Positions 1 through 64,000 of a stretch of DNA of 64,000 nucleotides are shown piece after piece (position 1 is the stretch's first letter; each line of letters starts with the position of its first letter). Location of the stretch: NCBI GenBank assembly GCA_000611775.1, contig KK106985.1:186001-250000 (forward strand), read 5' to 3'. The notes below the pieces were generated by a model. The model did no database searches. It saw nothing but the letters and a program-made list of their open reading frames with translations, and was not told where the DNA came from. Source of the DNA: Umbilicaria muhlenbergii (lineage: Eukaryota > Ascomycota > Lecanoromycetes > Umbilicariales > Umbilicariaceae). Both the position numbers and the translations under genes were made by a program.

Positions 1-3000
1 CTGAGAAAGCTTGGTAAAGTACCACCAGAAAGATCAAGCAGAGATGCTTGGAACAAAGCCGGTGATAGCTTTGACGGTGTCGCACTGACGGGAGACCTTA
101 CATACGTTGAACAGCGCGGCAGCTCTGTCTTCGACTTTCGACTGAAGTCATTGAAGATGGAGCCATCCTACCGATTGGCAAGGAGATTTGGTAGTGATCG
201 GTTCTTCGTCGTAGGGATGCCCGGTCTCGCAGCTGAAAACATGCCACCATACCTAAAAAATGACGCTGCGACGGTGCGACAAGGCATCGTTCATTGGCTT
301 GTCAATGCTGACCACCGTTTCCTCAATCGGGTCTGGCGTGCCTTTTACGTCAAACCACAACCGATGAGCAAGGCAAGGAAGAGTAACCAGGGCAGCTTCA
401 ACGAAATCAAGCATCGTGTATATTTTTTCGCTGTTGACGGTCATGGCTTTCGTCCGCGCATTAACCCAACTTATCCAAACCGCTACGAGGCTATGACAGT
501 CAAAGATCTTCTTGAGTGGTTCATGCCTACGGCAGTGAACCTAGAGCAGCCATGCTTGAAGTTCTTCGCCCGCCTTGCTCTAGGTTAGTGCATGCAAGCT
601 AGTCGTCGTAAATGGCATTGACGACTGTCCAGGCGTTAGCAATACTGTGGCTACCGTACAGTTCTTACCACGTGAAGTAATCAGGAGCGATGATGCGCTC
701 GCTGAGGCTCCCGGTGTACGACGTCTAAACATCAAACGATCAGACGAAAAGAAAAGGGGTACGAAACCGCTGAAGCCCAAGTCACCGGTCATGAATGATG
801 TGAGGCTTTGACGATATGCGGATGTACCGTGCGATTCTGACCACGTTCTAGGGGTGCGCTCGCATATCCAGGGCTGTGGCGATCAATATAGCTCAAGAGC
901 TCGGTATGGAAGACCAGGTACCATGTGCCTTTCAAGGTCGTATTGCAGGTGCGAAGGGTGTGTGGATAGTTGACGCCCTTGATGAGAATCCTTCCAGGTC
1001 TGATCATCCCAAGTGGATCGAAATCACGGATTCCCAACTGAAGTTCGAAGGGCACCCGCTCGATGCGCTGCATCCCGACCCTGCAAGAATGACGTTCGAG
1101 GTGCACAGTTGGGCCAAACAGCTAAACTCGGCTACACTAAACTTCCAGTTAATCCCTATACTGGTTGACCGAGGCGTTCCCCTAACGGTCTTCATGCGAT
1201 TGCTGGAAAATGATCTGACGGCCAAAGTCGCGGAACTCGAGGTCGCAATGGACGATCGGTTGAGTTTGCGGAAGTGGAACCAAGACAATAGCAGCGTATC
1301 TGAGGAGAGAGCAAGATATGAGGGGATTGAGATGCTTGGTGGTTTGCCAGATTCCACTGGCGAGAAAGTTAACTGGTTCATCGAGGTCGGTGAGTGCCTT
1401 AGTATCACAAGCCTCTACTGATTCATGTTAGCACGGGTTTGAGCCTATGACTTGCCGATACTTTAGAGACCTGTTATACAAGACCATTGCACGATACTGT
1501 GAACGTCTTGAAAACAAGATGCATATCGGTCTTGGCCGGTCGACTTATGCCTTGATGATCGCAGATCCACTGGCGGTTCTAGAGGAGAACGAGGTCCACG
1601 TAGGGTTCTCTAGCGTCTTCAGAGATTCGCAGTCAGGTTTCCAGGACACGATGTTGCACAATCTAGATGTTCTCGTAGCTAGATTACCAGCAACTTTACC
1701 GAGCGATGTGCAGAAGGTTGTCATATAATCTCTGAATGAATTTTCTTGACTGACCCAGATTAGGTACGCGCGGTGTTCAAGCCGGAGCTTGGAATCTACA
1801 AAGACGTGATCATCTTTTCATCCAAAGGGAAGTACTCCTTGGCCGACAAGCTCTCAGGGTGGGTACTGTTCATCTTGGGTATTCATACACGATTAAGGCG
1901 CTAAGTGTTGTTTAGGGGTGACTTTGATGGCGACAGGGCTTGGATATGTTGGGAGCCTAGTATTGTCGAGCCGTTCGAGAACGCCGAGATCCCTCAGGCG
2001 CCGGGTCTTAAACACTACGGAATCACCGAAGACACCACGAAGATGGCGGACATCATATCTGACCCCGAGTGGCCTAGTCAATTCCTGGGCCTTGCTTTTA
2101 GCTTCAATATGGAAACTAACTTGCTGGGCCAGTGCTCAGTATACCACGAAAGTTTCTGCTACCGTAACGGAACCATTCGAGGCCCTATGGCAACCGACTT
2201 GGCTACGCTCCTAGGGCTTTTAGTAGACAGAGCCAAGAGTGGGCTTATATTCAACGAGCAAACTTGGACGGCATTTTTAAAGAAGCATCGCTTGCCGGCA
2301 CGACTGCCTAAACCTGCTTATAAAAACAAGGCAACTGCGAAGCCAACCGACCACGTTATCGACAAGTTAGTTTTTGTGGTCGCCAAAGGTGTGCGGCAAA
2401 AAGCTCTGGGTCAGTTCAGCCAGCATTTCGAGAAGGCGGGGACGTATGACGATGACCTCGTGCGACTATCGAAGGACGAGCATGATGAATCGAGGGCAGA
2501 GCCGGAGCTCAAGCGCATTTTAATCGATCTCACCGAAAACCTTCAAGGCGTGTATGACTTTTGGATCTCCATTTTCGGCACGAAAGGGGAGGATGAGATG
2601 TCAGCCAAGCGCGGCATGACCTTCCGTGCCTGCGTGGAGCATTGCCGGGATATGTTCCTAGCCATTGAGCCAGCGGAGTCCAGCTATCCTATGATACGGC
2701 GATGGAAGAAGGCTGTTGTAAGTGGGCGAAAGTCCCATTGGCTTTTGCTGAAGGCCAGTGCCCTCTTCGCCAATTTCCATTCGCGGAATTTCGTCTGGCA
2801 CGTGGCCGGAGAGGAGCTGGGCGAGTTGAAGGCAATGAAGACCCAATCGTATCACACCGTTGTCTCTGACATTTTCGCTGGATACAAACTCGATACGAAA
2901 TACGTGAAGAGGCTGGAGAGGAAGAAGAACCTCCGGAGTCTGGCAGATAGAGGAGACGAGGAACATGAGGAGTGGGACGATTTCACGGACGCCTTTGCTT

Positions 3001-3020
3001 ATATAGACATCAACGAATAA
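1..3020 (+). CDS. Cellular RNA-dependent RNA polymerase (QDE-1/RdRP family), 3' part
   Basis: Synthesises complementary RNA to make dsRNA for Dicer in quelling or meiotic silencing. The frame is open from base 1, so the gene enters from the left edge. Exons fitting motif and phase: 1-583, 633-799, 852-about 1385, 1432-1716, 1764-1858, 1916-3020 (five introns of about 46-57 bp). The catalytic DxDGD motif of two-barrel cellular RdRPs is rebuilt exactly across the last intron (SGGDFDGDRAW, near 1855-1940). Family blocks upstream are RFGSDRFFVVGMPG (near 190) and MNDGCARISRAVA, the latter split by the 800-851 intron. The donor near 1386 is the least certain join, because a better GTGAGT lies 4 bp downstream but breaks phase. 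The C-terminus ends in AYIDINE. Family assignment is firm; the subtype (QDE-1, SAD-1 or third paralogue) cannot be decided here. Next gene downstream is OPI1 on the same strand. Confidence 0.93.
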
Positions 3021-3774
3021 ATAGCGAGTTGGGGAAAAGGGCACAGGCTTCGGTCTTTACAGGACATCTATCTGGGTTCTGCCGGATCTTCGGACGCACA
3101 ATGCCGAGCTGGCGATTTTGGAATATACAAGGAGGGAAGTTAAGAAGGAGTTGTTTCTACTGTCTGGAAAAGCGTTCATTTCTATCACCGCGGCTTGGAA
3201 GCATCTTCTTCTTCAGTGTGCCAACCATTTTTTAGCCAATATGCTAGGACTTCTCGGTAATCAAGAAAATGCCTAGGGTTGAATAAACCAGTTGTGCGAA
3301 TCTTATTAAAAATGCTTTGCGAGTCAGAACAGTTTCGGCGTCGAGTGCTGAAAATAATAATGACCTGCATTCCGATGATTCAATCAGATGATTGCTTCTC
3401 TTTGGCCGAAAAGTGCGGCATGCAGATGAGGGTGACGCTGGCGAGGTGCGGGCGACGATGAGTGACACGATGGGTGACATCAAGCGTCGGCATTGGACGT
3501 AGCGCGAGACGGGCGCTGTCACATGCGCGCATGCTTCCTGCTGCATCCTTCATCCTTCCCGTCACCCTTTGCCTTCCCCTTCCCCTTTCCCTTTCCCTTT
3601 CCCTTTCAATTGCATGCCCACCTGGACCCTTTGCATGCGACACGCCCAATTTACTCACCGTCTCTCCAGACAATGGCTTATCTTCATCTCACCGCTTGCT
3701 CCAATCTCGTTCTCGTTCTCAATCTTGACAACTCTTCATAAGCAGACGGGTCAAGGAAGAAGGCAATCCGGACA
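3021..3774. other. Intergenic, RdRP to OPI1
   Basis: No gene seen. It holds the RdRP 3' region and the OPI1 promoter. The only notable content is the pyrimidine tract listed separately. Confidence 0.6.
3555..3610 (+). promoter_or_regulatory. CT-rich promoter tract upstream of OPI1
   Basis: A C/T-only run with CCCTTT-type repeats lies about 165-220 bp before the OPI1 start. CT-rich boxes upstream of the transcription start are common in filamentous-fungal promoters. The link to OPI1 transcription is inferred from position only. Confidence 0.45.
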
Positions 3775-5525
3775 ATGGAAGCACCAGTCGAACGTCCGCA
3801 CAGTGGTGCGACAGTCCCGCCCTATGAAACATGGCCCTCCGTGCCCAACGGTCCTCTGCGCCTCAGCGCCGACGTCGCAAGTTCCAGCGGAATGGATGTG
3901 GACGGCGTCGCTAGTCCTGATACTGTCGATGGAAGAGCTACGAGCGTACTATCCCTGGACGACCTGGAGGCCGCTCAAGCCCTGGAGGGTCTCCGTACCG
4001 GTAATGTCTCTCCTCGGCCTATGTTATGAAGGAACCTCCCACTGACTCCGCTGCAGACTTCATGAACTCACCGGCACGCCAGCCAGCTCCTTTACCCACC
4101 AAATCCGACACTCCATCCCGCAACCAGAACGACACACAAGAGCCCGAACCTCTCCTCGCGCTCCTCACCTCGACCCATCCGATTCTCTCCACTGCAATCA
4201 ATGGCTCCCTGTCCGCATACTCGTCGTCAAAGACCTACTCCCCACGCTTCCGTTACGGCGCCGAATTCGTCGAACGCCACATCGGTAACCCTGTCGCCAG
4301 CACCGTCGGCACAGCCGGGCGCATCAGCGGCGTAGAGACCGGCGTCCGATGGTGGCTCCAGCGAAGCGACTCCCACGGCCAAGAAGGCAGTAGCAACAAG
4401 CGGCGAAAAGTCGCCAACGGCGCCGACGCCCGCAAAGAGATGGACATCGAAAAAGGACTCCAAGACATCGAGCCCCGACCACAACTACAATCTCCGCATC
4501 ACCGGCGCTCATCAGAAATGTCCTACGCAGAGTCTCTACCCGCGTACGATGACCACCGCTCCCCGAACTACGAAGAACAAAACACCATGACCCCGTCCCG
4601 CCGGTCCCCATCCCCGCAAGGCCAAAACTGGCAAACCCGCCTCATGATGTCGACCTCCGGCCTCGGCGTCGCCATGAGCGAAGAATCCCTCCGAAGTCTG
4701 AAATACTGCCTCAGCTGGCTGCGCTGGGCAAACGCACACCTGGGCAAAGCGATCGTAGCGCTCAAGGACGTCCTGGAGGAATGGAGCCGTTCGCAACCCC
4801 AACAACAGCGACAGCAACAACAATCAGACTCCCCCGCCAACGACGACGACACCGCCATGACAGGGCAAGACGATTTCCCACCCGACCGATCCGATACCGA
4901 TGGAACGTCGAGACCGCCTAGAGATCGAGCGACGTTGGCATCGCACCTCACCGCGCTCAAAACCGACATCCTCGCCACGCTCAAGAAAGTCGTCGATGTC
5001 GTCTCGACGTATGCAGGCGGCGCGCTGCCGGACAACGCGAGGGTGCTCGTGCGGAGGCATCTCACTTCCCTGCCGCAGCGGTTTCGGATCGCTTCGACCT
5101 CTTCGTCGTCTACTTCTTCTTCTTCTGCCTCGTCTTCTTCGTCGGCGTCGGCGAAGAGTAACGGTGGAGGCAAAGGCGATCACGCCGACGCAGAAGGCCA
5201 ATCCGAAACCGTCACGGGTGCGAAAAGGGTGCTGGTGCTGGCGATGGAGGGGCTGGATATGATGAGTCAGGTCGCCGGGGTGGTGGATGGGACGATTGGG
5301 AGTGCGGAAGAGTGGTGTGAGCGGTTTGGGAGGAGGGGGGGTGGGAGGAGTCGAGCGGGGGATGGGGAGAGGGATGGGGATGGGGATGAGGATGGGGCTG
5401 TTAGGGGGAGGGTTGGGGGGGAAGGTGGGATGAGGAAAGGGGGAGAGAAGAAGGAGAGGGAGATGGGGCGGTGGGAAGGGGATGGGGGAATGGAGGGGGT
5501 GGTACTTGATGAGAAGAGGGGGTGA
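3775..5525 (+). CDS. OPI1: Opi1-family transcriptional repressor of phospholipid synthesis genes
   Basis: Opi1 represses inositol- and choline-responsive genes and, in yeast, is held at the ER by phosphatidic acid and Scs2. Two exons, 3775-4000 and 4057-5525, join in phase (GTAATG...CTGCAG) to give 564 residues. The conserved Opi1 core follows the intron: a HPILSTAINGSLSAY segment, then KTYSPRFRYGAEFVER and GVETGVRWWLQR. A second conserved block, SLRSLKYCLSWLRWANAHLG, lies at about residues 295-315. Between and after these are Pro/Ser-rich and Gln-rich linkers (near 4795-4830) and a Ser run (near 5100-5150). The C-terminal 80 residues are almost pure Gly/Arg/Asp/Glu, encoded by a G-rich strand, and are probably poorly conserved. 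I did not find a convincing FFAT motif by eye. Start chosen at the first ATG of the open exon. Confidence 0.9.
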
Positions 5526-7032
5526 GGGTGAGGGTAAGGGATGCTTGGTGGTTTTGGGTGACCTGGAGGTTACTGCCTTGCTGGCAAGTGCCGAGCTGCG
5601 AGAGCAGCAAAGGGCGTGCACATATCCATTACTGTGGCGCAGTCGAAGTCGTTTCATTTCTTTCGTCGCCTATGGCCTGCTTCCTCGATCGCGAGGCGTG
5701 GAATATCAGGAGGAAAAAGCAAACTCTCGGAAAAAGCGCGCGCTGTTGTTTATGTTTTGCCCCCTTTCCTGGTGCTACGGGGTTCTTTTGCTGCGGAATC
5801 GTTTACGCAGGTCGGCGCTTTTTCTTTCTGCTTTATGGGCGAGAAGAGAGAAGGGAGGGGAGAGAGAGAGAGGGAGGGGATGGGGGTGGGGATGGAGATG
5901 GGTAGGGGGGTACGGTGGGATTTGTATGATAGTAATATTGGGTGGGTCTCGCGCAAAAGAGCTTGGAAGAGGGGGGTTTATCAAAACGAAGTGGTGGAGG
6001 GAGGTTGTAATTTTAGTACAGTACGATGGATATAGCTTATCCGATTATCTGATTCATAGCTTTTGTAGTGCCATAAGTCTTGTTTGGAAAAAATAAAAAG
6101 GAAATGGGCTCGAGAATGTTATGGACTGGGAAGGCCTCCCAATTTGACCGCGTGGTGCCAAAGGCTCGTCGCTTTGAACCACAGAGATGTCATTCTTGTA
6201 AGTTGAGAACCTATACCCATAGATGAATTTGGTGTATTTTATCTTCTAACTATTCAAAGCCGACCCAAATGCCGAATGCATCCCATGCGTGATGTTTCCG
6301 ATATGTTCCTCCCTTCACTTCAAAGGGGTTCATCACCTCTATATACATATATAGTACTATATTATATACACCCCGAACTTAGGATTAGTAACGGCCGGTT
6401 TCGTTAAGGAAAAGGATTAAAGCCGCTTTAAAAAAAGCACTGAGAAAGTAAGGGGAAGTAGCGAGGAGTAATAAGGGGGAGCAAGCTAGAATGTCCTCAA
6501 GCACCTCTGCAATGAGCTGTTTTCATTTTAGTTGAGTCTTTACAGCAGAGGGAAGAGTGTCAGAGATACTCTGCACTTCTTCTTCATTAACACGCATGGA
6601 ATTGGTGTTAAATAATTCAAATGTGCCCAAAAAGCAGTACAAAATGAAGTAGCAGGCATCAATCTCCCCCAAAAAACAACAATAAACAAAGCGGAAATTG
6701 ATGTTACACTCAACGCACGGACCTGGCTGCTATGGCTTGCCCTGTTCACTGTTCTTGGCATGATTTGCCAATCCTGTTTCTTTCACTCCATTTGACTCTG
6801 ACGATTAAAGATTGTTTCAATTCCACCAATCCGTCGCTCGCTTTGTTGAGACGAGCAGGTGATTAGTTTCACATGCGGCTGAGGAAGCCATTCTTGCCTC
6901 TCATGACTCTGGCCCCCCCCCGTGTTGTTTTTCCGGACTGCTGAGAGCCCCTTGGAAGCAGGCAAATCTGACTTACCACCTTCCTCTCGCCAAAAGGTGT
7001 AACAAGGCTGAGCGGATAACGAAGTCGCCCAC
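5526..7032. other. Intergenic, OPI1 to the 7033 gene
   Basis: No gene supported; the overlapping short frames are compositional. Contents: a G/A-rich stretch (5840-5930) after OPI1, an AT-rich patch with TATATA runs (about 6325-6375), and a motif shared with 10085-10115 (see findings). Confidence 0.55.
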
Positions 7033-8604
7033 ATGAACCCAGACGACAAAACGACAAAGGCTGCGCCTTTGCGGCCGAACAAGCCTCCTCATGGTCCAAT
7101 TCCTACGTTAGAAGAGAGGAGAAAGAAGAATACAAGCAGGAAGGAAATCACCAAGGATCCTGAGTCAAGCCATTTTTCTGAAGATTCATCCGAGGATCAA
7201 GATGGCATTTCAAACTCTGAAACTGAAAGTACGATGGGACGTTATGATGGTGATGTTACAACTGTACGTCAAAGGTACCGGACTTCCAATACCAAGATCC
7301 CAGATCGAGCAGCTGCTCAAGATAGTCATTCAATGTCTGGCGAAAGAGCTGTTCGGCAGGCACAAGAAGGATCATTGTTCTCTCGTATTGCGAACGACGG
7401 CTGGAGATTGATCAAGACCGCTCTGAGACTTCCAAGCATACTTTATCCAATTTGGAAATGGTTTCTTCTTGGTTATATTGTATGGCTGGCCATCACGTAC
7501 CTAGTGGCTTCCATATATCGCTCTGCGACAACGGCATTGGCTCCAATGTGCTCTATCCCAATTGTTGGACCTCAGATACCGTTCTGTAAAGTGTCTTTCG
7601 AACCAAAAGATCGACCTGTCAATGTCTCGAAGGTGGCCACATCCCAAGACGTGCTCACTGTTGTTATGGATCGAGTTGGACAGAACTTTGATCTAGCGAG
7701 AGACATGGTAGGTCATGAGTTTGCTGTTCGAGATCTTAGGATTCGTGTCGCGGCAAGCAATCTTTCACGTAAAAAGGAGCTCACACGGGAGTTGGAATCA
7801 CTCATCCGATACACGAAACAAACAGCCAAGTAAGCAATTTTCATGTTTCTCTGATCCATCACTAACGGGCAATCTGCTAGAGGCTTGTCACGATTCACAG
7901 CTAAAGTTGGCAAGTCAATCGACACAATCAAAACTTTCGATGAATACGCAGTGAAGGCTTTCGAAGGCATCGCCGAACGGCAACGAAATCCTTCGACACT
8001 ACCAAGCCGAGTCATATCGGCGATCGGCCCATTTGCCGCCTTTAGTCTTGCAAATACAGACTATACTGAAGAGCAAGTAAAGCATCTCTTCATCATCACT
8101 GCAGCCCGAATCAGCGACAAAGTCAAGTTGCTCATCGATGATTCCTTCGATCTGGCTCACAACCTTGACGTCATTCAAGAAACTCTCGACCGAATCAAAG
8201 AGCTTGCCACTGATGAGATCGGAGATTTACCCCGAATGGACGTTTTGGGCGCGCTATGGGCTCGTCTTGCACGCGCCGATGACTACGAGCAGCATAAATC
8301 ACACACCTCACTGTTGACGGATATGACTGAATTTTACGAGAAATCTTCAAATGTGACGAAGGAGGCCACCGCAGCGCTCAATCATGTCGAGGCGGAGTTG
8401 AGTGAATTCCGCGATGATTTTGCTACTCCTGGATTGATCCTAAAGGACACTCCTCATGAAGTTATCATCGCGCTGTTGAGGAAGTCCGGTCAGCGACTGG
8501 GAGCAGGGAAGACGAAGCTCGAGCAGATTGAGGAGGGAGAACGGCCGCAGAGAAATATTATCAAGAAGGCGAGTACGAGGTCAGTAGCTGTAACTTTGGC
8601 TTGA
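7033..8604 (+). CDS. Hypothetical one-TM membrane protein with helical C-terminal domain
   Basis: Not recognised beyond a fungal-looking family. Exons 7033-7829 and 7881-8604 join in phase over a 51-bp intron (GTAAGC...CTGCTAG) to give 506 residues. Residues 1-115 are polar and basic/acidic mixed, probably cytosolic or nuclear-facing. One hydrophobic helix lies at about residues 143-165 (WFLLGYIVWLAITYLVASIY), followed by a short Cys-containing segment. The remainder (about 200-490) is predicted helical, with heptad-like Leu/Ile spacing and no catalytic motif I know. The C-terminus is basic. It may be an ER or nuclear-envelope protein; that is inference from topology only. Confidence 0.75.
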
Positions 8605-8834
8605 GTTCCTGGAAGGTTCGATTTTGCGTCTATCTTCGAGCTTGCTTTTGAAGTACTCTCCTTCATACCTCCATAGGATAAATTCTCTTGACCGTGTCAT
8701 TTTAGGCTGTCTATGCCTTTCGCTCCTAATGCACTATCGCTGTAAGCCTTTTGTTTCACCGCAGCAGCCAATCCGTCAGATCCCTTCGCTGCGAGGTAGA
8801 AATTCAGAGCTATCGAAAGGTCATCTTGTATTAA

Positions 8835-9490
8835 GTGGATCAAGGCTGAAACCCTACAATTCCAGGTGCTGGAGACAAGTGAAAGCACGCTGAGTGAGGC
8901 GCACCCAGACACTTTGTTTTGTACGGCAAACCTCGCACAGACTTACTCATAATAGGGACGATAGAAGGAGGCTGAAGAAGTATAAATACAAGTGCTAGAA
9001 ACCAGCAAAGGAACGCTGGGAGAAGCGCATCCAGACACTTTAACATATACGTCCAGCCTCGCATCGAGCTATTTCGATTAGGGACGATTAAAAGAGACTG
9101 AAAAGCTCGAGCTAAAGGTACTGAACATAAATAAAAGCACGCGGGGAGAATTCCATCCAATATATAACAAGCCTCGCATTGACCTATTTTCGCCAAGGAA
9201 GATGGAAAGAGACTGAAGAATTACGAACGCAAGTACTAAGGATAGGCAAGAATACGCTAGGCGAGACGCATCCAGAAACCTTAAGACGTATAACAAACCT
9301 CGTATCGATTTATTTACATAACAGAAAATCGAATAACGCCGAAGAAATAGAAGTGTAAGTGCTCTAAACAAGCAAAGCAATACTAGAAGAGGCGCATTCG
9401 GACACTCTGACGCGTATATCTAACCTCACATCGAAATATCGGAATCAAGGACGATGGAAGGTGGCTGAAGAGCTAGAAAATGCAAGTAAA
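8835..9490 (+). pseudogene. Relic of a kinesin-light-chain-type TPR repeat array
   Basis: Five to six tandem units carry the TPR signature QVLETSxxTLGEAHPDTL followed by NLAxxYxxQGRWKEAEEL. Unit starts (VLET position) are about 8866, 8992, 9118, 9233, 9359 and 9482, giving 126-bp spacing with one short unit. Reading needs more than one frame and meets repeated stops, many at codons expected to be CAG, CGA or TGG, which suits C-to-T/G-to-A decay of the RIP type. In fungi such arrays form the C-terminus of NB-ARC/NACHT NLR-like proteins. No nucleotide-binding domain remains here, so it is a fragment. The last unit fades into unrecognisable sequence near 9490. Confidence 0.8.
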
Positions 9491-10268
9491 AGAGAAAAAT
9501 GAAATTATATCAGTAGAGACAACATCCAACCACCTCGACACTTATAGCAGATCTCGCGCCAACATAATGGAACCGAGAGCAGTGATCGGAAGCCAGAAAG
9601 CTCCAACTACAATCACAATTGCAGACCGATCTTGACATTGATTTTCACGAGAAGGCTTTGCAAGCTCTTCAGAGGTATTGTCCTTATCGGCAGGCTAAGG
9701 CTGCTCTTGGACGACAGCAGTGAGTACCGCTGGCTTTCAATTTGCTACTGCATTGCAGTCCATCGATGTCGGACCCGACGAAGACTGTGCCCTGACTTGC
9801 ATCCAGCAGTGGCCGATGTGGAAATAAGGGTAACAAAAGACGCAGGCATCGAGCGAGGTATTACGTCTAGGCAGCAGGCTTAGCGAATATGTTAAAAAAT
9901 GTCTTTAGCAGCTATAGCCGGGTTCGAGGCCGCCAATTCAGGCTCCTTATGCTGCGCCCTCCGTAGTATAAGCAGCAAATACAGGCTCCTTCCTGCTTGC
10001 TCCCTCAGGCTTCCCCTGGCTCCCTCGTGCTCCCTCGTAAAGCGGCTACGCTCCCTTCCCAAGACGGAAGCGGTAATCGACGGCCTTTAGTTCGGGGTAT
10101 GTATAATATATATATACACACCTACACCCAACCCCAACGCCCTCGCTATGCACAATATCCAACCCACCCTCTTTTCCCCCCCATTTCCAACGCCCCTCGC
10201 CCCCCTCTTTCCCTCCCATCCAGCATCCCCACTTTCTCTGACCCCCCGCATCCCCACTCCCCACTCCC
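9491..10268. other. Intergenic, TPR relic to PQ-loop gene
   Basis: No gene supported. It includes a low-complexity stretch rich in GGCTCC/GCTCCCT (about 9935-10050), a TATATA run near 10105-10125 and a C-rich tract (10150-10320) that runs into the PQ-loop 3' end. Confidence 0.5.
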
Positions 10269-11547
10269 CTAACCCCGCGCCACCCCCCCATCCGCCCTCC
10301 TCCCCCGATACCACCAAAACTGCGCGAAAATCCCCATATCCAACCCCAGCGTCCCCGCGCTCCCGACGAGCCAACTCGCGTTCACAAGCACATATCTCGC
10401 GTACTCTCTTCCCCATTCCCCGCCTCCACATGCCTCTCCTCTTGCCCGCACCAACCCCACCGCCGCCTCCCTCGCGCAATCCGGTTCATACGCAAAGATG
10501 GACAAGACGTAAGTCAGATTGCCGACGCAGGCGAAGAGGAAGAAGAGCATGCTTACGCCCTCAGTGCTCTTGCGGCGGTGGTTGAGGAGGAGTTGCGGGA
10601 TGCGCGAGCCGAGGTAGAGGGCGGCGCAGAGGTAGCCGAAGATTTGGCCCCAGAGGTCGAGGTGCAAGGGGGAGGTGGTGTTTGGCAGTTCCATGTTCCC
10701 GTTGTGGCTGTCGCCGTTATGTCGGTGGCTGTGGTCGTGGTTGTGGCGGTGGTCGTGGTGGTGATGATGGTGTCCATGAGGCGAGTGCGGATGTTGCGAG
10801 CGCGTTGATAACCACCAGCCAAACACCCCTGCGGCGCAGACGACAAGGAGGGCGGTTAGGTTGAAGAGCACGGACTGGAGTGTGGATGTCGGTTTCAGGT
10901 GAGCGGTGGCGGGCGCTTCTTCGGCGGGGGAGGAGAGGAGGGGTGTAGCGGGCGAGAGATGCGTGCCATCGACCCGGCCCCCGACCCCGGCTGCACTTCC
11001 TCTCCTCGCCTCTTCGTCGTCCGTCCTTGATAATAGCGGCTCTTCCTCCCCTCTCTCTCCCTCCCGCAATCCTTCCCTCACCCCTACACCATCTCCACCT
11101 CCCATCGTCTTCTTCTTTCCCCCCTCCCCCAAAAACCCCCTATACCACAAACACTGCGCTAACAGCACGAGATCAGCAAAAGTATAGTACACAGCCAAAA
11201 TCGTCATCGTCGGCAAGACCCCCTGCAAGACTGCGCCGAGGATGTTAAATACGTCGCCGAGGAGCCAGATGATGATGAAGGTGAGGGAGAGGCCGTCGGC
11301 GGAGGAGCGGCGGAAGTTTTCGATGATTTGGGGGGAGAAGACGACGATCCAGCAGGCGATGGAGATGGAGCTGGAGGTGAGGAAAGAGGTTAGTTTGGTT
11401 GTGGGGTTGGAAGGAGGTGAAGGGGGAGAGGGTGATTGGGGTTTGGGAGTGGGAGGGGGAGGGCAAGGAAAGCGGGGGAATGACGAACCCGAGGATGCCA
11501 CTTAGGGCGTCGATGTCCAGACGGATATTCTGGGATAGGGCAAACAT
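10269..11547 (-). CDS. PQ-loop repeat protein, vacuolar basic amino-acid transporter (Ypq1/Rtc2 type)
   Basis: Family role: export of Lys/Arg/His across the vacuolar membrane (relatives of human PQLC2). Exon 1 is 11547-11489 and exon 2 is 11370-10269. The join restores SGILGSISIACWIVVFSPQI, the exact start of the first PQ loop, giving 386 residues. The second PQ loop is ASRIPQLLLNHRRKSTEGVS (preceded by LYLG), at about 275-300. Seven hydrophobic segments fit the family. Between the two three-helix halves is a long loop with a His-rich stretch, GHHHHHHDHRHNHDHSHRHN, at about residues 235-255. The first exon is tiny (59 bp), and the 118-bp intron is longer than most here. An in-frame later ATG at 11501 would lose the first PQ-loop helix, so I reject it as the start. 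Confidence 0.88.
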
Positions 11548-11956
11548 GGTGAGTAGTTAGAGGATCGATTGACCAGGAAATATTAGAGTATATGGTCTAA
11601 ACGAATATACGTATCATGTCTCCAGTCAAAATACTGGAGGAGGGGCAGACAATCAACTGAAGAGAAAGTTTGGTGGGGCCGAAAATTCGAAATCCGGGGT
11701 AAGGCTTGGCGCACCGGTAGTGGACTCTGCTCACTAACCCGATCAAGCAGCTCCACCCACTGAGGTGTGCATCCATTACATTATCGCATGTGTAACGAGT
11801 AAGGTGTCAAACATCTTATTGATTGCTACGAATGGCTCATAGATACAACCGATTGTGGTCTTTAACACATGAAGACAGATGTCCAGAACGCCGACGCTCA
11901 GGGTATCCTATCCGAATCCAATCACGATGCCACCACATGAAACTTCCACCCGTAAA
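11548..11956. other. Intergenic, PQ-loop start to GTR1 stop
   Basis: No gene. It serves as the PQ-loop promoter and the GTR1 3' region; nothing structured was seen. Confidence 0.5.
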
Positions 11957-13662
11957 TCAAGTGCTCACACTCGACCCAGCCGCTCCATTCTCTTCTCCGC
12001 CTAACACTCCGTCACCAGCCCCAGTGGTTCCGTTAACAGTAGAGTTCTCTTCATCAGGCACCGTGTCTGTTCCCGCGTCACTGACCGAATCGCCGCGATC
12101 CTTGCCTTTCCCTCCTGTGGTGTCAAGTGCGGCAAAAGTAGCCCTCGCCGCCTGGACGTTCAGCCGCGTGCAGTTCGCTGCGGCCTCGCCAGGTGGAAAG
12201 ACAAGGAGGACGTAGGTGTTGGTGGTGAAGCGGTAGATGGCGAGATTGAAGCGTGGGGTACTGATGGTGAACTCGGCGAATTGATGCGAAGAGGTCGAAG
12301 AAGACGTATTTTTACTATAGATGATTGAGTTAGCTGATCAAGACAGTCTTCACCATATGACCGAAAAGGGAAGAGACGTACGCTAGGGAGTGTTTGAACG
12401 TCTTGATGATATTCGAGAGACGCTCAAAACGATCGGGGTACGGATTCTTCGAGCCGGCCTCTGAAGTGTACGAAGTAACCGTAAGGAAGGTCGTTCGCTC
12501 GAACAAGATGATCTCCTCGGCACTGATGATACCAGATAGATTCTTCAGGTAGGTCTCGATGAGCTCCAGATTTGGAATCAAGCTGTGCACAATGTTTCCC
12601 CAAGCTTTGTAGAGTGACTGATCCCAGATGCTTGTCGCATATGTTTGCATTGTCTGCTCGAACCCCTCGCTCTTCTCACGGATTGCACCGACACGCTCTT
12701 GATAGATGCGATCGCGATAGTCGGCTTGGACAAGATCCATCTTGTGGACTAGACAGAAGACTGCTGCGCGTGGAGAGAACTCGTGGAGAGCCTTGACGAT
12801 AGCATTGTATGTAACAAGATCGCGGTCGAACTCGCGCGATTCAATGTCGAAGACGTAGATCAGAACACCGACGTCAGGAAAGACGAATTGGCGTTGGACA
12901 TTGAGGAAATTGTCGGTGAACGCATCTTGTCTAGTAAAAGGTCAGTCAAAGCCAAGTGAGTCGCAACGTCTCACATACCCTCCACAATCCCACAGATTAA
13001 GCACCAAGTTGCCCAAGAACTTGACGCGGCTTTGCTCAACATCGATTGTGGCGCCTAGGCGACGAACATCCTTGGCGACGTAGTTGCTGAAGATGATCGA
13101 GCGCATTGAAGATTTGCCGGACCCGCTCTTGCCCATCAGCAAGATCTTCTTCTTCTTGGTCTTGACATGCTTCGTCGCTGCGGCATCTTTGGCCTTTGGA
13201 GTTGTTGCACTCGGAGCAGGCGTCATGGTTTGACGTTGAGCCTCGCGAAGAGCGTCGATGAGCGCGTGTAAGTTCGCTGTAAGCCGTAGATTAGCTCTGA
13301 CCAGCACAAGCGCATATTACAAATCCTTATGAACGTGGGATCGTACCTTCCTGAGCTGGACTTGCGAAGTAGGCGACAGTGCCACTGCCAGAGACCACGC
13401 GCTCAGCTAGATCACGCTCATCAGGGTGGTGCGAGGGGAAAGGATCGCGGACCACGCTTTCAATCCCACGGCGACTCTCACCCGCGGTGGCTATTTGCTC
13501 CGAGAAGGATAAAGACCGGCTTAAGTTTATGCCATAGGGGTAGTCAGCTCCACCATTGGGCCTCGGCTTCGACTCGAGATCTTGATGTTCATCGGCGCTC
13601 CTATCAGTTTCAGCGACAGGGACGCGTGCAAGAGGAGGTCCGAACTCCATTGCTTGTTCCAT
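11957..13662 (-). CDS. GTR1: Rag-family GTPase Gtr1 (RagA/B orthologue)
   Basis: Gtr1 pairs with Gtr2 on the vacuole and activates TORC1 in response to amino acids. Exons in order: 13662-13347, 13276-12979, 12930-12382, 12314-11957; all phases agree (506 residues). G1 is [10 protein letters not shown], followed by [10 protein letters not shown] (switch I), LWDCGGQDAF (switch II) and HKMDL (G4). The C-terminal roadblock-like half has [11 protein letters not shown] and FRISTP-type blocks. The first exon encodes about 105 residues and, with the start of exon 2, makes an N-terminal extension absent from canonical Gtr1. An internal ATG at 13226 would give 384 residues, close to normal length. Which start is used is open. 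The C-terminal tail is Gly/Asp-rich. Confidence 0.92.
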
Positions 13663-14154
13663 GACGTAGCTGGTCCGAGCGCTACAGTGCCGGAGGGATG
13701 ATTGATCCGAATGCCGACGCTAGTGAGGCGGAGGCGGAGGTTAGGGAAAGTTTAAGCGATTTAAACTTTCTGCAAAGCATGGGGCTAACAGCTCCTCAAT
13801 TTCGAGAGCTACCTTATCGGAATTAGAACTAATTTTCACAATGGCACACCATCTATACTAGTCTGCGAAGAGAAATCGGAATTGTAATAATTCTTTGCTT
13901 GAAGGTCACGGCACTCCCGCTGAATAACAAGCTCGCGATACGCGACGGGCAGGCTGGCAGGCATACTTGGGATTGCAGCAGAAGCCGGAGTGCTTGAGCA
14001 GTCTAATCTGTAAAGCAACCGCCACGGTATGACACAACGTGATAATGTGTGAAGCATTAGTTATTATCTAGTCCATGAGGAACATATTTGGAAGAAAACA
14101 AGAAGCGTTGATGTGACCCTTCCAGGAGCAACGAGAGTAGCCCCACAACCTATC
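13663..14154. other. Intergenic, GTR1 promoter region
   Basis: No gene supported. The short frame at 13836-14057 on the minus strand has no recognisable motif. Confidence 0.5.
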
Positions 14155-15006
14155 TCATTCGCCATGGTGCCACGCCGTAGGATCATCAAGCGTAGGCATT
14201 TTCAGCAGCCCAATCTCCTCCTTAGGTCCGTCCCCGTTCAACGGCCCACCCACCGCCCGACAGTCCGGATACTGCACTCTTCCCGCAACATTAATCACGT
14301 CCATCCCAATGCCCTTCTCCAACACAACAAGCTGACAGTGCAAGGTATGATTCCAGGCGTCGAGATGACTGTCGATGTACCCTCTGACCGTATACGCGCG
14401 ATGCATCAGCAACCACATGTATGTGCAATGCACGATGTGGTACTCCCAATTGACGTAAAGATCCCGTTCACCTAGCGCTGCGACAGCAAGGGAAACCTCT
14501 TCTGCGCCACCGGGGGCGGTGTACCAGCGCCAAGGTTCCGGAGGATATGACAAGAAGGAGGTGACTAGAGGCTCGTCGTAACACTCGGGGGTTTGCCACG
14601 TGAAACTGAGGATATCGAAAGAGCAGCCTCGACTTCTGGCGGTGGTGGGACTATCTCCACAGTTGGTGTAGGTAGGTGCAGGTTTGTTGAAAGCGACAGA
14701 GCCGGTGACCGCGTTGGAGATGTTTTTGGCGCTGACGGAGAGTTCGGTCGTTATTAGGTACTGGGAGACGACGAAGAAGCAGAGTGCTAGGCAGAAGATG
14801 ACGCAGAAGAATAATGCTGCGGCAACGCCATAGAGTCTCTGACGTTTTTCGAGTTTCTGCAGCCGATGATGCATTGAGAACATAGCCGGATCTTCGAGGG
14901 AGCTCTCTGCTCGCGCGTCATTCTCCTCACTCAGAAGAGCTGGAAATTGTCTGGTTGCCGGCATCTCGAGAAGTTCGCGTGGACTGATGTTGACTGTAGA
15001 TTGCAT
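14155..15006 (-). CDS. Single-pass membrane protein with paired HxxHC motifs (UstYa/DUF3328-like)
   Basis: One exon, 283 residues. Residues 1-55 are polar, then one membrane helix at about 59-82 (AAALFFCVIFCLALCFFVVS), then an extracytoplasmic domain. Two HxxHC motifs are present: HIVHC (in NWEYHIVHCTYMW, about residue 205) and HTLHC (in WNHTLHCQL, about 240). Paired HxxHC motifs after an N-terminal TM are the hallmark of UstYa-type oxidases, which act on fungal RiPPs and other metabolites. This protein has the spacing typical of a divergent sister family in which HCTYMW precedes the second motif, so it is UstYa-like rather than a proven member. No RiPP precursor or other cluster gene is next to it. 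A Cys pair in CGDSP/RGCSF may form a disulphide. Confidence 0.7.
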   Translation of the reverse strand: MQSTVNISPRELLEMPATRQFPALLSEENDARAESSLEDPAMFSMHHRLQKLEKRQRLYGVAAALFFCVIFCLALCFFVVSQYLITTELSVSAKNISNAVTGSVAFNKPAPTYTNCGDSPTTARSRGCSFDILSFTWQTPECYDEPLVTSFLSYPPEPWRWYTAPGGAEEVSLAVAALGERDLYVNWEYHIVHCTYMWLLMHRAYTVRGYIDSHLDAWNHTLHCQLVVLEKGIGMDVINVAGRVQYPDCRAVGGPLNGDGPKEEIGLLKMPTLDDPTAWHHGE

Positions 15007-15886
15007 AGCATGAGTGAGTCTGGGAGGCAGTCTTGAGGATGGTGTTGGAGTAGTAGCTACCTTGTGGACTTCGTCCTTGACAAAGGTTCTTCTGAAACTG
15101 TTGATTTCAGAGAGAAAGAATTGGTGAATGACAAGATAATACTCTTCAAAACTGTGCGGAGGTGTTCAGCCGCGTCCATCGAAAATTCCAAATACTCATT
15201 CGGCGCTAATCTTGTGAATGAATTCACTCCACCGCTTTCTCGTCGCTGGTATTTGGCATATTGCCTGATGCTTAAAGTGTAGTTTTCATGCTCTAAAGCA
15301 TGAGCCAGATGCAGGGATGGAAAAGCTGGCCTTCTCCAGCTGAGGAGCCTCTGGACAATGAAATAATGAAGACAGTGTAGAAACGTCCTTGAAGTAGAGA
15401 ACATTGAACGTACCTTGATATATATTCCCCGGTTATTAAGCAACTGGAGCGCCACCCAGCTGGAAACCGCCTTTTGCTTCGTCCAGATGCGATGGGCTGC
15501 CGTAAAAGACGATGCTGAAGGTATATAGTGGGACGGCAAAAATGATTGGGTCCTGATAGTGACAGAAAACCACTTGACAGATTCTGAGCAGTGATATATG
15601 AGCAAGGAGGCGTAGCTAATCAACTCAGGGGCAAAGTGAAAACACCCATTTCACAGATTCACGAGGACATGTTAGCATTCAAGACTAAGTTGTCGACAAG
15701 CTAATTGATTGCCTGAATCCACACTCCGTTGTTGTAGTGGCCGCAATACCTGCATAAAATCCAATTGCACCTAGTTATCAAGCATCATGCATTAATCCAT
15801 CTGTAGACTGAGCTACACTTCACGCCATTCGCGCAACAGACCCTAGGTCAAAAGCATTGAGGAAGGAAGAAAACCTTCAGGGTATC
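15007..15886. other. Intergenic between the HxxHC gene and URC4
   Basis: A 188-codon minus-strand frame (15057-15623) is open but has no conserved motif and uneven composition, so I do not call it. Nothing else was seen. Confidence 0.45.
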
Positions 15887-17551
15887 TCAAAAGACAGTAC
15901 CATCCGAGAGTATCATAATTGGTGGCTCCTTCGTATTCGGCCGGGAGACTTCTGCTATTTCGCGCCCACCCTGGGTCAGGTTAGCGATACGCAAAGGCAC
16001 CTGTTGTAAAGCCATACCTTCCAAGTGCCCGCCTCGAGCATTTGCGCCAAGGTCAATTGATTATTTCCCATAAGCCCAAGTAGCCCATTAACCTCAGCAA
16101 GTAATTCATCCAGAAAGCCGACAGTCACGGCCCGCCATTCAACGATCACGTCATCATCGGTCGTAAACAGCGGGACAACCTCCATGCATGGCTGCCCTTT
16201 CACCAGAGAATTTTTTTTGTAAGCTTCGAGGCCCCGCTTTACGTCCTCCTCCTTCAAGGTCAGCAGCCCGGTGTCAATCAAAAGACCGCCGTTCCGATAT
16301 TCAGGCAAGCCGGTCATTAGCTCCGAGCCAGCAAAGCGAATATGTAGCAGACGTGACATTGGCACCATAAGAGAATAGCATAGCCATTGCGTCAACTTGT
16401 GGAACGGTACGATCGTCTCCCATGCCTGTGCATGTGGAGAAGATGGCAACGTAGAACATGGCCATGCATCGCCGAGAGATATACCATCTATTTGAGTGCG
16501 AGACGCTGGCCAAATGCTTGCGAGGCCATCCATGAGAACTGTCCAGAGGGTGGGAACTGGTATGATGGGGACGGAAGAGGCTTGAGTTGAAGGGTGGGAA
16601 AGAAGGTAATCTGAACCAGCGTCAGTTTGAGACCGCAGTGAGAGAGAAATCCCCACAGATACTGACCAAGCATGTTTCCTGGCCTGGCATCCACCCCAAA
16701 TAACTCATGATTGTTCAACGCTTCGGCAAGTCTTGTCAATAAGCCTAGCCTTCCGTCCAGACCAGTAATAGTGTTGCTTTCCGTAACCTGTAGGCCCTTT
16801 GACAAATCGTCCACGGTCAATCCCCTCAGGCCTGTAGCGTCAACCTGACAAGGCTGCTTCGAGTCACTGCTAAAAGCCCCCGCCTTGAACATCTCCAGAC
16901 TTGCCACAGCTAGGCCTTCGCTTCTCCTGTATGTCTTGCCAGATTCTTTGGACTTGTACGACCAACTCGCACCTGCCCCTGCGTCTAAGAGAACGGAAAC
17001 GAGGAAAAGGTCGATGAGTCGGCGTGTTCGCTCTTGATTGTCGATTGTCGAAGGCCATGAGGCGAGAAGCTGATCTATACGCGGCCGTCCACCGATTTCG
17101 AAGTGCTGCCAGCGTCCATGCGGCGGAATAGAGGCGTAGTCTGGTGCATAGTCTCTCTGCCGACAAGGCGGGTCATCAGCCACTGAGCCGTTTCACTGGG
17201 ATATCATTGCCATACCTTGATGATTGATACAACGTAAGCAGCAGTGTCATGAAACTTGGGCATATCGACCTCGAAATGCGTCAATCGGTTCCTCTTCGCC
17301 AAGTTCAAGATGGGCTTCGACCTGTCCCTGACCGAGTATATGCTCCGAAGATATGCTGCAGGATCAACTGCTGGATCTGGTGGTCTTGGTAGAGTGACAT
17401 CTGCTATTGACGGTGATTGGAACGTGGAGCCATTGGTCGCCTTTCCAGACGGTATGGGTCTAAGACCGACATTCGAGTCGCGTTTGCTGTTTGAAGCTAT
17501 AGAGGCCCCGTCAATTGACGCTTTGGAGCCTTTGCGAGAGAACAGTCCCAT
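15887..17551 (-). CDS. URC4: Uracil catabolism protein 4 (Urc4, DUF1688)
   Basis: Urc4 is needed for the URC pyrimidine-degradation route in fungi; its exact reaction is unsettled. Exons 17551-17216, 17156-16667, 16610-16018 and 15970-15887 join in phase (500 residues). Conserved blocks in order: GRWQHFEIGGRPRIDQLL (about 122), GAGASWSYKSKESGK, SEGLAVASLEMFKAGAFSSD (about 185), GLDGRLGLLTRLAEALN, YLLSHPST rebuilt over intron 2, DGISLGDAWPCS, VPFHKLTQWLCYSLMVPM, LPEYRNGGLLIDTGLL, VEWRAVTVGFLD, and the C-terminal GGREIAEVSRPNTKEPP rebuilt over intron 3. The length and every block match the family. It is flanked by a 2-kb gene-free stretch. Confidence 0.93.
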
Positions 17552-19553
17552 TGCTGGCGATGTCGTACTGGATGCTGTTTATGTATGCGTCCTGCTTCCT
17601 GAGACTCTGTCTCAAGCTGCACAACAAATGACGGTGGAGGCTGCACTGATCTCTGAGGTCTGGCTTCAAAGAATGTTTTGAGTTCGCTACAGTCAGTATT
17701 GTTTTCGAGTTATGCTAGATGGGCGCCGCTGGTGTAAAGGGAAGGCGATTATGAGATGTGAGGCCAAGGCATGTCGCCATACCCTAGTGATGCAGAATGG
17801 CAGAATGGGAAGCGGCCCCCATTGAGGTTCATGCAAGGTACGGCTTGCTGAGATGTGGTTCAAATACCAGATCAGCGATAGCCCGAAAGTCCGTCAGATT
17901 GCAGTCTGCGGATTGCGGGAGATCGTCCCACGCGAAGAGCGATAGTGGGATGAAATTGAGGGGAAGTCTTGAAGCCGAAGATGAGTATGGTTGTCTACTA
18001 AGCCTAATCGATAAGGATGTCACCAAAAGCATCACATTTAGGGATTTTGAGGAGCGTTCAATTCGTCTCTTAGGGTTGCCAAACTAAGTGCTGGTACCTG
18101 AACGGAAGCATGTGCTCAGACGGACAGCAGAAGTGCTTCGAACTACGTACTACCGGCATCCATGGATGTCAGGGATGTGCAGTCTAGACATGGTGGCAGC
18201 TACATATCTACCTCATGCAATCTGCAGGAGAGAGGTTGCTCTGACAGAACCCTGACCACTTTCCGCAGGGCACTCTTCGTCGACAAGGTCAACAAAGCGA
18301 CAGATACAACGTGGGAAAGTTTCGTCCTCTTATCGCAGGCACACAGAATTGAGGGTGAAAGGCAAACTGCCAATTAATAAGGGTAAACCCATAGTAAATC
18401 CATGTGCAAGCCATGTGCTCCAGGGTCATACCCATGCTCCCGACCGCGACACGCCAATAGCAGTGTTGGGCGAGCTGCCACTCTCCAATCCCAGCTCCAT
18501 TATGACTACGAGGTAGCGTGACCGGTAACCATACCTTACTACGTATTCCCCTGGGTGCGGCTCTTGCTGCGATCCTCTACCGATTGGTGTGCCCTGTCTT
18601 TCTGCACATCCCTTCTTTGTGTCTCCAAACAGCATGATTATGGAGCAAGCGGTGGGGATGCGGGAGGGGTGGGGCGGAGGTCCTATACACTGAAGTAGAA
18701 GGTGCAGGCTTTCCAAAAAGAGACGAGATCTTCCACAATGGTATCGATTCTATGCAATTCGGGCCCCATGAGGCTAGAACAGTCTCTAAGCATCAACTGA
18801 ACATCGCTCGTCGTGCACCCTTAATTAAAACTCTCATGGCCGAGTCTGTTATTGGCAGCTCGGCACTGCCAGCATCTGCATCAAGATAATTGGCAGTCTT
18901 TCTTTTAGTAAGATAACGGGGGGACACTTCGACAATCCAATAAGAAACAACTCACCCGAATCTGCGAGAGATCATGGTAGAGTCAATGGCTTCCAGCGTG
19001 TACACCCCGGATGAGTTTCAATATCACTCTTGGGTTGGATGTCGGGGATGGTATCTTCCTTGTAACGGCGATGTGGGCGAATCCTGCGCTTGCGCTGCCG
19101 TCCCGGCCCTCATTCAGAGTTCGTCTCATCCTTGAAGCCCAAATCGAGGATAAACTAGGATGAGAGAAATCATGGACTAAAAACCTAGCTTCTCATGCAA
19201 TCAGCCTGTCCATACCTACCGGCGGAGTCCTTCTTTATATCAATATTAGCATGGCAGTATTAGGACTGCCCCAGGCTGTCGTTACCCTCAGGGACCTTTC
19301 CATCGACTGGGATGAGAGTGAGAGGCGAGGAGTGTTCCTTCCGCCGGAGAATAAATTGAGATGTGGCTGCCCATGTGGCGCCTCTGTGGCTCAAATTCCG
19401 GCTTGGCACTCCTATACCTCCCCTTGGCCATCCAAACATCTAGAACTACGTATGCCAATGGCACAAGCCTCTACGTGCGCTTTGACTCACACTCGTTCAA
19501 ATGGTTGACCGTGGCCTCACCTCACTATAGACGCATATCATGTTACACCCAGG
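17552..19553. other. Two-kb intergenic stretch between divergent URC4 and SWA2
   Basis: No gene supported. Short frames at 17797-18087 (+) and 18426-18716 (-) have no motif. It is the shared upstream region of two divergent genes and is unusually long for this window. Confidence 0.5.
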
Positions 19554-22500
19554 ATGGACGAACTTTCTGGCCTTGACTGGACTTCCAGCAATGCCTCAGC
19601 GAGTAAGCCCCCGGTCATGAACTCAGGATCATTCTACCCAGCCCTTCGCCCACCCCCGCCTCTTTCTGGCAGATCGACACCGCTATCGGCGCAGCCTTCT
19701 GGGAAACCGAATAATGTCAACTCCATCGCCAGTGGTCTTAGTAAAGCATCAACTCCTACCAACGACAGCTTCGCGAACCTGGTCTCTTTCCAAGCTTCCC
19801 AGCCGACTAAAACTCTATCACTGCAGGAGCAGCAGAGGATACTGCAGGAGCAAAAGGCAAAGCAGGAGGAGGACCGAAAGAAGCAATTCGATGGCCATTT
19901 CGGCGCGCGGGAGACAAAGCTTTGGGATAGTTTAGGTGACGGGGGAGCTAGACCGGGCAGGGTCACCTCGCCGCCTACTTACACCGGCACGGACGAATAT
20001 GGAGGGCAGAAGTTGTCCAGTACAATCAATCGACCATTCTCGGCTCTAGGTGACGCACAGAACGGTCTGGGGCCGCAGAAGCCTACAGCGGAGGAGGATG
20101 ATCTACTTGCGGCGTTTGACGCTTCGGCCCCTGTCGATAGCTCTAGCAATTTCCCCGTACCCTCTGGTCTTTCCAGCAGAGGCAGTTTCCCAGCCTTAAA
20201 GCAATCCAACGTGTCTATGGCACCCGCCCTGACGTCAGCTCTACATGACCTCACAGGCGGAGATGGGACCCAGATTGAGGATCTGGATGATGACCCATTC
20301 GGACTAGGATCCATGTCCCGACCAGACATATCTCAGCCTGTTCCGGTGAACAACGACACAGATGAGGATGACGTCTTAGGGTTGCTCGGACGACCTGTGT
20401 CAGAAATTTCACCACCACGGGCTGCAGAGCAGAGACCACCCAGCCCCAGTGCCGCCCAACCTTCCGCGCCCTTAGACAAAGCTGTTGCCGAACTAGTAGA
20501 TATGGGCTTCCCTGCCGATAAATCGAAGGACGCGCTCGCAGCCACAGACTCAGGCGTCGATATCCAGGCTGCAGTGGGCTTGCTGCTGAACCAAGCTCAC
20601 GAAGAGTCAAGACAAAAAGCTCGCGGACCGCAGGTACCGAATGGACACTCGTCACGAGAAGATAGAAGGCAGGTCCAAAATCCGCCTGAACCTTCGAGAA
20701 GTAGTGGAAGACCAGGGACTGAAGCTGCTATGCCGGCCTGGATGCAACAAAATGGCCGGTCGAGCTCGGCTTCACGTCGACAAGATAATGGATCGCCTGC
20801 GGTTGGTGAGAAGGATCCGGCAAAGTACGCTGCTGAATTAGGAAATAATCTCTTCAAGACCGCCAATTCCTTGTGGAAGGTTGGGGCTAAGAAGCTGAAT
20901 CAAGCTGTGTCTGAATTCAACTCTGATAGCGATTCAAGTCAGCCAAAGTGGATGAGAGAGGCACAGGTCGAAGCAAAGGTTCGAAAACCAAGGCAGTCAA
21001 ACGGTGATGAGGAGGATGGTACCAGGCGTTCTCGTGCACGCACCATCGAGAAGCACCGGCAAACGCCATTTTCTACGGACTCGAACATTACCGACGAGGC
21101 ACTTGCACTAGAATCTGGCTCCGGTCATCCTCCACGGAAGACAACAAGACGACCTATCGTAGATCCTGCCGTAACAAGAAGTTCAGACTCATCGAGAGAC
21201 CAGTCTCCTGTACCAGCGGCATCACAAACTCGAGACCAGATCTATCCCCAGCCCAGATTCATGCAGCAGGCACGAGCAAGCGACCCCAAGTCCAAATTAA
21301 GCAGGCAAGCTATCGAAGAACAAACCTCGGAGGCCTACATCAGCCCTGCACGACGAAAGAAACCAACTCCGAAACCTTCAGTAGCAGAACTCGAGCCGGA
21401 TCTTCTATTTGGTGATTCCATGCCACCTACAACTTCTAAACCCCCAACTTCCCACACAAGACCTGCCTCCCCACCACGCCCTCGCACCCAACCTCCACCC
21501 AACATCCCCACCCGGCCACCCGCCCCAACGAGAAACATCCCCGCCCTATCCCCCACCGCCCTCTCCACCTCAACCCACCACCGCCTCGCCGGCAGCGCCG
21601 CCTTCAAACGCGGCGACTACGCCCTCGCCACCACATCCTACACATCCGCGCTTCACCCCCTTCCCCCCACGCACCCCCTAACCATCCCCCTCCTAACAAA
21701 TCGCTCCCTAACACACCTCAAAACCGGCAACCCAAAATCCGCCATCGCCGACGCCGACGCCGCCCTCACCCTCATCGGCCCCCTCCGTGGCGCCAACGAA
21801 ACCATCGATCTCGGCCCCGGCGACGGCGACGGCGTGAAGGAAATGTCTCTTTTCTGGGCCAGAGCCACCACGCGCAAAGCCGAAGCGCTCGAACAGCTGG
21901 AGCGCTGGGCTGATGCGGCGCTCCTGTGGAGGATGTGCGTTGCAGCGGGCGTGGGCGGGAACACCAGTATCCAAGGACGTGACCGCTGCGAGAAAGCCGC
22001 CGGTGTCGCCTCCACCCCCTCCTCAACATCCACACCCCGCCGCCCGCCCCCAGCACCAGCACCAGCAGTCGCGAAACCGCGTCCCGCCCCCCGCCCCCCC
22101 GCCCTCTCCTCCTTCTCCTCGTCCACCGAAGCCGAAGCCGTCACCCGCCTGCGCGCCGCCAACGCCCTCGCCACGCGCATCGACGACGAAAAATTCGCCC
22201 TCGCCGACCGCGTCGACGAGCGCCTGGCGCGGTGGCGCAAGGGTAAAGAGGGGAATTTGCGCGCACTGCTGGGGAGTTTGGAGACGGTGTTGTGGGAGGG
22301 GAGCGGGTGGAAGAAGGTGGGGATGAGTGAGTTGGTGGTGCCGGGGCGGGTGAAGGTGGTTTATATGCGGGGGATTGGCGTTTGTCATCCGGATAAGGTA
22401 TGTGCGTTTTTGCTTTCTTTGGGGATGGAGATGGGGATGGGATGGGGGGTTTGGGGGCGGAACGGGGATTTTGGGAACGGGATGGTTTGCTGACTTGTTT

Positions 22501-22613
22501 GGGGGCGATAGTTACCGACGACGGCGACGACGGAGCAGAAGATGATTAGTGCGAGTGTGTTTAGTGCGTTGAATGAGGCGTGGGATCGGTTTAAGCGCGA
22601 GAATGGCATGTGA
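19554..22613 (+). CDS. SWA2: Auxilin-like J-domain protein Swa2
   Basis: Auxilin recruits Hsp70 through its J domain to strip clathrin from vesicles. Exons 19554-22397 and 22512-22613 give 981 residues. Order of domains: disordered N-terminus with clathrin-binding-type acidic stretches (DDDPFGL near residue 247), a UBA domain at about 303-350 (ELVDMGFPADKSKDALAATD), a long disordered region, TPR-like helices at about 680-790 (HHRLAGSAAFKRGDYALATT), and a C-terminal J domain whose HPD is at the intron border (GVCHPDK, then LPTTATTEQK in exon 2). Exon 2 supplies the last J-domain helices, ending FSALNEAWDRFKRENGM. The domain order UBA-TPR-J equals yeast Swa2. It faces ceramide glucosyltransferase tail to tail, about 240 bp away. 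Confidence 0.92.
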
Positions 22614-22856
22614 AGGGTAAGGGGGTTTCTGGGCGTTTGCTCGGCATACGTGCGGACGGAGCTGGATTTTGAGGAAATGGGGTGTGTGTAGAATACTCGC
22701 TGTATCACAGCCATCAATTCCAGCGATAGAGGCTATTCTATTCTATACCTCACCATATCATAAACACCGTTCACCATCCCAATGCACCTGTATCTATATA
22801 TAAGCCCCCTCCCCCGGGATCCCATGCAATCTAAACCACACAACCCCATCTCAATC

Positions 22857-24485
22857 TCAATCCCTCCTCGCCTTCCCCCCACTCCCATTCACCCTCCCCA
22901 TCGCCCCATCCTCCTCCCCACCCCCCACCTCATGAACCTTCATATCCATCCCCACCCAAAACCTCCTCCCCCTCCACATCACCACCCACTCCCACCACCC
23001 TCTCCTCCCCTTCACCGTCCCCTGCACCCACCCCGGCGTCTCCCCGCCAACCTCCACCGTCCGCCCCGACTGCAGTCGCCTGAAAACAACCCAATCAACA
23101 CCCATCCACACCACGACATTAACCCACCAGATCGCCCAGAACGCCGCCCACGTGTGCGGGATACCGAGACGGGAGTGGAACCAAGGGAGGGTGGTGAGCG
23201 CAAAAGCGCCGTAGGCGGAACAGAGCAGGGATTCCACGCCCGGTTCGATGAGCGTGGCGACAGTGACGGTGAATTTGCGGACGCGGAGCCAGCGGATGCG
23301 GCGGGCGATGTATTGGGGTAAGGGGAGGGCGGAGGTGGGTTGAATGGCGAGGTCAGCGGCGAGGAGGGCGTGGTTGCCCCATTTCGGCTTTGCGTTGCCG
23401 ATTCCGTCGCGAGCCCTATCGGCTTCGGTGTCGGCGCGACGACCTTCCCAATACGCGGATTCCAGCACGCCAGCCGGCACGGGCGAGCGCCAGAGCAAGT
23501 CGCCGATCAGGTGGTCCTCGCAGATGTTGTCGGAGAAGAAATCGATCCCGGGGCTGCGGTGCGGGTTGGTGGATGTGAGGGCGTTGAGGTGGGAGCGCCG
23601 GAACATGTTGCTTTTGCCGACGATGCAGGGGGCGACGGCCGCGGTGTTGATGCCGGTGTAGAATTTCGCGTGGGTGGTGGCTTGGAACATTTCTTCGAGG
23701 CGGCCGCCGGCGGGGGCGAGGATGCGGTGAGGGAACGAGGAGAGGGGTTGGTTGGGAGGAAGGAGGGAGGTGGAGGCTGTGCTTGTGGAGGAGACGGGGG
23801 GCGAGGAGGAGTTTGTGGGGTGAGGGGTCGGGGGGACGTCGATTACGAGCGGGAGTTGGTGCACGAATTTGTACTTTCGGCCATGGCTGCCGGGGGTGAA
23901 GCCGCAGAGGCGGTCGACCATTCGCCCGGCGACGCCGGAGCTGACCCAGACGTTGCAGTCGATTATCCATATGATATCCCCTTTTGCCTCGCGGTAGCCT
24001 CTGCTCATGTTGCGGATCTTGGGGTTGGGCCCGAGGTTGTATTCTCTGCCATCTCGACCAGAGAGGTTGGGGTCCTCTTCTTCCACCAGTATTTTCGCAT
24101 CGTAGTTGGGGAAGTCTGTGAGTAGCTGCTGGAGGATTGGAAAAGCGGGATCATCGCGCGAAGATATGCAGAAGTAGATTGTGAGCTTGGAGCGCGGGTA
24201 CGTTTGGTGGAAGGTCGCAGCGAGGCAGTCGTAGAGATGGGGCTCTAGCCCTTTGACGGGGCGTAGGACGGTAACATGAGGGACACTGACAATGGGAAGT
24301 GTAGGAGAGACGGCTTTTGGAGGAACGCTTGAGAGGTTTCGTCGTCTGCCATGTTCTTAGCTAAAAGTATACCATAAAAGTGGTCTCCTTTAAGATACTC
24401 ACATCTGAATGAAACCGATAGAAATCACGGTAAAGATGAAAACGTACCAAACTAGGCAGCCCACTGCCACGAGTTCCAACCACAT
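22857..24485 (-). CDS. Ceramide glucosyltransferase (GT21)
   Basis: Transfers glucose from UDP-glucose to ceramide, making fungal glucosylceramide at the Golgi. Exon 1 24485-24403 encodes the N-terminal membrane anchor (WYVFIFTVISIGFIQ); exon 2 is 24345-22857. The acceptor ATGGCAG at 24346 is the only nearby one in phase. 523 residues. Catalytic signatures: VTVLRPVKGLEP, IIDCNVWVS (D2 region), the acidic FFSDNICEDHLIGDLL (D3) and the RRIRWLRVRK (Q/RxxRW-type) motif, followed by C-terminal membrane segments (SLLCSAYGAFALTTLPW; WWVNVVVWMGVDWVVF). A Ser/Pro-rich insert of about 50 residues (near 23740-23850) interrupts the catalytic domain, as in other filamentous fungi. The longer in-frame start at 24653 is less likely, because the anchor would be internal. 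Confidence 0.92.
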
Positions 24486-24883
24486 CGGAGTATCATGACT
24501 TGCAGAAAGCGTGCGTAGTGGTGGGGAGACTTTACGGCTTCCCCTGCGACCAGTATGCGCACGCAAGTGGATTGTTTTTCGTAGGAGGTCGGCGGAGTAC
24601 GGCGCGGACACTAGCAAAGTTCCAACCCCCTGGCCATGTTTTCCCTCTTTCATATGTTGTAGGCATCACCTGCTCCATCTCAATCGGTACCATACACGGT
24701 GCTGTTTCATGTTGTTGCGGACTTGAATCAAGTCACTAGGAACGCCTTCTCGCAGTTGATCTGTACTTGATATGTTGAGATAAGGCCCATTATAGTACCT
24801 TCTACAATCCACGTTATAATTCCTCTATAGATAAGATGATGTACATTCGGGACAATACATTCTGTTTCACTTGGGTGCTCAGA
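24486..24883. other. Intergenic, GCS promoter and hydrolase-relic 3' side
   Basis: No gene seen. Confidence 0.5.
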
Positions 24884-25828
24884 CTATGTGATTCTCTCCG
24901 CCTCAATCTGGCCAATCCAATCAGTCACCATATTACCCCAAGCTTCCTGATCACTCTTCCCTGTCCCAATCGAAAATACAGGACTGATGTGATTGTGCCC
25001 TTCCAGCACTTTGACGTCTAAATCCTTTCTCCCAATATTCCACTATTCCTCAATGAAATCCATATTTGGCTTGCTGATCTCGTCTTCCGGATCCAAAGTC
25101 GCATACAGAATTAATACCTTGGGCGAACCCCGAGCTGCCTCTGGAGATGCCTTGAGTATGCCCAATGCACAGTCTTCTTGGATTCTGTTCCCATAGTAAG
25201 CCTTGAGTGTATCTGATCATTGCTTCATGACCAAGCGGTAATGGAAAGGTGCAGTCAGAATGACCGCCCCTTTCCATTGAATGCCGTTCTTGCTCTCTGC
25301 AGCGACCGAATTGCGGACCTCCTGAAACAACGGAGACAGCATGAAGGTGGTTACGTGAACTCCACCAGCTGAATTGCCCATTATGAATAGGTCCCGGGCC
25401 GAGTCTCCATAGTGCTTTTTTACCCATTCGACTACACCAGCAACGCCCTCGCCACCAGAGGGAAACCTGGCCCCATGAGAGATGAGGCAATAGTCTGGGA
25501 TAATTGTAACAAAGCCCCTTTCAGTGAAGAAGTGACCGATATTCGCATGCACCAGCCCCTGAGGTACCTGTGGGAGGATTTTGTCGCCAACAAGGAAGCC
25601 ACCGCCATAGATAAAGACGAGGATTGGTGCAGGCTTGCCAGAGAAGTCTTTCTGCAATTTGGGAGAATAGACGTCCAACTGCTGCCTAGGACGTGCACCA
25701 TAAGAGAAGGTTTCTTCGGGTGTTGATAGGATGGATGAGGCGTTCTGCTGGATGCTAGGTACAAAAAGTTTGGCCGTGGGCTCGATGGCAGAGAAGATTT
25801 CTCGGCCGAAGGACGGGAGTTGGTCCAT
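24884..25828 (-). pseudogene. Alpha/beta-hydrolase fold esterase interrupted by two in-frame stops
   Basis: One continuous 315-codon frame with the length and order of a small carboxylesterase. The oxyanion segment is VFIYGGGFLVG (about residue 72), the nucleophile elbow is FIMGNSAGGVH (GxSxG, about 152), the acid is in LYATLDPEDE and the histidine is in LEGHNHIS. The frame is broken only by TGA at 25217-25219 and TAG at 25043-25045; the frame is the same before, between and after them, and ends at TAG 24884. Both stops are one C-to-T step from sense codons (CGA, CAG). A spliced bypass of the first stop would need a 19-bp intron, which is too short. Reads as a recently lost gene, a null allele, or less likely stop read-through. 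It lies beside a sugar transporter. Confidence 0.8.
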
Positions 25829-26616
25829 GTTCTGGCCGGGTCCGAAATGTTCAATGTGTAAGAAAGATAAGAAGCTTTTAGAAATGGCGGTATGATATCG
25901 ACAACGAATCTCTTAAATAGATACAACTTATGTAGGTTGTCTATGCGATGTTGGGAATAGCTCAACGGAGATGTTTTACATAACACAGCAGTCTGAATGG
26001 AAGCCCGCAAACTATGAACAGCAGAAGAATGGAAATAGAGCTAAAAGAAAATCCCAAAGGCCACCTGGATACGTAGTAGAAGATGGCACAGCGGGGTCTT
26101 GTAGTAGTGTGACTTTCCCAAGCTTCGCGGTAACTGAATCTTAAACCTAAATATCATGACTACCTACCTACCTTGTGTGAGGTTTAGTAACAATGTTTTG
26201 CTGAACCTTGGATGGCTTGCGATCAAGCTTCAGTTCGGCTGCTCACTTGTCGGCTATCTCTGCATCAACGTACGCAGCAGACCGTGTGACGTTTTGCCCT
26301 AAGGCGGCAAAAATATCTTCTATTGGGCTTGTCGAGATGAGATATATTTGCATATGATCAACTGCCATTTCAGTTGAGGTCTAAAGCCAACACTGGATGA
26401 AACTGCTCTTCCGGACCTCGATAGGGAGGCCTTGCAGACGTTGGTCACTGGCCCACCAACGTGGAGATATGAGCTTTCTTGACGGAAAGGCAAAAGCTTC
26501 GTGGGTCTGTGACGTGCCTTCCAACCCTTCGATATTACCATTACTTTCCAACTAATATATACTCTATATGCTGCGCTGAGCTCTGTCGTCTTCTTGCAAG
26601 TCACCCACCGGAGTGT
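25829..26616. other. Intergenic, hydrolase relic to sugar transporter
   Basis: No gene or repeat seen; AT-richer than the flanking genes. Confidence 0.5.
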
Positions 26617-28396
26617 CTACGATGAATTGCCGAGTAAAGGAGTAGACTCCGTATTGTCGCCGTCCTGTTTCTCGGACTTCGGCATGCCCTTGAACTCTCC
26701 TTTCCCCACCTTGTGGACGCGCCAAGTCTTCTCCTCTTTGGCGTCCTGGAAGAAGCCTTGGTTCTCCTCGAATGATCGGCCCCCAGTCTCGGGTGAGTAC
26801 ATCTGGGACAATGGTCAGCAAGTACACCAAAGGCCCCAAGTAGAAAAGCAGCTTACCCAGGTCCACAGTCCCGCAAAAGCATTCGTTGCCGCGAAAACCA
26901 GGAAGAGCCAGTAATCCAGATTATTAAAGCCGATGGGCGTAAGGAGCGTGACGGCGAAGTTGGCTAGGCCCCAGATGATTACAGATATAGCTGAGCCTTG
27001 AGCCCTCGCTGTTGATGGATATATCTCCCTGTGGCTTGTTAGCATGTCCGTAAGGAGAGGAAGGACAGCTCCGTACGTAGGGATCAACCAAGGCTCGGGT
27101 AGCCATCCGATGCCAAAGAGACCTGTTGCAAGATATAGCAGAAATGTGCCTGGAACTGCAACTGCCAATTTGGGTATACCGAGTTGCTTGTTGTTCATGG
27201 CAAGACCTCCCATAAGAGTAAGCAAGGCGAAGCAGGCTGATATGCCAAATGCTCCTCCAATCATTAGTACGCGCCGACCTACACGGTCGATTAATATCCA
27301 AGCAAGAGTCATCATGATAAAGTATGAGACGTAGTTGGCTTGAGTGAGATATTCCGCCATCGTGACGCCAAAGCCAAGCAGTTCGAAGATTTGTGGACCG
27401 TAGACGCTCACGGCGCCATAACCTGTCAAGGCTTGATTTACTTGCCCCATGATGGTGACCACCGTTGGATGGAATTCCTGCCCCGAAGGCCATAGCATGT
27501 CGCTGTAGTTTATAGTCTTACTCGACTCGTCATCGTGGGCTTGGATGAGTTCCTTGAGCTTGTCTTCTGCCTTGTCGTCACCGAACATGGTTCGAAGGGA
27601 GGTACGAGCGTCGTCATGGCGATCATGATAGATCAACCATCGAGGTGACTCCGGGAGCCGATAGATGAAAGATAATAGTAGTACGGGATAAACTTGCATA
27701 ACAATGATAGGTATTCGCCACGCTGCACCGCACTTTAGTATATGCTCTCAACAATCAAGTGCACTGCTTGCTTACCCCACTGATTGTACTTGGTGAGTGC
27801 AATAGTTACGCCAAGATTGATAGCGAAAGCCATATTAAGCCCAAAGATGTTGGCTTGGAATTCTTGTGCCAGAGCCCTACCGCGACCATCTTCCGAACTG
27901 AGCTCGGAAGAGTAAACGGGGATCACGGCGTCGATACCACCAACGCCAAAACCCATGATAATTCTCCCAAGAAACATAAGTACTATGGCGCCTTTGTGGA
28001 AGCCCAGGCCAGAAACAAACATCAAAAGATTGCCGATGGCCGTGATGGCCAGACACGCGAAGATGCTAGGCTTCCGGCCCTTGGCATCCGAATAGCGAGA
28101 GAACATGACAGCACCTACTGCACAGCCAAGATAGTAGACAGAGACTATGATGCCTACAACAGGTGACTCTCCACTGATGCCCATGGTCTGAAGATAATCA
28201 TAATTGGTGTTGATCAACGACATCATACCTATGAGAGTATTTGAATATATAGCAGACAAGTGTTATATTTCCAACTTTTAGACAGCGTACCTTGATCATA
28301 GCCATAAAGAGCTATTGCGGTGGCGGAGAACAGAACGATCTCGTGCTTTTTACTCATGATGGGGCGTTTAAGCCCTGGAATGTCGGGGACTTCCAT
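26617..28396 (-). CDS. MFS sugar transporter (SP family)
   Basis: Twelve-TM plasma-membrane sugar permease of the hexose-transporter type. Exons 28396-28291, 28228-27776, 27722-26857 and 26802-26617 agree in phase (536 residues). Family motifs: ALYGYDQGMMSL across intron 1, SRYSDAKGRKPSIF (loop 2-3), GRIIMGFGVGGIDAVIPVY, PESPRWLIYHDR after TM6, DRVGRRVLMIGG (loop 8-9) and the TM10 GWLPEPWLIPTYG region. In most hexose transporters the TM7 block reads QQxxGxN; here it is NQALTGYGAVSVYGPQIF, so the substrate may differ. The C-terminal tail (last 62 residues) is cytosolic, starts MYSPETGGRSFEE and is charged. Shares a 610-bp upstream region with the divergent WW-domain gene. Confidence 0.93.
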
Positions 28397-29006
28397 CTTT
28401 CCACACCCGTTTCTCGTACGGGTCCGTCCTCGGCAAAAAGAGAAGACTCGTTTCGATCTCGGGGAAGTAAGGTAGTCGTAACGAGCGAATCGCCCGCCGT
28501 AGAAGGGGACGGAGCACCGAAGGAGAGATATCTTCTGCTGCTGCAACTCAAGAAACAAGCACTACCTTCTAAGCACCAAAGAATGTGCCGTGGTCTGATG
28601 ACACGCGTTGGAAACAGGAAGAGGAAACAGAAAGAGGAAACAGGACAAAGGAAAGGAAATCGAAAGGGGAGGTCAAGCATGCAGGCCGCTGGCGGGGACG
28701 AGGAAGGTTTACACTACAGCATGTACGGCCACACGTGCCCCGAGCAGCACCGAGGGCTCATCATCATCCAGGCTGAGGAGGCCTTAAAGCGGCAGGAGCT
28801 GCACCAAGTCGAGTGGGGTGGAAGTGCCAATTTTAGGCGACGAGCTCGAACTCCCGCACCAGTGCTTCCGTGTTCATGCTCGTGCGATCATCGTCCGCTT
28901 CAACCTCGCGCTCACTTGGTACTAACAACGGGTAGTACCTCGCCGAGCTCTGATGTTCATCTTTTCCTTTGTCTAGTCACCGCTCTATGCTTGTCCCCCT
29001 TGCGAA
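28397..29006. promoter_or_regulatory. Shared upstream region of sugar transporter and WW-domain genes
   Basis: Divergent promoter interval. It contains a purine-only-type tract (about 28607-28675) in which a GAGGAAACAG-like decamer occurs about three times. No gene: the long + frame over it (28292-29029) is non-coding by composition and overlaps the transporter exon. Confidence 0.45.
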
Positions 29007-29816
29007 ATGGCTGCACGCACGTCTGTTGAAGACCCACTGCCTCGGGATGCGCCTTCAGACGGTCATGAGGCAACCGCCCCAGGTGTGTCACCGATAGAAA
29101 ATGAGGAGAAGGACTTGGATCAAAAGACCAACAGGGAAGCGAAAGAGGATCTAGAGGATGGAGAGGCAGAAGAACCTCCATTACCTCAAGAAGAGGTGCC
29201 ACCATTACCGGCAGAACCACCGCCATCGGAGGTTCCAGATGATGGATGGGCACCCGTCTGGGACGACAACGCTCAGGCTTATTACTTCTATAACCGCTTT
29301 ACCGGCGCTTCGCAATGGACCAACCCTCGAGTACCCGAATCACAGCCCGGGCCACCTGGAGTAGGCAACTATGAAAGAATACCAGAATCAGCACCCGGCA
29401 CTTCAGGAGTACCAGGCACTGAAGCACCACAACGTCCTTATGGCGGCTACGACCCAGCAATACACGGCGACTATGACCCCACAGCCCCTTACGCACAAGA
29501 ATACCAAGCCCCTGAATCCGACCCCAGCCAGCCAGCCGATCCGGCGGCCATTTATACAGCAACAGGCGTCTTCAATCGCTTTACTGGAAAATGGCAGCCG
29601 ACCACCATTACTCCCGAGAACTTCAATGACGAGAACAAGAGTAGGAGACAGATGAGCGCTTTCTTTGATGTAGACGCGGCTGCGAATAGTCATAATGGAA
29701 AGAGTCTGAAGGCGGAGAGGAGTGGGAAGAAGCTTACAAAGCAGGAATTGAAAGCCTTCAAGGAGAAACGAAAAGAGAAGAAAGAGGAGAAGAGGAGAGC
29801 GTGGCTGCGGGATTGA
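29007..29816 (+). CDS. WW-domain protein with conserved basic C-terminus
   Basis: Single exon, 269 residues. The first 75 residues are acidic and proline-rich. One WW domain at about 77-108 has both tryptophans and the aromatic block (DDGWAPVWDDNAQAYYFYN then SQWTNPRVP), so it should bind Pro-rich ligands. A Tyr/Pro-rich linker follows. The C-terminal 90 residues include a second, WW-like half motif (ATGVFNRFTGKWQPTTI), then FFDVDAAANSHNGKSLKAER and a strongly basic Lys/Arg/Glu helix ending RRAWLRD, which looks like a nuclear RNA- or splicing-linked tail. I cannot name an orthologue; a pre-mRNA-processing role is only a guess. Confidence 0.82.
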   Translation: MAARTSVEDPLPRDAPSDGHEATAPGVSPIENEEKDLDQKTNREAKEDLEDGEAEEPPLPQEEVPPLPAEPPPSEVPDDGWAPVWDDNAQAYYFYNRFTGASQWTNPRVPESQPGPPGVGNYERIPESAPGTSGVPGTEAPQRPYGGYDPAIHGDYDPTAPYAQEYQAPESDPSQPADPAAIYTATGVFNRFTGKWQPTTITPENFNDENKSRRQMSAFFDVDAAANSHNGKSLKAERSGKKLTKQELKAFKEKRKEKKEEKRRAWLRD

Positions 29817-30230
29817 AGTGTACAAAAACGCTATGTGATATGTCATTTCTGGTCGGCGTTTTGCGCAGGGCGCTTCACTTGGAGGCTCGGATAGCCCAAA
29901 TTCCCATGGAACTGGGTGAAGAGGAAGACCTCTGCATGGCCCAAGGCTTCCACTGCCCATTGAGGCTATTTCGTGGACGTAAACATTATGCTAGCAACAC
30001 CTAAGAGATCAAACTTATGATGATCCTGTACACCAATTAAATGCTTGGCAGTCCATCGTATGAGCTTTGCACTGCTTTGTTCTCATACTACCTAGCGTAA
30101 AAAGCATAGTAGGACATACGAGTGGGTCACAGTGATATCTAACAAACAGCCCTGACTTTCATAGCTAAGCGAGCACCGCAAAATCCCATTTGCCATTGCC
30201 ACGATCTCAATACCACCAGCAACTACCACA
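29817..30230. other. Intergenic, WW gene to YAR1
   Basis: No gene. Holds the WW-gene 3' region and the YAR1 promoter. Confidence 0.5.
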
Positions 30231-30944
30231 ATGCCCTCAACTACACTCCTTTCCCTCACCGAGGATGACATTGATGACCTCCTCTATTTCGCCCGCACCG
30301 GCGAGCTGCAAGACCTCCAAAACAGTCTCTCAGCTCTTGCAAAAATCTCCAACGTCCCCCAGCTCGACATCCTCTCCGCAGCTGTCGACGCCGACAGTGG
30401 CAATGGCTTACTTCATATGGCCAGCGCCAACGGGCACAATGGTACTCCCCCATACCGCCTCGATTACCTGTATTTTCTACGAAGCTAACAATCACTCCTT
30501 CATGCAGAAACGCTGAAATTCCTCCTCTCCCTACTTCCGACACCTTCAAAATCTACGCCTCCCCCGGAATCAAATCCAATCAACGCGCAAAACTCCTCCG
30601 GCAACACACCCCTGCACTGGGCCTCCCTGAACGGCCATCTTGAAGCCGTCAAGACCCTTGTCGCAGCCGGGGCAGATCCAGCACTGGTGAACAAGGCGGG
30701 CCACGACGTGGTGTATGAGGCCGAGGTGAATGGAAAAGAAGAGGTTGTAGAGTGGTTACTGAAGGAGAGTAATGGCTTAGAGAAGGGACTAGGCGCCAGT
30801 GCCGGGGAAGGAGAGAATGGCGAGGAAGATGCCGGAGAAGGGGAGGGAGATGGCGAAGAGGAAAAAGAAGGTGGTGAGAATGGAAGTGGGGTGCAGGGGT
30901 TGGAGGAGGGTGTGGAAAAGATTCAGGTGGCGGAGAAACCTTGA
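30231..30944 (+). CDS. YAR1: Ankyrin-repeat ribosome-assembly chaperone Yar1
   Basis: Yar1 chaperones ribosomal protein uS3 (Rps3) for 40S assembly. Exons 30231-30441 and 30508-30944 join in phase (GTACTC...ATGCAG), giving 215 residues, near the yeast length of 200. N-terminal helix LTEDDIDDLLYFARTGEL, then ankyrin repeats: SGNGLLHMASANGHNETLKF rebuilt over the intron, SSGNTPLHWASLNGHLEAV (about 116), and NKAGHDVVYEAEVNGKEEVV. The C-terminal 60 residues are Glu/Gly-rich, as in Yar1. The small size, two clear repeats and acidic tail favour YAR1 over other ankyrin proteins. It ends about 870 bp from convergent UBC7. Confidence 0.85.
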
Positions 30945-31814
30945 GTGTGAGACCAAAGAAAGGGACAGAATTTGGACCTCTACGGCTGTCCACACTTTCC
31001 AAGCGGCTTCGATGTCGTCGACGCCATCTCATTCGCAAACGACATATGCGCCTGGACGCAGCTTCTAGCTGTAGCAAGCTAGTAGAGGAGTCGGACCACG
31101 CGGGCCACGGGGCGCAGCATGGAGCCTACAAGAGCTTGGGCGGATAGTTGAAGTTCTTAGCACAATACAGTGCTGTAACGGGTTGGGCGCCACTGTTGTG
31201 GGTCAAGGTAGACCGCCTGCTCGTGCAGAAAGGCAAAGGAGGCCGTGGAGGTGGGATTCCAGGCATTGGGTTGGATCATCGTACTCGTCCAACCTCCGAC
31301 AAGATTCGTATCCTCAACAGGCGGAAATTGGAAGATAAGAAACAGAGATCAGGTTTCATCTCTCGTTTGCCCGATCGAGAATCCGATGCTTTGCGTGACG
31401 ACCGAGTGTAGAGAGCTCATCTCATATGACATCGCTTCCCTAAAGATCACAATTCATAAGAATGCCGTATTGCCATCTTCCCTTTTCCAAATCCATTCGA
31501 AACCCAGCACGCTTGTAACACCCGTCTCCATCCACCACCAGCCCCACCCAAACGCCTCGCTCAAAACAGCCACCCGCAGCCGCCATCATCCTCCCTCATC
31601 TCCCCACCCCCTTCCCCAGATCCTCTCCTGTTCTCCCCCCTTCCCCCTTTTGTCCCCCTCTCTTCCCACTCGCCCTCTTCCCAGCCCCATCCCCCAATTC
31701 AAAGACCCAAACTCCTCCTCACCCCCTCCCTCCAATTCTCTCCCGTTCTTCCCCCTTCCCCCTTTCCCCTCCCCTCTCTTCCCACTCCCCCTCTCCCCAG
31801 CCCCATCCCCCAAT
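30945..31814. other. Intergenic between convergent YAR1 and UBC7
   Basis: No independent gene; the 275-codon + frame (31245-32072) is compositional and crosses UBC7. The right part is C-rich and includes the first copy of a tandem duplication (listed separately). Confidence 0.5.
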
Positions 31815-31850
31815 TCAAAGCCCCAAACTCCTCCTCACCCCCTCCCTAAC
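31631..31850. repeat. 116-bp tandem duplication covering the UBC7 3' end
   Basis: Two direct copies at an offset of 116 bp: about 31631-31746 and 31747-31850. Shared blocks include CTCTCTTCCCACT, CCAGCCCCATCCCCCAATTC and CCAAACTCCTCCTCACCCCC. The gene-proximal copy contains the last ~12 codons and stop of UBC7; the distal copy lies in the 3' UTR. Copies differ at only a few sites. Confidence 0.85.
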
Positions 31851-32460
31851 CCTCCTCTCATACTCCCCTCTCCTCTCCCTCCACATCTTCGCCGCCTCCA
31901 CATTCGCCGGACTCTCATCATTCGGCTCCGCGAGCATACTCATCACGGAAATCAAAATCTTCTCGACACTCTGTATGGGACTCCACCGCTCGGACGCCTG
32001 TTCGTAGTGGTTCGGGTCGTCGCCCGGGGGGTGCAGGATGGAGATGCAGACGAGACCGTTGGGGTAGACTAATCTCAGTGTTAGCGGGATTATCCTTCAT
32101 CTACCTAACCCCTTCACATCTCCCTCCCTCATCTCATCCTCACTCTACACCTAACCCCCTCCCCCCATCCCCTCCCCCTTTCCCGCAGCAAACGCCCAAC
32201 GCCCACTCACCATTCGGATGCCACACCTCCCCCAAAAACCGCATACTCGGCGGCGCCAACGGATAATCCCTGGGGAACTTCAACTCCGCCGGAAAAACCC
32301 CCCCCTCAAAAGGCGTGCCTTCCGGTCCTTGTATCAGCGCTTCCCAGATGTAGATGTCGTCTTCGGAGATGGGCCCGGCGGTGATGCCGTCCGGGGGGTT
32401 GGTGAGCAGGTGTTTGTATTCGTGGAAAAGGCGGCGGGTGGATACGGTGGTGGTGGTCAT
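31815..32460 (-). CDS. UBC7: E2 ubiquitin-conjugating enzyme Ubc7 (UBE2G type)
   Basis: ER-linked E2 that works with Hrd1/Doa10 in ER-associated degradation. Exons 32460-32211 and 32068-31815 join over a 142-bp intron (GTGAGT...GATTAG) into 167 residues, equal to the family length. The intron falls inside the HPN-containing block: GEVWHPN then [20 protein letters not shown], which carries the catalytic Cys. The acidic insert [14 protein letters not shown] distinguishes Ubc7/UBE2G from other E2s. The C-terminal helix ends [13 protein letters not shown]. Codon use flips from C-rich to G-rich in the second exon. Confidence 0.96.
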
Positions 32461-32878
32461 GGTGGGGGCTTGGTGCCGAGGGGGGGGTGGATGGGGCGGA
32501 TGGGTTGGTTGGTTGGTTGGTTGGTTGGTCGGTGGATGGGTTGATGGTCGGCTTGGTGGATGGCGTGATTCGGATGGATGGATGGATTGCGGGATGGATT
32601 GGGGGATGGTGGGAGTGATGGGTGTAGGAGAAGGTGCTGGTTGAGTGGATGACGAGATGTGAAGAGGTATGAGGGGTGGGCGTAAAGACGGAGTGAATGG
32701 TGTTTGAGTTTATGTTCGCCGCAGCGGAATGGGCAAGTGGTAGCGAGCTGCGACATCGCTCCCAGCCAATGCAAAAAGACAGACCTCCTTCCAAAAGGCT
32801 ATGGAACTGTAGCTTCCATTGCTTGCTTGGTATAGTAGAGGCTACTATGCAATATTATGTCCGAAACGCCAAAGCTCA
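32461..32878. promoter_or_regulatory. UBC7 upstream region with (TTGG)n microsatellite
   Basis: Between the UBC7 start and the SPO11 stop. A perfect TTGG tetranucleotide run of about six to seven units lies at 32503-32529, followed by GGAT-rich sequence to about 32610. On the UBC7 sense strand this reads (CCAA)n, 40-70 bp before the start codon, probably within the 5' UTR. No gene. Confidence 0.6.
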
Positions 32879-34761
32879 TTACACCTCCCTCTCCACCTCT
32901 AAGGTCTCCTTCAGCCTTCCCTCAAGCCACACCTCCAACCCTCCTTCTCGTCCACTCAGAAGCTGTATCTCCGCCTTCACATTCAACATCAGCATAACCT
33001 GCAACTCCCTCCTCCAACCTACCTCCGGGCTATCCTCTGCAAAGATCTCCTTCTCTAGCATCAGGGTAGCCTTCCTACGGTCCCGAGCTGTCAGACGAAG
33101 TAGACCGTCGCATCCATCAGACGTTCCGTAGGCCTGGAGATCTTTGCTCTGTACACCTAGCCAGCGTGTTCCGGGCACTTTGAGTTCGGCATTTTCGTGA
33201 GCAAGCGTGAATGAGCCGTATTTGTAGTTTGATAGGATGCCGATACCGTCTGGGTCGAAATCCACGAGTGCGAAAACAGGTGGTGGCTGGCGGCCTATTC
33301 CGTTGGAGAGTGAAAGATATCGAAGAAATGCCCGTGTGGAGATATCGGGGTAGCCCTTGGCCTATTCAAATGCTTAGATGCGACATGAGGGATCAAAGTC
33401 GCTGGACTGACAGTGATGATAATGCCATCTCGAATTCGGGAGTTCTGGTAGAATTTGCCGGCGGCAAGAGACCGGAATGTGGCCTGGGTATGTGTTAGAG
33501 GCAAGAGTACTCAGTTTTCGCCGTAGTTCAACCTTCATGTACCTCCTTTTCAATGACCAGAATCCAGGCGACCCGCGAGATGTTGACATCACCGATATCG
33601 TGGACGTTGGGCACGATCATGCCCTTCCTAGAAGTCAGCTTGATAGCACACAAGTTCGTATAACAAGAAACGAACTTCAGCCTCGGAATCTCCATTCACT
33701 GTGGTTCCATCCGATCGTCCCATAGTAAAGCGTCCAATGACAAGACCCTTTGCAGCGGCAACCTTCAATGAAGCTCGACATCAGTAGGGTGATATACATG
33801 GCTGGATACGACAAGACTTAGAAAACCTACAACATTGAGAGCGGACCTTGGCACCTCGAATGTGTAAGCCAGGTCATCCACGTATCGATCCACGACTTCC
33901 TGTTTGCCAAAAAGCGCAGGATCCTTGTAATAGATATCTCTGTGCGGAGTATTTTTTAGTTAAAACGCAAGAGAAGACTCGGAATTCCGGCACCACATGT
34001 CCTGGAAGAGAAGAGAAACCTTTTGGTGGTGATCTTGTTGTCCACGAGTGCCTCATGCATGAGTTCCAATATGCGGACCAGTACAGCTATGGACGCCCTC
34101 AGCGTTAGACAGACCAGTGGAGGTGAGGCATCGTACTGAATCTCCAGGCTTCTTGAGGTGTACTTCCAGGAAAGCAGATATTCTTTGCCCGATGAACGTC
34201 AATCGGGGCCCCAGCGCCAGTCTGCGAGGCGGTACTTGGCTTCGGCCTGGAAGCCCTCGTCCTCAATGGTATCGCCAATGATCCTCGATCTTCCAGGATG
34301 CCGTCGGCAAGCGACTCCATTATTGCTTCAATCTTTGAGATCACTCCGAGAGTTGGTAGTCGCGCAGGACCAGGAAGCGTCTGTAATGGGCTGCTCTGGA
34401 AAGTGTCCTCAATCTCTTTTCCTGTGGTGGTATCTAATGGCGGGGATGCCAATGGCATTAGTTGTGGATCCGGTAATGAAACATGAGAACGTATAGTGCG
34501 AGAGAGTAGGTCGCTGTTGCAGTCTGCTTTGAAGTCCAAGACATTATAGGTTGATGTATCTTCAATCGTGACTTCTTCCCCTTCTTGCCCTAGAGCTTGA
34601 GTTATCGGCGATGTTCTTGGCGTTAGTGCATTCTGTGGTAAGTTTGCGAGCAAGTCTGTTTCAGCAAACAAATCTTCAAACTCTTCTTCATTCATGACAT
34701 TGCCTTTCCAGGTGGTACCTGCTCTTGTCACTACATGTGGGACAGTTGGTTGTAAAAGCAA
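32879..34761 (-). CDS. SPO11: Spo11 meiotic DNA double-strand-break enzyme (Top6A family)
   Basis: Makes the DNA breaks that start meiotic recombination by a topoisomerase-like transesterification. Seven exons agree in phase: 34761-34137, 34086-34020, 33939-33831, 33762-33676, 33623-33543, 33483-33412, 33361-32879 (507 residues; a second ATG at 34695 would give 485). The 5Y-CAP domain holds the catalytic tyrosine in RDIYYKDP (Tyr near 235), rebuilt over intron 2. The Toprim domain has the glutamate in AWILVIEKEATF (across intron 5) and the acidic pair in ALVDFDPDGIGIL. Also seen: GLVIGRFTMGRSDG and WLGVQSKDL. Seven exons is the highest count in the window, a known trend for SPO11. An intact catalytic set suggests a sexual cycle or its recent loss. 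Confidence 0.94.
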
Positions 34762-34858
34762 AAGGGGAGGCTATCGTGGGAGCGACTTTTCAAAGGGTTG
34801 AGGGGCGGGGCCCGGCTACCAATTTCGGAATAGAGCTGAGATATAGCCCCAAGCAGGA

Positions 34859-35704
34859 GTCCTCGTAGAACGACACCCCCATTTTCTTATATGGACACCC
34901 CTAAATTTTTGTTTATTCATAATTTTCTAGCCCAAACCACCTTACCACTCCCTGAGCTCTCCCTAATTTTAGCCTCTAATGTCACAAGCCTTGGTCCTCA
35001 AAGTTCGCTGGTGATGGTGCGGGTAGAACGGAGTTAAGTGGTTAAGAGATCAGATATGAGATGGTAAAGGTTTAGTTAAAGAATATCGGTGGAAACTTAA
35101 CCGAAGCATGTGCGAAGGTGCTTACTCTAAGTCCGCCGCTGCTCCGGCTACCCATTTTCGTTACCCATATTCGATTTTTACCCATTTTCAATTCAAGGGG
35201 GTGACATGATCACATTTACTGCATTGACTGAAAAATGTCGTATGACAGAACTGTAAAATTCAGTGAGCTCTAAAAGATGTACTCTTAGGGCTTTCAAATA
35301 TCATTGTGCATGGATGTGATGTATGACATTTCATGTTCGGTGAGCGATCTCTTTAGACATCAAGGTTACAAGAGTCTTACCGTAAAGAAAGACTCTTGAT
35401 AACTATACAATGATGGAAGTTATCAAAAGCTGCTGATGAAGTCACTTGTAGAAAGCATTGATCTCTACATCTTTATTACACAGTGTTCTTCAATTGATGT
35501 TCACTCTATCCCAATAAGTTTGACATAGAAAGGATATGTTAGTTAAAAGTTCTTTTGTTAAGCGCCAAGTGAGCGCTTTAGGTAAGCTCCAGTTAAAGTT
35601 GAAAAATGGGTAAAAGTCGAATATGGGTAACGAAAATGGGTAGCCGGAGCAGCGGCGGACTAAGTCTCCAATGTAAGAAAATGGGGGTGTCGTTCCACGA
35701 GGAC
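34859..35704. mobile_element. Outer MITE (non-autonomous DNA element), split by a second insertion
   Basis: Inverted ends GTCCTCGTAGAACGACACCC... (34859-34892) and its reverse complement (35671-35704) match over about 34 bp with two differences, extending weakly further. Between them, excluding the inner element, about 310 bp carry no coding sequence. No clear target-site duplication was found, so the superfamily is unassigned. It lies between the SPO11 5' side and the next gene. Confidence 0.8.
35131..35660. mobile_element. Inner MITE with 58-bp inverted ends and TAA target-site duplication
   Basis: Ends 35131-35189 and 35602-35660 are inverted copies beginning GTCCGCCGCTGCTCCGGCTA with one mismatch in 58 bp. 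TAA flanks both sides (35128-35130; 35661-35663), which fits the 3-bp TWA preference of PIF/Harbinger elements. Each end contains three short TACCCAT(A/T)TTC repeats, possible transposase-binding sites. The 410-bp interior is AT-rich with no coding sequence. It sits inside the outer element, so it is the younger insertion. Confidence 0.88.
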
Positions 35705-35926
35705 CCCCCAAACAGCCAACACCGAACGCACCCACGGCAGAACTACCTTTGAGAATGAAGAATTAACGCAACAACAGTCTTAACTAAGCACTAAAACAAC
35801 GCTCCTTGACCTTCTTCTACATCTGTCTGTGGCCTGGGCAGAAAACCAACAAAAAAAGCCCCCCGAAGCGGAAAAGCTAATAAGAACCTGACACTGATTC
35901 TCCTCTTAGTCACTTCACGGCTACCC

Positions 35927-36835
35927 TCATGCACCACTTTCTCCACGACTTGTCTTTGCGTATGGCCCCAATGCACTCAACTCTGGAAGTGCTTGCCCAA
36001 CACGAGAATACAGCTCTGAGCGCGAAGCTTGCTGCATTTCAGCGATAGAGGGTTGCTGTATCTCTGCAACAGAGGGTTGCAGCACATGACTGATGACAGG
36101 TTGATGTGTCCGAGTGTCTAGATCGGGCTGCATGACTTTTCTCTTTTTCAAACGTCTGATCGTCAATAGGAGAAATGCTATGACGCCGAGTATTGCTAGG
36201 CCTAGTGGCACGCCGAGGCCGAGGCTGATGGCGATGTAGTGGTTTGACGGCGGTGCAGCAGTAGCTGAGGGTAATGGTGTTGTAGCAGTGGGGTTGGAAG
36301 TTGAAGTTGGAGGAACGAAAGTTGATGCCGAAGAAGCTGAAGTTGAAGCTAAAGGATAAGAAGTTGTTGACGACGCTGTGAACGGTGACGGTGAGGCAAT
36401 GGAAGTGACTATGCTGGGGTTGGAATTGAGTAGGACAACACTCTCGCCCGTGGTGCAATTGCAGTGGTGATCGTTATCGCAGCAGTATGAAAAAAGCTCA
36501 GAGCCACCATCACCAACGGTTGAACCGGCAGGGCAGATGGTGAAGTATGCCTCACGCGGATTGTTGAATACGCAGTAATTAGAACATTCGTTTGAAGACC
36601 ATGTTTGGTCTGTACAGGAGCCGCGGTACCACTTGGAGTTGGGTAGGCGACATAACCCGTTGGAGAGACAGTCCCATCCAACGGCGCAACAAACACTAGC
36701 TGAGGCAGCTGGGTTACATGGGTAATCAACACTCGGATCACCATTTGGCCAAAAGCATCGTTGCTGTGCGTTGACAAAACAGATAGATGTGCAGGAGAGA
36801 ATTAATAGAGTAATCAAAGTTGCTAAAGCTTGCAT
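35927..36835 (-). CDS. Cys-rich type I membrane protein, Ser/Thr-rich stalk (sensor-like)
   Basis: Single exon, 302 residues. A signal peptide covers about 1-23 (LITLLILSCTSICFVNA, cleavage before QQR). The ectodomain has about 16 Cys: CFWPNGDPSVDYPCN, SVCCAVGWDCLSNGLC, YRGSCTDQTW, SYCCDNDHHCNC. A Ser/Thr/Pro stalk (about 140-198) should be heavily O-mannosylated. One TM at about 203-228 (LGVPLGLAILGVIAFLLLTI) is followed by a basic stop-transfer RRLKKRK. The 75-residue tail contains a duplicated short unit (QPSVAEIQ/QPSIAEMQ). This layout resembles fungal wall-stress sensors and lectin-like surface proteins. The 37.5-38.6 kb gene is a paralogue. Confidence 0.83.
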   Translation of the reverse strand: MQALATLITLLILSCTSICFVNAQQRCFWPNGDPSVDYPCNPAASASVCCAVGWDCLSNGLCRLPNSKWYRGSCTDQTWSSNECSNYCVFNNPREAYFTICPAGSTVGDGGSELFSYCCDNDHHCNCTTGESVVLLNSNPSIVTSIASPSPFTASSTTSYPLASTSASSASTFVPPTSTSNPTATTPLPSATAAPPSNHYIAISLGLGVPLGLAILGVIAFLLLTIRRLKKRKVMQPDLDTRTHQPVISHVLQPSVAEIQQPSIAEMQQASRSELYSRVGQALPELSALGPYAKTSRGESGA

Positions 36836-37476
36836 GTCTGATACGTCAAAGACTCCACAGATATCGAGAGCTCAAGTCAGGTAAGGCAGATCTTATAAAG
36901 ATTTGAACCACATTATTATTGCACAGCCTGCTGGGGGCACGTAGTAAAATAAATGCAAGGGAGCGGCAAATGGCACAGTGCAAATGGCACAGTTACAATA
37001 TTGGTGGATCACCCGTTAGCTCCACGCAGAGTCTATGACCTCGGAGTATCCTCTATTTGCCAATCTTGAAGAGCGTAGACGATGTTAAACTGTGGCAAAT
37101 GAGTGTAAATTCCATGCTCAGTTGACTCCCGACTATGGTATTAAATTGAGGATAGGTTCGGTTTGGATGTTAAAAGGGTGGTGTTGTTACTAATAAGGTT
37201 GCTAGGCACTAATAGGGGCGGCCTATCGTCTACCCTGCTTAATCGCCGGCAGAACCTCACACAGAGCGGCGAGCTACAGCTAGACAAACCTGAAAACACT
37301 ACCTTCGAGCACAAATAATTTTGACAATAAACAGGTTCAATCAAGCACCATAGCAGCCCTTCAAACTTCCTCCTCATCTCCCCTGCTTCAGGCAAGCAAG
37401 TCCACAAAAGTCTCTGAAACAGAAAAGCTGACAAGAACCTGACATCATCTCCTCTCTTACCTTAGTCTCTTCACAG
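36836..37476. other. Intergenic between the two Cys-rich paralogues
   Basis: No gene supported; the minus frame at 37141-37434 lacks motifs. Confidence 0.45.
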
Positions 37477-38581
37477 CTACCTTTGTGCACCAACTCTTGT
37501 CATCGGGCGTGTTTCCAGTTCACACAAGGCTGGTAGTGCTTGCCCAACACCAGAACTATGATCTAGCTCAAAATGCTCTGAGCCTACTTGCCCAACATCA
37601 GAACTGTGATCTAGATAAGGCACTAGCGCACCTCGTTCCGTCATGACCGATGAGCTTTGTGTTGACGCAACGTTATCATGTATGGGCTGGACCTCGTTTC
37701 TGCGACTTCGGTGTCTTTGCCATAGAAAGCGAGCTAACATAGCCAGTGTCATTACGGCTAGAGGGACCCCAACGCCGAGGCTAATGGCGATATATTCGTT
37801 GGTCTTATTGGGGCTTTGAGAGCGAAGATTTGATGGTGTGGTGTTTGGCAGGGTGGATGTAATAGACGCTGACGAAGTCGAGGTGCTGAACGGTGTGCTG
37901 GAGCTAAAGCTTGAGCTGGAGGAGCTAAAGCTTGAGCTGGAGGAGCTTAAGCTTGAGCTGGAGGACTTTAAGCTTGAGGGTTTTAGCACGCTGGATGTGC
38001 TAGAGGCTGGCAAAGTGGAGATGCTGAACAGCGAGCTTGAGCTAAAGCTCGAACTGGAGGAGCTTGGGCTGGAAGAGCTTGAGCTGAAGGAACTGAAGTT
38101 TAAGGAATCGGAGCCCAGGGAAAGTGCGGTAGTTAAATTTATCGGGGTTGGAAGTTGAAAGGTTTGGGAACCATCAGTGCAGCAGGTCCTTCTGAAACTG
38201 CCGCCGTAAACGTCAGAGTCATCGCAGCAGAATGTTGTTAATTCATCGTTGCAGGCCCACACTCCCGCTCCCGCATTTAAAACTAATAGACCTGTCAGCA
38301 TGTCTCCAGCGTTCACCGGTCCCAGGAGACAGGAATAAGGCACATCGCATACCGCCTCCACATATTTTCAGACAATTTGGTGAGCTCAGATCTGTGCAAG
38401 TCCCTCGTCCAAAAGCATACTTAACTTCAGATCCGGGATTATATAGAGTCTGACCCTCGAGACAGAGCCCTCCATTCGTGCACAAGCTTGGATTTGCGCA
38501 GCACGTTGGGTTATCAGCACCATCATTACATGGTACATCGCCGTCCGCCCGTTTGCCTCCCAAATAATAGCAGGCTGACAT
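37477..38581 (-). CDS. Second Cys-rich membrane protein, paralogue of the 35.9 kb gene
   Basis: Exons 38581-38353 and 38291-37477 join in phase (GTATGC...TGACAG; 347 residues). The ectodomain Cys pattern parallels its neighbour: CYYLGGKRADGDVPCND, TCCANPSLCTNGGLCLEG, RGTCTDLSSPNCLKICGG, WACNDELTTFCCDD. A very Ser-rich repetitive stalk (about 145-235) is followed by NEYIAISLGVGVPLAVM... TM and a short tail ending in a GVGQALPALCEL block also present in the paralogue (RVGQALPELSAL). Oddity: the first Met lies at the first Cys, so no signal peptide is encoded; an in-frame TGA lies four codons upstream. Either a distant 5' exon carries the signal, or the gene has lost it. Gene model therefore may be 5'-incomplete. 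Confidence 0.72.
37850..38125. repeat. Short tandem repeats coding the Ser-rich stalk
   Basis: Repeated units close to GAGCTGGAGGAGCTAAAGCT (+ strand), about 21-33 bp long, encode Ser-only and Phe-Ser runs on the minus strand. A + strand frame over the same repeats (37838-38158) would read Leu/Glu/Lys repeats but is a shadow. Confidence 0.7.
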
Positions 38582-39792
38582 TGTGGCTCTTCACATGCCC
38601 TTATGGGTCAAAGATATGTTCGTTGATTCCTTGCAGTTGCTTTAAAGAATCCTTGAATAAATACTACAGAAAAGCGCCAGGCTTGCATTCATACTACAAA
38701 GGCTTTGGTTTCGATTTCATGGCTGTGTCTGTACGATTTATCCTGTAGCCTTGAGGTTAGGGCTTTGTGCCTCCCCCTTGAGGAAAAAGTGGTTCGCAGA
38801 TTTGCCTAATGGGTCTAGTTGCAACCAGCGCTGAAGGTGGCAGAGCAAAGGATAGTACGATTTCAGCTCATCATCAGTTGGCATGTTCTTGATTGAGACT
38901 CTACCCTCTTCAAGCTCATGCTCTTGCTTCAGAGCTTGTCTTGTTAGTAGTGTTCTGTATGTTAGCGCATGTGGCAGGTGCCAAGTCCTGGTTAGCAAGC
39001 AATTTTGGTTCTGTTATAAAAAAGTTCTTTCAGTTCATCTTCATTCAGTATCACGAGGTCGAGCGATCTATTCTCTTGAGGAACATTGCACAAACTTGAA
39101 AGACAGCCTCGTGAATAGCAACCTGACCCCGTTCTCCCGCACCAAATAGAACAGTCAGTCGCGGAGGTTGCGCTGAAGCCCGCCATATTGTGATGATCAA
39201 GTTAAATCTGAGTACTGCATGGCTCTGATCTTGGGAACCACACTCATTAGCCCGGAATAGTAATGCATGAGAGAGATCAGCGCCTCACAACCGCCCCGGT
39301 GTTACGGACTATGGAAGGCTACACAACATAATCATGCAGCACACTTTCCCGTTCCAATCGCCATACTCGGAAACCACATATGTCGGAATTTCAAATGCAG
39401 AATAATCCCAGTTTTTGTTGCTGCAGCACCTGTAATCCCTTTCGATTGTTGTGAACCATACCGAGGGCGGCACTGCAAAACGCCTGTGGAACAGTCATGG
39501 TGATCATCAAGCCGGAAAACGCCATTCCTGTTTGTACATGCGGCGCATCGGAAACTGGTCACAAATGCTTGCCACAGATATTGGTACGGCATTCTATATA
39601 TAATTATAAATTGCGAGGCGGGATTACATCAAGACAGCCAAGCGTTGTTCAGCAATAACATATACGCCTCTCCCCGTTCTGTGGCTGCGATCCAATAACC
39701 ATTGCAGGAATATATACTTGAATTTCAGATGAAGACTCCAATCCTGTTCGCGGCCCTCAGCGCCTCGCTAAATCTTCAAGTTCAACTCACTT
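38582..39792. other. Intergenic with two unassigned minus-strand frames
   Basis: Minus frames 38992-39186 and 38738-38998 lie end to end and have protein-like composition (for example LVILNEDELKELFYNRT and KNMPTDDELKSYYPLLCHLQ), so they may be remains of one gene. I recognise no family. 39190-39792 shows nothing. Confidence 0.35.
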
Positions 39793-41590
39793 TTATCCTT
39801 TCATTGGATGCAATAACATCTGTGGGACACACGCACCCGCGAGATAGGCCTGCCATATCTTCTTCGGATAGTGTTCGTGCGCATGATTGGGAATCGGCCA
39901 CCACCAAGTCAGTGCCTGGAAGATGTCTCTATGTGTCCAGGCACTATGGTAGATGCTGGGTTCGCCGCCACCGAGGTTGGACGCTGGGCCTGCATTGAAA
40001 AGTCTATTTATCTCTTCAGGCGTCCAATCGCCATCAAGGTACATTGGATGCGGAGCGTAGACGCCCTTCAAGCCAAGCAACAAGGAAAAGGTTTCTGGTG
40101 TTGCTTCTGATGGCACCCACCTTCCTGATCTGGTTTGCTCGTCGTGTATGGTGTGGAGGAGCCGCTTCGAGCAACGAGTCATGGCGACTGGCGCTGCTCG
40201 TCTGGCCGTATGAAGCCCGTCCATGAAGTTTCCAACTCGGTCCGAAAACACCCAATTTATTCCCCTCGTATCAACCATGGGCATCAAGGTGATAAGATCA
40301 GCCTCTTCCCCAACGCCCCATTGCGAGGCGTTTGGATGGTCATGTGCTGGTGGAGCCGGTCCGATTGGTTCAATGTCCGAGGACGTCGCAGGTCCCCATA
40401 CCCCAATACCATCCACTCCGTCCTCAACAAAAGCCGAGTAGTTCTCGTAAGACCCATGGACCTCTGGAATGTAGAAGCCTGCGTTCCGTTCCCATAGATG
40501 TTTCCGAGGCTGTGCCTTTGCCCACTTGCCAAGATTTTCTAGAGCTCCTCGAGTGTCTCCGACCAGCCGGCTGTCGAGTTCGAATTGCCAGAAATACTCG
40601 AAGTCAGGCCGCATCTTCGAAAAGAGCTGCAAGGCTTGATAAATTTGTTGCTCGACACTGTCTTTGATTAGCTTTCAATTCAATGCCTAAGAAGAGGGAG
40701 ACGTTACTCATGCTCAGGAACTTTTGGATACCACGCCTCAAGGAGCGCTTCAGACCACAGGAATGTCATGCTGCGTAATTCGGAAGGTACAACTTTTTCC
40801 AGGATAGAGTAGTATATGTCAGGGTCTGAAAAGATTTCCAGATTATTGTCCTTGACGTGAACCAGCAGGAAGACTTCGTATTCTCCTCCTGACTGTAATG
40901 AAAGCTCAGTAACTAGCGATCGAAGGTATGGAAGAATAGACCCTTTGAATTCGTAGTCGGCCCAACCACGAAAGATGACCGCTGTCCTCGATTTCATGAC
41001 TTGTGAGGTTGGGCTTGAGTCCTCTGATTGACTCGACGTGATGTTTTCACCTGCGAATTCGGGCGGCATCACAAATCTGGAACGGATCGCGGTATTGGGA
41101 GCATACAACCTCCGATTACGCTCAAAACACTCTGACTGCAGGTTGCCCCAATCGACGTCCTTCCAGTTTATACTTGGCGGTGTAGTCTCGTTCGATTCCT
41201 CCTGGTAAAAGTCCTCCTGGTCATAGCCGTATGGTCCTAGTCGCGAATGACCAATGTAGCACTTGGAAGGGTTACCGAGTAGAGTGTCCAAGCCCATGAT
41301 TGGCTGCGAATATCCAGCTATATTAATTTAGCTCCAAAAGGTGAAGTACAACGTGTCTCCTTACATGTGCCCCTTCCATAATAACCATGGACTTGCTCAT
41401 AAGGGTTGTCGAAGCCCCTCGCCGTTCGACAAGAGATATGCTCCAGTCCTGTCGATAGGGCGAAGCCTGTATTAGTACTGTGTGTGAGTTGCCAACCGAA
41501 GTATAGAATTAGGCAGAAAGACGCAGCTACAATCAAGACAAGTCGCCGGGGGAAGGGCTGGGAGCCACTCGGAGAAGAAGGGTGCAACAT
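39793..41590 (-). CDS. DUF3405 family protein, type II Golgi-like membrane protein
   Basis: Fungal DUF3405 proteins are suspected glycosyltransferase-like Golgi or secreted enzymes without known reaction. Exons 41590-41365, 41317-40708 and 40657-39793 agree in phase (566 residues). A signal anchor lies at about residues 15-33 (RLVLIVAASFCLILYFGWQL). Family blocks: HGYYGRGT joined to SGYSQPIMGLD over intron 1, TAVIFRGWADYEF, DPDIYYSILEKVVP, WSEALLEAWYP, then FEYFWQFELDSRLVGD joined after intron 2, LWERNAGFYIPEVHGSY, GEEADLITLMPMVDT, GNFMDGLHTARRAAPVAMTR, and C-terminal YHSAWTHRDIF with TYRKSWQAYLAGACVPQMLL-like end. Acidic residues in FELDSR could bind a metal, an inference. A longer upstream frame to 41875 is rejected because the anchor would be internal. 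Confidence 0.87.
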
Positions 41591-42760
41591 TATAAACAAT
41601 AAGATACTGAATATTCTCTGCAGCATATCTTTGAGTGCGGTAATGTGATTATTATAGGACAACGACTGTGGCACCACCCTAGAGGACGGTGGCGTATTTA
41701 GACTCAAATGACAGAAATACACAATACAAAGGCGGAAAATAGTATCCAACATAGGGATCCATATTAAGGACTGTACGTTTGAGACTTGCGGCATAGAGGT
41801 GAAAAGGTGGGGAATGAGGAGGATCCTACAAAAGTAATAGCCATAATGGCTTATGCTTACAGGCTGATGATCCATAGTTGATTACCGAGTAATCTCTGCT
41901 GCCATGTCTAAGATGATCAGACCCCCAGAAGCAATATCCGCTCCAACTAAGTCCAACCCCGATTCCTAAGGTTGCACAGGGCTTCACCCGGGCGTCCTAC
42001 GGCTGGGTAAGGAGTAAGGCTGCAGAAAGAGGCAAACACATCCTCGCATCTCCGGCGAATCATAATCCATGTAGCATCCCGAATGCTTATGCCCTTTCAT
42101 GCAGAACTGCGAAACATGCATGCGAAAAAGGAACCGACGAGGCTGTCAGATGTACGAGGACAGATTTGTGCTCGCGCTCGCGTCATGCTCTTGCTCGTTC
42201 TCTAATGGTACCCGGGCTCTTCGGAGGCTGTGCCAGACTGCGACAAAGGTGGAGGTGCTTGCGTACGGGCTGCGGTCGCGGATAATCCTCAGATGGACGG
42301 GAAACTACCTTAGGATTCATGAAACTAGGATTCATGAAACAAGCCATTTGTTTGTTCCACGGTCAGGACGATGATGATCGCGGAGGAATAATACCCCGGA
42401 CGTTATAGGCTACGCCGTCGATCTCGGGGTAATGCTCAAGGTACTTCTGGAGTGTAAAGCCTTGCGTGGCCTCAGCCTCCTCAGCCCAGGATTATGCAGT
42501 CCTAATGCAGATTGAGCGGACGATGTGCAGTGCCGGTGCCATGGCGTGTAACCAAGCCTTTTAGGGCCCAACGCCCGCCTAGCCCGGATATGGCTTAGCC
42601 CTGACGCGAAACCACTTCGACGTCGCGTCCTTCAAGAGCAACCGCGAAAGCTGGAGAACTGCCACCAGTTTCGTTGACGTTCGACCTTTCCACATCCTGC
42701 ACGCTGCTATGAGCTCCGACACTCGACGTCCCTAACGTAGGTAGACAGAACACAACTGCC
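41591..42760. other. Intergenic upstream of DUF3405 and CAC1 (divergent)
   Basis: No gene. A 13-bp direct repeat TAGGATTCATGAA near 42310-42340 is the only structure noticed. Confidence 0.45.
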
Positions 42761-44849
42761 ATGACCACCCTTGCTCTCCCCATGGCTTCACCAAATACCC
42801 TCAAGCGTCCCTACAGCGAACTCGCCCTTGATGATGTTCATGGAGATCCCCAAGGATCACCTTCCCCAGCCAGGCAAGGTCCGAAGCAGCTCTTGACACC
42901 ATCAGATACGCTCAAAGGAGATTACAATTCGCTTCCATCAACACTTAGACGAAGCAGGGCTAATTCTCCAGCCCCAAACAATATGGGTTCCACTGCCGGA
43001 GATGGTCCTTCTAAATTACAACCTGCCCCTACTACATCCACTGAGAGCGCACCCAAGAAGCGAAAGTTGACCTCCGCCGAGAAGGAAAGCAAACGACAAG
43101 AAAAGGAGGCCAAAAACCGACTCAAGGCAGAGGAAAAGGCTAGAAAGGAAGCCGAGAAACAAGAGAAGGAGGTTGAGAAACGAACAAAAGAAGAAGAGAT
43201 CATGGAAGAGAAGCGAAGGAAGGAGGAAGAGAAGGAGGAGAAACGAAGGGCCAAGGGGGCAGAAAGACAGTTAAGAGAACAGGAGAGGAAACAAAAAGAG
43301 GCAGAGAAGAAGGCAAAGGAAGACGAAAAGCACAAGAAAGCCAAGGTAAGCACGTCGTGTCACAAACTTCTGAATCTAAGTTCATGAGCTGATGCTCGTA
43401 AAAGTCACAACTGCGGCTCAATGCTTTCTTCACCAAACCTACACTGCCACCCGCAGGCACAGCAGGGTCGGACCTGCGTAGAGATTCACCATGCAGCCGT
43501 CGAAGCTCTGTCGCATCAATTGAAGGAAACGAAGGCCTGATCCGCAGTCGATCAAACTCTGTGTCTGGTCAAAAAGCACTGCAATCAGACTACGAACGCT
43601 CTTTCCCACCTTTCTTTCTTCAGTCACATACAGGGTTGGCCCCATATAGTAGGTTTATGCGTGATGAAGAAGGGTTGCGAATAGCAAGGAGCAAGATTGA
43701 CAAAAGCTTTGTGCCAAGTGAAGAGCATCAGCATTCACTACAACAACCAACCTCGGTAGATGTGTCTATCCTGTTACACTGGCCAGCCCACCGAGGACGG
43801 AAACGTAAAGCTCACGGAACAACGGTCAAAGAGATCATAGCAAGAATACATGGGACTTTGGATCATCCAATCGATCTCACTGGAGTCAAATCAGGGACAT
43901 CGGTACAAAAACCTACTCATTGGCTCAAAGCAATCTCTGTCAAATACCTCAAATTCGCCGAGGATGTCAGACCTCCATACGTTGGCACGTATTCAAAGTT
44001 ACCAGCTGGATGTACCGTTTCAAGGCTATGCAGGAACCCATTCACACAAGCACTACCCCAGATAAACTATGACTATGATTCAGAAGCAGAATGGGAAGAA
44101 CCTGGTGAAGGTGAGGATCTAGATTCGGAAGGGGAGGAAGAGGTTGCCGAAGATGACGACGGCGATGAGATGGATGGGTTCCTCGATGATGAAGACGCTG
44201 GTGGCGGAATCTTAGCTGGCAACAGGCGGCGACTCGTCGTTGGTGATCTGGAACCTATGTCTACCGGGCTGTGCTGGGATGATGGTCAAGCACGACTCGA
44301 CGGAGGAGACGGACAGAACACATTAAACCTCCGTCCTTTCAGACTGGAGGTCATGCTAGGTAAGCTTGATAATCCCAAATACTACCAACATCGCTGATAG
44401 TCCCAGGTACCACCCAAACCCCCATCGACCCCTACTCAACAGCCTACTGGCCCTCTCCCACCCGTCCCATCACCACCACCACCACCACCAACACCCCTCC
44501 CTCCACCATGCACCCTCCCCGCCTCCCTCTCCACACCATCCACCCCAGCAACACCCTCACCGCCTCAGTCTCCAAACCGCACCCTCTCTCCGCCTCCAAA
44601 CCCACATCAACAACATCAGCCAAGAGCGCCAAGGCTCTTAAAACAGTAGCGCCAGAACTGATGGCCGAGTTCAAAGAAGCGATCCAAGGCAGCGACCTCA
44701 CGAAAGCGGGCCTCATCGAAATTCTGAAAAAGCAGTTCCCGAAGACGTCGAAGGATGCGATTAAGGATACTTTGGGCTTGGTGGCGGAGAGGGTGGGGAG
44801 TAAGGAGGCGGATAAGAGATGGGTTGTTAAGGATATGGGTGGTTCTTGA
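42761..44849 (+). CDS. RLF2: CAF-1 chromatin-assembly factor, large subunit (Cac1/Rlf2)
   Basis: Deposits H3-H4 on newly replicated DNA with PCNA. Exons 42761-43345, 43405-44359 and 44407-44849 give 660 residues. Order: a disordered N-terminus; a KER domain (about 105-195) made of Lys/Glu/Arg helix; a PIP-box-like QLRLNAFF right after intron 1 (QxxLxxFF, PCNA binding), at the splice join; then FPPFFLQSHTGLAP; the histone-binding ED region with KFAEDVRPPYVGTYSK and NYDYDSEAEWEEPGEGEDLD and an acidic run; and a C-terminal winged-helix-like segment (ELMAEFKEAIQGSDLTKAGL ... KQFPKTSKDAIKDTL) that binds DNA in the family. All expected parts are present. Two ATGs, at 42761 and 42782, are possible starts. 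Confidence 0.93.
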
Positions 44850-45301
44850 ACGAAGAATCTTTTACAGCGACCTGGGGCTTGAGTGTAGCCGGAGTTTAAT
44901 TAGCATTGCATCGCAGCTTTTGACCATCCATTCATTGGCTTGTTTGCTGGTGTCGAGTATCTGATGGTAAAGAAGTCGTTGTTTCTGAGCTTTATACCTT
45001 CAGGCGCTTGCTTGGTCGCCTGCATGGATTGGGTGTCCAAACTGAGTGAGTGGCACGTAGAGAAGATTCGTTTGCTTCTTCGCTATGTTGTTGATAGAGC
45101 GCTGTAAACATTGCTCCCCCAATAGTATACTTCCTTACAGCCACATCACCAAACAGGCCCAGCATTACCAGATACGGGGTTTTTATTATTATATACAGTT
45201 GTGTCATATCATCTACAGTCATGCATCAGAAGCCCCTTAGCCCCTCCCAATTACCCAAACACCATCGCTTACTAGATGCATGACACCTATCCCATCCTTC
45301 C
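44850..45301. other. Intergenic between convergent RLF2 and AIM25
   Basis: No gene. If the AIM25 frame shift is real, its extended frame would run to 45226 within this interval. Confidence 0.5.
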
Positions 45302-47009
45302 CTAGAGCCATTCATCAATATCAAACCACCCGCCACCGCCATCGCCTCCGTTCCCGCCCCCCGTATCCCCTCCCGAGCCTCCCTGGCCACCCCGTCCACC
45401 CCAAGGATCCTCATCCCTCCCCCAAACATCCTCCTGCTGCTCCAGCTGCTCCGGCGGCGGCGGCGGCGCCTGCTGCCCTCCCACCCCCTCCCCACCCGCC
45501 GCCCCCTGTCCGGCCTGATCCCCATAAACGCCCCTTTGCATAGCTTCATACCCGGCCATCGACCCGGCACCAACCACCGCTCCCTCCCCAACTCCCCCCG
45601 CACCCTTCGCCGCATTCCCCACCGCACTCCCCACCCCGGCCCCAGCCTCCCCCACAGCAACGCCTCCAGCTTCCCCACAGCAACGCCTCCAGCTTCCCCC
45701 GCAGCAGCCCCCGGAAACCACACCGGCAGCCACCCCACCCCCCCACTTCCGCTCTTCCGGCTAAAATAATCAAAATCGACACTCACAGCCGTAGCGAGCA
45801 TAACGGCCCTCTGATCCAGCGTCATGCCCATCTTCCCCACCTCGCTCCCCTCTCCCGTGTTGGAAATCAAATGGCGCGGTTCTTCGGCCAGCCCCGCGGC
45901 ATCCATGCGCAGGGCGTATACCCCCGTATCGGTGAAGATCTCGCGGGCGAAGCCGGCGAAGTTGCGGTTGACGGAGCCGATTAGTTCCGAGGTGGAGGAG
46001 AGGAGGGAGAAGTCCCAGGATAGGAGGGGTTCGTCGACGTAGGCGAATTGGGAGAATGCAGCGCCGGGGGTTGGTTGTGGGGAGGTTGGCTCGACGGGTT
46101 GGAGGTCTTTGGTGTTCAATATGGGCAGGGCGCCTGAGGTCAGTTGGGGGGTGGTGCGGTCGGAGGGGGCGTCGCGGTAGAGGAAGAGGTTGTATTTGCG
46201 GCGGAGGGGCGCCCATTGTTGGTGGGCTTCGCCGATGATGCGCATGTCTGAGAGGGCGAGTTGGGAAATATTCGGATTGGATTGGGAGAGGGAGGTGGAG
46301 AGGGGGCCGGGGGTTGGTGCTTGGAGGGCTGTGGAGAGGGGGTGGGAGGTTGGGGAGACTTCGAGGGGGTCGTAGACGCGGATGCGGGAGGAGATCCAGG
46401 AGAAGGGGCGGTGGAACTTGGAGGGATGTTAGAGCTGGGAATGCTGGGAAGCTAGGTGGAGGATTGACGTACCCGCAAGACTTCCTTTTCGTGCTTATCG
46501 AATACGTGTGTTGTGAAGCTTCTGTGAGTCCTGAACCATTGCCTAGCCATCATGTTTCCCATTCCTAACTCCCTCTCTGCCATGTACCCAATGTGGTTCC
46601 CCTGCGGATCCATTATGACGTATTTGTTCGCCTGCTCGAACCCCAGCATCACGTTCATCAACTCCAGTTGCCTCTGCACGACAATGGCGGAGTTGACCAG
46701 GATACTCGCGGCCGGATGCCTCTCGTTGAGAACGCCATCGGGGTCTTCAGGAACATGAACTGGCGATAGCAAATTATTGTCTTGAGGACTGGTATCGTGT
46801 AACGCGTTCGAGAGCGCATTTGTGGAGGATGAGCCTTTCTCAGAGAGTCCTGGGGAGCTCTCAGGCTTTTTGGGGATGCGCGATGGCTGGCGCGGGCGTC
46901 GATACGTATTGCGAGGACCTTGAGGAACCCTGGTGGCAAAGCATGCGCGTACTATTGGAATTGATGGCGGTCGTAAGCCTTCACGAAGCAACACACCTCG
47001 CTGCATCAT
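45302..47009 (-). CDS. AIM25: Mitochondrial phospholipid scramblase Aim25, frame broken near 3' end
   Basis: Scramblase-fold protein of fungal mitochondria. Exons 47009-46473 and 46416-45302. The N-terminus is basic and Ser-rich (presequence-like). Core blocks: LVNSAIVVQRQLELMNVMLG, FEQANKYVIMDPQGN, GYMAERELGMGN, RQWFRTHRSFTTHVFD, HRPFSWISSRIRVYDPLE after the intron, HQQWAPLRRKYNLFLYR, and WDFSLLSSTSELIGSVNRNF. Near the C-terminus a 23-bp tandem duplication (45654-45699) shifts frame. Without one unit the frame would continue through GVGSAVGNAAKGAGG to the expected Gly-rich end, GWFDIDEWL (542 residues). As it stands it runs on in an Arg/Gly-rich frame to 45226 (575 residues). The core is unaffected. 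Could be a real allele or an assembly error. Confidence 0.86.
45654..45699. repeat. Perfect 23-bp tandem duplication inside AIM25
   Basis: Unit ACAGCAACGCCTCCAGCTTC plus CCC occurs at 45654-45676 and again, identical, at 45677-45699. 23 is not a multiple of 3, so it breaks the AIM25 frame. Confidence 0.95.
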
Positions 47010-47187
47010 GTTTGGTTGTGAGAAAGCTGGGTGAAGCGTCTCGCGGCTGTTGAAAATGGTAGGGCTGAGATAATAACTTGATGCTTATCTGTTGCTGGCC
47101 ATGACATCAATAGATGGCCAACCTACATCGCTTGATGAACAAGTAAAGTAGCTCGTTGTTCGATTGTATATATAATCTAAGACAGCG

Positions 47188-49616
47188 CTACATAATTGAC
47201 AGGTTGGCCTGCACAGGCTCGTTCGAGAGCGAGAGCCGTCTTCCTGACTGGCCCTGATTGAGTAACCCGAGTTCCTTCATGATGATATCAGCCGCCTTCT
47301 CGCCTATCATCAACGCTGTGTTGTTAGTATTCGCTGCCACGTTTTCAGGCGCAATAGATAGATCTATGGTAGTGTCCAGTCAGCTTCTGTCGTATTCATA
47401 CTCTCCATCTGATGTCAACTCACCAGCAAGCTTCAGTCCTTTCGTCCCATATACATTTAGGTCCTTGTCGACCACACCTCCTTTATCCTTTGGTGCCATC
47501 TTGCAAGTTCCCATACTATGCCATGTCGTATTCACATTCTGCCTGATCCAATCTTCAATTGCTTTGTCGTCTTCAGCACTATACTCAATGTTCTCCATCG
47601 CCTGTCTTTCTTCCAAGTTCTGGAATCCACCCTCTTTCCCACCATCGACAAGCGCCGCTTTACTTCCCTCTGGGAATTTCGGGTGTCCCAGTTCAAGCTC
47701 ACCCTGGTAAGCGCTGGTACGCCTGTAGATTTCGCGCTGCTTCTTGTATGCCCAGAGCTGCTTCTTTAAATCCGCGTCGTGCTCCAAGAAGCCTGTGTTA
47801 AAAGATGCAGGGGTGGATGCGGACTTAGAGACGATGTGGATGTTACCACGTGCATATGGGTACGCAGTGTATGTACCCATAGTGGCATACTGCTTGTGCG
47901 GTTCCGGAAGGATTGAGTGATCGCCCAGAAAGCTGTTGGCAGATCTAAGTCAGAAAGTTCCGGGAACATAAGGAGAGAACGCTATGAAACTTACGAGTTG
48001 ATCACACCCATGAGCATGAGGGGTCTCTCCTTTCGATCCTTAAAGTCTCTGTCCCACAGCTTGCGGAACTCACTACCCAGCTGGTCAACTTCTTCCTCAG
48101 TTGGTCTCAACTTGCTGCACACATCGATAGCATTCCATCCCAGCCTAGGGTTCTTCTCCTCATGTGCTTTCAAGAAGTCGATTCTCCCGTCCAAAATAGG
48201 GTCGATGGTATCCTCGGGCTTAAGATTGGTCTTGTATGGGTAAAGGAGCAGGTGATGATCCTGGTAGTTTTCACCCACGCCAGATAAGTCCGAAACGACG
48301 TTTATGTCCAACTTCTCAAGGAGTTCCTTGTTCCCCACTCCAGATCTCTCCAACACCGAAGGGGTCCCAAGTGCACCGCAAGAGACAATGACCATCTTTC
48401 TCGCCTTAACAACACCATGCCGTGGCTTGCTAAGTGATAGCGTAGGCTGATATGATCCTGTAGGCTCATACTCGACGCTAGTGGCGCGGTTGTTTTCATC
48501 GAAGATGACGCGTACAACCTTGCTTTGAAGGAGTAAGTGAAGATTTGGGTGGTTGCCATCCGCCATCAGAGGGTGGACGTATCTATGCGCAGTGTCCTGT
48601 CGTTTGCCGTCGGGGCCTACATACCGCGCCCAGCGCTGCGTCGACAAGTTAGCGTCAATACTTGCGAAGAAGGAACAGTCAACCACGGTGTCCAGGCAAT
48701 GGGACATCCTCAGTGTAAAGAGCATCTCAACAACTCAACAACAAAAGCGGTATTAAGAAATTCTAAGTATGGGGACCGGAGAGCTCATAGGCTCCCATTG
48801 GTGGTTACGCTGAGAGTCCCTCTACAATTCTTTTTGGGTGTTGGAGTGTGAAGCGGGTCCCCATTTTGAGTTGAGCCACTTGTATGGACTTGCGCCTAGT
48901 AGATAAGACGTACCGAGAAACCTCCGCAAGATGTGAAGTCTTGTAAATCCCGTATTTCAGGGTAGCCAACAGCTTCAGCAGCCTTGATAACATCGTCCTC
49001 GGGGCCTTTTGGGCCATATGTCCCACGAGAGATGTTGATCGGGCCATCATACCCGTGAAGGCTTTTGTCTACGGCAGCATCGTCGAAGTGATATGTTTCA
49101 AGCTAGATTCCCACGTTAGGCCTGAGGACAGATGAACGGCACATTCGCCCGGAAATTTACCTTCTTCGAAAACGGAAGCATGCTCTTATAGTCCCAGCCC
49201 TCGGTTTTCCAATCATCAAAATCGCATGCCTGCGCCCTTGTGTACATTGTAAAGTTTATCGAGCTCCCACCACCAAGGATACCGCCGCTTGGTACGATAG
49301 CTTCTCGGCCTCCGAGCGCCTCGCTCGGATTGGCTTTATAGAAGATCGCCGTCTGTGAGTCAGGTACCAGATGCGCCAAATACATCGCAGGGTTCGTCAC
49401 GAGAGGATCGTTCAGATTGTTCTTGCCGCCTTCAATAACGAGGATAGAAAGAGATGGGTCGGCTTGGGCGAGACGGCCTGCAATGATACAAGCTGCGGTC
49501 CCCCCTGATTGAAAGCTGTCAGTCGCTGACTGGTCATTATACTATCAGTTTGACTCCATGTACATACCTCCGGCCAAGACCACATCATATTCTCTGCCGT
49601 CTTCGTGGGTCGACAT
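47188..49616 (-). CDS. GMC oxidoreductase, alcohol-oxidase-like
   Basis: FAD-dependent oxidase closest by motif to methanol/alcohol oxidases. Six exons agree in phase: 49616-49568, 49504-49161, 49102-48914, 48635-47995, 47932-47424, 47363-47188 (635 residues). The Rossmann motif DVVLAGGGTAACIIAGRL is rebuilt over intron 1; the GMC signature region is GGREAIVPSGGILGGGSS; then RWARYVGPDGKRQDTAHRY, SCGALGTPSVLERSGVG, and the active-site pair His in TTWHSMGTCKM and Asn in ENVAANTNNTAL, as in alcohol oxidases. No peroxisomal PTS1 at the C-terminus (ends ANLSIM), unlike yeast AOX. Intron 3 is 278 bp, about five times the usual length here. Substrate cannot be told from sequence; fungal relatives also oxidise other short alcohols. 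Confidence 0.92.
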
Positions 49617-50104
49617 TGTCACTGCTTCGAGGTTCCTGAAAAAGGCTATAACTACGATTGAAGAAATAGTAATGATTGAGAGAAGCGCCTTGGTCTACTC
49701 TCAATGCAGCAGCAGGGCAATATAAGGGAAAGACGCGTTCCGGACATATGGGTGGAAGAGAGTTTCGGTGTCAATGCCTCTCCTGTAAGCGCTAAGGGCC
49801 TAGAAGCTGACGTGGGACGTCCAAAGAGCCCTTTCTGGTGTGAAGATGGGTTCCCTTGCGCTGTTCGTATAGTTGACTGACCAACGTTCCCCGGTACCAC
49901 CTCGGCAGGACGGTGGTAGATCTGATAATGCGGGGTAAGTGGAACCCTATTCAGCTACCCACCAGTACGAGTAATGCTTGCACCAACACCCGATAGGATT
50001 GCGGCCATCTGACCAATGAGCATATAGAAGATGTTTGAATGCATCTTGCGAATCAGCGCAGTATGCTCACACCGAACCAACTCCCTGACTCCTTTGGTTC
50101 CAGA
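49617..50104. other. Intergenic, GMC oxidase promoter and LCL2 3' side
   Basis: No gene seen; a promoter for the oxidase is expected here. Confidence 0.5.
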
Positions 50105-50524
50105 TCATAGGAGCCCCTTCCGCGCCAACTCAATCTTGCGTGCCGCCTCACCAACTTTGTAACCCCCCTTCGAGATACATATTGCACTTCCCTCCCCCAG
50201 CTCAACCTTGTCTTCCACAGCCGGAAATGGGCATGGGCAGTGGTGTGGGACGGACACGCATGCTAGGGTTGCAGGGCAAAGGTAGTTCGTGCAGTGCGCT
50301 ACGACATACAGTCAGCGATGGGTTACAAACCCGCGCACCAGAAGGGCGGCGAGGTTCATACCAGATTCGTATGTCTGCTGGTACCATGACGAGTCGCTGG
50401 CAACATTTTGTGGCTGCTGTTGCTGCTGTTGACCCGCCCCTTGGAACATGTGCTCGAAGAACTGGAATTGTGCCTGGGCCATGGCCGCAAAGCCCATAAC
50501 AACTGTGATGATGTGTGATCGCAT
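50105..50524 (-). CDS. LCL2: Lcl2, small secreted ER-linked protein
   Basis: Long-chronological-lifespan protein 2 is a short secretory protein tied to ERAD in yeast. Exons 50524-50362 and 50298-50105 give 118 residues. Signal peptide 1-18 ([15 protein letters not shown], cleavage before QFQFF). [11 protein letters not shown] segment and a Gln run (six) follow. The Cys-rich core is rebuilt at the intron: [16 protein letters not shown], then [17 protein letters not shown] and AICISKGGY. The size, Gln run and Cys spacing match the family. It is divergent from the bL27m gene, with 247 bp between starts. The second ATG, after 35 codons of an open upstream frame, is chosen because it starts the signal peptide. 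Confidence 0.93.
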
Positions 50525-50771
50525 AATGTAGTCTGTTTGATTCCTAACTCCGATAGGATGTGGCACTGGATGAGAGGTTGATGAGGGTGTGAGAAATCTA
50601 AAACGAGCCTTCGTCCGACAGAAAGCCACAGTATGCCTCCTCAGCCTGGTAAGGTTACTTTTGGGGATGCCGTACTAACTGCATTGGGAAAACGGTCGAT
50701 TTTCAATTCACCTTGCTTTGACTACCTTACCTACCTTCCATCCTTAGATGGGCACCTGTCCTTGACTCAAG
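50525..50771. promoter_or_regulatory. Bidirectional promoter, LCL2 and bL27m genes
   Basis: 247 bp separate the two start codons on opposite strands, so both promoters must lie here or overlap the 5' UTRs. No specific box recognised. Confidence 0.55.
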
Positions 50772-51551
50772 ATGATCCTACAACGAACACGAACGCCTAT
50801 GCAGGCTTGTTCGGCCGCTCTCAATGCTCCTTGGAAACCATCGTCCACCATTGAGGGGTGCATCAACGCCCTCATCCGTTTCCAACTGAGCTCCGCCGCT
50901 CCCGTAACTTGCACGCAAGTCCGCCATGCCTCGCACGCATCACAAGGTCGCGCCAACAGAGCCAAACAAGGTCCTGGAAAACGCCTCGGAGCTAAGAAGT
51001 CCGGTGAGGAGTTGGTCGTACCTGGCAACATCATCTTCAAGCAACGAGGCACGCACTGGTTCCCCGGAGACAATTGCGGCATGGGCCGTGACCATACGAT
51101 CTTCGCCTTACAGAAGGGCTACGTGAAGTACTACAAAGATCCAGAGAAGCATCCGAAGAGAAAGTACATAGGGGTGGTGTTCAACAGAGACGATCCGCTA
51201 CCACTACCTCGAAACTCGGCGCGGCGGAGGAGGTTTGGCATGGTCGCTGCAGAGATGAGTACGTTGGCTGGGAATCAGGAGGTGGAGGTGGCGCAAGACA
51301 AGCTGGTGGACGACAATACATTGAAAGATGTACCGAAGGTCCAGCGAAAGGCCGTTCCTGAAAAGGAACCAGCATTGAAGTTGGGATCGGGGTATATGTA
51401 CAGACAGGCGAACTGGCAGATAGGACGGGCGGCCGAGAGAGCCAACATCAAAGTCCGGTCCTACAAGCGGGGTGATCGATGGTTGGCGTGGCGAAAGGTC
51501 CAAGCGAGGAAAGGGAAGAATGCAGAAAGGAGAGGGATGAGGAGGAAGTAA
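50772..51551 (+). CDS. MRP7: Mitochondrial ribosomal protein bL27m (Mrp7)
   Basis: Large-subunit mitoribosomal protein near the peptidyl-transferase centre. Single exon, 259 residues (ATG 50802 is an alternative). The N-terminal 50 residues are a presequence. The bL27 core is [60 protein letters not shown]. The conserved fungal C-terminal extension has [18 protein letters not shown] and ends very basic (RRGMRRK). Length matches fungal Mrp7, which is far longer than bacterial L27. Confidence 0.95.
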
Positions 51552-52232
51552 GATGGCGGTCAGATGTTGGTCGTTCTTGTCCATGTATTATCTGGAGACT
51601 GCCAGAGGCTGCGGCTCTCATTTTCAATCCGTACATACAAAAGGTGGAGGCAGACTTCCTGACACCTGCTCCATATTGAGTCCAGCAATTAGAGGGTCTT
51701 ACGTTTGCAGAGAATCCTACGCTAGGAGTCTTTACTGTGGTTGTAACGGTTCCTCTCACTCGGCCAAATCCGAGTCGGCACTGACGTTGCAGTGATGTTG
51801 CATTCACTTGGACGAACCTCACCGACATGTTCATTCACATCACCACTCGAGTCTACACGCTTGTTTCTTCTGTTTCGCCATATTCTCGGCTAACAGACAA
51901 GCCTCTTTTCCTCCAATTGATCTTATCATCCCCGATACTAAAGTATCTCCCCTTATATTATTGCTTCCGAGAAGGCAGTGCTATCTACATAATTCACTAC
52001 CTTTCCTTCTCGAGCTTCTGGCTCGCAGCTCAGCCGCACTTGAACATTTACCACTTGAATACTCTCTTCTGCTCTAATCACATCTACTTGCAGTCGATTT
52101 CTAGGGAAGCGGCATGTTTACTCGCTCGTAAAGCTCACCTCACACTCAAGTATCCTATCTTATTTTCTGTATCTGCATAGACGTCGATCACCTTCGGCAA
52201 ACGTCTGGAAAACGTCACCACAACTCTTCTCT
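51552..52232. other. Intergenic, bL27m to BTB gene
   Basis: No gene. Sequence from about 51830 is T/C-rich and likely includes the BTB gene promoter and 5' leader. Confidence 0.5.
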
Positions 52233-53610
52233 GTGTCAGCTTTAGAGTCTGCTTTAGAGCCTTCCGTATCCTTCAACATGTCTCCGCCAAAGCCGAAGAA
52301 TGGGAAAACGGTGGGTACTTGGGATGAGATAATGGATCCAAACGGTGACATCACCCTCGTGGTTGGGGAGGATCAGCGCAAGCTTCGAGTTGCCAGGAAC
52401 ATTCTTTGTCTTGGTTCACCTGTGTTTGCGAAGATGTTGGCTCCAGGATCCCATTTCATGGAAGCCCAAGCTACCAATCTCTCCGACGACGGTACCAAGC
52501 ACATCAGACTAGTCGAAGACGAGCTCCAACCATTGACCTTGGTACTGAGGATCATGCATCATTGCACGAAAGACGTGCCAGCGGAGCTCTCACTGGACCT
52601 GCTAACAAAAGTGGCAACCCTTTGCGACAAATACGATCTGCTTGGTTGCATACGTCAATGGACGACGTCATGGTGCGGTAGTCCAATGGCAAAGGAAGAC
52701 AGGAGATGGTTGTTGATAGGCTTTGTGTTCGAAAATACCCAAGCTTTTCGGGAAATTACCAAGTCTCTCATACTGAACGACCGGACAAGCGACTGGGAGA
52801 CGTTCGATATTGTTACCAACCTCGATGGAGTCCCAGAATGGGTTATGGGTGAGAGATAGAGCCTTTCAATCTCTGCGTATAAGCTAATGGCGCACCGCAG
52901 AACAAATGCGAGCGTGTCGCGAGGACACTCTCCGAAAGCTGGTGGGAGTCATCACGAAGCTCGCGAAGAGGTTGATGGCCCGTGCTTCCAATTCGCTCAT
53001 CATCTGTCGAGTCATAGACGATACCTCGTTGAAACGCCAAGTCTGCGATGCGGCTACTCTGGGTGATCTCGCAAGATATTACCCGAGGGAAACATTCTCA
53101 GGTTACAACATTGTAAACGTGCCGTACGATCACGTTGCAGAATCTGTTACCATTTACGTGCAAAGACTGAAGGACGCCCGATGTACTGGCAAGCAGATCA
53201 CCTTCGCAGACAAAAAGAGCACTCGTTCTCATTCTATGTGCCAGCCAAGCATAAGGCTACTCCCGGAAATGCTCGAGATCATTGAACGCGTCAAGGGACT
53301 GTCCCTAGACCCTCCGTTCCAGATAATCGTCCAAAAGCTGGCCGGCAATACGATTACAATCCAGTCTTTCGATTCGGACACCATCTGGATGATCAAGACC
53401 AAGATTCGGATGCAAACAAACATATCTAACAACAAACAGAGGCTAATTCACCGCGGAAAGCAGCTTGAGAATGATCACACCCTCCAGTATTACAAGATTG
53501 CAAAAGATGCCACCGTGGATCTAGTTGTGCGGCTAGCCGGGTGCGAGTGTGAGTATGGTGAGCACGAAGTCTGGGAGCAGTCAGCGTATGAACAACAGGG
53601 GGGTGCGTGA
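52233..53610 (+). CDS. BTB-domain protein with C-terminal ubiquitin-like domain
   Basis: Exons 52233-52848 and 52901-53610 (GTGAGA...CCGCAG) give 441 residues. Residues about 33-130 form a BTB/POZ fold (PNGDITLVVGEDQRKLRVA, LCLGSPVFAKMLAPGSHF). The middle is helical with no motif I know. Residues about 345-420 align without gaps to ubiquitin: FQIIVQKLAGNTITIQSF, DTIWMIKTKI, KQRLIHRGKQLENDHTL and TVDLVVRLAGC. Kept ubiquitin features: Leu8, Leu43-Ile44, Lys27, Lys29, Lys48, Lys63, Val70 and Arg72-Leu73; Lys6, Lys11 and Lys33 are changed. The end is Gly75-Cys rather than Gly-Gly, with 21 more residues, so it is not expected to be processed or conjugated. BTB proteins are often Cul3 adaptors; a built-in ubiquitin fold suggests a regulatory role in that system, by inference. 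Two nearby ATGs (52233, 52278). Confidence 0.85.
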
Positions 53611-54387
53611 GACACAGGTATGCCATCGAAGGCGAAAGGATCGAGGCAGGACGAGGGCCGGGGGGCGGGTAAGAAGAGGTTGAGAAAGATGCGGAATTGT
53701 GGCAGTGGCTTAAGCATTCTCTAGGCATTTTCTCGATATTCTCTACTAGCTCCCTACAGAATCTCGACCTCTTGTTCAGACTCATGTGCAGAACCTCCTT
53801 AATGGTCTCACTGCTATGGCCATATCAAGCTCCACCCATTGCTCTAGACATACCGTTAAACCGAGCATTTTAGCAACTCCCAACCGCAGAAACTCGCATA
53901 ATCGCATTAGCACTTCACCATAAAAGAACATATCCAGCAACCCCAAGAGCACAGACTGATGCCAGAGTTCTATGACTGCTCCTTCTACAATCCGCGCACT
54001 CTCTCCTCTTTAAAACCTACCGTTGTCCTTAATCCCTTGACCCCTCACCCCCCCATCGACAGCGTTGAAGAAAGTACGATGCAGAACTGCTCCAAGCCAC
54101 CGATCTCCACGATCACCACACTAGGATCCCCAATTACAAAATCAGTTGTCGAGTCATAAGGAGGAAGTCTTGCCCATTCTCCCTGCCCCTCAACCACATG
54201 CATAGCCTATACGCACCAATCCAAAGACCCAACGACAATCACACACATCACAGGCACCAAATGCATCACCGCATATGACACAGTTCTCTAACTACCTATA
54301 ACCACAGTACCACGCATGGTACTAACTATCTAGGGTATATCTTCCCCCTCCTTCTAAGCCTCGCCCACCCCTCCTATCCAAACCCCC
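53611..54387. other. Intergenic between convergent BTB and Crb2/Rad9 genes
   Basis: No gene supported; the + frame at 53959-54159 is short and motif-free. Confidence 0.5.
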
Positions 54388-57300
54388 CTACTCCTCCTCC
54401 ATCAACCTCCCCAAAATCAAACTCTGAATGACGAACTGATCCCCCACAACCCTCACCTTCCCACTCCCACTCCCACCCCTAGCCTCCACACCCACCTCCC
54501 CCTTCCCCCTCTTCCTTTTCCTCCCCACTCCAGTCCCCACCTCCCCGCCACCCAGCACCCTCTCAGCCCCCTCCTCGCTCCCTCCAACATAGACCCAATC
54601 CCAGCCCTCCCCTTTACCCTCCACCTCGCCCAACATCCTCTTCGCCGCCTCCAAACTCCCCGCCGTAGCGACCCTCCTAGCCCCAAGCGCGTGCGTCAAG
54701 AAGAGGTAAGCTTTTCTTTTCTCTTCGCCCATAACGAGCAACACGCTGCGGCCACTGAGCCACTGCGGGCGACTCTCGATAATAGTAGCCAAGCGGGCGG
54801 AAGCTGGTGCGTAAGACGGCAAGAGGCGGGACCTGACCGCGCCGTTCAAAAACGCCGATTCGCCCGAAGGAAGCAAGTACGGCTCCCAGGGTAAGAGATG
54901 CTGCTTAGCGACGCAGTCATGAACCCAGCGAGTAGCGAGACAAGGGATACCAAGGGCGAGAGCCTGGATGTATTTAGTTTTGCGGCCGTGCCTATCGGCG
55001 ATGAGGCAGGTGAAGCCGAGGTTTGCGGCTTGCGGGGTGAGGCGGAAGGATGATGGGTGGATGTGGGGGTGGGGGCTGCGTTTGGAGGAGGGGGAGGAGG
55101 TAGTGGGGTCGAAGTCGGGGATGGTGAAGAGTTCATCGAAGCCGTCGTCGACGAGGTGGCCGCCGTTGGTGAGGATGTGGTCGATGGTTTGTTTGCGGCG
55201 GTCTTCTTGCTCGATTTGACTTACGGCGAAGACGATGTTTTTGAAGAGAGTGGTGCTGGTTCGGGAGGGAGCAACGGAGGTTGTTGAGCTGATTGCTCGG
55301 CTTGACGTCGAGGGTTTGGAGCGACGAGTTCGTGAAGATGGTGTTGTTGGAGGTGATACTGTTTCCGAAGGAGTTTGCAGGCCTGGGAGTAATGACTGCT
55401 GATCTGGGGCATAGGAGTAGAGTCGGTCCTTGAAATTAGTCCACATAGTCTGTGTCAGATAAACGTTCGTAATGCCAACGTCCAAGCGGGCAGGCACAGG
55501 ATCGCGCTGTTTGACCGAGAGCGTCACTGTAGCGTAACCATACTGGTCACCCTTAGGATATTGGACTGATTCGCTGGGGCCGGACTGTCTATTACGACTA
55601 GGTGTCTGAGGATCGTGTAGTGGGTGGTTTTTGTCTTTGAAACCTTCGACGACGTATGTCTTGGTCCGAGCTCCAGGGAGATCGATCTTGACAATGTCTC
55701 CTTTTTGGAGATGTAGTCGCCTCACTCCAAACCTGCTTATGACGCCGATTGTGCCGTCATCGAACCGGATCTTGTATCGTGGCTCTTCTTCCCTTGTAAA
55801 CCCCAGACAAGTAGCAGGGTAGTACGTGCCATTGAAGGCCGCAAACACACGGTTCGGGGCGACCACGTCTTCTTCCACAGCGGCCCCTTCATTTGTTTCT
55901 TCGGGTCGTACCTCTTCGTGAAGGACGTCAGAGCCCAGTTCAATTTTGGCTTTGTCCCGGAGGACCTGAATTCGGCTTCTACGACGTGGATTTTCTTCGA
56001 GCATGGCTGGGGTCGGACTGTCAATGGCATTGTGATTGGCAATGTTTGAAGCCGCTGTTTTCGTAGTTGGCTTCTGAGCCACCAAAGGGCCGCGGGCGCC
56101 GGTCACTGATTGTGGTCGGAGATTTAACGATCTGCGATTCTTGCCGCCTTCTGATAGATGCTGGCGCATAGCAATCTGTCTGGCGGCAACCGCCGCTTGT
56201 CCACCATCATTTTCACGGTCCTGAGTATCCGAAAGCATGGCCGGAGGTAGCTGATTAGATTGTGGCTTGGCCACTTGCAGTACACGTCCGTCACGACCTC
56301 GCCGCCGTTTCTTGGCTGGGCCAATGGGACTGGACCCCTCGATAGCAGCTTGAAATGCCATATCCTCGTTGGTAATGAGCCCGACATCAATATCGATGTC
56401 ACCGATTGCATCAGGTGGTGTAGGGTCACTTGCAATCTCGGTTAATGTTTTGGTACGCCTTAGATAAGGACTGGGAGAAGCCCGTGATGGTTCGGATTGC
56501 TGGCGAGAGACACGAAGGCGTGATTTGGATGGAGAGCCATCCAGGTGCGTTTGGGCCGTTTCAAACACCGTAGACCCTGTTGACTGCTGTTTTGTTGCTG
56601 GTCCGGTGGCGAGTGAGTTCGGAAGAGAGGGTTGGGGTTGCGACGAAGCACGCATAGCATTTGGTACGGAAGCAGAAGATGTCGACCCTCTGATTTGACT
56701 CGAAGACCGACTAGACTCAGGAATGGTGCTCCGTAATGTACCTTCTGCGACATTGGTGGATCTCTTCTTTCGAGCAATATCTGGATGAGCCGCAGATTCA
56801 ATCCTAGCTTCTGGAAGTTCAGCCGTAACTTCCGCCAGTGGGGTCCTTTCCACTGCCTCTTCCGTACGCTGGAGATCCTGGCGCACAGTGTGGTGATGGT
56901 CTAGGTGAGGATTACCCGCCGGACTTGATGTAGTTTCAGGCGTGTCCTCAGGAGGTTGCAATTGAGGTGGGCTACTTCTCAAAGCTGCTTCCGACATGTT
57001 ATTTTGCGGCAATGACGGAGAGCTATCAAGAACGGGACTTGACATGGGCGGCGGTCCAGGAGGAAGGGACGAGCTATCTACTTGCTGTAGCTGACGGGCC
57101 TTCGAAGATTGCAATGGAGTATTTAGGGTAAGCGGAAATGACTGGGACTGAGGTATGATAGCCCTGGTTTCGGAAGAGACCGGTGCTAGGCTTGGTAGTG
57201 GCGCAGAGTTGTGCGTCTGCCAATCTTTCGTGCGAGACTGGGAAGGTTGTGAGTCTGCGATTGCTACAGTCTGAGATCCCCCCGGGTTGATCTCAATCCT

Positions 57301-59012
57301 TTGGTTCGGGTCAGAGCTGCGGTCGCCAGCATCTTCATCATTAGGCTTGGTTAAGTTGCTGTTTACGGCAGGAGACTGGCCTCGATGTCGATTCTTCGAA
57401 GGACTGTCCTGAGTAACAGCTTGGAGAGACAAGCTAGTTGCAATCCTTGATGTTGTCATGGGCACTTGCACACCACCAAGGTCAAAATTCTCTTTGTCTT
57501 CCTCTCCTCTCTCGATAGGAGGCCTGATCTCGGGGGCATCGTCTTCCTCATGCTCAGTTTCGTCTTCCGTGGCATTGCCTTGAATTTCCTCCCCATTTAT
57601 GTCATCCGATATTACAACAGCGTCGTCCATTCTCTTCCCTGATGAACGTGGGGGATGATGACTCTCTGGGCCTTTAACACTGGCCGCTCTACCATACTCT
57701 TTTGAACCTGGTCTTGATGGGGCTGTGATGCCGACAAATTCATCTTTGGCCATGGACTCAATCCTCTTCTGGTTCATACGCCTACGCAGTAGACTCCCCT
57801 GGGATTCGAAATCATCGTCCGACAGCTCTTCTCCCGGTGATCCACGAGTTAACGCAGCTGATTGCTGTAGCATCATTTGTCTTTCCCTTTCATCTTGCGA
57901 AGCCTTCATGGAGATATAGTTCGTTTGTGGTTCAGTCACTGCACGTTGAAAATCTACGTGAGCAATTTTGGCTGGTGATGACAAGGAGTCTGCTGTAGAG
58001 GGCCTCTGCATTGGGAAAAAGCCTGGTGATGGCCGCTCTGACATCGCATCTGATGGCAATCTGTTTACCAATGGCGATGACACTGCCTGCGTAGTCTGGA
58101 AAACTTGGCTAAGATCCATGATGCCTCCAGATAGCCCCATGTGTTCGGCGAAAGGGTTTGCGGGTAATCGAGGGGTTGTGCTATCTGGGCCGATTACCTC
58201 TCCGTCACGACTCCGCTTTCTGCCATGAGTGGCGGGCGTCTTCGGCTGTCTGAAGCGTTTTGACTCAGGGTATGGTTCCGCCCGGATGTCTGTCTGAGAC
58301 GTTTCCCCAAGTTCATCTCCACTGTCACTCACAGGCGCTTCCTCTGAATATTCCAAGGTAGGTTGCTCGAATGCCGCGAGTAAATCGATATGACCTGTGT
58401 TCCCTTGGCTGTAGGTGAATGGAGTCGCCTCATGAGTATGAGTGGTTTCGCCAGCAGGAGCAGGAGCAGGAACAGCAGCTTCGTTTGAGATCTGTTGAGA
58501 CCCATCCTTGGCCAATAGCTTGTCATAGACAGACTGGGAATATGGTTGAGTATCGCCTTCATGTTGACTGCCCAGTATGATCATCTTCGGCCTTGAAGAG
58601 TCAGGTACCGTGCCTGGGGGCTCTGGTTGTGATGCGGGTGGATTCAGACGGACAACATCTGCGCCCAGTGCTTTGTTGACCTGTACTGGTGCATGGACAA
58701 CAGGACGAGATCTTGTGTGGCCAATAACACCCCGCTGCCGAGGACTGGTATCTATGTTAATGCCCTCGATATTGCTTCTTGTACGCGAATATGTTCTCGC
58801 GACTGGCTTAGACAGTTTGTCTTTTGTTGTCGCGTTTAGTGATGGCGACTTCAACGGGGAAAACGTCAGCATGGCTGCATAACCTATCATGCAGGCATTC
58901 ATCACCAGGGTCTGTCTTGGTGGGCACGCTGGGGTTCATCACTTACTTGTCCAATTCCAAGAGCAAATGCTTTGAGCTGTGAGAAGTCAATGCTATCTGT
59001 TTGCGTCCCCAT
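54388..59012 (-). CDS. DNA-damage checkpoint mediator Crb2/Rad9 (53BP1-like)
   Basis: Scaffold that binds methylated and ubiquitinated nucleosomes and recruits the effector kinase at DNA breaks. Exon 1 is short, 59012-58947 (MGTQTDSIDFSQLKAFALGI GQ), and exon 2 is 58848-54388; 1508 residues. The intron has a good donor (GTAAGT), a branch-like TGCTGAC followed by TTTTCCCC, and acceptor AAG at 58849, in phase. The long middle is disordered, with many S/TQ sites (for example SQTVAIADSQPSQS) for ATM/ATR-type kinases. A tandem-Tudor region starts at about 1020 (VFAAFNGTYYPATCLGF ... YKIRFDDGTIGVIS), and two BRCT repeats follow from about 1223 (LFKNIVFAVSQ; GIPCLATRWVHDCVAKQ). The C-terminal basic/Gly tail is G-rich in DNA. 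Without exon 1 the start would fall at 58905 inside the intron. Confidence 0.92.
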
Positions 59013-59422
59013 AGCTACTTGTAAGCAAGCTGAAGCAATTATAGGCCTAGCATGCCATTGTGTGGTGCGGTTACATTGAAGGTCGATTAACATCCAGATA
59101 GAACAATCTCGCGCTAATCCAGGTGTCGCGATTCTTTGTCACGTAAGCACGTGAAAACGTGGACCACTTAAACACGCCTGTTTGACTTGCACTCAATCAC
59201 CCTACACTTCATCGAATGGCTAGGGATGCTTCTGATATAATGCTATGTACCCAATTGAGCCTCATGAGACGCGCCTCTCTCGCCCTGTTTGGAAGCATTA
59301 CTAGAGGCTTGCCCCTGAGCGGCCGCTTGAGTCAACAATGAGACTTTGTCACATTAATCGGCCGAGCATTCTGCGTCTGTTCTAAACCTTTCACCACCCT
59401 TCCTCATATCCTTTTGTTTCTC
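59013..59422. other. Intergenic, Crb2 promoter and DPH6 3' side
   Basis: No gene seen. Confidence 0.5.
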
Positions 59423-61986
59423 CTATCTCTGTACTGGGCTATCATCCCTATATACAAAGACAGCGGCCAGTCGTTGTCCGTCTTTATCCCAGATACTCTT
59501 ACATGGTATTATTTGTCCTTGGCCTTGCGACTCTATAACTCCTCTTTTGTCAACGTACAAAGCACATGATGTTCTCCTGCCCGCGGCATACGCTCCATCA
59601 AGGGGGCATTTTTCCTGGAGAATGGTGGTTACATCGCTGAAGCTGGACGCGATGATGTTGTTTGTGAGGAGAATAGTTGTCACTGATGTACCTCCCTCGA
59701 TGAGGCAGCGGTGAATAGAGCCTACATTTGGCTCACTATGTGACCGGATCTGTACTAGTCAGCAAGAAAATTCAATGAGGAGAAAGTTGTATCGCTTTTT
59801 GTTCGGATGATGCATACCTTTATAGGCTCTGCAGTCACACCAAGATGAGCATGCCATTCAATCCAGCTATCTCGAGGCAGCTCGTCAACTTCAGCCGCAA
59901 AGAATGGAGGTACGTAATTCTCGGTACACTCGATAATAGTGTAGTCGGGCAACGGTCGGGCCACAGGATCAGTCCCGCTTCCGAGGGCACCATGATGCTT
60001 TTCCTCCCACAAGTCCCGTTCGACGTCTTCGTGCTTGATTTCAGAAGAAACATGGCGCATCTCCCATACTTTCCCAGCCAGGGCTGCATGCAATGCAGGA
60101 TCATGGCCTGTCTTTGTACTCGGTATGAATGCAACAACACTGGTCCACCAACTTACGCCCAGTTCTTTCCCGATTCTCCAGAGATGCTGCAACGCCAATA
60201 CGACCTGCCTCTTGTATGACCCTAATCGTCCATCTTCCCGGACCAGGCCCATGGTGGCAGGGTCTAATGATATTTGCCCCGCTACATATACCAATCTCGG
60301 GCCATGGGCTATATCCTGGTGGGATCGAGCAGGTACAGATATAGCTTGCGAGTACGGCCCTATGTTGGCTGGAGCCCAATAGGATCTTGACTGGACATGC
60401 AACGCTTTCTTATGAGAGGGTGCTTGCGGGTCGAAAGTAAGAGTAATGCTAACTTGACAATTTCCAGGCAGCATATCGCCGCATGCAACAGTGACTCTAG
60501 CGGGCGGATTGGGCTCTTGGAAAAGTTCGCCATATATTCTATTGACAATAGCAAATGTGTCCATGGATCGGAGCATCATTGTTGCAAAGGCAATGTTTTG
60601 TTCGGTATAAATGCCGCCTGAGCTTTCTCCAGATTTTCGAAGCCAATCGTTAATTTGTGCCATGATGTTCTCCATCTCCACTTCCACGGTCTTCGCATTC
60701 TCCTCGTCCGTGATAGCCGTCCACGTGATGACATTCATACCCTCTTGTCTGTCTTGGGTGTCAGAAGCAAGCCTGTAGCTCAGCCTCGCTTTCGGGTGTG
60801 GATTTGGCAAACCCCCTTCGCACTGGTCGCTTCTATCCTCTGGGGAATCATTATCGTTTGGCAACCTTTCTTCAAGGCTAATTGCAGATATGATATCGTC
60901 AAAAGGTTCATCTACCCCATAGCGGCCTTCTGGTTTTCGAAGAGCCGCTAGCAAGCTGTTCTTTCCTACCTCTTCCTTTCCTGGCGCATCCTGACCCAGT
61001 GATTTCTCTCCTGTCTTTCTCCCCCTTGACGTTTCATCTTCTGGCTTCTCCTCAACCCTAGCCCTTTTGATCTTCAGCCACGCACTACCGCCACCCTCCC
61101 TCACAACTTCCCTATCCTCATCTTCCACCACAATCCTCCCTTTGAATAGATCCCGTGGCCCATCAAGCACCAGCGTCTCAAACTCCCCACCCTCGCCCAG
61201 CACACTCCCATTCTCGCCCCCACCGAACCTCTTCATAACCCGCTCCACCCTCTTCATAACTCTATCACTCGCCACATTCTCCCATAGAAAAGACTCGTCC
61301 AAGCCACCGGAGGCAACTTTAATGATCCTTGCATCCAGTCCCACAGCCTCCATGTCCTGTAATAAACTCAATTGCGTGCCGGGAGGAAGACTAGGATACT
61401 GCCACAAATATGCCAGCGGCACCAGACCCAGCCGTAGGGCTACTGATTCGATGCGAGTGCGCTGGTATGTAGAAAGTATGGCGCCTGTGCTCACCGCATT
61501 GGCTTCTGGGTGCGCGGCCACGACTTTTCGGAGGAGGGGGATTAAAGACTCGGTCTCGTCTTCTTCCGACGCTTCAAGTGTGACAGAGGAAAGGTTCGAG
61601 GTCATGGTTCCCAAAAAGTCATCCTTTTTTGAGCCGGCATCAGCTGTCGAATTCCTTGACACACCCTCCGTGCACGCATGAGGTTGCCTATAGCTCTTCC
61701 CGGTCTGCACCGCTGTCCCTTTAATCTCTTGCCTATACAACGGGATCCCCGTCGCTTGCTCATACAACGGTATCACGGTATGGCCTACCGTCTGGTACAT
61801 GTAGCTATTAAGATCTTCTTCCCTGGCTTCTTCATGGCCCTCCGTGGCATTCGGTAGAGCTGGCGGATACAGGTTCGCTAATGCAACGATCTTATGCCCG
61901 TTTTCGAGACAGTGAAGTATTGAGAAGAAAGAATCTTTGCCGCCTGAGATCAGGCCGATGACGTTGAGAGAGTCGCGTGCTGCCAT
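59423..61986 (-). CDS. DPH6: Diphthine-ammonia ligase Dph6 with Rid-type C-terminal domains
   Basis: Last step of diphthamide synthesis on elongation factor 2: ATP-driven amidation of diphthine. Exons 61986-59818 and 59749-59423 give 831 residues. The N-terminal adenine-nucleotide alpha-hydrolase domain has the PP-loop GLISGGKDSFFS (about residue 12), then ALANLYPP, YMYQTVGH, and VSTGAILSTYQRTRIESVAL with LAYLWQYP and GGLDE; GEGGEFETLVLDGP closes the domain. Two Rid/YjgF-like domains follow, as in yeast Dph6: TWTAITDEENAKTVEVEMEN (first) and LVYVAGQISLDPATMGLV (second). The second is completed only if the last intron (GTATGC...GTACAG) is removed, giving IRSHSEPNVGSIHRCLIEG. Ending at 59755 would truncate it. 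Confidence 0.94.
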
Positions 61987-62553
61987 CTTTGGAGAGATTT
62001 TCGGGAAACGAGAGTATCAGTTACAAAAGAGCCGACCGGTAAGCAATAGCTGTAGAACTCGAACGCTCAATCAGACTAGATGGGCAAAAAACTGGACGAA
62101 AGATATATAGTCATTGGTCTAGAGCTGCGCGAGAATTTGTGATAACAGACATACTAGGATTGCCTATGGCACAAGAACATGTGATAGACTATGAATAAGA
62201 GACAGTATGTTCGAGTGCAAATTTGCTCGGCCATCTGCTACCCTGCCAGGCGATGCATGAGGGAAATGTGCATGCAAAAAGCGAAGACAGAGGGCATCCT
62301 CAGACTTTGGCAAGATTCAAAGTCTCGCTTGCAGCAGCCCTACATAACGTCTAGGTCATACGACAACGACAAAGCAGCCGCTTTGCTTATAGGTAGCCTA
62401 TAAAAGTCTTGTACAGCCTCACTCCGTTCAAGAAGTTGTCATTGTCTGGGATTATGAGGAGCCTCTGAGCCAACACGCCTCGACCCATGTTTACTATTTA
62501 GTTACGTAACTCATTAACCTCCCTGTGCAGTCACAACAAGACCAGTAGCCCGC
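61987..62553. other. Intergenic, DPH6 promoter and 3' side of the last gene
   Basis: No gene seen; the + frame at 62191-62403 has no motif. Confidence 0.5.
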
Positions 62554-64000
62554 TCAGAATTCACTCATTTTCCTATCGCTCGGCTGTCTGAATTTGACCA
62601 ACGTCCTACTCTTCTTCCTTTTCACCGCCCTCCCTCTCGCTCTCTGCTTCCTATCCACCTCCTCGACTGTCTGCTCATTGGCGCCGACCCTTTGGCAATC
62701 GCAAGGCAATCCCATTTCCGCCATTTCATCATCATACAATCTCTTCCTCAGGCTTTCATACGATCTCCCCAAATCCTCTTTGTCTGATGACCTGATCCGT
62801 ATCTGCGGATCGCTTTTTGTCTTCCCCGCCATGAACGCATCGTCTGGGTAAGGCAACATAGGATAGGTGACCAGCGGGGGCTCCTTGTCCCTCACAACCA
62901 AAGGGGCACTGGTCTGTGACTGGTCCTCACCCGCTTTTAGAACGTTGTATCGAATGGAACTTCTATCAGCCATGTCCGTCCAGAATTCTGGGGGTGGTAA
63001 AAGTGGTTTCGACTTTGGCCGAGGTGGGGGCGGAAGAACAGAGCTAGGCCACTCGTCGCGGTATCTGGCAGGGATACTCGGGACTCCTGGCGAGCTGACT
63101 GTTCGCATGGTCCTGAAAGGTGATCGAGAAGGGGTACGGGAGGTAGGGCTAGAGGAGGTAGAGGAGCTGGAATAAATAGATGAGGACGTCATTATGGACG
63201 GGAAGGCTCGAGGGAGGGCCGCTAAGGGTGCTTTGGGGTTTCGGTCATGTTGGCGATACTGGAATTTGAGTGGGGGAAGGTAATGGAAACTTGGTATGGT
63301 AGGAGAGCGAAGCGGGATATGGTTCCAAGGAGTCCCAAAATCGTCATTGGATGGGGAGTGCGATATTTCTGAAAAGGTGGACATTGATCTGGTAAGGCTT
63401 GGCTGGCTTGCTGACTCGTATAGGGGCTCCTGCTCAATTTCGTAATTGGCTCTACGAAAGCCAGCCAGCGATGCCGCGAAAGGTCGGTCGCACAATTCCA
63501 TGGCAGCGAATAGGATGCTTGAAAAAACCCTGGAGAAGTTGTAAGTCTTTTGTCATGGACGAAGGACAGATTATGCTGAACTTACAGCGCTGTTAATGAG
63601 GCCACCACACCGACTCTCTGCATAATACAAGGCGATCCCCATTGCCAAGAAGGTGCCTGGGAACCTTGAGCGAGACATAATGGTTGCCTAGCAGCTACTA
63701 CCAGACCGGCGCCAGCCGCAGCCATCCATGCAACAATCATAAGACGTGGAAGCAAGAAGCAGGTGGAATTCAGGGGACCTTGTCGTCTTCGATACGAGTT
63801 TGCTCGGCGACATCGTCCAGGGAGCGCTGAATATAAGATGATCTCCACTGTCGATAGTGCCCCCTGGAGCTAACGTCAGAACGGGACATATGAGACATCC
63901 GAGTAGCTTTTGATTCGAACTTACTGCAACAGTTGTAATAATTTCACCTACGAAAGTAGTAGGCTCTACTATCTTTGAGGCAAAGAGGCAGAGAGCAAGC
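62554..64000 (-). CDS. Hypothetical multi-pass membrane protein, 5' part beyond window
   Basis: Not recognised. Exons from right: 64000-63925 (cut by the edge), 63869-63586, 63529-62554, all in phase. The visible N-terminal part is hydrophobic: LALCLFASKIVEP, then FLLPRLMIVAWMAAAGAGLVVA, and VGVVASLTAL joined to VFSSILFAAM, so at least three membrane helices. From about the last 300 residues the protein is soluble and disordered: a Ser run (near 63150), Pro-rich LPPPPRPKSKPLLPPP, and a basic end with RGRAVKRKKSRTLVKF. The shape is that of a fungal membrane protein with a long cytosolic tail. Function unknown. Confidence 0.75.

Follow-up and report, generated by a model that had tools for sequence, protein, structure and literature searches.

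A two-exon gene of Umbilicaria muhlenbergii that joins a BTB domain to a ubiquitin fold lacking the terminal Gly-Gly

Gene structure and relatives in other genomes

The window, a stretch of 64,000 nucleotides comprising bases 186001-250000 of contig 5 in the 34.8 Mb, 7-contig genome of the fungus Umbilicaria muhlenbergii, was found to contain a gene encoding an N-terminal BTB domain, a middle region and a C-terminal ubiquitin fold in one spliced frame (Table 1). One neighboring gene encodes a ribosomal L27 domain and is probably that for mitochondrial L27; the other is predicted from its domain matches to encode a Crb2/Rad9-like checkpoint protein.

Table 1. Coordinates of the fusion gene, its parts and its neighbors in the window.
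Feature	Positions	Strand	Details
Neighboring gene, ribosomal L27 domain	50766-51551	+	102.2 bits
Fusion gene, two exons	52278-53610	+	426 residues in the spliced translation
Exon 1	52278-52848	+	residues 1-190 and first base of codon 191; open frame, then consensus GTGAGA donor
BTB/POZ domain	52347-52646	+	residues 24-123; PF00651
Intron	52849-52900	+	phase 1, 52 nt; GTGAGA donor, GCTAATG branch-like stretch, GCAG acceptor
Exon 2	52901-53610	+	stop codon 53608-53610 included; P0006 covers 88% at 56% identity
Middle region	52903-53316	+	residues 192-329; ends in family motif GLSL plus DPP
Ubiquitin fold	53317-53544	+	residues 330-405; begins Phe-Gln-Ile, ends Ala-Gly-Cys; PF00240
C-terminal extension	53545-53607	+	21 residues (ECEYGEHEVWEQSAYEQQGGA); 9/19 aligned residues the same in P0006
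Neighboring gene, Crb2 Tudor domain	54388-58935	-	1515 residues; 61.1 bits plus weak BRCT matches

The preliminary description had begun the gene at 52233, in a frame that is open from 52059. That codon, 45 nt upstream of the ATG at 52278, is GTG, and the start was rejected in favor of the ATG, which agrees with the relatives (P0007 begins at the corresponding methionine). The residue numbers 345-420 given earlier for the ubiquitin part are 15 too high and become 330-405. The ordinary intron proposed at 52849-52900 was borne out in length, phase and quality of splice signals, and the N-terminal BTB assignment was upheld by a modest PF00651 match of 27.3 bits (E 4.2e-06) against the Pfam curated cut-off of 20.5. 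The ubiquitin domain matched PF00240 with 62.5 bits (E 3.2e-17, curated cut-off 25.4), and the Pfam search of the protein gave no match in the middle region. A leader upstream of the ATG (51785-52277) is conserved enough for the gene caller of the relative P0001 to have run one frame through it; the P0001 sequence MFIHITTRVY... corresponds to the window frame opening at 51785; in the window, that frame either differs from the BTB frame or is cut off from it by a stop. A bacterial-type promoter scan, not apt for a fungus, gave scores at the level of shuffled sequence.

A collection of 5.77 billion clustered proteins was searched with three queries. With the whole protein there were 5 matches up to E 0.001 among 4888 candidates, with exon 2 there was 1 match up to E 10 among 118 candidates, and with a three-sequence profile there were at least 14 matches up to E 10 among 7998 candidates scored. 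P0006 (209 residues) matched exon 2 at 56% identity, distributed over the middle region (63/113), the ubiquitin fold (45/76) and the tail (9/19); it contains PF00240 at 48.4 bits (cut-off 25.4) and shares descent and the tail pattern GC.C..GE.EVWE.S with the window protein. P0007 (199 residues) was 77% identical to exon 1 and continues beyond the splice site, as expected of a protein predicted by an intron-blind gene caller. P0007 is probably the BTB half that belongs with P0006, the shared contig being deduced from the equal figure of 27,807 bases with which each is listed, one contig each. Thus, a second fungus appears, judging from these sequences, to carry the same BTB and ubiquitin pair, and the fusion is for that reason probably real and working. 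The earlier proposal to look for the combined architecture among homologues was answered in part, as an apparent second species was found in which the halves are listed as separate proteins. An artefact of assembly or gene prediction was rejected because that species has the parts too.

Other matches to exon 1 were P0001 at 80% identity and P0008, P0009 and P0010 at 52-58%. No ubiquitin tail or exon 2 was seen for these four in the exon 2 and profile searches, which is weak evidence either way, as exon 2 evolves faster and the search relies on 5-residue words that both sequences have in common. Among the 14 matches listed, P0006 alone represents the ubiquitin tail in the BTB family. PF00651 scored above cut-off in P0001, P0003, P0007 and P0009 and just below it in P0008 and P0010; the Pfam search of relatives gave no match to it in P0002 and P0014. 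P0011-P0013 have ubiquitin domains and no BTB among their listed Pfam domains, and P0011 and P0012, both metagenomic, have numerous tandem units of degenerate ubiquitin, some of which differ greatly from ubiquitin. In a tree of exon 1, P0007 was outermost among six close relatives, a branching by which their common ancestor would already have had the ubiquitin tail; with inner-node support of 0.093 and 0.913 no conclusion was drawn.

The BTB family and the exon junction

A search of the genome with exon 1 identified four paralogues (L012-L015) at 29-32% identity (E 1.2e-12 to 2.7e-10), all on contig 1 at 4.521-4.641 Mb, within about 120 kb. When compared over exon 1, the paralogues and the proteins from Paecilomyces were 24-33% identical to the window gene. 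Each paralogue has a second exon comprising a middle region, a C-terminal segment GLCLxC or ICLDC and then a Cys tail, and the window middle region aligns with that of the paralogues and with their GLCL end. A phase-1 splice at the matching place was the best-consensus option in L013 (GTGAGT...TACTAG) and L015 (GTGAGC...TTCTAG); in L012 and L014 such a splice was available alongside competing sites. The four paralogues extend both the BTB family and its intron site, indicating that exon 2 belongs to the BTB gene. Since the paralogues share the beginning of exon 2, that beginning is a normal part of the family, and the ubiquitin fold was added downstream of GLSL, at the point that the Cys tail occupies in the paralogues. 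The paralogues have no ubiquitin, and a tail of the C..G...C type stands where the window gene has it. The four also share a GLWP/GVYP motif together with the C-terminal Cys tail (GLCLxC...G.C), which may be able to hold metal, a guess from the spacing of the cysteines.

The relatives P0003-P0005 from Paecilomyces variotii end a few residues past GLSL (GLSLYPLSG) with neither ubiquitin nor a Cys tail. They are like the paralogues and the window gene in having the BTB domain, the middle region and a C-terminal GL(C/S)L, to which the paralogues add the phase-1 intron site; both groups differ from the window gene in how they end, and in neither is a ubiquitin fold present. The middle region of P0003-P0005 includes an additional CxxC...CxxC stretch that is absent from the window protein, and in P0003 this stretch gave weak zinc-ribbon-like matches under cut-off. 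A comparison by eye of 16 ubiquitin and 27 BTB matches in the genome found no BTB-ubiquitin pair within 5 kb besides the window gene; the 27 are a lower bound, L012-L015 not being among them.

It is very improbable that the locus holds two separate genes or transcripts side by side. Sequence collections and gene callers do list the halves of the relatives apart, as P0006 and P0007, a split that is expected from an intron-blind caller. The window gene has good intron signals and paralogues with the same exon break, exon 2 starts inside the family middle region, and the ubiquitin part opens with Phe where ubiquitin has Met, and so lacks its own start codon there.

By sequence, the BTB half matched no solved BTB structure in the PDB up to E 10. 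A second PDB sequence search with this half gave nothing significant, the best row being a kinetochore protein at E 0.055 and the Keap1 BTB appearing only at E 0.16. The structure model of the BTB half had a mean pLDDT of 48.9 and is of low confidence. Among the best 50 of its 242 fold matches in the PDB, the best were mainly the Cul3 adaptors SPOP, KBTBD4, KEAP1 and KLHL proteins. TM-scores relative to the query were about 0.3, and no match had E 0.001 or better. Further down the same 50 were apparent chains of elongin C, which is not a Cul3 adaptor.

Origin and constraint of the ubiquitin part

Residues 330-405 aligned with human ubiquitin without a gap and were identical at 36 of 76 positions. 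The alignment over about 76 residues, the presence of Ile44, Lys48 and Lys63 and the Gly-Cys end followed by 21 residues are all as first described for the window sequence. In the PDB, 326 distinct ubiquitin-chain sequences were matched up to E 0.001, and a ubiquitin fold is assigned to this segment from its sequence. Structure prediction for exon 2 from a two-sequence alignment gave an unusable model (mean pLDDT 30.7). The NCBIfam search returned only a Rad23 match far under cut-off (29 versus 207 bits) and one chance match.

When the genome was searched with exon 2, it matched itself and 8 further times in three ubiquitin-encoding loci, with nothing else up to E 10. The ubiquitin part is identical to the ubiquitin of the genome at 36/76 sites and to human NEDD8 at 25/76, and an origin from NEDD8 was rejected on these counts. 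An origin from a shuttle factor or Ubp6 was rejected because none of these matched exon 2 up to E 10; genes resembling those for Rad23, Dsk2, Ddi1 and Ubp6 are present in the genome. By these comparisons the source of the fused copy was ubiquitin itself, not NEDD8 or the domain of a shuttle factor.

Compared with ubiquitin, the window protein and P0006 have 29 sites kept in common and 16 identical changes (M1F, L15I, E16Q, V17S, E18F, D24W, N25M, Q31R, D52N, G53D, S57Q, N60K, Q62A, S65A, R74A and G76C); a further 7 changes occur in the window protein alone, 7 occur in P0006 alone and 17 sites changed differently. The shared changes, R74A and G76C among them, indicate that ubiquitin had been captured and locked at Gly76 before the two species diverged. 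Residues kept in both proteins include Leu8, Arg42, Val70, Arg72, Lys27, Lys29 and Lys63. Site 44 is Ile in the window protein and Val in P0006, P0006 has Met at 48 and Glu at 47 in place of Lys48 and Gly47, and His68 is changed in both, to Asp and Arg. Consequently, the stress that the preliminary description laid on Ile44, Lys48 and Lys63 holds for the window protein, whereas only Lys63 is identical in P0006.

The conservation of classes of sites was compared using lists of core, Ile44-face and lysine sites. Fold-core sites were kept at 13/19 positions versus 16/57 elsewhere (p 0.0023), a preference which indicates that the fold is under constraint. Sites of the Ile44 face were kept at 5/9 versus 11/48 for other surface sites, a trend that is not significant (p 0.060), and lysines were kept at 3/7, not more than other sites (p 0.54).

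Ubiquitin is one of the slowest-changing proteins. The difference of the fused copy from the ubiquitin of the genome at 40 of 76 sites, in a protein otherwise nearly frozen, could therefore be read as drift of a functionless accident. The 24 sites of its own in each species (7 + 17) and the faster divergence of exon 2 than of the BTB exon (56% versus 77% identity) are in line with drift. On the other hand, the frame is open in two species with the ubiquitin part 59% identical (45/76), core sites are preferentially kept and the tail retains its common pattern, and an accident of this kind is quite improbable. That the locus is one fused, expressed-type gene under constraint is held with high confidence.

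Ubiquitylation of CRL adaptors by the complexes to which they belong is common. The fused domain might be a turnover signal, a built-in proximal ubiquitin that accepts chains and shortens the life of the adaptor or directs it to the proteasome, and the retention of Lys27, Lys29 and Lys63 in both species would suit such a role. Since lysines as a class are not kept above other sites and P0006 has Met in place of Lys48, through which proteasomal chains are usually linked, the probability given to a turnover signal is low.

Proposed function and relation to known systems

The Gly-Gly at the end of the fold is absent from both species, each having Gly75-Cys76 followed by 21 residues, and on this ground the fused ubiquitin is predicted not to be conjugatable in the usual way. 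With a ubiquitin fold that lies inside a longer protein without Gly-Gly release, the window protein is of the kind of the non-conjugated ubiquitin-domain proteins. The changes Gly76 to Cys and Arg74 to Ala, with 21 residues after them, indicate that the domain is no modifier, should resist release by deubiquitinases and is permanent. The domain is likely to serve permanently in interactions and to be neither a modifier nor debris.

The genome encodes Cul3, as all five PDB sequences matched by L063 up to 1e-100 are cullin-3. It also encodes a cullin-1-like and a cullin-4-like protein (L062 and L064) and a fourth, partial match (L067). In the accessible part of the source, Cul3-BTB complexes are reported in S. 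pombe and the cullins of Pezizomycotina fall into Cul1, Cul3 and Cul4 groups (PMC2785787), a division that the set found here fits. BTB domains frequently serve to dock machinery for the destruction of proteins. Docking of Cul3 by the BTB half is plausible, and we infer from it a scheme with the following steps. By analogy with other BTB adaptors, the BTB part would assemble with Cul3, dimerize or do both, and the middle region would add specificity. The fixed ubiquitin fold would present the face formed by Leu8, residue 44 and Val70 to ubiquitin receptors, and the adaptor complex would thereby be coupled to a ubiquitin reader, such as a proteasome shuttle, a Cdc48 cofactor or a deubiquitinase, with no earlier ubiquitylation. 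The action in cis at a Cul3 complex that the preliminary description suggested is likewise a conjecture. The whole chain, in which a Cul3-type adaptor of the BTB family carries a permanent ubiquitin fold as a surface for a reader in trans, is put forward tentatively, at slightly less than an even chance.

The chief rival to a reader in trans is that the ubiquitin fold serves as an internal structural element that packs on the BTB domain or the middle region in cis and replaces the lost Cys tail. The fusion point lies exactly at the GLSL/GLCL segment of the family, where the paralogues go on into their C..G...C tails, core sites are kept while Lys48, Gly47 and His68 of the binding face vary, and chains resembling elongin C occur among the best 50 of the 242 fold matches of the BTB model. 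Elongin B, which has a ubiquitin fold, packs on elongin C, which has a BTB-like fold. A ubiquitin-fold protein seated on a BTB-like fold has a precedent in VHL-elongin C-elongin B, cited in the available portion of a survey of beta-grasp folds (PMC1949818). Packing in cis would leave the retention of Leu8, Arg42, Val70, Arg72 and a branched aliphatic residue at 44 to be accounted for, as these are surface-exposed in ubiquitin. Furthermore, P0003-P0005 have neither Cys tail nor ubiquitin, so that loss of the tail needs no replacement, and metal binding by the paralogues is deduced from Cys spacing. Such a structural role is considered rather unlikely.

A more speculative version of the adaptor, to which little probability is assigned, is that it is born primed, its own permanent ubiquitin mimicking the first attached ubiquitin and skipping a rate-limiting first transfer. 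Lys63-type chains may then be begun on the adaptor itself, or a ready ubiquitin signal may be shown to a reader. The change of Gly76 to Cys and the conserved Cys-containing tail may act as a lock against removal by deubiquitinases.

Literature searches, judged by titles and the starts of abstracts with subscription journals thinly covered, found no description of a BTB-ubiquitin fusion, in keeping with the statement of the preliminary description that none was known. The principle of a cullin-ligase adaptor with a ubiquitin-like domain has a precedent. FBXO7 is an F-box protein with its own non-conjugated ubiquitin-like domain that binds partners such as Parkin and PINK1, according to the accessible part of the report (PMC3814724). 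Like FBXO7, the window protein has a built-in ubiquitin fold and is probably of the cullin-ligase substrate-adaptor type; FBXO7 differs in using an F-box and Cul1 rather than BTB, in having the ubiquitin-like domain at the N-terminus and in its unrelated sequence outside the ubiquitin fold. If the Cul3 reading is true, the window protein would stand to BTB adaptors as FBXO7 does to F-box proteins, and would show that no ubiquitylation step is needed to connect a cullin adaptor with a ubiquitin reader.

The genome has a polyubiquitin gene and a ubiquitin-ribosomal protein gene. The window gene resembles ubiquitin-fusion precursors (polyubiquitin, ubiquitin-eS31 and ubiquitin-eL40) in that ubiquitin is fused in one frame with another protein. 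However, in the precursors ubiquitin is N-terminal or in tandem, intact and cleaved after Gly-Gly, whereas here it is C-terminal, 47% identical and ends in Gly-Cys followed by 21 residues. Rad23, Dsk2, Ddi1 and Ubp6 likewise have a permanent, non-conjugated ubiquitin fold, which they use for binding, but in these proteins the domain is N-terminal and much less ubiquitin-like. The captured copy, locked by the change of Gly76 to Cys, has changed at more than half of its sites with the core kept, and so offers a natural test of which features a ubiquitin fold requires once its sole task is to be a binding surface.

Elongin B and elongin C are two separate proteins of Cul2 and Cul5 ligases, and elongin B is far less ubiquitin-like than the domain of the window gene. 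The pair, cited in the accessible part of the beta-grasp survey (PMC1949818), is similar to the window gene in combining a ubiquitin fold with a BTB-like fold, in its case within a cullin ligase. No BTB-ubiquitin fusion was seen in that part of the survey, in which POZ is considered a possible offshoot of the beta-grasp fold and emphasis is put on the occurrence of folds used for binding in multi-domain proteins (PMC1949818).
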